Shown here: positions 1 through 32,069 of the stretch, piece by piece | Position numbering within the stretch: the first letter of the stretch is position 1 | How the letters are laid out: every line of letters begins with the position of its first letter | Made by a program: the position numbers and the translations under genes | Assembly: GCA_022750205.1 (NCBI GenBank) | Contig: JAKIWD010000011.1 | Coordinates: 1-32,069 of the forward strand | From: Thermoplasmata archaeon | GTDB lineage: Archaea > Thermoplasmatota > Thermoplasmata > Lutacidiplasmatales > UBA184 | DNA: 32,069 nt | Reading direction: 5' to 3' | Notes under the pieces: generated by a model | The model's input: the letters and a program-made list of their open reading frames with translations, nothing else | What the model was told of the DNA's origin: nothing | The model's database searches: none

Positions 1-2667
1 ACGGCGATGGTGCTGACGCGATGTGCACCGGACCCGGGGGCGTACAACGTCTACCGTCTGAGCGTGTCGGTCTGGGACTCGGAGAAACCGACCGCCCACG
101 CGTTCTCGAACTGGACGTTCACTGCCGAGCCGCCCGAGGCGCTGAACGTCTATTCACAGTTCGCTGGGACGTTCTACACGCAGGTTTCGTTCACCGACAC
201 CTTCTCCGTTTACGCGCAGATCGACAATCAAGCGGTCACGACGATCACCGCCAAGCTGGGGAACGCGACGAGCTTCACGTTCACCCACCAGAACAACTCG
301 AACTACTGGTGGAACACGTCGTACAACATGGAGAACGCGCCGCCGGGCGCCAAGTTCCAGGTTGTCGTTTCGATCTCGAGCTGGAGCGAGAACGCGTCGC
401 TCTCGCTCACCGTCGTCCAGACCCCGAGCTACCTACTGGCGTTCATCCAGTTCCCGGGCGTCGTCCAGGTCTCCTCGACGAGCGGCACGGGGCCGTTCAA
501 CGAAGCCTACTCAATCACGCAGTCGATCCAAGTGAGCTTGACCAAACTGTTCAACTTCACGTTGCCGAGCTCGGTGCCGCTGATCAACGGGATCTACAAC
601 CTGCTCCCGTCGGTCAAGGTCAGCGTCTCGGAGTCGAGCTCCGCCAAGGTGACCCTCTCCGGGACGCTCACGCTGACCCCGCCGGCGATCAGCTTCGGTG
701 CGTTCAGCTTGACGATCTCGGCGTCGCTCCAGCTCACCGGCGTGATGTCGGTCCAGGCCCACAACGGCGTGCAGACGATCGACTGGGTCAGCGCGAGCAT
801 GACCATCACGATCAAGGGCGACTTCAAGGGGAACTTCCCGATCTGGGGCTACACCTTCGATCTCCTCGGGAGCCCGATCACCATCGGCTTCAGCCTGACC
901 GTGGACCTCGCGCCCTCGGTCGCGTTGCAGATGGTGATGGTGCCGGCCAATACGGCGGCCGACTCGGTCGCCAACGGGATGAACTTCATGATCACGCAGC
1001 TGATCGGGTCGCTCTCGCTGCCGTTGACGGTCTCGATCAACTTCGGGATCGGGGTCGCATCGATCTCCGCCGGGGGCACGATCGCCGTCGCGGTGAACTT
1101 CGAGATCAACCCCCCTCCGTTCGCCTGGTCGAACATCTGGGTCAACGGCACGGTCACGCTCTCGCTGACGCTGCTCTTCTGGAGCACCTCGTGGAACCTC
1201 ATCGGGCCGGCGAACATCTACCACGGGATGCCGCCGCTCCCGCTTGAGCCGGCCGCGGGTCCGGCCTCGTCGTACGACAACGGGAGCGGGGCCGTCTGGC
1301 AGGTCGACGCCCGGGCGTACAACTCGACGGGCTACGACCAGCTCCTGTGGAACTCGGCGCAGGCCTCGGGGACCGCGGTATCGGACATCTATCCCCACGC
1401 CAGCCCCACGGCCGCGAGCAACTTCGGCGGGGCGTACCTGTTCTACACGGACGACCGCGTCGATATGCCCGTGCAGGACGGGCTGACGATCTCCGGGCTG
1501 GCGATCAACTCCAGCTCGAACGCGGCCCAGTCGATCCCCGCCCCGACGGACCCGGGCTATCTGGTCAGCTCCCCCAAGGCCGGGACCCTGCCGGGCGGGA
1601 GCGTGGACGTGGTCTGGGATGCGCTGCCCGTCGCGCAGGCGGTCGGGACGAGCCCGGCGGCGGTGACGACGCTCGCGCTCCACAGCGCGACGTACTACCC
1701 GAACAACCGGACCTGGAGCGCGGTGCGCGACCTCTCGTCCTCGGGCGTGGCGCAATCCTACGCCCTGGACACTTCGGGGACGACACCGATCGTCGTCGCC
1801 CTCGTCACCCCCGGGATCAGTGCCGGGGGAGCCACGCCGGAGTCGCTCGTCAGCTACGACCTCACCTCCGGCGCTCAGCTCTCCACGCAGACGGTCACCG
1901 GTGAAAGCCAGGTCGTCTCGGTCCTCAGCGCTACGTCGGGGTCCTCCCCGGGGGACGCGATCCTGGCGAACGACGCCAGCAACCTCTCCGAGGTCGCGCT
2001 GGGAGGGGCCTCGAGCGTGTCGATCGGCTTCGCGGCCCCGTCGAACGCCAGCCTGGTCGAAGCGCGTTTCGTGTACGGCCCCACCCCGGTGCTGTTGCTC
2101 CGCTACCGATTGCCCACATCGGGGCTCGTCGTGCTCTACAACCCGCAGGCCGGAACGACGCTCGCGTCGATCGGCGTCGGCGGGGACGTGGCCGACGCCG
2201 AGGCGCTCGCCTCCGGCGGCACGTACGATGTCTACGTTTCCAACGGGACGGGCTGGGCGGGCTACCAAGTGCCGGCCTCGGGACTGGTCAGCGACCTGCC
2301 GTCCGTCCCGGTGACGGGCGTAAACCAGTTCGGGCTGATCCAGGTGGGTGGATCCCTGCTGCTCTACGCGATGGTGCCGGCGACGAGCGGGGCGGCCGGT
2401 GATCGATCGCTGTTCACCGCGGAGGTCGGACTCGGACTCGCCCCGCTCGCCGCCGGGGCCCCCAGCGCGAGCGGGGGCGGCGCTCCAGCGACATCTCCCC
2501 CCGCCCCCTTCAACCTCCTACTCTACCTCGGCCTTCCGCTGATCGCGGTGGCCGCGGTGCTGGTGCTACTGGTGATCGTCACGCGACGCCGACCCGGAGC
2601 GCCGGGCGTGCCCACCGGAGCCGCCGCGACGCCCGCTCCCCCCTCGCCTCCGCCTCCGGCCGGGTGA
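1..2667 (+). CDS. Large exported membrane-anchored surface protein, 5'-partial
   Basis: The reading frame is open to the left edge and the first Met (base 7) is followed by no signal peptide, so the true start lies outside the window. The visible 886 residues are rich in Ser, Thr, Gly, Val and Asn, with many N-x-S/T sequons, as expected for an extracellular beta-rich protein. The second half (about residues 415-800) has repeating short strand-like segments that could form a propeller, but no clear kelch motif. A Pro/Gly/Ala/Ser linker leads to one hydrophobic anchor (about 835-859, FNLLLYLGLPLIAVAAVLVLL), then a basic stop-transfer RRR and a Pro-rich tail. This is the topology of an outward-facing protein held by its C-terminus. 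It ends 4 bases before the next gene, so the two are probably one transcript. No enzyme motif was recognised; adhesion or S-layer association is a guess. Confidence 0.75.
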   Translation, partial: TAMVLTRCAPDPGAYNVYRLSVSVWDSEKPTAHAFSNWTFTAEPPEALNVYSQFAGTFYTQVSFTDTFSVYAQIDNQAVTTITAKLGNATSFTFTHQNNSNYWWNTSYNMENAPPGAKFQVVVSISSWSENASLSLTVVQTPSYLLAFIQFPGVVQVSSTSGTGPFNEAYSITQSIQVSLTKLFNFTLPSSVPLINGIYNLLPSVKVSVSESSSAKVTLSGTLTLTPPAISFGAFSLTISASLQLTGVMSVQAHNGVQTIDWVSASMTITIKGDFKGNFPIWGYTFDLLGSPITIGFSLTVDLAPSVALQMVMVPANTAADSVANGMNFMITQLIGSLSLPLTVSINFGIGVASISAGGTIAVAVNFEINPPPFAWSNIWVNGTVTLSLTLLFWSTSWNLIGPANIYHGMPPLPLEPAAGPASSYDNGSGAVWQVDARAYNSTGYDQLLWNSAQASGTAVSDIYPHASPTAASNFGGAYLFYTDDRVDMPVQDGLTISGLAINSSSNAAQSIPAPTDPGYLVSSPKAGTLPGGSVDVVWDALPVAQAVGTSPAAVTTLALHSATYYPNNRTWSAVRDLSSSGVAQSYALDTSGTTPIVVALVTPGISAGGATPESLVSYDLTSGAQLSTQTVTGESQVVSVLSATSGSSPGDAILANDASNLSEVALGGASSVSIGFAAPSNASLVEARFVYGPTPVLLLRYRLPTSGLVVLYNPQAGTTLASIGVGGDVADAEALASGGTYDVYVSNGTGWAGYQVPASGLVSDLPSVPVTGVNQFGLIQVGGSLLLYAMVPATSGAAGDRSLFTAEVGLGLAPLAAGAPSASGGGAPATSPPAPFNLLLYLGLPLIAVAAVLVLLVIVTRRRPGAPGVPTGAAATPAPPSPPPPAG

Positions 2668-2671
2668 ACCC

Positions 2672-4723
2672 ATGAGAACACGCTCGAGACCTCAGAGCTG
2701 GCTGATCGTCGCGCTGACCGTCGCCGTCGCCCTCTCCGCATGGACGGGGCTCGCGTTCGGGTCCCCGGCGGCGCACCCGGCGCTGGCGCGCGCAGCCCCG
2801 GCTCTCGGTGTCATCCCGGTGGCTCCAGCGGCACCCCCGCTGCCGGCGGTCGGTGGGCCGCAATGGATCAACCTCACCCCGCTGGAGAACGGAACGGCAC
2901 CGGCCGGCAGCGCGGACGCCGCGATGGCGTACGATCCGCTCGAGTCCGAATGGGTCTACTTCGGCGGTTGCACGGTCCTGGTCTGCCCGATCAACGACAC
3001 GTGGGTGTATGCCAACGGGGGTTGGCGGAACGTGACCGACCCCGCGCGCGCGCCCCCCGCCCGGTACGGGGCGACCATGGACTACGACGCGAACGCCGGC
3101 GGCATCCTGCTATTCGGTGGGATCGGCACCTCGGCGACGTTCCTGAACGACACCTGGCTGTTCCAGGGGTGCCAATGGACCAACGTGGATTATCTGGGTC
3201 CGGCCCCCCCCGCGCGCCTGTTCGCGAACATGGTCTTCGATCCGGAATCCGCAACGAACGGGTCGGTGCTCTTCGGTGGGTGCATCGGGATCGGGTTCAG
3301 CATCGGCTGTTTCAACGACACTTGGGTCTGGCAGCCGGGCGCCGGCTGGACCGAGCTCAAGAACGTCACCGCCCCGCCGGTCCGGGGCGCGGCGATGATG
3401 GCGTACGACCCGGTCGACCGGTACGCCGTCCTGTACGGCGGGTTTGGCAATTGCCCGTCGGGCTTCTGCTACTACCATGACACCTGGGAGTTCTACTCCG
3501 GGACCTGGTGGCCGCTCAATGCGACGAGCGTCGCCGGCCCGCCGGCCCGCGACTCGGCCGTCATGACGTTCGATCAGGCGTTGGGTGGAACGCTGATGTT
3601 CGGGGGGTACAACGAAACGATGGGGACGCCGCTAGGGGATACGTGGTTGTTCCACGGTGGGGCGTGGACCCAGATCAGCCCCAGCTCCGGCCCGTCCATC
3701 CGCTATCACGCTACGATGTCCGTCGACTCGTCCGGGGTGCCTCCGCTACTGTTCGGGGGCTACGCGGGGGCCGGCGGCGTGACTGTCGGGGACACGTGGG
3801 TGTATGAGACACCCCCCTCGGTGGCGATTTCCGGCCTGTCGGGGTCGGTGGAGGTCGGCGGGACGGCGCCTACCACGGTGACCGCGGGCGGCGGATCGGG
3901 GCCCTACTCGGTGATCGTGAACTTTGGAGATGGGAGCGCAGGGGGCGCGTCGGGGGCAGGGCCCACGTTCGCGTTCCCCCACGCATGGACCCGCACGGCG
4001 AACGTCACGGTCACCGCCAACCTCTCCGATTTCGTCGGGGAGCCCGCCACCGCGGCCCAGGCGCTGAAGGTCGTCGCGGGACCGACCATCGTGGCGACGG
4101 CGGGGATGGGCGCGAGCGATACTGGAATCAGTGTGTCATTCACGGCCCAACCGGGCTCCGGCTCCTCCAGCCTGACCGGTTACGTCTGGACGTTCGGCGA
4201 CGGGACGAACGCCTCGGGGGCGAACGTGACGCACGCGTTCGCTCACGCGGGGGAGTTCGAGGTCGCGGTCACAGCATCCGACAGCACGGGGGCCCCGGCC
4301 GACGCCCAGTTGATGTTCCCGGTCGCCGCCGTGCCTTCGGCGACCATCGTCGCCAACCCGACGCAACCGACCGCGGGCTCGGCGGCCGGATTCCTCGCGA
4401 CGGTCGGGGGCGGGAGCGCGCCGCTCCACTACGCGTGGTTGTTCGGGGACGGGAGCACGACCGGCCTCCCATCGCCGTCGCACGTCTACGCCGCGGCGGG
4501 CACCTTCTTGGTGCAGCTGTGGGTGAACGACTCTGCCGGAGCGACGAGCCACGCGAGTGCCACGATCGTGGTGGTCGCTCCGACGGGAGGGTCCCCGGGT
4601 CCGGCGTCCACCACGTCCTCAGCGATTCCGAGTTGGTACTGGATCGCCATCGCCGGTATCGTGATCGCCACGGTCGTCGTTGCGGGGCTGTTGATCGCGA
4701 CCCGGAGAAAGCCCGGTACCTAG
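2672..4723 (+). CDS. Kelch-repeat and PKD-domain surface protein with C-terminal anchor
   Basis: The 683-residue protein starts with a signal peptide (basic MRTRSR, then a hydrophobic stretch ending near AFG, about residue 30). Six kelch-type blades follow (about 70-385), each with a YDP/FD turn, an FGG or YGG core and an NDTW or DTW strand ending in W-T/W-x-L. Three PKD-like immunoglobulin folds come next (about 385-640), seen from FGDG / WTFGDG / WLFGDG and the matching HAFAHAGEFEV and HVYAAAGTFLV strands. The end is one membrane helix (about 652-677) and RRKPGT. It should be an exported protein with a six-blade propeller at the tip of a stalk, for binding at the cell surface. Ligand unknown. 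It follows the previous gene by 4 bases and converges with the membrane-bound regulator at 4804-5466. Confidence 0.85.
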   Translation: MRTRSRPQSWLIVALTVAVALSAWTGLAFGSPAAHPALARAAPALGVIPVAPAAPPLPAVGGPQWINLTPLENGTAPAGSADAAMAYDPLESEWVYFGGCTVLVCPINDTWVYANGGWRNVTDPARAPPARYGATMDYDANAGGILLFGGIGTSATFLNDTWLFQGCQWTNVDYLGPAPPARLFANMVFDPESATNGSVLFGGCIGIGFSIGCFNDTWVWQPGAGWTELKNVTAPPVRGAAMMAYDPVDRYAVLYGGFGNCPSGFCYYHDTWEFYSGTWWPLNATSVAGPPARDSAVMTFDQALGGTLMFGGYNETMGTPLGDTWLFHGGAWTQISPSSGPSIRYHATMSVDSSGVPPLLFGGYAGAGGVTVGDTWVYETPPSVAISGLSGSVEVGGTAPTTVTAGGGSGPYSVIVNFGDGSAGGASGAGPTFAFPHAWTRTANVTVTANLSDFVGEPATAAQALKVVAGPTIVATAGMGASDTGISVSFTAQPGSGSSSLTGYVWTFGDGTNASGANVTHAFAHAGEFEVAVTASDSTGAPADAQLMFPVAAVPSATIVANPTQPTAGSAAGFLATVGGGSAPLHYAWLFGDGSTTGLPSPSHVYAAAGTFLVQLWVNDSAGATSHASATIVVVAPTGGSPGPASTTSSAIPSWYWIAIAGIVIATVVVAGLLIATRRKPGT

Positions 4724-4803
4724 GGTCCGGCGAACCGGTCGCGGGACACCGCCATCCCATCTCGCGGGGATCGGGCGGCGGATCCTGGCGGTCACGTAGG
4801 CGT

Positions 4804-5466
4804 TCAGGAGGCCGACGGTACATCCCGATTCGCCGGGGCGGGAGTACGTGGAGCACCGGTACGCCCGACCAGGGCATCGGCGCCCCGCGGGCGGAGCTCC
4901 CTCGCGAGGAGTTCTCCTCTCGAAGTCAGCCGGTAGACCTTGACCCGCCGCGGCACGCCTCGGGCGTGCTCCCGGCGCTCGGAGAGGAGTCCGGCATCGA
5001 CCAGGCTCCGGAGTGCGCCGGTCAAGGTCCCCTGATTGACGGATAGCGCGTCGACCATTCCAGCCTGACACAGTTCTCGAGGCGCGACCTCGTCGATGCC
5101 CAACCGGCCCTGCCGGGCGACGTGAACGAGAATGCGCTGAGCGAGTCTCAGGGCCTCCTCCGGCCGGGTCGGACCGGACGGGGGCCTTGTCATGGATTTC
5201 GACGCGGAAGCGGGCGGAGCCATCGAACGCACAGAGCTGGAGCTCTGGCTCGCCGGAGGCGGTCCCGCCGCCCCGATCACCCGGGCGGGGACAGGATCCG
5301 GTGACGACGCGGCGATCCGGCTCGCTTCGGGTGGGTGTAGTACCGGAACGGTCTCGAGGAGCCACGTGGATCTGTGGGTACGCAACCCCCACCAGAGCGT
5401 GAGGAGGGCCGCGGCCGCAACCGCCACCCCGGCGGCGAACCCTTCCCAGAAGACGGCCGGAGTCAT
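4804..5466 (-). CDS. Membrane-anchored winged-helix regulator
   Basis: The 220-residue protein begins with a single hydrophobic helix (about residues 6-26, WEGFAAGVAVAAAALLTLWW) followed by GLRTHR. The positive-inside rule then puts the C-terminal part in the cytoplasm. A low-complexity Pro/Ser linker (about 40-97) leads to a winged-helix domain (about 100-185): helices around EEALRLAQRILVHVARQG and GIDEVAPRELCQAGMVDAL, a recognition-helix-like NQGTLTGALRSLVDAGLL, and a wing ending KVYRLTSRGELLA. This resembles MarR/PadR-like folds that read 'learn start, choose repression'. No sensor domain lies outside the membrane (only about 6 residues), so a signal would have to come through a partner. 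The gene sits 49 bases behind the kelch receptor on the same strand with no clear own TATA box, suggesting co-transcription. Function as a DNA-binding regulator is likely; partnership with the kelch protein is inferred. Confidence 0.72.
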   Translation of the reverse strand: MTPAVFWEGFAAGVAVAAAALLTLWWGLRTHRSTWLLETVPVLHPPEASRIAASSPDPVPARVIGAAGPPPASQSSSSVRSMAPPASASKSMTRPPSGPTRPEEALRLAQRILVHVARQGRLGIDEVAPRELCQAGMVDALSVNQGTLTGALRSLVDAGLLSERREHARGVPRRVKVYRLTSRGELLARELRPRGADALVGRTGAPRTPAPANRDVPSAS

Positions 5467-5515
5467 TGCGCCGGGACCCCGAGGGACGGCGCCGTCTCGG
5501 GAAAACCCTTCGGAC

Positions 5516-7264
5516 TCACCGTTCCAGGGAATCGGTGTCGGGGCCCTGCCCGTTGGTGGGGCCGCGGGGCAGCTCCTTCAATCGGGCCACGAGCTCGTCG
5601 CGGGCGTGAGCTCGTCGACGATCCCGATACACGAGTACCCCGCCTACACCGACGGTGAGCACCGCTCCGACGAGGAGTCCGCCAGCGAACGTCGAGTCGT
5701 ACCACGGGAGAGCGCCGCCACCGCCCGATCCACCCGAACCGCCGGTCGGTAGCCTCGTCACGGGCACCACGTCCAACACGGCGCTGGTCTTGGCGTGCCC
5801 GAGCGTGGTGGCGTTGACGAACACCCAGACCGGGAACGATCCCGTGACCGTCGGAGTGCAGGTGACGATCGCCGCGTTGACGCCGGCGCAGCCGGCGGGC
5901 AGCCCGGTGTAGGCGAACGTCGTCCCGGCCGCACCGAACACGCCGAGGGTCGACAGCGTGACCGGGGTGCCGAGGGGGAGGGGGGTTTCGGACCACTGGA
6001 GTGCGGGGGCCGCTTGAAGGATCGCCGGAGTGATGGTCCCGCTCCCCAGATGGATGACCCAGACGTCGGAGTAGGTGATGCCCGCGGCCCACCCTCCGAA
6101 GAGGAGGGTCCCGTTCTCATCGGGGTCGTAGACGGCGAGCGTGAGCGAGCGGTTCCCCAGCGCGGTCTCGGAGGCGACCTCCGACCAGGCACCGGCGGCG
6201 TAGGTCCATACGTCACCGAACGGGAGCCAGAACGGATAGCCCGGAGGCGCCTTGGCGCAACAGCCGCCGAACAGCACGACCTTGTCCACGACCGGGTCGA
6301 ACGCCGACACCGCCCCCGAGCGGGGCGATGGCGCTCCGGTGACCGATCCGGTCACGTTCGTCCAGTTGCCGGCGTGATACTCCCACGTTTCCTGAGAGTT
6401 CCCGGCGCCCGCCGCCGAGTAGGCCCCTCCGAAGTAGAGCACATAGCCGTCCGCGCCGTCGTAGACCATCGTCCCTTCCCCCGGTGGTGCGACGCCGGTG
6501 GTCTGGTTCGTCCAAGCCCCCCCGACGTAGCTCCATGAGTCGGTCAGGTTCTCGAAAATGCCGCTCGCACTCCCGAACCCACCGTGGAGGAACGCGGAAC
6601 GATCCGCGGCGTCCCAGGTCAAGAACGCCTGCTCCCGGGGGGAAGGCGCCGCGGTCCCGGTCGAGGTGCGGTTGGTCCACGTTCCGTGCGAGAAGGTCCA
6701 CGTGTCGTTCAGGTAGCCCGGGTTGCCGTGGGTGTGGTAGACCGAGCCCCCGAACAGGACGACATAGCCGTCCGAGGGATCGTAGACCATGGCCGGAGCC
6801 TGGCGGTTGGGCGGCGCGCCGGTCAGATTGAGTTCCGTCCAATTGCCGTGGAGATAGGTCCACGTGTTGATCGTCGCTCCCCAGACGCTGCCGTTGGGGC
6901 CGGTCCAGTTGGGCGATACGAACACCACGTACCCATCGACCGCATCGTACGCGATCGCCGACGCTACCGAACCCGGGCCCGTCGGCCCCACCACTGAGTG
7001 CGTCAGGACCGCGGGGGGGGACGGTGTCAGGGCGCCGAGCGCAGAGAGGGTCAGATCCCGAGAAGCGGTCGGCGAGGGACCGGCTCCCGAGACGGGGCTG
7101 GTCGAAGCATGAGACGTCGCGAAAGTTGGAATAGTGATCATCGCCAGAGGTAGGAGGAGCAGCCCGACCAGGATCATCGCGGGCCACCGTGAACGGGCGA
7201 CGAGCTGGGGACGAGGAGGGAGTTCGGGCCGTGACGTTCGGTCGTCGGTTCGGTGCGGCGTCAT
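5516..7264 (-). CDS. Kelch-repeat receptor-like protein with Ig-like domain, anchor and cytoplasmic tail
   Basis: The ORF track starts this frame at 8992, but the part above 7264 is antisense to the next gene. The ATG at 7264 gives MTPHRTDD, a basic region and a signal helix (about 29-48, PAMILVGLLLLPLAMITI). A TATA-like box lies about 28 bases upstream. The 582-residue product has six kelch blades (about 85-385; e.g. VVLFGG...NDTWTF and LFGGWAAG...DVWVI), then one Ig-like domain (about 390-475) with a cysteine pair around AGCAGVNAAIVTC. A Gly-rich linker and one membrane helix (FAGGLLVGAVLTVGVGGVLVY) follow, then a charged tail of about 45 residues (RDRRRAHARDELVARLKELP). That tail is longer than in the other kelch proteins here and could contact a cytoplasmic partner. 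Likely a surface receptor or adhesin; ligand unknown. Confidence 0.8.
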   Translation of the reverse strand: MTPHRTDDRTSRPELPPRPQLVARSRWPAMILVGLLLLPLAMITIPTFATSHASTSPVSGAGPSPTASRDLTLSALGALTPSPPAVLTHSVVGPTGPGSVASAIAYDAVDGYVVFVSPNWTGPNGSVWGATINTWTYLHGNWTELNLTGAPPNRQAPAMVYDPSDGYVVLFGGSVYHTHGNPGYLNDTWTFSHGTWTNRTSTGTAAPSPREQAFLTWDAADRSAFLHGGFGSASGIFENLTDSWSYVGGAWTNQTTGVAPPGEGTMVYDGADGYVLYFGGAYSAAGAGNSQETWEYHAGNWTNVTGSVTGAPSPRSGAVSAFDPVVDKVVLFGGCCAKAPPGYPFWLPFGDVWTYAAGAWSEVASETALGNRSLTLAVYDPDENGTLLFGGWAAGITYSDVWVIHLGSGTITPAILQAAPALQWSETPLPLGTPVTLSTLGVFGAAGTTFAYTGLPAGCAGVNAAIVTCTPTVTGSFPVWVFVNATTLGHAKTSAVLDVVPVTRLPTGGSGGSGGGGALPWYDSTFAGGLLVGAVLTVGVGGVLVYRDRRRAHARDELVARLKELPRGPTNGQGPDTDSLER

Positions 7265-7288
7265 CAGACCTGTGGGGTGCTCGCGTGG

Positions 7289-7296
7289 TTCATAAA
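7289..7296 (-). promoter_or_regulatory. TATA-like box of the kelch receptor gene
   Basis: TTTATGAA on the minus strand stands about 25-32 bases upstream of the ATG at 7264 within GC-rich DNA. That spacing fits an archaeal promoter giving a leaderless or nearly leaderless transcript. Confidence 0.5.
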
Positions 7297-7468
7297 CCGC
7301 GGGCGATTTCACGGGTCGTTTACGGGGCGCGCGCTCGATACTGCCCGTAGAATTCCCAGACGGCGGGCCTCGGCTCGATGAAAACTCCCTTCCCGCGGTC
7401 CCCGAACCGCCCGCCCTCCGGACGCTCCGCCGTCGACGCCCACCGAGGGAGTTAGTAGGAGAAACTAC

Positions 7469-9736
7469 GTGGCTCGGACGCAGATGAATTGCGCCAATTG
7501 CGGGAGGAAGTATTCGGCCTATTCGCCGCGGAACGCTCGCTGGTGCAAGAAGGAGCAGGTGTTCGTCTGCCAGAAGTGCCTGGCCAAGACCGGCACATGC
7601 CCGTCGTGTGGAGGCTCGATCAGCCAGCTCGCGGGGTCGCTGATCGTCCAGGGGGCGGTCTTCCTCGCGGTCATCCTGTTCATCGCCGTGATCATCCTGC
7701 CGGGGAACGTTGCCGGTGAGCAGCGCAACGCACTGGCCGTCACGCCCGTCTCGGGGCTCAGCCTCGGGGCGAACGAGAAGGTCTTCGGTATCGTCAGCCC
7801 CGGCCAGGGCGCGGTCATCGTCGTCTTTTCGTACACGGACAGCTCGGGCAATTCGGCCACCGGACGCCACGTCGAGAACTTCTGGCTGAACGATCCGACG
7901 GGCCGTGTCCTGGTCGAGATGGGATCGAACGATTCCTCGACCCCGACGATCGCCCGGGGGGGCGAAGGATTCCCGCCCGGTGTCGCCGTCGTGACCGGCT
8001 TCCAGTACGAGTCCAATGATTCCATCTCCATCATCGGCCAGGTGACCCAGGTCGGGAACGTCACGGCAATCGGGGCCAGCGCCGTCGCCCCGAACCCCAC
8101 GGCATTCTCCCATGCCTCGGCGACCACTGACGCCGAGTTCTTTGGAATACCGAGCGCGATCTGCGTTTCGGTGATCCTGGCTGGGGTGTTCCTCACCCGA
8201 TCCCGGCTGCGCTGGCACGAGCTGAACTTGCCCAAATGGACCCTGAAGCGTCCCAAGGAACTCTCGGCGCCCCCTCCGGCGGACTCGATCGAATGGATGG
8301 ACAACGCGTACCTGGGACAGATCCGGCGCATCGGACGTGTCGGCATCGCGGCCTCCTTCGCCCTGATCGCGCTCTTCCTGGTCGTGGTCGTCTCCCCGAC
8401 CAACTTCCCGGACCAGGTCTACTTCGGGGTGCTGGTCGGCACCCCGATCGGCCTGATCTTTGCCGCCGTCAGCGGCTACAACTACTGGAACCTCGCGCGC
8501 CGCGGGATCCGGCGACTCGGCGCATCGTCGCAAGGGGTGTACCTGGATTACGCCCGGGTCCCGCCCGGCGCGCGCACGTTCATCGCGTGGACTGACATCC
8601 GCGAGCTCGAAGCTCCGAGAGCGATCTACGCCCACGGCGCCCAGATCGACACCCCCCTCGGCTCGGAGTACCTCCAACTGCTCAGCACGGATACCATCAC
8701 GTTCCTGCGGACCCATTTCGAGGCGGCCCGGGTCCCCTACCGTTCCCAATCCGCCCCGCTCCGGCCGTCGGTCGAATCGCTGCTGGGCACGGGTCCCCCG
8801 GCCTCGGTCTCCGGGACGGTCTGGACCCGCAATCCGTTGGCTCGCCGCTGGGTGCTGAAGGGGGCCCTTCTGCTCGTCCTTCAGATCCCCCTGGCAGTGC
8901 TCGGGGTGATCTTCTTCGAACGGTATGGTTTGAATCAGGGGGAGGCGCTCTTCTTCCTCCCGACGATGTTCGGAGCCCAGCTCGCCTACCAAGGCTCCCG
9001 GGCGATCCGGGCGGTCGGGATCTCCGCGGTCGGGTTCTCGTTGCGTGAATCAGCGGGCGAGCGAACCATCCCGTGGTCCGAAGTGGCCGAACTGACCCCG
9101 TTCGCGCGCGGAGTTCGGTATAAGTCGGTGACCGGATTCGCCGAATCGTTCGCTCGGCTCGACCGCACCGTGATCGCCGCGATCGTAGACGGACTCAACC
9201 AAGCCCGCGGGGTCCGCAGCTTGGTCGCAGCCCCGAACGTCCCGCCGGCGGTGGCCGCCTGGGTGACCAACCCGCTGCACGGCTCCGCGCGGGATCTGCT
9301 CGTCCTGATGGTGGCGCTGCCGCTCGGCGTCTCGCTGGCGTCGACGGCATGGCTCGTGCTCACCGGGAACCCGAACGCGATCTTCGGGATCTTTTTTCCG
9401 GTGATCCTGATCGTTTTCGGGATCAACCCGTTGGTCTCCTGGCGCGCGAGTCCGGTGCGCATCGCCCTGACCTCCGACGCGATCTTCGTCGACTATGGCC
9501 GACCGGTCTCCGACGTCAGCGCGTTCAACGTCCTCCCCTTCTCACAGATCGCAACGGCGTCCGCCTCCGGGCCCTCCTCCGCCCCCCGGGGGCTGGGGCT
9601 TCGCCCCATCGCGATCAGCTTCCGGACGGTGGCGGGGATCAATCTCGCCGTCGGCCCGGTGTCGCCGACGGTGGCGAGAGCCGTCCAAGTTCGATTCCGG
9701 CCCGACCAGTTGCAAGAGTGGAAGCTCCCCGGCTGA
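7469..9736 (+). CDS. Multi-pass membrane protein with N-terminal Cys cluster, GIDE-like domain and PH-like segments
   Basis: GTG start, with GGAG 7 bases upstream. The 755-residue protein opens with seven cysteines (C8, C11, C26, C34, C37, C44, C47) in zinc-ribbon/RING-like spacing, then a membrane helix (about 55-78). Residues about 80-210 read like a GIDE (MULAN-type E3 ligase) segment: KVFGIVSPGQG..., then FWLNDPTGRVLVEM and a closing SISIIGQV; a second helix follows (about 225-245). The rest looks like three units, each a pair of hydrophobic helices followed by a PH-like beta segment containing a W-x-D/E-I/V pattern (FIAWTDIRELEAP, TIPWSEVAELTPF, VLPFSQIATAS). Membrane location is clear; the GIDE and PH assignments are by eye and need a profile search. 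It is divergent from the kelch receptor across a 204-base gap. A role in membrane-bound signalling or protein turnover is only a suggestion. Confidence 0.7.
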   Translation: MARTQMNCANCGRKYSAYSPRNARWCKKEQVFVCQKCLAKTGTCPSCGGSISQLAGSLIVQGAVFLAVILFIAVIILPGNVAGEQRNALAVTPVSGLSLGANEKVFGIVSPGQGAVIVVFSYTDSSGNSATGRHVENFWLNDPTGRVLVEMGSNDSSTPTIARGGEGFPPGVAVVTGFQYESNDSISIIGQVTQVGNVTAIGASAVAPNPTAFSHASATTDAEFFGIPSAICVSVILAGVFLTRSRLRWHELNLPKWTLKRPKELSAPPPADSIEWMDNAYLGQIRRIGRVGIAASFALIALFLVVVVSPTNFPDQVYFGVLVGTPIGLIFAAVSGYNYWNLARRGIRRLGASSQGVYLDYARVPPGARTFIAWTDIRELEAPRAIYAHGAQIDTPLGSEYLQLLSTDTITFLRTHFEAARVPYRSQSAPLRPSVESLLGTGPPASVSGTVWTRNPLARRWVLKGALLLVLQIPLAVLGVIFFERYGLNQGEALFFLPTMFGAQLAYQGSRAIRAVGISAVGFSLRESAGERTIPWSEVAELTPFARGVRYKSVTGFAESFARLDRTVIAAIVDGLNQARGVRSLVAAPNVPPAVAAWVTNPLHGSARDLLVLMVALPLGVSLASTAWLVLTGNPNAIFGIFFPVILIVFGINPLVSWRASPVRIALTSDAIFVDYGRPVSDVSAFNVLPFSQIATASASGPSSAPRGLGLRPIAISFRTVAGINLAVGPVSPTVARAVQVRFRPDQLQEWKLPG

Positions 9737-10052
9737 GCCGTCGATTGGCGCGAGTTCGGGGACGGGTACATCGGCGCTCCCCGCGACTCGAAGCTCGAGA
9801 CCTGTTCGTGCGGGCGGATCGCCTCTGCCGGATCCCGCTGCTTCGGGCCCCGAGAGCGGGGTTCGGTTCCGGGTCCGTTCGTTTCCCGCGGGCACTCCGT
9901 CACTCGGTGGCGAGGGGAGTCGGGGCACGTTCCGGTGACGGCAAGCGGTCCGTTTCCCCGAACAGAAACCGCTTTGGGGAGTCGGACGATGCCTACTCCG
10001 AGGGAGCGCCTATCCCGAACGGCGCACCATCAGCCCGGAGGAGGACCCTACG
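9737..10052. other. Gene-free stretch
   Basis: About 316 bases between the large membrane protein and the small exported protein. ORFs here are antisense or frame-shifted continuations of neighbours without family features. The right end holds a strong GGAGGAGG ribosome-binding site (10037-10044). No RNA gene or repeat was recognised. Confidence 0.4.
10037..10044 (+). promoter_or_regulatory. Strong Shine-Dalgarno site
   Basis: GGAGGAGG lies 8 bases before the ATG at 10053. It is the clearest ribosome-binding site in the window, where most genes look leaderless, and it decides for the upstream Met rather than the internal Met at 10098. Confidence 0.6.
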
Positions 10053-10712
10053 ATGCGCGAGGCCGGTAAAGCGGGGCAGCTCTCCCCGCCTCTATCGATG
10101 AAACTCTCCATCTTGATCGTAGTCGCCGCGCTCGCGGCACCCGCCGTCGTGGTGGGACTATCGAACGCCACCCCTCTCATCGGGACCCCCACCGCGCCGC
10201 CGTCGCTCACGGATTGTCAGCAATCGGCGATCCCACCCAGCTTCAACTCCTCGCTCGACCTCCGGGCCACTGCCTCCCCGCCGTGGGCGGACCCGCAAGC
10301 GGCCCCTCTCGGGGCTGTCCCGGCCTACTTCCTGCTCGCCCGCGAGACGAACTGGACCGTCGCGGGACAGTCCTGCTACCGGTTCACCGTCACGGTGGCC
10401 GCCCCGAACCTCACGGTGGGCGACACGGGCTTCGAGCTGAAGACCGAACTCTGTGGGCCGATCTCCCAGACGTTCGGGATCCAGTACCTCGACCCGGCGC
10501 TCCAGCCGCTCGCTTCGGAGGATGTCCAAACTCACTCCTGGGGGGCTTTGGCGGGAGTCGGGGTCTCGGTGGGAGACTTCGTCCTGATCGACTCGATCGG
10601 GAGCCTGCCGGGGACCCAACTCGTCTCGGAGGTCAGCTACGAGGGCGGCAACGACCAGAGCGCGATGCCGGTCAGCCCGTACTCGGGCGAATCCGAGGGT
10701 TGCGGGTTCTAA
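10053..10712 (+). CDS. Small secreted or lipid-side protein of unknown function
   Basis: The 219-residue product carries a hydrophobic signal segment (about residues 17-36, KLSILIVVAALAAPAVVVGL). The start at 10053 is preferred because of the strong GGAGGAGG site; starting at the internal Met (10098) would also give a normal signal peptide. The mature part is Pro/Ser/Thr-rich with four cysteines (in DCQQS, QSCYRF, ELCGP and EGCGF), which may form two disulfides outside the cell. No anchor is visible at the C-terminus. Strand-like segments such as NWTVAGQSCYRFTVTVAAPNLTVGD suggest a beta sandwich. I do not recognise a family. It follows the large membrane protein in the same direction but 316 bases away, so it probably has its own transcript. 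Confidence 0.65.
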   Translation: MREAGKAGQLSPPLSMKLSILIVVAALAAPAVVVGLSNATPLIGTPTAPPSLTDCQQSAIPPSFNSSLDLRATASPPWADPQAAPLGAVPAYFLLARETNWTVAGQSCYRFTVTVAAPNLTVGDTGFELKTELCGPISQTFGIQYLDPALQPLASEDVQTHSWGALAGVGVSVGDFVLIDSIGSLPGTQLVSEVSYEGGNDQSAMPVSPYSGESEGCGF

Positions 10713-10848
10713 CGCGTTCCTTGCGCCCAACACCGAGCGCCGTCTTGGAGCGCTCCCGATTCAGCCCCGCGGGAACTCGCAGGGGGGCTCAACGTTCCTC
10801 TCCGGCGACTCGGGGAGCCTTGTCCGGTCGTGGACGACTACCCAGTCG

Positions 10849-10855
10849 CTATACC
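10849..10855 (+). promoter_or_regulatory. TATA-like box before the FAD/NAD reductase
   Basis: CTATACC is centred about 24 bases upstream of the GTG at 10876, supporting that GTG as the start of a leaderless message. Confidence 0.4.
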
Positions 10856-10875
10856 CCGGCCGCCATTCTCGGACC

Positions 10876-11634
10876 GTGCACGTGCTCGGTGGGCCGGATC
10901 CGGACGTTCCCGCCCCGGGCCGATACGTCCTCCCGCTCGTGGCGAGCCGGCGCGAGTCTCCCAGCGCGATGACCTTCCAATTCTCCACGGCCGGCACAGG
11001 ATTCCAGTACCGTTCGAACCAGGCGATCCGGCTCGCCTTGCCCGGGGTCGACGATCCGTGGGGGGCGGTGCGCACGTTCTCGCTCTCGTCCAGCCCGTCC
11101 GAACCCGGGATGATCGCCGTGACGTGCAAGATCTCGGATACCCCGTTCAAGCAGGCGCTCTCGCGCCTTCATCCGGGTGAGACCGCCGTGGTCGTCGGAC
11201 CGCTGGGGCATTTCCTGCTGGACGTGGGGCGGCCCACGGTCTTCCTCGCCGGAGGGATCGGGATCACTCCGTTCCGCGGAATGCTCCGGTTCGCGACGGA
11301 CACCGGGAACACCGTTCCCCGCCGCCTCCTCTACTCGGCGCGTGTCCCCGCCGAGCTGGTCTTCCGAGCCGAACTCGACGCGATGGTCCGCGCCTCCCCG
11401 GCCGTCCAAGTCGAATACACGATCACCCGTCCCGGCGAATCCGGCGAGGCGTGGACGGGCCGTGTCGGCCGCATCGACCTAGACTGGATTCGGGCCACCG
11501 CCGCGCCGCTCGACCGCCCCATGTTCTACCTCGCGGGCCTGCCCGACATGGTGGAGGAGATGGTGGGACTCCTCACCGGTCCGCTCGGCGTGCCCGAGGA
11601 CGACATCGACTACGAGATCTTCCGCGGCTTCTGA
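10876..11634 (+). CDS. Ferredoxin-reductase-type FAD/NAD(P)-binding oxidoreductase
   Basis: The 252-residue protein has the two-domain layout of the ferredoxin-NADP reductase superfamily. The N-terminal FAD-binding barrel carries RTFSLSSSP (residues 66-74; family motif RxYS, with Phe in place of Tyr). The C-terminal nucleotide-binding domain carries GGIGITPF (126-133), a YSARVPAELVFRAEL stretch, FYLAGLP, and the terminal EIFRGF typical of the fold. It should move electrons between NAD(P)H and a separate acceptor. No 2Fe-2S cysteine motif is present, so the iron-sulfur partner, if any, is another protein. The GTG start fits the TATA-like box just upstream. It stands alone: the preceding gene is 163 bases away and the next is convergent. 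The physiological partner cannot be told from the sequence. Confidence 0.85.
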   Translation: MHVLGGPDPDVPAPGRYVLPLVASRRESPSAMTFQFSTAGTGFQYRSNQAIRLALPGVDDPWGAVRTFSLSSSPSEPGMIAVTCKISDTPFKQALSRLHPGETAVVVGPLGHFLLDVGRPTVFLAGGIGITPFRGMLRFATDTGNTVPRRLLYSARVPAELVFRAELDAMVRASPAVQVEYTITRPGESGEAWTGRVGRIDLDWIRATAAPLDRPMFYLAGLPDMVEEMVGLLTGPLGVPEDDIDYEIFRGF

Positions 11635-11692
11635 CCCGGGCGTCCGTCCGTGCGATGGAACTGGAACCCGTTGTCCAGGGGACGGCCGACGG

Positions 11693-12205
11693 CTAGGGGC
11701 CCACGAGCACCCCGGCAAGCGGGGTGTGGCGGACCAGCTCCGCCACCTCGTCCGGTGTGGCGGGTACCCGGAAGATCAATGGCGGCCTCGCCTTCGGGCT
11801 GTGCTCCGGCACGCCCGCCTGGCGGTCGGCCCCGAACTCGACCTGCCAACCATGGCGGGCGTTGCTCACGATGAGCCCGGTCAAGGTCTTGTCGGCCCAG
11901 ATGCCGCCTCCCCGCTGCACGCGGACCGCCGCCACCTCTGCGTTCGGGAAGGCGGCCAGAGGAACGTCGACGATACATCCCGCGGACGGTTCGACCGTCT
12001 GGCAGACCGGGCCCGGAGCGACCGCAGCCCGCCAGCTCCGGTAGGCGCCGTACCCCGCCGCCGGACCGGGCCGGACGGTCCGCACCACGACGAACCGGTG
12101 ATCGGTGAACGCGAGGCGCACCGGGCCCCGCACCCATCCGAACGCGTAGGCGCTCGCAATCTCGCCGACCAGGCACTCGTCGGCGGCGCCGAGGTCGTGG
12201 GTCAT
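11693..12205 (-). CDS. Unknown soluble protein, possibly PH-like fold
   Basis: The ORF track extends this frame to 12664, but that part lies antisense to the DUF2252 gene and reads as shadow. The ATG at 12205 (MTHDLGAADECLVGEIASAYAFGW) gives 170 residues. The sequence alternates strands and turns: VRLAFTDHRFVVVRTV near residue 30 is the pattern 'L-x-x-T-D-x-R-hydrophobic' common in bacterial PH-like and GRAM-like domains. A central IVDVPLAAFPNAEVAAVRV and TGLIVSNARHGWQVEF follow, then a C-terminal helix, DEVAELVRHTPLAG. No signal peptide or membrane helix. It converges with the reductase gene (58 bases between stops) and is divergent from DUF2252. The family is not known to me and the fold is a guess. 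Confidence 0.6.
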   Translation of the reverse strand: MTHDLGAADECLVGEIASAYAFGWVRGPVRLAFTDHRFVVVRTVRPGPAAGYGAYRSWRAAVAPGPVCQTVEPSAGCIVDVPLAAFPNAEVAAVRVQRGGGIWADKTLTGLIVSNARHGWQVEFGADRQAGVPEHSPKARPPLIFRVPATPDEVAELVRHTPLAGVLVGP

Positions 12206-12335
12206 CCCGCCCGCCACGTCGGGGGGAGTCTGTAGCTCCGGACTGGTGCCTTTCGTAGGACGGAACCTCACTGAGTTGGGGGCCGGACCGCCGATGGATG
12301 GTCCGGATCCGTGAACGGTGGAGGTGCCAAGGCTC

Positions 12336-12343
12336 CATATACG
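12336..12343 (+). promoter_or_regulatory. TATA-like box of the DUF2252 gene
   Basis: CATATACG is an AT-rich island in GC-rich DNA, about 31-38 bases upstream of the ATG at 12374. The spacing predicts a very short leader. Confidence 0.45.
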
Positions 12344-12373
12344 AAGCGGTAGGATTTCGGGTGGCATCCGCCC

Positions 12374-13723
12374 ATGCCGAAACTCGACTCCCGGGCCCAG
12401 CGGGTCGCCCGAGGGAAATCGCTTCGAGCGCGGGTCCGCCGTTCCCGGCATAGAGATTGGACACCGGGAGACGATCGGCCCGATCCGGTCGATCTGCTGC
12501 AGGCGGGCGATCGCGTCCGCATCCCCGAGCTGATCCCACTTCGGTACGGTCGCATGGCGGCCTCGCCGTTCGCCTTCTTCCGCGGGTCGGCCGCCGTCAT
12601 GGCGCGCGACCTCTCCACCACGCCGACCACGGGCCTGACGGTGCAGTTGGGGGGCGACGCACATCTGTCCAACTTCGGCATGTTCGCGACCCCCGAGCGC
12701 GCGCAGGTCTTCGACGTCAACGACTTCGATGAGACCCTGCGGGGCCCGTGGGAGTGGGATGTCAAGCGCCTGGCGACGAGCCTGGTCCTAGCGGGTCGCC
12801 AGGACGGCTTCTCCCGCACCCAGAATCGCAAGGCGGCGCGCGTTGCGGTCCGAGCCTATCGACGCGCGATGGCCGAGTTCGCGGCGATGCGTTACCTCGA
12901 TGTCTGGTACTCCCACATCGATCTCGAGGACGCGCAAACACCCGTGCCCCACCAAGGTCAGCTCCTGATCGAGCGGGCCGCGTCGCAGGCACGGCGCCGC
13001 ACCGGGCTCCACGCGTTCCCCAAGCTCGTCCAGGCGGTACGGGGAAGCTGGCGGATCCGGGACGCTCCCCCGTTGATCGTCCACTACCAGGACCCGGAAC
13101 GCAATGCGGAATCGCAGTCGTTCTTCGATCGGTATCTCGCGACGCTCCCCGACGAACGCCGCATGCTCCTCGATCGGTACCACGTCGTGGACGTGGCGCA
13201 GAAGGTGGTCGGCGTGGGGAGCGTCGGGACGGCGTGCTCGATCCTGCTGCTCATGGCCGATACCGACGTGGCAGACCCGCTCTTCCTCCAGCTCAAGCAG
13301 GCCACCTCCTCCGCCCTCGAGCCGTACCTGGAACCCAGCCCGTACCCCAATCACGCGCAGCGGGTGGTCGTCGGCCAGCACTTGATCCAGGAGGCGAGCG
13401 ACGTCTTCCTCGGGTGGGGCCGCCTGCGGTCCCGCGATTTCTACGTCCGTCAGCTGCTCGACATGAAGTTCTCGTACGACATCACCATCATGGGGCCCCG
13501 CTCGCTGCTCGCCCAGGCCGAGCTGTGTGGCGTCGCCCTAGCGCGGGCCCACGCGCGCACCGGCGACCCGGCCCAGATCACGGGTTACCTCGGGGATCGC
13601 CCGGTGTTCGACGAGGCCGTTTCGCGATTCGCCGAGGAGTACGCCGACCAGAGCGTCCGAGACCACCAGGTGCTGCTGAACGCGATCAAGCACGGGCGCG
13701 TTCCGGCGAGGCTGGGGCTCTAG
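12374..13723 (+). CDS. DUF2252 family protein
   Basis: The 449 residues are of normal length for DUF2252. Conserved family blocks are plain: RMAASPFAFFRGSAAVMARDL (60-80), QLGGDAHLSNFGMF (91-104), FDVNDFDETLRGPWEWDVKRLATSL (113-137), and a late block with DFYVRQLLDMKFS and the histidine-containing LCGVALARAHARTGD. DUF2252 is thought to be related to protein-kinase-like/aminoglycoside phosphotransferase folds, with the GDAHLSNFG and FDxND segments resembling catalytic and metal-binding loops; its substrate is not established. No signal or membrane segment, so cytosolic. The family is common in actinobacteria and soil microbes, so horizontal acquisition is possible. It is transcribed alone. Confidence 0.88.
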   Translation: MPKLDSRAQRVARGKSLRARVRRSRHRDWTPGDDRPDPVDLLQAGDRVRIPELIPLRYGRMAASPFAFFRGSAAVMARDLSTTPTTGLTVQLGGDAHLSNFGMFATPERAQVFDVNDFDETLRGPWEWDVKRLATSLVLAGRQDGFSRTQNRKAARVAVRAYRRAMAEFAAMRYLDVWYSHIDLEDAQTPVPHQGQLLIERAASQARRRTGLHAFPKLVQAVRGSWRIRDAPPLIVHYQDPERNAESQSFFDRYLATLPDERRMLLDRYHVVDVAQKVVGVGSVGTACSILLLMADTDVADPLFLQLKQATSSALEPYLEPSPYPNHAQRVVVGQHLIQEASDVFLGWGRLRSRDFYVRQLLDMKFSYDITIMGPRSLLAQAELCGVALARAHARTGDPAQITGYLGDRPVFDEAVSRFAEEYADQSVRDHQVLLNAIKHGRVPARLGL

Positions 13724-13799
13724 GGGACGGACGAACCCCGGCACCCGCGCGCTCGGCGTGCGCGCCGTACGAGCAGAAACCTTCCGGCGCCGGTCCGGA

Positions 13800-14354
13800 C
13801 TAACGCAGGAGGAGGAACCACACCCAGGCGACGACCGGCACGGCGATCCAGATGGCCAGGAACGTCAGGGGTAGGATCTCGGTCAGCGTATCCGGGTTCG
13901 TACGGTCCATCCAGGACACGGCATGGGAACCAGAGAATCTCTCTTCGTGGGCCAGGAACGGTCGCAGGAGGTTGACGGGAAGGCTGGCGTCGGACCGCAG
14001 GGAGATCGGCGCCGTCCAGGTCCCCTCCAACGGTGGTTGGTCCCGCTCGAGCTGGCAGCCGGCCTCTCGCCAGAGGTTCTTGGCGTCGTTCGTACGCCGA
14101 AGCAGGACGATCCACACGAAAGAGATCATGATGCCGAGGATCGCGAGGAAGGTCAGAATCAGTACCAGGACCCGGGCCTGGTTCTGGAAATCCTCGATGG
14201 CGATGAAGAGTGCGGTGAGCAGCACCGTGCCGATGGCCGCGTAGTAGCTCGTCCGTACGGAGGCGAGCGTCGCCTCTTCCGCCTGAAGGCGCTCGAGCTT
14301 GTCGTGAAGCCAACGGCGGTTATCCGGCGACAACGGCAAGGACGGCTCGGGCAC
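13800..14354 (-). CDS. Small membrane protein, possibly RipA-like
   Basis: GTG start (14354), supported by a CTAATCC element centred about 26 bases upstream. The 184-residue product has an N-terminal charged helix (NRRWLHDKLERLQAEEATLASVRTSYY), two close membrane helices (about 37-57 and 62-86), a soluble loop of about 70 residues (RRTNDAKNLWREAGCQLERDQPPLEG...) and a third helix at the end (about 160-183). The arrangement and the loop pattern recall the RipA family of octameric membrane proteins found scattered in bacteria, but the match is from memory and weak. Function unknown. It is convergent with DUF2252 and lies upstream of no other gene on its strand within 300 bases. Confidence 0.68.
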   Translation of the reverse strand: MPEPSLPLSPDNRRWLHDKLERLQAEEATLASVRTSYYAAIGTVLLTALFIAIEDFQNQARVLVLILTFLAILGIMISFVWIVLLRRTNDAKNLWREAGCQLERDQPPLEGTWTAPISLRSDASLPVNLLRPFLAHEERFSGSHAVSWMDRTNPDTLTEILPLTFLAIWIAVPVVAWVWFLLLR

Positions 14355-14377
14355 ACCTCCCGCACGCGGAGGGAGGG

Positions 14378-14384
14378 ATTAGGG
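14378..14384 (-). promoter_or_regulatory. Possible TATA-like element
   Basis: CCCTAAT on the minus strand is centred about 26-27 bases upstream of the GTG at 14354 and is the only AT-containing island in the gap. Confidence 0.3.
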
Positions 14385-14466
14385 TTCACCTGGACTCAGC
14401 GGGCGGGTCGCCGTGGATGGGCATGGTCGGCCATCGGTGGCCGGAGGCTCTCCCGCGTCCCGATCC

Positions 14467-14871
14467 CTACCGGGCTCTCATCCGATTGTTCTTGGGCGCG
14501 TGCTCCACTTCGGCCAGGCCCAGGGCCTCCATGACCGGCGGCACGTAGTTGGCGAATCGGCCCCGCAGGCCCTTTTTCATCCCGTACCAGCCTCCGATGG
14601 GATTGTCGGCGGAACGGGCCCAAGCCTCGACGGTCCCGGGAGACGCCGGTTTCTGCTCGTCGGCGCTGCCGAGCGCCATCCAGTCCCCGTGCCTCTGGAG
14701 CATCGCCCGTAGATCCTCCAGACAGCGAAGCTGGTACTGCAGGGTGGTGCTGCCGACCTGCACAACCAGCGCCGGCGGCGCCGCGGATTCGTCCTTGTAC
14801 GCTTGGAACGCGGAAAGCCCGCTGGGGGTCTTGAGCTCCCAGGGTTTGGCCTTGGTTCCGGACCCTTTCAT
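14467..14871 (-). CDS. Conserved small soluble protein (DUF6855-like)
   Basis: The ORF can begin at 15006, but the ATG at 14871 (MKGSGTKAKPWELKTPSGLSAF) begins where the recognisable family begins and gives 134 residues. The segments GTKAKPWELKTPSG, QYQLRCLEDLRAMLQRHGDWMALGSADEQK, GTVEAWARSADNPIGGWYGMKKGLRGRFANYVPPVMEALGLAEVEH and NNRMRA look like a conserved bacterial family that I recall as DUF6855; this is memory, not a search. No signal peptide, membrane helix or metal motif. The family's role is unknown. High similarity to bacterial members would point to lateral transfer. It is transcribed on the minus strand, about 270 bases downstream of the DoxX gene. Confidence 0.75.
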   Translation of the reverse strand: MKGSGTKAKPWELKTPSGLSAFQAYKDESAAPPALVVQVGSTTLQYQLRCLEDLRAMLQRHGDWMALGSADEQKPASPGTVEAWARSADNPIGGWYGMKKGLRGRFANYVPPVMEALGLAEVEHAPKNNRMRAR

Positions 14872-15141
14872 CGGCAAATCAGCTCCCGTATTCGGCGAAC
14901 GAACCATCCAGTACTTCAAGCCACATGTTACAGCGCTAACATTCGGGTCGATCGAGGTGCGTCCCAGCGGCTCGCGGGCGCCGAATTCCGTGGCGGTGAA
15001 GCACATTCCCGGCCCCGCCTCAGGGCTCTCGTACGAATCGATCGCCCGTCCGCGCCGCGGGTCGACCGACGCGCGACACTCAGCAATCTCCGCAATCCCG
15101 CGGAGCGAGGGGCGAGCGTCGATCTTTGCGACCGCGTCGGA

Positions 15142-15741
15142 TTACGCGCCGACGCGAAGGGTCGATCGCGCAGGGTCAGCGCTCCCGGTGGGGTTGAGCT
15201 CGGCGATCCCGGCCCACCGGGGAAATCGCCGTTCGATGTAGTAGTCGAGACTGTAGCGACTCGGGCCGTAGGTCGCGTTGACCAGGATCAGACCGAGGAA
15301 AGCCACCGCGTAGATCACTCCCGTCCCGACGTCGGTGCCACCGGCGCCGACTTGGTAGGGTCCCCCGAAACCTTCCGGCACGGCCCAGATCAGCAGACTG
15401 AGTATGACGCCCCCGGCGTAGGCGATCTTCCGCATGAAACCGAAGATGAGCGCGAGCCCGAGCGCTAGCTCCAGCGTGCCCACCGTGTAGACGATGAGCG
15501 GCCCGTTGGCGCCGGCCTGGGCCGCCCAGAACGAGTACCACCCCGATAGCCAACTCGGCGCATTCCCTTGCGCCGTCAGAACATTGTCCTGAAAGCTACC
15601 CACGAACCCCGAGGTGAACTTCAGGACGCCGTCGATGAGCCAGACCACGCCGAGGAGGATTCGGAACACCGTCTTCAACGAGTGAGCGTGGCGGACCCAC
15701 CAGGTCTGTTTCGCCTCCGGGATCGAATCGTGCGCTGTCAT
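15142..15741 (-). CDS. DoxX family membrane protein
   Basis: Two Met codons near the 5' end compete: 15756 (MTPKKMTAHDS) and 15741 (MTAHDS). The TATA-like box at 15771-15776 would start transcription near 15747, so 15741 is preferred and gives 199 residues. The protein has the DoxX plan: a first helix with RILLGVVWLIDGVLKF, a loop GSFQDNVLTAQGN, then helices VYTVGTLELALGLALIFGF, IAYAGGVILSLLIWAVPEGFGG and GVIYAVAFLGLILVNATYGP, four membrane spans in total. DoxX relatives include the small subunit of thiosulfate:quinone oxidoreductase in Acidianus, but many members have other or unknown roles; this one has no DoxA partner beside it. Likely a quinone-linked or redox membrane protein. Confidence 0.82.
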   Translation of the reverse strand: MTAHDSIPEAKQTWWVRHAHSLKTVFRILLGVVWLIDGVLKFTSGFVGSFQDNVLTAQGNAPSWLSGWYSFWAAQAGANGPLIVYTVGTLELALGLALIFGFMRKIAYAGGVILSLLIWAVPEGFGGPYQVGAGGTDVGTGVIYAVAFLGLILVNATYGPSRYSLDYYIERRFPRWAGIAELNPTGSADPARSTLRVGA

Positions 15742-15756
15742 CTTCTTCGGTGTCAT

Positions 15757-16130
15757 GCAGCGAAACAGAGTATATGGGCCAAAGGTCAGTACGGATCCAC
15801 TCACCGTCGGACGGTCCGCCGCGCCGACCCGTCGTCGAGGTCCTCCCGGGCTCATCCTCCTCGACGGAGAGGCCGGTGGAGCGCAAGGTCAGCCGTCTGC
15901 CCCGCACGATTCTGGTTGCGGCGGCCGCCGTGAGGGGGAGTCTCCCATCACCGATCCGGTGGAACGACGGTGAGCTCGTCCGGCGACGGCGACTTCGGCC
16001 AATCGGATCGGCTTTTCAGAGTTGTTCGTGGACTGCGTGCCGGTTACCTTCGGGGCGCTGACCCAGGTGCTGCGCCCTCGCCGCTCGCTGGCGAGCCGGG
16101 CGTCACGTTCGTAACTCGCTCCGTCTCCGG
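15757..16130. other. Gene-free stretch with the DoxX promoter
   Basis: About 374 bases between the DoxX gene and the response regulator. The only ORFs (15750-16061, 15755-15973) are Arg/Ser/Pro-rich shadows. It contains a TATA-like element (15771-15776) serving DoxX. Nothing else was recognised. Confidence 0.4.
15771..15776 (-). promoter_or_regulatory. TATA-like box of the DoxX gene
   Basis: CATATA on the minus strand, within GCCCATATACTC. It lies only 14 bases above the ATG at 15756 but about 30 above the ATG at 15741, which argues for the downstream start. Confidence 0.5.
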
Positions 16131-17201
16131 TCACGTCGGGAAGGCGTGGGTTCGGCTCCCGGGCACTTTCAGGGCAAAAATCCGGTTCCCGCTCCCCTTC
16201 CCCGAGTCGAGGTCGTCAATCGCGCTCAGGATCTTGATCGCCCCCCGCCCCCGGGCCGTGAGCCGATATCGTTCCCGGGCCAGGTGCGTGACGAGACCGC
16301 TCTCGGTCAGCTTACGGAGGTGAAACGCGATCTTGGAGGTGTCGTCCAGGTGAGCCGCTTCCATGGCTTGCGTAAAGCTGCAGGGACCGTCGGCCAGGCG
16401 TCGCAGGACCAGTCGCCGGATCGGGTTCCCGAGTGACTCTAAGGTCGTGTGTGCGTCCGCCGAGACGATGGACGATTGCACCGCCAACGCCCCCGTCGTG
16501 GTGATCTTGGTGGGATCGTACCCGACGGCCAGCGGCCCTTTCCCCTCGAGGAACGCCCGGATCTCTTCGAGGAGCGCGGCGATATCCTCCTCTCGGTGGC
16601 GTGCCAGGAGTTCTTCGATCGCGGCGAGCACTACGGCGGCCCTCTCTTTCAGCGAGACGAACTCGGCCACGGCATCCCGGATCCGGAACGGGTTCTCTGT
16701 GTCCAAGGGGAGGTAACTTACCTTCTCCGCAGCCGGAGGTACCGGGGGCGGGGAGATCAGGAGCACTTCATACCCCCCCTCCGCAGCCAACGAGCGGGCA
16801 TACCGAGTCGGATCCAGAGCGGTGGCACCGACCCGGAGCAACGCGAGCTGTTGGCTGACCAGCTCGAGCACGCGCTGGACCTGATCCGGCCGGATCGGTT
16901 TGCGAAGATAGTCGAACGCACCGAGACGCAGCGCCCGAACGGCCGTTTCCACGGTCGCATGGCCCGTGAGCATCACGACCAGGAGGCGCGGCCAGCGCTC
17001 CCGTGCTTGGGTCAGGAGCTCGATCCCGCTCCGTCGCCCCATCCTGAGGTCGGTGAACATGACATCGAACTCGGCGCTCTCCAGCGCCTGCACCGCTCGC
17101 GGGGCGGTGGAGACGGCCGTCGCCATGTGGCCGTGCTGCGTCAGCAGGTCGGAGAGTTCGACGCGAAACTCCGCGTCGTCGTCCACTACCAGTATTCGCA
17201 C
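16131..17201 (-). CDS. Response regulator with C-terminal winged-helix domain
   Basis: GTG start. The 356-residue protein begins with a full receiver domain (1-120): acidic pocket D7-D8-D9, phospho-acceptor D51 in FTDLRM, T79 in MLTGHA, and K101 in YLRKPI. These are all the residues needed for phosphorylation by a histidine kinase. A middle segment (about 125-235) begins YARSLAAEGGYEVLLISPPPVP, which recalls a DUF835-like fold, then a charged helical region (FVSLKERAAVVLAAIEELLARHREED). The end is an ArsR-like winged helix (about 245-325; GNPIRRLVLRRLADGPCSF, KIAFHLRKLTESGLV, YRLTARGRGAIKIL). In archaea, receiver domains joined directly to DNA-binding domains are less common than in bacteria. 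No kinase gene is in the window, so the partner lies elsewhere. Likely a transcription regulator. Confidence 0.85.
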   Translation of the reverse strand: MRILVVDDDAEFRVELSDLLTQHGHMATAVSTAPRAVQALESAEFDVMFTDLRMGRRSGIELLTQARERWPRLLVVMLTGHATVETAVRALRLGAFDYLRKPIRPDQVQRVLELVSQQLALLRVGATALDPTRYARSLAAEGGYEVLLISPPPVPPAAEKVSYLPLDTENPFRIRDAVAEFVSLKERAAVVLAAIEELLARHREEDIAALLEEIRAFLEGKGPLAVGYDPTKITTTGALAVQSSIVSADAHTTLESLGNPIRRLVLRRLADGPCSFTQAMEAAHLDDTSKIAFHLRKLTESGLVTHLARERYRLTARGRGAIKILSAIDDLDSGKGSGNRIFALKVPGSRTHAFPT

Positions 17202-17501
17202 GTTCGGGTCCCCCCCAACGAATCTCCGCGTAACGGTGACGAGGTGCAGCGAACCGGGAGGGCGACGAATTCTTAGGGGTATCGGGGGAACCCCCCTCCC
17301 GGTTCTCCTCCGGGGGGTGCATCCGAAGGCTAACGGTTCGGAACCTGGCCCCGGTTTGTCGCGGGTCGGAGCCGAGGTTCGATGCCCGTGGCGGCTCGCC
17401 CAGATCAGCTCCCACGGCGGCCGGCACGTCCGAGGGGGCAGGTGCCGGCTTGAATCGAATCAAGCTACGGGTTATGCTCGGCCCCCGCCGTGGGCCACTT
17501 C
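17202..17501. other. Divergent intergenic region
   Basis: 300 bases between the response regulator (minus) and the small basic ORF (plus). A GTTACGC element about 30 bases above the regulator GTG and GTTATGC (17471-17477) about 28 bases before the small ORF are possible promoters. No RNA gene or repeat seen. Confidence 0.35.
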
Positions 17502-17693
17502 ATGATGGCCAAGCGCAAGATCAAAGCCTCTCTGCTTGAGGCAAAGAAGGCGGAGAATCGGATGCGAGTGAAACTCGGCGGGTCCGCATCCCGAACTCGC
17601 AAACGAGCCTCGCTTCCGCCCGCGGAGAGTTCGCTCCGCCGGAGGCGGATCAGCATCCTGGCCAGGCGGCTCGCACTGGCGCGTCGTCGCTGA
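17502..17693 (+). CDS. Very basic small protein
   Basis: The ATG at 17502 gives 63 residues (MMAKRKIKASLLEAKKAENRMRVK...), about one third Lys or Arg, with the C-terminus almost pure Arg/Leu/Ala (RRRRISILARRLALARRR). The track begins at a GTG 12 bases earlier; 17502 is preferred because of the TATA-like GTTATGC 28 bases above it. The first half predicts a helix with alternating charge. Such proteins bind nucleic acid or the ribosome, but I recognise no family, and a high-GC genome throws up Arg-rich ORFs by chance. The Lys codons (AAG/AAA) in the N-terminal half are unlike shadow ORFs, which is the main support. It converges with the large kelch-PKD gene (83 bases between stops). Confidence 0.42.
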   Translation: MMAKRKIKASLLEAKKAENRMRVKLGGSASRTRKRASLPPAESSLRRRRISILARRLALARRR

Positions 17694-17776
17694 GCCCACC
17701 CCAGCCTTCCCCGCTCCTCGGAGCCTGATCCGCGCACTCCCCTGCTCGAGCACGCGGGCCCTTCCGACTTGCGGGT

Positions 17777-20077
17777 CTACGTCGGCGGTTTCTTCCGCCG
17801 TCGCGACCAGACGACGGCGATCAGCACCGCGATGACGATGAGGATGACGATCAGCGCGAGCCAATCGGTGGTTGAGAAAGATCCTGACTGACCCGACGTC
17901 GCCGGCGCCGACGCGCTCACGGTGACCCGAAGCGACGCGGTGGCCGACCGTTGAGCGGAGTCCGTGACGGTGAGATTGACGACGAACACGCCGGCGGTGC
18001 CGTAGGCGTGGGTCGCGTTGCGAGTGGTAGCTGAGTGGCCGTCGCCGAAGGACCAGAGGTAGGTGTAGGGCGCCGAGCCGCCGGCGGGGACGGAGTCGAA
18101 CGTCACACTCTCCCCAACGGAGGGGGTCTGGGTCGACGCTGCGATGACCACCGATAGGGGGGCCATGACGGTGATCGTCCACGCCTTCAAGGCCACCGAG
18201 CCGGCGGAATCCGAGACGTTCAGGTGCACCAGGTAGGTTCCGGGAACGCTGAAGGTGTGCGTCGCGTTCTCGTTCGTTACGGCGCCGCTGCCGTCTCCCC
18301 AGGTCCACTGATAGGCGTAGGGCGGTTCCCCGCCGGAGGGGGTCGACGAAGCCGTGACGGTTAACGGGGCAAGTCCCGAGAGGGGCGTGACGCTCGCCTG
18401 GAGCGTGAGTTCAGGAAGGGTGGTGACGACCTGCTCGGTGAAGTTGATGTAGACCGACCCGCCGATCGAGGCAGAGATCTCGTAGGACACGTCAAAGGTC
18501 GCCGCGCTGGCGTAGGCGTGCGTCGTATTCTGGGTGGTGGCGTGGCCGCCATCTCCGAAGCCCCAGCTGAAGGTGATCGGGGGCCAACCACCGGTGAAGG
18601 TCGAATCGAACGAGACGGACTGGCCGACGGTCACGACGCTCGGCACCGCCGAAGCGTCGGCATGAAGGGTAGGAGCTTCGGCCCGGACGGTCCAGTTTAC
18701 GGAGTAGAGCCCACTCGCGGCATCGTGGACCGTCAACGTCAGGTTGTAGGTCCCCGGAGTCGAGTACGTCGCCGACGTGTTCGCGACGTAGAGTGAACTC
18801 CCGTTGCCCAGCGTCCAGGTGACGTTGTACGGCGCCGTCCCACCGGAGACCGTCGCGGACAGGGAGACCGTCAGGGGGACGACGCCGCTCAGCGGGGAAG
18901 CGGAGGGGAGGACCGTGAGTCCGGTACGCCCGCCCGACGTCTCGTTGAAGACGAACGTCGCACCGGTGCTCGGCACCTCGTAGACGATCCAGGAATCCGC
19001 GGCGTCGTACGTGAACTGGTCCCACACCGTCCCGCTCGGCGGAGTGCCCGGCAGGTTGTTGTAGAGCGTCCAAGTCAGGTTGGAGAACACCCAGGTCCCG
19101 TAGGGGTAGTAGGCGGACGGGAAGCCCCCGTACATCACCTCCTCGTTCAGGGCCGTGTCGAACGCCCCGCCGGGCCCGACTCGGCCATCCGGGTACGTCA
19201 ACGACGAGGCGGTCGAAGAGGTAGTGACGTTGGCCCAGTCGGTTCCGGACCAGGTCCAGGTCGTGTTGTAATACTCAGTGCCGAGGCCACCGAACAGGAC
19301 GACGTCGGTGCTCTGCGGATCGTCCATCAAGCCCGCCCCGTGTCGGGACTGGGGATGCGTGATCGGCGCGGCCTGGCTCCAGGCTCCCGACGAGAACGTC
19401 CACGTATCGTTCAGGTCCGAGCTGCTCCTGCTCAACCCTCCGAACAGCACGACGTTGTTGGTCGCCGAGTCGAACGCCATCGACGGCCAGAAGCGCGGGA
19501 TGGGGGCGTGACCGATCGACAGATTGGACCAGCTGCCGCCGGAGAACTCCCATGTGTCGTTGAGAACGGCGCCCGAGCCAGCATCGCCGCCAAAGAGGAG
19601 CACCTCGCCCTCCAGCGGGTCGAACGCGATGCCGAACCCGAACCGGGGGGACGGTGAGTGCGTAGGCGTGATGTTGGTCCACCGACCGCCGGAGAACTCC
19701 CACGTGTCGTTGTAGTAGGTGTAGTGGAAAGTCGTCAGGTTAAGGTACTCGCCACCAAAGAGGATCGTGTACCCGTCCTCGCCATCGTAGACCAGGCCGC
19801 CGCTGATGCGAGGGGGAGGGGCACCGGCGGTGGCGGTCAGGTTGGTCCACGTGGGGGTCCCGCTCACGTCCGGTACCGGTGTGTAAGGCGCGCTGTGTGG
19901 CGAATTCGCGTGGCGGTCGTCGGCCGCTCCGACGGTTGGGATTGCGACCTTCCCGGGGGACGGCACCGCGTGGGCCGCGTTCGTGGGAGCGAGCGAGAAA
20001 TGCGGCGCCGCCGTCGCGACGATGACGAGCATCAGGGTGATTGCGACCGTTGATGGCCCCGCGGCGTGAGAGTTCAC
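17777..20077 (-). CDS. Kelch-repeat protein with four PKD domains and C-terminal anchor
   Basis: The ORF opens at 20143, but the GTG at 20077 (VNSHAAGPSTVAITLMLVIVATAAPHF) has a TATA-like box 28 bases upstream and gives a compact signal peptide, so it is preferred (766 residues). Six kelch blades follow (about 75-370), e.g. YDGEDGYTILFGG...YNDTWEFSGGRWTN and FDSATNNVVLFGG...LNDTWTFSSGAWS; the sixth is degenerate. Four PKD-type domains come next (about 390-730): WTLGNGS, WGFGDGG, WTWGDGS and WSFGDGH, each with a matching aromatic strand (TYSTPGTYNLTL, HTFSVPGTYLVHL, HAYGTAGVFVVNL). The end is one membrane helix (WLALIVILIVIAVLIAVVW) and SRRRKKPPT. It is the closest relative here of the protein at 2672-4723. 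Likely an exported stalked propeller. Confidence 0.85.
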   Translation of the reverse strand: MNSHAAGPSTVAITLMLVIVATAAPHFSLAPTNAAHAVPSPGKVAIPTVGAADDRHANSPHSAPYTPVPDVSGTPTWTNLTATAGAPPPRISGGLVYDGEDGYTILFGGEYLNLTTFHYTYYNDTWEFSGGRWTNITPTHSPSPRFGFGIAFDPLEGEVLLFGGDAGSGAVLNDTWEFSGGSWSNLSIGHAPIPRFWPSMAFDSATNNVVLFGGLSRSSSDLNDTWTFSSGAWSQAAPITHPQSRHGAGLMDDPQSTDVVLFGGLGTEYYNTTWTWSGTDWANVTTSSTASSLTYPDGRVGPGGAFDTALNEEVMYGGFPSAYYPYGTWVFSNLTWTLYNNLPGTPPSGTVWDQFTYDAADSWIVYEVPSTGATFVFNETSGGRTGLTVLPSASPLSGVVPLTVSLSATVSGGTAPYNVTWTLGNGSSLYVANTSATYSTPGTYNLTLTVHDAASGLYSVNWTVRAEAPTLHADASAVPSVVTVGQSVSFDSTFTGGWPPITFSWGFGDGGHATTQNTTHAYASAATFDVSYEISASIGGSVYINFTEQVVTTLPELTLQASVTPLSGLAPLTVTASSTPSGGEPPYAYQWTWGDGSGAVTNENATHTFSVPGTYLVHLNVSDSAGSVALKAWTITVMAPLSVVIAASTQTPSVGESVTFDSVPAGGSAPYTYLWSFGDGHSATTRNATHAYGTAGVFVVNLTVTDSAQRSATASLRVTVSASAPATSGQSGSFSTTDWLALIVILIVIAVLIAVVWSRRRKKPPT

Positions 20078-20098
20078 TCGGGCCGATTTCCGAGCCCC

Positions 20099-20107
20099 TA
20101 CTAGTAA
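20099..20107 (-). promoter_or_regulatory. TATA-like box of the four-PKD kelch gene
   Basis: TTACTAGTA on the minus strand, centred about 26-28 bases upstream of the GTG at 20077. Confidence 0.45.
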
Positions 20108-20218
20108 GTGCTGCCGCGGGCTTGCAATCCCCTGTCGCGGCACGAAGCGGCCACGCCACGGAGGTCGTACGAGAACCGATGGCCTTCCCCAAGTAGCGCG
20201 ACCTCTCGACGGGGCGCG

Positions 20219-20497
20219 ATGATCCTCCCCGGCTTGATCTCCGCGGCGTTCTATCCGCGACCGCCCACCCCGCTGCCGATCGCCGGCGGCCTCGACTTCC
20301 CCGTCCTTCTCTCCGGTCTTCTCGGATACATTCAGGACGTCGGCACGTCCCGGGTGTGGCTGAACGTCACGATCGCGATCGTCGGGGGAGTGATCCCCTA
20401 CGTCGCGATCCTCGTGTACCTCGTCTCTGTCTATTTCCCCCGCCTCAAGAAGGCCGGGGGGACGGCCGGGACGTCAGCCGGTTCGCCTACCCCGTGA
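20219..20497 (+). CDS. Small membrane protein of unknown function
   Basis: The frame opens at 20108, but the first 37 codons overlap the promoter of the divergent kelch gene and read as shadow (Arg/Ser-rich). The ATG at 20219 gives 92 residues: a moderately hydrophobic N-terminal half (MILPGLISAAFYPRPP, LDFPVLLSGLLGYIQDV) and one strong membrane helix (VWLNVTIAIVGGVIPYVAILVYLVSVYF), then RLKKAGG and a Gly/Ser/Pro tail. No family recognised. It is divergent from the kelch gene and ends 49 bases before the decayed polymerase-like fragment; whether it belongs to the host or to the decayed element is open. Confidence 0.55.
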   Translation: MILPGLISAAFYPRPPTPLPIAGGLDFPVLLSGLLGYIQDVGTSRVWLNVTIAIVGGVIPYVAILVYLVSVYFPRLKKAGGTAGTSAGSPTP

Positions 20498-20546
20498 ACC
20501 GCTGATCGCGCCGCCGTCCCGGTGTACGGCCGGGTCTTCGGGCCCG

Positions 20547-21485
20547 ATGGACGAGGCGGTCGTCACTCAATCGAAGGTCGCTGCCGAGATCGCACGGACT
20601 TTCGATTCGTTGAACCCCTACTCGGTCGCGGTGCCGTTCTTCAAGGACGAGACGGAGGAGAAGGCACCAAGGGCGGATTATCCGAAGGGCTCGCCCGACG
20701 CTCATTCTCGGTTCTTCGGTCTTTCATCGAAGCGGTACTGCCTGTTCGTCAGAGATCGGCACGGCCGCCCCGTCGTGTTCAAGAGAGGAGCGTCCGACCA
20801 CGGACTCGGCAGGTATCAGGTCCCCGAGGAGCGAGTGAAGTTTACGAAGCGGGTTTGGGAACGCTAGATTGAGGCGACGGACGACCCAGTCCAAGACCCC
20901 TCCGAGGGCCTCGAGCACTTGCCCGCGACCGCCCAGTTCGCACTGACGACCCCAGCCCTGTTCCCGCGAGTGTCCAAAGTCGAGGGGATACGGCCGTTCG
21001 GCTTTCTGACGATACGATACCTCGACCCTGCTGCGCTTCCTGACGGTGCGCAGACGTCCGAGCTACTGCCCTTCCATTCTCCGAAGGAGGCCGCATGGCT
21101 CGGCCTTGCGGAAAAAGAAGGTGCGAAGACGTGGGCGCACATCGTCGAGGGGTTCGCAAAGCATCGAGATCGGAAGTATCTCCTTGGGCCCGACGGGCGA
21201 ATCGTACGACGACTTGTCCTCGTCAAGAAGTCCTCCCTCGTCGGCCTCGGCAAGGAAGGAACGAAGCTCGCGGCCCGAATCAAGATCGGCCGAGCAGCGG
21301 GTAGCGAACCTGCCCTCTTCGTCGACTGGAAGCGCCGACTCCTCGCGATGGGGCGAGCGCAGGCCCGTCGACTGGGGCTACCGTGGAATCGGGTCGGGGG
21401 CTGGAAACGGAGCTTACGCCGAACAGGGACGCTGCGCGAGAAGGCGCTTCGAAGGCTGAAGCGGGCTCTCGCCGGGGCGGGCTGA
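20547..21485 (+). pseudogene. C-terminal remnant of a plasmid/virus-type DNA-polymerase-like protein, with internal TAG
   Basis: Two ORFs of the track (20547-20867 and 20919-21485) lie in the same frame, separated only by a TAG at 20865-20867 and a 17-codon stretch (IEATDDPVQDPSEGLEHL). Read together they form the C-terminal third of a family I know from actinobacterial and plasmid/phage genomes, often annotated as family-B DNA polymerase-like. The blocks are FDSLNPYS, SKRYCLFV...GRPVVFKRGASDHGLGRY, FALTTPALFPRV...GIRPFGFL, and the terminal helix-turn-helix-like WKRRLLAMGRAQARRLGLPWNRVGGWKR. Intact members exceed 900 residues and carry a CDTDS metal motif before this point; nothing of that is left here. 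So the copy is truncated at its 5' side and broken by a stop. The second ORF would need a TTG start, which argues against it being a separate gene. Confidence 0.65.
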
Positions 21486-21523
21486 GCGCAGCGGGACGGG
21501 GGAGAGGCTCCCTCCACCATCCC

Positions 21524-21811
21524 TCACGAAGTCGGCACTCTTGACAGCCGCCAAGCCAAGTAGGCGACACCGAGTGTCGACGCGCCTACTGCCATCAGCG
21601 TCAGCGAAACGAAGAGGAACAGGGCCGAAGCCAAGCGGCCATCATCGAAGAGATGGAGGACGAGGAGCCCAAAGAAAGCCAGGCTCGACGACCCTAGAAA
21701 TGGGACTGCTCCGACGATTGTCGCACGTCTTGAGAGAGTGGCGAATCGAGACTTCGCCTCTGCCGAGAGGGTCAGGACGCTTGAGGGGACTGAAGGGATA
21801 GCCCCCGCCAT
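21524..21811 (-). CDS. Small two-helix membrane protein
   Basis: 95 residues from an ATG at 21811: a short polar start (MAGAIPSVPSSVLTLSAEAKSRFATLSRRATIVG), a first hydrophobic helix (AVPFLGSSSLAFFGLLVLHLF), a short loop DDGRLA, a second helix (SALFLFVSLTLMAVGASTLGVAYLAW) and RLSRVPTS. A hairpin with both ends in the cytoplasm is expected. The opposite strand ORF 21541-21801 is Arg/Ser-rich and judged a shadow. The gene lies between the decayed polymerase fragment and tRNA-Val, so it may belong to the same foreign segment. No family recognised. Confidence 0.5.
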   Translation of the reverse strand: MAGAIPSVPSSVLTLSAEAKSRFATLSRRATIVGAVPFLGSSSLAFFGLLVLHLFDDGRLASALFLFVSLTLMAVGASTLGVAYLAWRLSRVPTS

Positions 21812-21927
21812 TCCGCGCGTGAGGGGGCTCGAACAGAAAAAGGTGCGGGGCGGGCTGGCGTGGGCCGACCACCCTCGGCGGGGGTGGACCTACTTACGGG
21901 CCTCCGTGGTATAGCGCCCCGGGGGGA

Positions 21928-22000
21928 TGGGCCGGGACGGATTTGAACCGTCGATCTCCGCGTTGTAAGCGCGACGTCCTAACCGCTAGACGACCGGCCC
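21928..22000 (-). tRNA. tRNA-Val (anticodon UAC)
   Basis: The minus strand folds into a full cloverleaf of 73 bases without intron. The acceptor stem is GGGCCGG/CCGGCCC with discriminator A, followed by a D arm GTCT...GGAC and anticodon stem TCGCG/CGCGG. The loop CTTACAA gives anticodon TAC, and the T arm is GACGG-TTCAAAT-CCGTC. CCA is not encoded. Position 15 is G and position 48 is C, the pair in which archaea put archaeosine; the archaeosine synthase gene ends 37 bases upstream on the same strand. No clear TATA box fits in that gap, so co-transcription is possible. Confidence 0.95.
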
Positions 22001-22037
22001 ATCGTGACAACTCCGCGCTTCGTCATGTCCGTGTCGG

Positions 22038-23867
22038 TCAATGGGTCGTGCCCGGCCTGACCCGATGGCGGACGGTGACCGCTCGGCCGTGGGGAAGTTC
22101 GACCATTAACGGGCCCGGCAGCTCAGCCTCCCCGACGGCGAGGAGGGTTCCCCCCCGCGTGAGGAGGACGGCGTCGCCGGAACGGATCTGGCGATCGGCT
22201 CGCACGACTCCGGGCGTGAACAGGTCGCCCGAGAGAGTGAGGCCTTCCCCCACCTCGACCTCGAGAGGATGTGCCGGAAGCATTCGCTGACCTCCCGCTG
22301 CGGTGAGCTGGAACAGCCCGCGCTCCTCTCGCCAGGTGGCAAGGTCGGTGTGGCGTCCGTCGGTGAGGCGTTGGAACCACGGACGTCCCATCAGGCGGGC
22401 GGGCTCGGCAAACAGCAGATCGGCCGCCGCCCGTCCGAACTGGAATGCCGCCACCTCCCGCAGTTCCTCGCGGACCGTGAACAATGGTCCGGACCCGCGC
22501 GACGGCAAGGAGCAGAGCGCCCCTTCCACGGCACGGCGCATCGCGTCCAGGGCGGGCGGACTCAGCGTCCGGTCATCCCCAGAAGTCCAGACACTGGGGA
22601 GCGAGTCCGGGAGCGCAGAGCGCAGGAAACCATATTCGACCGGGTCCAGATGGCAGATCACGGAGCGGTACCCACCGTTCCGGATCAGGTGGGAGAGGCA
22701 CCGGACGACGGCGGCCCGCTCCGCTTCGTCCCACTCCCCCGTGACGGGGATGTCGTAGTGCCGAGCCGGGTACACGTCCTCGAGCTCACGCGGGACGACG
22801 CCGAGAGGGGCGGTCACCGAGGCGACGTGCACCCGGTCAAGGCGCCCCAGATTCTCCAGCGCGCGCCAGTACCGGCGATGGCTCGGGGACGCGCGATACG
22901 GTTTGGTCTTGGAGCAGGGCAGGACGAGCAGAAGCTCCTTCGACGCCGGCGGCCGATACCGCTCCTCGAGTCGCTGGAGAAACCGGGTCACCTCCGGTCG
23001 CCGCTGGGATTCGCGTAGCACGTAGCCGAGCTTTCCCAGCCCGACGACGGGCGTCCGCTGGTCGAGCAGCTGCGCCCAGGCCCGGTCGGCGTAACGCAAC
23101 AGCTCGGCGAGGGCGGGTTCGGCGGTGAGCCGGGCCTCGACGAGCTCGCGCAGTCTCCCGGCCCGGATCGCGGCCGCGACGAGGGCCCCTTCCCGACGGA
23201 AAACGTGGCGCACGTGGAACCCCACGTCGGGCTCGACGCCTAGGCAATGGCGGCACGCGCAGCGCCCGAGGCTAGCAGTGCGATCGAGTTCGCCCAGCGT
23301 TTCGTCGAGGTAGATGCCGTTGTGGGCCCGCCAGAGCGCCTCCGTGGTGTCCAACAGGTCGATCCCGGCGTAGGTCAGGAAGGCCAGGCGATGGGGCAGG
23401 GCGATCCGCGGAGCCCAAACGGCCGGCGCGCCCCCGAGTCGTTCCCGGATGTCGCGGATCGCGAGGGCGAACGCCTCGCCCTCCGCGAAGAGGGTGCGCG
23501 CGTTGCCTAGGACCACCAGCGTGGGCTTGGAGGCATGGATCGTTTCCCACTGATCGGGCGTCAGCGGCCAGTGGATCACCCAGCTACCGGGGGCCGCGAG
23601 GTCCGCGGCGCCGGCGATCCCGGAGACCTCGGGGGCGGGGACGGCGAACTCCAGATCCCAGCGGGAGCCTGCCGTTTCGAGGGCAACTCGCCGACGTCCC
23701 AGGGCCGCGTCTGCCGGTGAGGTGAGGAGGACCGAGCCGTCCGGCCGGTTCGCTGGGCCCCCCTCCGATCCGCGGCTCCCCGCGACGGCGGGGACGGGAA
23801 ACGAGAGCGGGCCGATGGTCACCGTGCCCGCGAGAGAGAGCCCCGCGACTCGCAGTACGGTACGCAT
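22038..23867 (-). CDS. arcS: Archaeosine synthase (ArcS/TgtA2-like)
   Basis: Archaeosine synthase converts preQ0 at position 15 of tRNA to archaeosine, after ArcTGT has inserted preQ0. The ATG at 23867 (MRTVLRVAGLSLAG) gives 609 residues; the upstream ORF extension overlaps the end of ubiA and is shadow. An N-terminal TGT-like region (about 1-300) retains a zinc-site pattern C203-x-C205-x2-C208 with a later His, as in the ArcTGT fold. The central domain has the hallmark PCSKTKPY (317-324) of the ArcS amidotransferase core, followed by HRRYWRAL. The C-terminus (about 530-609) is a PUA domain (HPLEVEVGEGLTLSGDLFTPGVV, IRSGDAVLLTRGGTLLAVGEAEL) for tRNA binding. ubiA lies 77 bases upstream and tRNA-Val 37 bases downstream on the same strand, so all may share a transcript. 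The true ArcTGT would be elsewhere. Confidence 0.9.
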   Translation of the reverse strand: MRTVLRVAGLSLAGTVTIGPLSFPVPAVAGSRGSEGGPANRPDGSVLLTSPADAALGRRRVALETAGSRWDLEFAVPAPEVSGIAGAADLAAPGSWVIHWPLTPDQWETIHASKPTLVVLGNARTLFAEGEAFALAIRDIRERLGGAPAVWAPRIALPHRLAFLTYAGIDLLDTTEALWRAHNGIYLDETLGELDRTASLGRCACRHCLGVEPDVGFHVRHVFRREGALVAAAIRAGRLRELVEARLTAEPALAELLRYADRAWAQLLDQRTPVVGLGKLGYVLRESQRRPEVTRFLQRLEERYRPPASKELLLVLPCSKTKPYRASPSHRRYWRALENLGRLDRVHVASVTAPLGVVPRELEDVYPARHYDIPVTGEWDEAERAAVVRCLSHLIRNGGYRSVICHLDPVEYGFLRSALPDSLPSVWTSGDDRTLSPPALDAMRRAVEGALCSLPSRGSGPLFTVREELREVAAFQFGRAAADLLFAEPARLMGRPWFQRLTDGRHTDLATWREERGLFQLTAAGGQRMLPAHPLEVEVGEGLTLSGDLFTPGVVRADRQIRSGDAVLLTRGGTLLAVGEAELPGPLMVELPHGRAVTVRHRVRPGTTH

Positions 23868-23944
23868 CGGTCGGGCCCGCGAGAGCGAGCCCGGGGCGGG
23901 GAAACCCCTTTCGCCAGTTCGCGGCGGTCGGGCGCCCGTCGTGG

Positions 23945-24826
23945 TTACCCTACGATCCCCGGGGCGTACAGGGCCAGCAGCACTCCGGCGAGAAAGAGCG
24001 CGGCGAGGGCGAAATGGATGGTGAACGGGACTTTGGGCTCCGCCGGTCGCGCGGCGACCCGCCAATCCGCCCACCCCGCCACGACGGCCATCGTGACGAG
24101 GGCGCCGTCGAACACGACGCCGAGGTGCGTGAGGAGCCCGAACACCCCGAATAGACCCAAGGCGGCCGCATGGAGCGCGGGGACCAGCCGGACCGACGCC
24201 GGGGTCCCGAGCTTCGTGGGGATCGACTTGAGTCCCAAGGATCGATCCGCGCCGACATCGCCGAGGCTATGGATCGTCTCGAACGCCGTACCCCACAGCA
24301 GCATCCCTCCCACCGCGGCCCACGCCGGGAGGGGGAGCGTGGCGGTCACCGCGATGTAGGCAGCGGCCGGTGTGATCGCCTCGACGAGGCCCAGGAACAC
24401 TGTCGTTCCGGCCGAGTAGCGCTTGGTGTAGCTGTATCCCAACAGGAGGGCCAGCGCCACTGGCGCGAGCGCGAAGGCGACGAAGTTGAGGAAGTACGCG
24501 GCGACGAGGAGCACCGCCGCGTTGGCCGCCGTCAGCCCGAGCGCGAAGGAGGGGGAATAGCGGCCGGTGACGAGCGCGCGCTGTTGGGTCCGGGGGTTCG
24601 CGGCGTCGTACCGACGGTCCGCCCACCGATTGAAGGTGTGCCCCGCGTTGCGGGCCGCGACGAACGCGATCACGATCAGGGCGACGGTGACGAGGCTGGG
24701 CCGGCCGTCCGCGGCGACCAGGAGGAACGCGAGGGCGAACGGAAGGTTCAGGCCGAGGTTCTGGATCTCGAGGAACTTTCCGAGCTCCTGTGCCGGTCCG
24801 CGCGGGGATGGCGCGGTTCCGATCAC
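23945..24826 (-). CDS. ubiA: UbiA family prenyltransferase
   Basis: The start is the GTG at 24826, whose last two bases are the first two of the ubiD TGA stop (GTGA); the longer track ORF is antisense to nothing real but runs through ubiD in another frame and is shadow. The 293-residue protein has about eight membrane helices. The first Asp-rich motif is N66-RWA-D70-RRY-D74 followed by AANPRTQQRAL, the second is D190-VGA-D194-RSLGLKSIPTKLG; both bind Mg-prenyl diphosphate. The motif spelling is that of the aromatic acid prenyltransferases (UbiA/MqnP) rather than of lipid or heme O types. With the adjacent UbiD it should prenylate an aromatic carboxylic acid in quinone synthesis in the membrane, perhaps the menaquinone (futalosine) route; the substrate is inferred. 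Confidence 0.88.
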   Translation of the reverse strand: MIGTAPSPRGPAQELGKFLEIQNLGLNLPFALAFLLVAADGRPSLVTVALIVIAFVAARNAGHTFNRWADRRYDAANPRTQQRALVTGRYSPSFALGLTAANAAVLLVAAYFLNFVAFALAPVALALLLGYSYTKRYSAGTTVFLGLVEAITPAAAYIAVTATLPLPAWAAVGGMLLWGTAFETIHSLGDVGADRSLGLKSIPTKLGTPASVRLVPALHAAALGLFGVFGLLTHLGVVFDGALVTMAVVAGWADWRVAARPAEPKVPFTIHFALAALFLAGVLLALYAPGIVG

Positions 24827-26304
24827 GGCGGGGCGCCGCTCGCCCGGCCCTTCAGCGCCGCGTCCTGGGCGAACAGCGCGTCGACGGTGCGAATGACCTC
24901 GGCGTCCATGCGGATCTCGTCGGGCCACGCACGCGGGAATCCGTCCGCCGGTCCCTTGCGGGTCGCGTCGATGCCGACCTTCGCGCCGAAGTTGGGGACC
25001 GGGTTCGAGATCGACAACTGATCGACAGGCCCGTGCACCCGCTCGAAGTCGGCCTCCGGGTCGGCCTGCAGCGCCACACGGTAGAGGACCTCGTGCAGGT
25101 CGTGCACGTCCACGTCCGCGTCGACGATGACGAGGTAGCGGGTGAACATCATCTGGCCGAGTCCCCACAGGGCGTGCATCACCTTGCGCGCGTGACCCGG
25201 GTAGGACTTGCGGATGGAGACGATCCCGAGATTGATGAACAGCCCCTCGGTGGGCAGGTTCATGTCGACAATCTCGGGCAGTACGAGGCGGACGACGGGC
25301 AGGAAGATCCGCTCGACCGCCTTGCCCAGCACCGCATCCTCGGTCGGGGGCTTCCCGGTGACCGTGCTCAGGTAGACCGGCTTCGCCCGATGCGTGATGC
25401 ACGTCACGTGGAACACCGGGAACGGCTCGGCGGCGGAGTAGTATCCGGTGTGGTCCCCGAAGGGACCTTCCAACCGGCTCTCGGCCGGGTCGACGTAGCC
25501 CTCCAGTACGATCTCGGACTGCGCGGGAACCTCCAGGTCGATCGTCTTGCACCCGACGAGTTCGAGCGGCTCTCCCCGCAGGAAGCTCGCGAACACGAAG
25601 TTGGAGATCCCCTCGGGGACCGGTGCCAGCCCGCTCAGCAAGGTGACCGGGTCCATCCCGATCGCCGCGGCGACCGGCATGCGCACGCCCTTCGCGGCCC
25701 ACTTGCGGAGGTTGTTGCGCCCGACGCGGTGGATCTGCGCGTGAAAGCCGAGGGTGTCCGGGCCGTACTGCTGGAGCCGGTAGATCCCCGTGTGGGATTC
25801 GCCCGTCTCCGGATCCTGGGTGACGACCACGGGGAACGTGATGGTCCGGCCCCCGTCGCCGGGCCAGCAGCGAAGGATGGGTAGCTGGTCCAGATCGACC
25901 GTCGGCCGCTGGACCTCCTGGCAGGGCGCGCGGCTGACCCGCTTGGGGCCGAGCGAGCGAACGAGCTCCAACGTCTGGAGCGTGCCCGGGATGTCGCGCA
26001 ACGCGCCGACGATCCCCGCGGGGGGTTTGAGGCGCGTGAGCTGGGCGATCCGCTGGGCCATGGCATCGAGATTGTCAACCCCGAGGGCCTGCGTGATCCT
26101 CCGGGTCGACCCCAACACGTTCATCGCGACGGGCATCGAGGCACCCGTCACGTTCTCGAACAGGAGGGCCGGGCCATCGCGGCCGATCGTCCGGCGGGTG
26201 ATCTCCGTGATCTCCAGATCGCGACTGACCGGTGAGCGGACCCGGACCAGGTCCCCCCGGCTTTCCAGCGCGTCCAGGAACTCCCCGAGCGAGCGGACCG
26301 CCAT
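24823..26304 (-). CDS. ubiD: UbiD family decarboxylase
   Basis: The 493 residues are the normal length of UbiD, a decarboxylase that uses prenylated FMN made by UbiX. Conserved blocks are ALLFENVTGASMPVAMNVLGS, ETGESHTGIYRLQQYGPDTLGFHAQIHR, LEGPFGDHTGYYSAAEPFPVF with the catalytic-site Glu, TGKPPTEDAVLGKAVERIFLPV, EIVDMNLPTEG, KSYPGHARKVMHALWG and GAKVGIDATRKGP. The last resembles E. coli UbiD (GSKMGLDATNKWPG) and the MqnL type more than the shorter archaeal mevalonate-pathway decarboxylase, as does the adjacent prenyltransferase gene. The ATG at 26304 has a strong TATA box about 26 bases upstream. The stop overlaps the ubiA start, so translation is coupled. Likely substrate is a prenylated aromatic acid in quinone synthesis. 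Confidence 0.88.
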   Translation of the reverse strand: MAVRSLGEFLDALESRGDLVRVRSPVSRDLEITEITRRTIGRDGPALLFENVTGASMPVAMNVLGSTRRITQALGVDNLDAMAQRIAQLTRLKPPAGIVGALRDIPGTLQTLELVRSLGPKRVSRAPCQEVQRPTVDLDQLPILRCWPGDGGRTITFPVVVTQDPETGESHTGIYRLQQYGPDTLGFHAQIHRVGRNNLRKWAAKGVRMPVAAAIGMDPVTLLSGLAPVPEGISNFVFASFLRGEPLELVGCKTIDLEVPAQSEIVLEGYVDPAESRLEGPFGDHTGYYSAAEPFPVFHVTCITHRAKPVYLSTVTGKPPTEDAVLGKAVERIFLPVVRLVLPEIVDMNLPTEGLFINLGIVSIRKSYPGHARKVMHALWGLGQMMFTRYLVIVDADVDVHDLHEVLYRVALQADPEADFERVHGPVDQLSISNPVPNFGAKVGIDATRKGPADGFPRAWPDEIRMDAEVIRTVDALFAQDAALKGRASGAPP

Positions 26305-26326
26305 CGGCGTGACGAGCCGGGTGGCC

Positions 26327-26333
26327 TATTTAA
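26327..26333 (-). promoter_or_regulatory. TATA box of ubiD-ubiA
   Basis: TTAAATA on the minus strand, centred 26 bases above the ubiD ATG. It is the best TATA match in the window and predicts a leaderless message for ubiD-ubiA, possibly continuing into arcS and tRNA-Val. Confidence 0.6.
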
Positions 26334-26362
26334 CGGCCGGAGCGCGCGTCGTCGCCGGCGCT

Positions 26363-26370
26363 GATTTACG
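26363..26370 (+). promoter_or_regulatory. TATA-like box of the HTH_10 regulator
   Basis: GATTTACG is centred about 26 bases before the GTG at 26393. The box is about 35 bases from the ubiD TATA box on the other strand, so the two promoters lie back to back in an 88-base gap. Confidence 0.5.
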
Positions 26371-26392
26371 GGCTCCGGACCCTCGGTGACTG

Positions 26393-27106
26393 GTGCAGAC
26401 GGTCAGCTTGGAGTTCCGCACCGCGGACCTCGAACTGCTGGGGCTGGTCCCCCCGCACCTGTTCGATCACTACGAGGAGATCGAGCTGCTCGAGACCCTG
26501 CGCCTGGAGAAGGGCTGGCGGCTCCAACTGCTCCGGGTGCGCCGACTGGGCCCGTTACGCACCGCGGCGGAGCTCGAGCACGAATCGCGTCGCATTCGCC
26601 GCCTGTATGGGCTCGAAGGGTTCGAGCTGGTCGAGCGCAGACCGAAGACCCGCGATTACATTGTGTTCGCCCGCCAGCGCAACCCAGACTGGCTCCAACG
26701 CCTCCTCGCTGCCTCGTCGGGTCGGGTGACGCCCACGACGCCGTTCCAGCTGAACCGGGAGACCGTCGTCGCCACGTTCCATGGGGAAGAAGCGGCCCTG
26801 CGCCGCGTGATCGCCCGACTACGTCGCGAAGAGCTCCCGTTCCGGGTCCGTCGGTCCACGGGGAGGCTGATGTCGAGGGAGGACACCACGGAAGCGCTTA
26901 CCGCGCGACAGCGCGCGGTGCTCGCAAAGGCCTGGGCGTTGGGCTACTACGCCGTCCCGCGTCGGGTCACGCTCACCCGCCTAGCCCGGGCGACCGGACA
27001 GTCTCCCCCCGCGCTCGGCAAGATGCTCCGGCGCGCGGAGGGCCACCTGGTGGCCAAGTTGCTCGCGACCGACTCCGGTGCCGTCAACCCTTCGGGGGAA
27101 GCCTAA
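26393..27106 (+). CDS. HTH_10 (bacterio-opsin activator type) transcription regulator
   Basis: GTG start supported by the TATA-like box. The 237-residue protein ends in an HTH_10 domain (about 168-225): LTARQRAVLAKAWALGYYAVPRRVTLTRLARATGQSPPALGKMLRRAEGHLV. This is the archaeal family typified by the C-terminus of the bacterio-opsin activator Bat, an archaeal hallmark. The N-terminal 160 residues (SLEFRTADLELLGLVPPHLFDHYEEIELLETLRLEKGWRL...) alternate strands and helices in two similar halves, resembling the BAT-type sensory part, without cysteines or a known ligand motif. It reads divergently from ubiD-ubiA and is followed 24 bases later by dut. It may regulate the quinone genes and/or itself; that is inferred from position only. 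Confidence 0.85.
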   Translation: MQTVSLEFRTADLELLGLVPPHLFDHYEEIELLETLRLEKGWRLQLLRVRRLGPLRTAAELEHESRRIRRLYGLEGFELVERRPKTRDYIVFARQRNPDWLQRLLAASSGRVTPTTPFQLNRETVVATFHGEEAALRRVIARLRREELPFRVRRSTGRLMSREDTTEALTARQRAVLAKAWALGYYAVPRRVTLTRLARATGQSPPALGKMLRRAEGHLVAKLLATDSGAVNPSGEA

Positions 27107-27130
27107 AGGCGGAGAAGCCGGTGGAACACT

Positions 27131-27574
27131 ATGTCCCAGGCGATCGGCCGCATCATCGTTGAACGTGTACTCGGCGCACCGGCGGTGGCCTTGCCCGAAA
27201 AAGCGACGACCGGATCCGCGTGTTTCGACCTCCGCGCGGCCGAGGCGGTCAAGCTCGAGTCTGGACGGATCGTACTCGTGCGCACCGGCCTCCGGTTGAA
27301 GGCGCCCGAGGGGACCTTCCTCGAGGTGCGTCCCCGGAGCGGTCTGGGGGCCAAGGGCGTGCTCATGGTCAACGCTCCGGGCACGATCGACAGCGACTAC
27401 ACGGGCGAGGTCAAGGTCCCGCTGACGTTCCTGCTCGCGGGCACCCATCCGATCGAGGTCGGCGATCGGATCGCCCAGGTGCGCTTGGTGGAGGAGCATC
27501 CATCCGAGTTCGCCGAAGGCCCCATCGCGACCTCCACGTCGCGCACCGGTGGCTTCGGGAGCACCGGCCGCTAA
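27131..27574 (+). CDS. dut: Deoxyuridine 5'-triphosphate nucleotidohydrolase (dUTPase)
   Basis: The enzyme hydrolyses dUTP to dUMP and diphosphate, keeping uracil out of DNA and feeding dTMP synthesis. All five trimeric dUTPase motifs are present in 147 residues: motif 1 SACFDLRA (29-36), motif 2 PRSGL (68-72), motif 3 GTIDSDYTGE (84-93) with catalytic D87, motif 4 DRIAQV (112-117), and motif 5 SRTGGFGSTG (137-146). It is the trimeric type, not the dCTP-deaminase-like archaeal form. A GGTGG site 6 bases before the ATG and the 24-base gap suggest co-transcription with the HTH_10 regulator. Its TAA stop shares bases with the TAG stop of the opposing helicase gene (27571-27574). Confidence 0.95.
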   Translation: MSQAIGRIIVERVLGAPAVALPEKATTGSACFDLRAAEAVKLESGRIVLVRTGLRLKAPEGTFLEVRPRSGLGAKGVLMVNAPGTIDSDYTGEVKVPLTFLLAGTHPIEVGDRIAQVRLVEEHPSEFAEGPIATSTSRTGGFGSTGR

Positions 27575-29184
27575 TCGGACGGCTCGAACTCCTGTAGGGT
27601 GGTCTGCTTCTTGACGGGAGTCGGGCGCGGGAGCGCCCCCCGGCGCGCCTCTTCCTCCACCTCTTCGAGCATCGCATGCATCCGGCGCTCCCGCGCTCCC
27701 GCCGACCGGGCGAGCCCCACATCCCGGGTCCCTTCCGCGACCAGCACCATCGCCCGACCCGTCCGCGCCCGTCCCGTTCGGCCCCGACGCTGGATGGTCC
27801 GGATCACGTCCGGCACCGGTTCGTAGAAGATCACGAGGTCGGTGGAGGGGATGTCAAGCCCCTCCTCGGCGACCGAGGTGGCGACCAGGCAGTTCACCTC
27901 CCCCAGGCGGAAACGTGCCAACACCGCCCCCTGCTCCTTTTGCGTGAGACCGATGTCCCCGCCCCGGGAGCTCTGGCCGACGAACCGGGCCGGTCGAATG
28001 GCCGGGTCATGGGCTGCTTCCAGCGCCCGCACGACGGCTTCGGCGGTGTCCCGGTATTGCGTGAACAGGATCACCCGGGCGGCCGGGTTCCGACGGAGTT
28101 CCTCGCGCGAGAGTTCGACGGCCTTCTCGACCTTCGGGAGATCCACGGTCAGGGTGGCGAGGACGGAGCGCACACGGTGCACATCCGGGTCTGACAAGAA
28201 GCGCCGCTGCGAAGGGGTCACGCGGCCCTTCCGTGGCTTCTCCTGTTCCTCCAGGAACGCGCGGAGCTGGTCGGCGCCTTGACTTTCGACTAGCTCGAGC
28301 GCGTGGAGGGCCTTCATGGCGGTGCTCTGGGTGGTGACGGCGGCCCAGATCACCGCGGGAACGTCCCCGCCGCGTCGTCGCGCCAGGTCCAGTTGACGGC
28401 GCAAGTTCTCCCCGAGCGCGAGGAAGTCCCGACGCGAACCGGAGAATCCCTCGGGGAGGAAGCGCTGGAGCTCGGGTGCGGTCGCCTGGCGCTGGACCGC
28501 GGACCGTAGCCAGACGGCGAGTTCCTTGACCTCGGGCGGGACCTTCACCTCGACGGTCGTGACGCCGATGGCGTGCACGTACGGTTGGACGTCCGGGTCG
28601 CTCGTGGTGCGGTACTCGAACCGTTCGATGTCGAGGTTCGCCCAGACCTCGCGGATCCGTTCCCGACGCGAACCGGGGGAGGCCGTCATCGCGAGCACGC
28701 GGGCGCGAGGGCCGGCTTGGTTGGCCTGCCCGATCACCGCGTAGGGGTAGTCGCCCACCGCCCGGTGGGCTTCGTCGAAGATGATCAAGGAGAAATCGCG
28801 TAACGAAAGCACCCCGGGGGCGAGATCGTTCGCGATCACCTGGGGGGTTGCCACGATGACCTGAGGTGCCAGCAGCCGCGTGGCACGCTGCTCGGGAGAG
28901 AGCGTCCCGGTCAGGACAGTGATCGGCGGCGCGAAGAGGGCGTCGCGTATGCTTTGGGCGTGTTGGTTGACTAGGGGTCGGGTGGGGGCCAGGAACAGGA
29001 TCGACTTCGTGGGACTACGGAGCAAATGCTCCGCAGCGACCCGCAGCGCGATCGCGGTCTTGCCCAGCCCTGTCGGCAGTACTACGAGGGTGTTGTGACC
29101 CACGGCCGTCTCGGCAATGTGGGCCTGGTACAGGCGATCGTCGAGCGTCCCGGGGCGGATGCGGGGGTGCTCGACGGTCGGCAT
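27571..29184 (-). CDS. Hef-like SF2 DNA helicase without nuclease domain
   Basis: The ATG at 29184 (MPTVEHPRIRPG) is chosen because the family homology starts there (RLYQAHIAETAVGHNTLVVLPTG); the upstream 20 codons overlap the promoter. The 537-residue protein has Walker A PTGLGKT (37-43), DEAH (137-140), TASPG (168-172) and the C-terminal helicase lobe with VILFTQYRDTAEAVVRAL, LVATSVAEEGLDIPSTDLVIFYE and QRRGRTGR. These match the helicase half of archaeal Hef (the FANCM/Mph1 relative), which remodels stalled replication forks. Full Hef proteins carry an XPF-type nuclease at the C-terminus; here the protein ends after a short tail (VKKQTTLQEFEP). TTLQEFEP resembles a PCNA-interaction peptide (Q-x-x-L/I-x-x-F-F type) but is not canonical. 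It reads opposite to dut, and divergently from the glycosyltransferase. Confidence 0.9.
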   Translation of the reverse strand: MPTVEHPRIRPGTLDDRLYQAHIAETAVGHNTLVVLPTGLGKTAIALRVAAEHLLRSPTKSILFLAPTRPLVNQHAQSIRDALFAPPITVLTGTLSPEQRATRLLAPQVIVATPQVIANDLAPGVLSLRDFSLIIFDEAHRAVGDYPYAVIGQANQAGPRARVLAMTASPGSRRERIREVWANLDIERFEYRTTSDPDVQPYVHAIGVTTVEVKVPPEVKELAVWLRSAVQRQATAPELQRFLPEGFSGSRRDFLALGENLRRQLDLARRRGGDVPAVIWAAVTTQSTAMKALHALELVESQGADQLRAFLEEQEKPRKGRVTPSQRRFLSDPDVHRVRSVLATLTVDLPKVEKAVELSREELRRNPAARVILFTQYRDTAEAVVRALEAAHDPAIRPARFVGQSSRGGDIGLTQKEQGAVLARFRLGEVNCLVATSVAEEGLDIPSTDLVIFYEPVPDVIRTIQRRGRTGRARTGRAMVLVAEGTRDVGLARSAGARERRMHAMLEEVEEEARRGALPRPTPVKKQTTLQEFEPSD

Positions 29185-29215
29185 GTCGAGGTATGGCCGT
29201 GGGACGAGACTCGAC

Positions 29216-29221
29216 TTAATA
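29216..29221 (+). promoter_or_regulatory. Shared TATA-like element between helicase and glycosyltransferase
   Basis: TTAATA (TATTAA on the other strand) is the only AT-rich island in the 58-base gap. It is about 25 bases before the glycosyltransferase ATG on the plus strand and about 34 before the helicase ATG on the minus strand, so one element may serve both directions. Confidence 0.5.
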
Positions 29222-29242
29222 CGAGGAGCCTTCGCCGCCCAC

Positions 29243-30382
29243 ATGCTGCCAGAGTGGATCGTCGCAGTCGCCCTGGCGGGGGCGCTGGTCGTGGTGCTCT
29301 TCCAAGGGATCCCGCTCTATCTCGCCGCCCAGATGCCGCGTCTAGAACCGGCCGGAGTCCCCGAACTGGCCCGGACGCCCCGGGTCACCGTGATCATCGC
29401 GGCGCGGGACGAGGAGTTGGACATCGGCAGTTGTCTGGACGATCTACTCGCGCAGACCTACCCGGAGTTCGAGATCATCGTCGTCGATGGCGCCTCCAGC
29501 GACCGGACGGTGGAGGTGGCCCGACAACGCGGGTCGCGGGTCCGGGTGATCGAGGAACCCCCGCTGCCGAGCGGATGGGTGGGCAAGAACTGGGGCTGCG
29601 CCGTCGGGGCGCGCGCCGCCACCGGGGAGTTTCTATTGTTCACCGACGCCGACGTGCGCTACCACCCGGAGGCGATCCGGGCAACCGTGGCGTGGGCACT
29701 TCGCGAAAAGGCCGATCTGGCGACGCTAGCGCCGCGCGTGGTGATGATCGGGTTCTGGGAGAAGCTCATCCTCCCGTTCTACACGCAAGTTGTGCTCACC
29801 TACTTCCGGGCCCCCCGGGTGAACCACGACGGGTCGCGGACCGCGATGGCCAACGGCCAGTACCTGCTTGTTTCGAGGAGTGCCTACGACGCCGTGGGCG
29901 GGCACGAGAAGATCCGGGGCGCGATCCTGGAGGACGTGAGATTGGCCCAGGAGTTCCGAGCGCGGCGTTTGAGGCTCCGCGTGGCCTGGGCCCCTGAACT
30001 CCTCTCAACACGGATGTACCGGGACCGTCACGAGATGTTCGAGGGCCTGCTCAAGAACGTCCACGGGACGAGATTCTCGGCGGCCCGTCAGCTGGCTTTC
30101 CTCGCTGGGTTGATCGGCCTATTCTGGCTCCCGTTGGTGATCCTGCCCTTGGGAATCGCGTCCTCGACACCTCTCTTGATCGGAGTGGGCGCCGTACTCT
30201 ATCTCGTGCTCTTCGCCAAGCACGTCGCGTTCGCCGCGGCTATTCGAGGCTCGGCGGTCTACGGCCTGCTCTTTCCCCTGGCCGTCGGATTCTATGTTGT
30301 CCTGGTAGGCGCCTCGCTGGTGCGAGGGGTCGCGCATCGCCCGTTGCTGTGGAAGGGTCGAGCATACCCACGGGATGGGTAG
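29243..30382 (+). CDS. Membrane-bound family 2 glycosyltransferase (HpnB/CrtQ-like)
   Basis: The ATG at 29243 (MLPEWIVAVALAGALVVVLF) gives an N-terminal membrane helix; the longer track ORF is antisense to the helicase. The 379-residue protein carries GT2 features: VTVIIAARDEE, VVDGASSDRT (about 80-90), the substrate-binding FTDADVRYHPEAI with D135-A-D137, and ILEDVRLAQEF with the catalytic-base Asp. GWVGKNWGCAVGA and RMYRDRHEMFEGLLKNV are patterns of the subgroup that includes HpnB-like proteins and CrtQ-type carotenoid glycosyltransferases. Two or three C-terminal helices (about 275-360) finish the protein. Likely transfers a sugar to a lipid, carotenoid or isoprenoid acceptor on the cytoplasmic face. 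The acceptor is not determinable here. Confidence 0.85.
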   Translation: MLPEWIVAVALAGALVVVLFQGIPLYLAAQMPRLEPAGVPELARTPRVTVIIAARDEELDIGSCLDDLLAQTYPEFEIIVVDGASSDRTVEVARQRGSRVRVIEEPPLPSGWVGKNWGCAVGARAATGEFLLFTDADVRYHPEAIRATVAWALREKADLATLAPRVVMIGFWEKLILPFYTQVVLTYFRAPRVNHDGSRTAMANGQYLLVSRSAYDAVGGHEKIRGAILEDVRLAQEFRARRLRLRVAWAPELLSTRMYRDRHEMFEGLLKNVHGTRFSAARQLAFLAGLIGLFWLPLVILPLGIASSTPLLIGVGAVLYLVLFAKHVAFAAAIRGSAVYGLLFPLAVGFYVVLVGASLVRGVAHRPLLWKGRAYPRDG

Positions 30383-30495
30383 ACGTCGGTCCTTACCGAA
30401 AGACGTAGGTCCGGCGGCGAGCGCCCTGCCAGATTACCGGTTGTAAGTAAAATTGGGTTGATGCAAATGTCCCGGTTACTCCTGACAGGTGGCAA

Positions 30496-30507
30496 ATATC
30501 CTGATAT
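30496..30507. repeat. Perfect inverted repeat, possible operator
   Basis: ATATC-CT-GATAT, two 5-base arms with a 2-base spacer, in the AT-rich upstream region of the secreted protein gene. It lies about 50-60 bases before the ATG, just upstream of the TATA-like element. Confidence 0.4.
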
Positions 30508-30514
30508 GCGCAAT

Positions 30515-30531
30515 TAACTTCCTTAAAGTTA
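30515..30531. promoter_or_regulatory. Inverted repeat overlapping a TATA-like box
   Basis: TAACTT-CCTTA-AAGTTA has two perfect 6-base arms. The inner CTTAAAG (30522-30528) is centred about 32 bases before the ATG at 30557, where a TATA box belongs, so a bound regulator could block TBP. Confidence 0.45.
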
Positions 30532-30556
30532 TGACCCGGTAAATCATTGAACGTTC

Positions 30557-31423
30557 ATGCGGCGTTGGTTAGCGACGATAGGTCTGGTGAGTCTCGCCTG
30601 TCTGATGGTGGTGTTCACGAGCGGGGGGTTGGGCCCTGTTCCTGGAGGGCCGAGCTCATCCCACTTCACCGTGGACGCTGCCTCGCCTCCTGTTGCGGCG
30701 ATCTATGCGGTGGGCTACACCGGACTGTGTCCGGTGGCCGCGCATCTCTGGTGCAATGCGACGGCTTCGCCGCCGGTCGTCGGCACGGCGACCTGGACGG
30801 ACGAGGCGAGTATCGTCAACCCCGCTCAGGCCGCAGCGTGGCCTGGAACCTACATCGGATCGATTGATGCGGTGGGTGGGTACCAGACGGCGGCCGTTCA
30901 CCTCGCACCCGGCTCGCACCTCGCGACCGCCCAGTGGGGCCAGTCCATCGCCTGGTCCGGGCTCGTGAGCGTGTACGCATCAAGCCCTTGCCCCGCTCTC
31001 AAGTTCTCCGAGATCTGGCTCAACACTACGGCGGAGCTTCAGGTCCACTCCCCGGCGGGAACGGTCGTATCGACCACCATAACTCCGACCTCGCTCGCCT
31101 TCGTGAACGTGCACACCAGCGCGACGAGCTGCGTCCCGTCGACCTACTTCGCTGCGCTGTACGGGAAGACCGTAAACCTGCTCGCCGGCTTTACGACCGT
31201 TGCCCCAGGGAACTACTACGATACCACCACGATCACCGTCACCGCGACCGTCGCCTACACCCAGGACAGCTGCGCGATCTTCGGCGTCAACTGGGGCACC
31301 CCCGGCGCTTGGCCCTGGGGATATCCGGCCTACTGCCCGCCTATTGGGACGCTCTCCGCACCGGCCCTACCACCACCGTTCCCAACTTCAGGAGATACCC
31401 TCTTGAGTTCGACGATCACGTGA
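30557..31423 (+). CDS. Secreted protein of unknown function
   Basis: The 288 residues start with a signal peptide (MRRWLATIGLVSLACLMVVFTSGGLG), in which LACL could be a lipobox-like site (L-A-C at 13-15), though it sits inside the hydrophobic core rather than at its end. The mature part is Ser/Thr/Pro/Ala-rich with several cysteines (in GLCPVAAHLWCN, SPCPALKF, TSCVPS, DSCAIF and AYCPP), which may form disulfides. Strand-rich text such as TTTITVTATVAYTQDSCAIFGVNW suggests a beta fold. No C-terminal anchor: the end is PFPTSGDTLLSSTIT. No family recognised. The long AT-rich upstream stretch with two palindromes sets it apart from its neighbours and suggests tight control. It may extend to a binding or coat-like role, but nothing shows it. 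Confidence 0.7.
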   Translation: MRRWLATIGLVSLACLMVVFTSGGLGPVPGGPSSSHFTVDAASPPVAAIYAVGYTGLCPVAAHLWCNATASPPVVGTATWTDEASIVNPAQAAAWPGTYIGSIDAVGGYQTAAVHLAPGSHLATAQWGQSIAWSGLVSVYASSPCPALKFSEIWLNTTAELQVHSPAGTVVSTTITPTSLAFVNVHTSATSCVPSTYFAALYGKTVNLLAGFTTVAPGNYYDTTTITVTATVAYTQDSCAIFGVNWGTPGAWPWGYPAYCPPIGTLSAPALPPPFPTSGDTLLSSTIT

Positions 31424-31745
31424 GGTCGGCCTCAGCCAAACCCAGCGGGATCTGCCGCTCGCGGAGGCGGGTCCCGCGTCCCTTCCAGCGGGGCGAATCA
31501 GTTGGAAGTCGTTCGCTCCGAAACCACCCAGTCACCGTCGCGGAAAGGAGATTCAGCTAGACCGATACAGCACATCTCCCAACGCGAAGGTTGATTCGAG
31601 CCCCACCTCGACTGGCCTTAGGACATTCCCGCGCACGCTTGGTCGGCTCCGGGCTTGCGCCGAGAGCTCCCGGCCTTCCCACCCGACTCCGGTTCTGCCA
31701 CCGGGAACATCGTTAAGCGAGTCGCCGGCCTCGCCGGCCCGGTCC
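31424..31745. other. Gene-free stretch
   Basis: About 322 bases between the secreted protein and the aldehyde dehydrogenase. ORFs here are shadow frames of their neighbours. The right end holds the CGTTAAG element (31711-31717). Nothing else was recognised. Confidence 0.4.
31711..31717 (+). promoter_or_regulatory. TATA-like box of the aldehyde dehydrogenase gene
   Basis: CGTTAAG is centred about 31 bases before the ATG at 31746 in otherwise GC-rich DNA. Confidence 0.4.
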
Positions 31746-32069
31746 ATGTCCACTGTGGTTGAACCGGCGTACGAGCTCTTCATCGGAGGAAAGCGCACGC
31801 CCGGCCAGGGGGAGAAGTTCACGCTCCTCAACCCGGCCACTAACCGACCATTGACCACCGCCTCCTCCGGGAACGGGGACGACGCCCGGCACGCAATGGA
31901 AAACGCAGAGTCGGCGTTCCGGAACTCAGGCTGGGCCGGCGACGACGGTAGCAAACGTGCCCGCGCCTTGAGCCGACTGGCCCAGCTGGTGGAGGGCCAG
32001 CTCGACGCTCTCGCGGAGCTGGAGTCCCTGAACATGGGCAAGACCCTGCGCGAAGCGAAGGGAGACCTC
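31746..32069 (+). CDS. Aldehyde dehydrogenase, N-terminal part (runs off the window)
   Basis: This gene is absent from the ORF track because it has no stop before the right edge. From the ATG at 31746 it reads MSTVVEPAYELFIGGKRTP, then FTLLNPATNRPLTTASSGNGDDARHAMENAESAFRNSGW and KRARALSRLAQLVEGQLDALAELESLNMGKTLREAKGD, 108 codons without a stop. The family blocks are the N-terminal strand YELFIGGKR, NPATNRPL, an AF...W segment and the ELESLNMGKTLREAKGD helix. The enzyme oxidises an aldehyde to the acid with NAD(P)+; the catalytic Cys and Glu lie beyond the edge. The start of other ALDH proteins, together with a TATA-like box 31 bases upstream, supports the chosen Met. The track ORF 31553-32041 on the minus strand is its shadow. 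Confidence 0.9.
   Translation, partial: MSTVVEPAYELFIGGKRTPGQGEKFTLLNPATNRPLTTASSGNGDDARHAMENAESAFRNSGWAGDDGSKRARALSRLAQLVEGQLDALAELESLNMGKTLREAKGDL

Follow-up and report, generated by a model that had tools for sequence, protein, structure and literature searches.

Enteric bacteria encode the co-component systems VtrA/VtrC, ToxR/ToxS, TcpP/TcpH and PsaE/PsaF as cassettes of a regulator and its partner (PMC9214523). Transcription regulators bound to the membrane, the TTRs, are known from bacteria and archaea; the accessible part of a survey of these proteins counts 1,384 archaeal examples, with single-pass forms the commonest, and treats them as one-component regulators, neither an obligatory receptor partner nor a conserved partner tail being described in that part (PMC10269533). 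In Sulfolobus, ArnR and ArnR1 are membrane-bound archaeal HTH regulators that target genes for surface structures (PMC6396743). The VARTIG loci of Thermococcales are archaeal operons in which the first gene encodes a large, variable surface protein with Ig domains and the next ones encode small proteins, most of them in the membrane (PMC8416519). Apart from two-component systems and a small number of one-component regulators, little is known of archaeal transmembrane signalling. Here we analysed a pair of genes from a stretch of 32,069 nucleotides (the window, GC near 68%) of an archaeon of the Lutacidiplasmatales. This order is described in PMC9287336, a genome paper in which kelch, PKD and receptor are not mentioned. 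Comparison of related loci shows an arrangement that, as predicted from sequence, consists of an exchangeable ectodomain encoded upstream, a membrane helix running into a conserved cytoplasmic helix, and one winged-helix family encoded downstream.

The regulator gene of the window (4804..5466, minus strand) encodes a protein of 220 amino acids. The earlier note had read it as an N-terminal membrane helix, a disordered linker and a winged helix with barely any outside part, and the AF2 model confirms this layout. The membrane helix comprises residues 3-35 (5362..5460; AF2 and hydropathy) and the Pro/Ser-rich linker residues 36-100 (5167..5361; pLDDT ~50-63), followed by the winged-helix DNA-binding domain at residues 102-201 (4864..5163; pLDDT >93), whose second HTH helix spans residues 145-157 (~4996-5034), all on the minus strand. 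Matches to MarR/PadR regulators by structure (Foldseek) and by PDB profile, together with the AF2 model, place the fold in the PadR/MarR winged-helix superfamily with the flanking helices present. Pfam detected no Trans_reg_C domain; its best matches were PadR/MarR-like, the PadR profile PF03551 scoring 24.6 bits, under the gathering cut-off of 27. As a membrane region and a DNA-binding domain are both predicted in this one protein, it qualifies as a TTR; members of its family that have no membrane helix do not. No kinase or receiver domain was found by Pfam or NCBIfam in either the regulator or the receptor, which sets the pair apart from two-component systems.

The receptor gene (5516..7264, minus strand) encodes 582 amino acids arranged as a signal/anchor segment, a kelch propeller, an Ig-like domain, a membrane helix and a cytoplasmic tail. 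Its kelch repeats scored 65.6 bits with PF24681 (cut-off 50, E=5e-18; Pfam), and in the AF2 model residues ~97-410 (6035..6976) close into a six-bladed beta-propeller resembling KLHDC2, LZTR1 and YjhT (Foldseek), so that repeats and fold both identify a kelch propeller. The ectodomain contains 13 N-glycosylation sequons. A hydrophobic segment lies near the N-terminus (residues 30-48); if it stays uncleaved, the receptor crosses the membrane twice. The C-terminal membrane helix was located by hydropathy at residues 527-545 (5630..5686), and in the AlphaFold model it forms a single unbroken helix with the first half of the tail (residues 525-564). The tail (5519..5629) carries 9 K/R and 7 D/E among its 37 residues and starts with the conserved helix RRRAHARDELVARL (~5579-5620); it scored 18.1 bits in a cross-validated tail HMM and E=2.8e-9 in a genome-wide profile search. 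Thus the gene position, the membrane helix and the charged tail reported previously were correct, while the tail is shorter than the 45 residues then given.

Receptor and regulator genes are separated by a 49-bp spacer (5467..5515, minus strand); the gap and the shared strand had been noted before and are confirmed from the sequence. A TTTATG box (7291..7296, minus strand, read from the sequence) precedes the receptor ATG at 7264 by 27-32 nt, which supports this start. The box is also found at the equivalent place in related pairs and is likely the core promoter of the two-gene unit. Because the gene beyond the regulator (2672-4723, plus strand) is convergent, the two genes form a unit of their own. 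This convergent gene and the gene at 17780-20143 (minus strand) encode two further surface proteins that combine kelch with PKD and have their membrane helix at the C-terminal end. No winged helix follows them and their short tails lack the motif of the receptor tail; they therefore serve as natural controls. The divergent neighbour at 7469-9736 (plus strand) encodes a protein of 755 amino acids, with a Cys-rich segment resembling a zinc ribbon at the N-terminus and some seven membrane helices, for which Pfam gave no confident family. The product of 16134-17201 (minus strand), with a response-regulator receiver domain and a C-terminal ArsR-like HTH/DUF7347, is an archaeal response regulator with DNA-binding output.

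For a census of the winged-helix family, a profile was built from 27 winged-helix domains and applied at a threshold of E<=1e-8; genome contigs were scanned with a 6-row alignment. The family is patchy: it is present in 43 of the 78 genomes of the genus, with up to eight copies each, and the remaining 35 have zero copies. The genome of the window holds eight. The copies fetched numbered 116 in the genus, with 21 more from the other genera of its family and a single one from a different family of the order; loci were fetched for the 116 copies of the genus and for 20 from other genera. Strong scores (above ~80 bits) were restricted, class-wide, to the family of the window (five genera) and a single genome outside it, from a different family of the order. 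The carriers are Thermoplasmata MAGs, among them 'Candidatus Lutacidiplasma silvani'. Weaker class-wide matches were not accepted as further receptor/regulator pairs, since those inspected, with larger frames and lower scores, were mostly STAND-type NTPase regulators that start with a homologous winged helix. One branch (SH-aLRT 91) splits the STAND-type winged helices from the receptor-coupled set. Loci of the L024-L037 type in other Thermoplasmata families likewise have the winged-helix family at the head of large STAND/AAA-TPR-like regulators, class-wide.

Adjacency of the two genes was scored when the immediately upstream gene on the same strand encoded a protein whose C-terminal part comprised a membrane helix and a short tail. 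Four of the 116 copies sit at contig ends, leaving 112 to be evaluated. The automatic rule was satisfied by 101 of these compared with 47 of 636 other genes of the same loci (7.4%; Fisher 1.5e-74), and by 104 once three loci (L060, L094 and L143) with motif-bearing tails and a membrane helix just under the threshold were added. This frequency excludes chance neighbours. Five of the eight copies left outside the count are single proteins that already contain an ectodomain, and a few PKD-bearing or odd members (L136, L149, L207, L215) have no clear partner. The spacer has a median of 57 bp in 100 pairs of the family, and the genes overlap by 4 bp in 14 pairs. The adjacency holds in the genus and in four other genera, and extends to a genome with 37% GC from a different family, in which a 532-residue protein with a signal and a C-terminal membrane helix is encoded 52 bp upstream of a PKD-TM-winged-helix gene; the tail of this surface protein is without the motif. 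A winged helix of this family was almost never found without a surface part, either an upstream receptor or a fused ectodomain being present. The earlier note had named loss of adjacency in relatives and winged-helix genes lacking a surface partner as grounds for rejecting its reading; examined on both counts, the reading was not refuted. On this comparison of gene order, receptor and regulator genes appear to be one inherited unit.

Receptor tails share a membrane-proximal helix of the approximate form R..R.EGE.[LW]V.EL, in which the core positions are conserved at 64% (E), 72% (G), 66% (V) and 80% (L/M). A simple motif pattern was present in 58 of 103 partner tails and in one of 49 control tails, and this single positive control looks like a second receptor beside that of L095. 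With the cross-validated tail HMM, 92 of 102 partner tails scored above 6 bits compared with 3 of 49 controls (AUC 0.95). The motif is missing from a few of the upstream surface proteins (L071, L110, L120, L127, L128). In addition, we searched 16 whole genomes, eight with the winged-helix family and eight without, using a profile of 23 membrane-plus-tail segments. All 21 matches at E<=1.6e-4 adjoin a winged-helix copy (0.2-1.4 kb), with the receptor just upstream, and 12 of them were absent from the profile itself; at the same threshold the eight genomes without the family gave zero matches. The conserved tail also offers a simple sequence signature by which receptors can be recognised among the numerous surface proteins with kelch or PKD domains in these genomes, most of which do not carry it.

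The regulator occurs in several forms. About 44 copies consist, as in the window, of a short membrane helix, a linker and the winged helix, and 36 copies carry a PKD ectodomain in front of the membrane helix and winged helix. In about 25-30 copies the winged helix has no membrane helix, a few of these being contig-end fragments or mis-called starts. Finally, six copies from six genomes are single chains in which kelch and PKD are fused to a membrane helix and the winged helix (confirmed by Pfam). The linker is found in tethered and in single-chain forms. A separate receptor accompanies the first three forms, whereas the single-chain form has none except at L128, where an upstream surface protein is present and its tail lacks the motif. 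The motif was found in 40 of 42 partners of the short tethered form, 28 of 33 of the PKD-bearing form and 24 of 27 of the form without a membrane helix; in the winged-helix proteins' own juxtamembrane stretches it was absent (0/36 in the PKD-bearing and 0/6 in the single-chain form).

Among the receptors, the ectodomain is kelch, PKD, an NHL/YNCE propeller or unrecognised. At a locus type marked by downstream genes for trxB, a ferredoxin and a GGR-like flavoprotein, it is kelch in L060 and L097 and a YNCE/NHL propeller in L057, with tail and regulator kept in all three despite the different ectodomains, as if the outer domain had been replaced in place. The same trxB-ferredoxin-flavoprotein neighbours and differing receptor ectodomains were seen at L049, L057, L059, L060, L082, L095 and L097. 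Two expectations of the earlier note did not survive this comparison. Kelch is not the defining part of the pair, and a kelch-specific pairing was rejected, because NHL/YNCE propellers, PKD and further ectodomains serve just as readily. Nor is membrane tethering obligatory: about 25 members have no membrane helix, and several of their stop-to-stop frames are too short to contain one.

The tail thus tracks a separate regulator whatever the outer domain, which is most readily explained if the tail is where receptor and regulator meet. Contact between tail and regulator, guessed at in the earlier note, thereby gains strong circumstantial support from sequence conservation; the conserved tail could instead serve assembly, sorting or degradation. 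We consider it probable that receptor and regulator work as a "co-component" system, with the tail of the receptor docking the winged helix in trans. A ligand or contact outside the cell would alter the membrane and juxtamembrane helix of the receptor, and the altered helix would dock the separate winged-helix protein, either a neighbour in the membrane or, where it has no membrane helix, one recruited from the cytosol. Docking might then change winged-helix dimerisation or access to DNA, with the unit's own promoter among the likely targets. Since no kinase or receiver domain is present, the pair would work like the bacterial co-component systems, with the coupling element placed inside the cell.

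Candidate regulatory sites were sought at the promoters of these units. In the ortholog group L048, L065, L088 and L102, TAGATAgCGAATATATCCGG is kept just upstream of the TTTATG box near the receptor start. The 12-13 nt element GAATATATCCGG contained in these promoters occurs a single time in each of the genomes G010, G025 and G075, always at this receptor promoter, and we regard it as a candidate operator of the receptor/regulator unit. The genome of the window has a single copy, located where contig C74 ends, and the sequence after it resembles the beginning of these receptor genes; C74 may connect to C57, a contig with a truncated receptor. The element lies beside the promoter box in L065, L102, L048 and L088 and was also seen at position 1501 of L228; it is mostly unique per genome. 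The related GGAATATCTCCG occupies the same place in L060 and L097, so that the operator candidate is limited to two ortholog groups. The window's own pair has no operator-like element, as expected if specificities differ, and no element is shared upstream of its group. One general operator for all pairs was rejected, as no such common element was found. Also in the genome of the window, a small gene for an HxlR-like regulator has a GAATATATCCGC site immediately upstream (L227, positions ~1042-1501); this site may be chance.

These conserved promoter-side elements suggest autoregulation in the ortholog groups concerned. The winged helix might act as a local autoregulator of the surface-protein operon, a surface-display switch receiving no signal from the receptor. 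A conserved 12-mer restricted to this promoter upstream of its box would fit such a switch, as would the frequency of co-transcribed autoregulators in general and the resemblance of the untethered members to ordinary regulators. We nevertheless judge it unlikely, because it leaves unexplained the tethering and the tail motif that tracks a separate winged helix across unrelated ectodomains. It also leaves unexplained the six single-chain kelch-PKD-TM-winged-helix fusions, in which, by Rosetta stone logic, kelch ectodomain and winged helix are joined across one membrane helix.

Fusions, tail motif and untethered forms count to differing degrees against the other alternatives as well. Regulated proteolysis, in which the receptor would control cleavage of the tethered regulator and thereby free the winged helix, suits the short N-out anchor and long disordered linker, both fitting for a protease substrate, but the approximately 25 members without a cleavable membrane helix still keep a motif-bearing receptor, and no protease gene recurs among the neighbours; this mechanism appears improbable. 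Winged helices can also act as protein-interaction modules, and the small protein could be a chaperone or anchor for the surface protein, using its winged helix for protein contact or chromosome tethering rather than for transcription. The intact MarR/PadR-like DNA-binding architecture, the divergence of the second HTH helix between subgroups and the sister members heading STAND-type regulators make such a purely structural pair very improbable. In line with docking of the tail to the winged helix, we lean, with some reserve, towards a transmembrane signalling architecture, assembled and multiplied within one archaeal order, that combines an exchangeable sensor, a juxtamembrane docking helix and a tethered, ectodomain-bearing or cytosolic winged helix without phosphorylation. 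The more than 130 loci provide a testable rule for it, a changing module outside and a constant tail and winged helix inside. If correct, a genome would contain up to eight parallel lines from receptor to gene, comparable to paralogous two-component systems, and these lines would help to learn what uncultured Thermoplasmata of acid soils sense.

In the literature searched, which leaves most subscription papers outside, we found no published description of this archaeal unit. The previous statement that no archaeal system of this form is described agrees with that literature; it needs the qualification that bacterial co-component systems and membrane-bound transcription regulators are known kinds. 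With the TTRs the regulator of the window shares a predicted membrane helix and DNA-binding domain within one protein (PMC10269533, accessible part). ArnR and ArnR1 are single proteins with an N-terminal HTH, a putative HAMP domain, a sensor and two C-terminal membrane helices, encoded without an adjacent propeller receptor (PMC6396743), whereas the regulator of the window has one N-terminal membrane helix, a C-terminal winged helix and no HAMP match. Among the literature on kelch, PKD and archaeal regulators that was searched, the VARTIG loci were the sole relevant find; they were set aside as a match, as their description mentions no HTH or transcription regulator and they comprise different proteins in a different lineage (PMC8416519). 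The STAND/AAA regulators of Thermoplasmata have a homologous winged helix, mostly no membrane helix, and partner domains of the NTPase type.

The closest correspondence is with the enteric co-component systems. Both consist of adjacent genes, in an operon-like unit, for a membrane-tethered HTH regulator and a membrane partner with an outside domain; both lack a phosphorelay, and in both the HTH can still be recognised although the outer domains evolve quickly. The enteric regulators have a CadC/OmpR-type N-terminal HTH and pair with a lipocalin sensor in a conserved heterodimer in the periplasm. In the archaeal unit the winged helix is MarR/PadR-like and C-terminal, neither a CadC/OmpR-type HTH nor an outside-domain heterodimer with a lipocalin-like sensor is found, and a large propeller or PKD receptor is encoded first. 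Unlike the enteric systems, it has a cytoplasmic coupling element, and some of its regulators have no membrane helix. Because hardly anything of the short TM-winged-helix members lies outside and their partners are propeller or PKD proteins, we regard the unit as an analogue of the co-component systems rather than a member, and we claim no homology with the enteric cassettes. If the proposed docking takes place, the unit would be a co-component-like route from the outside to the genes that arose independently of the bacterial ToxR/VtrA type.
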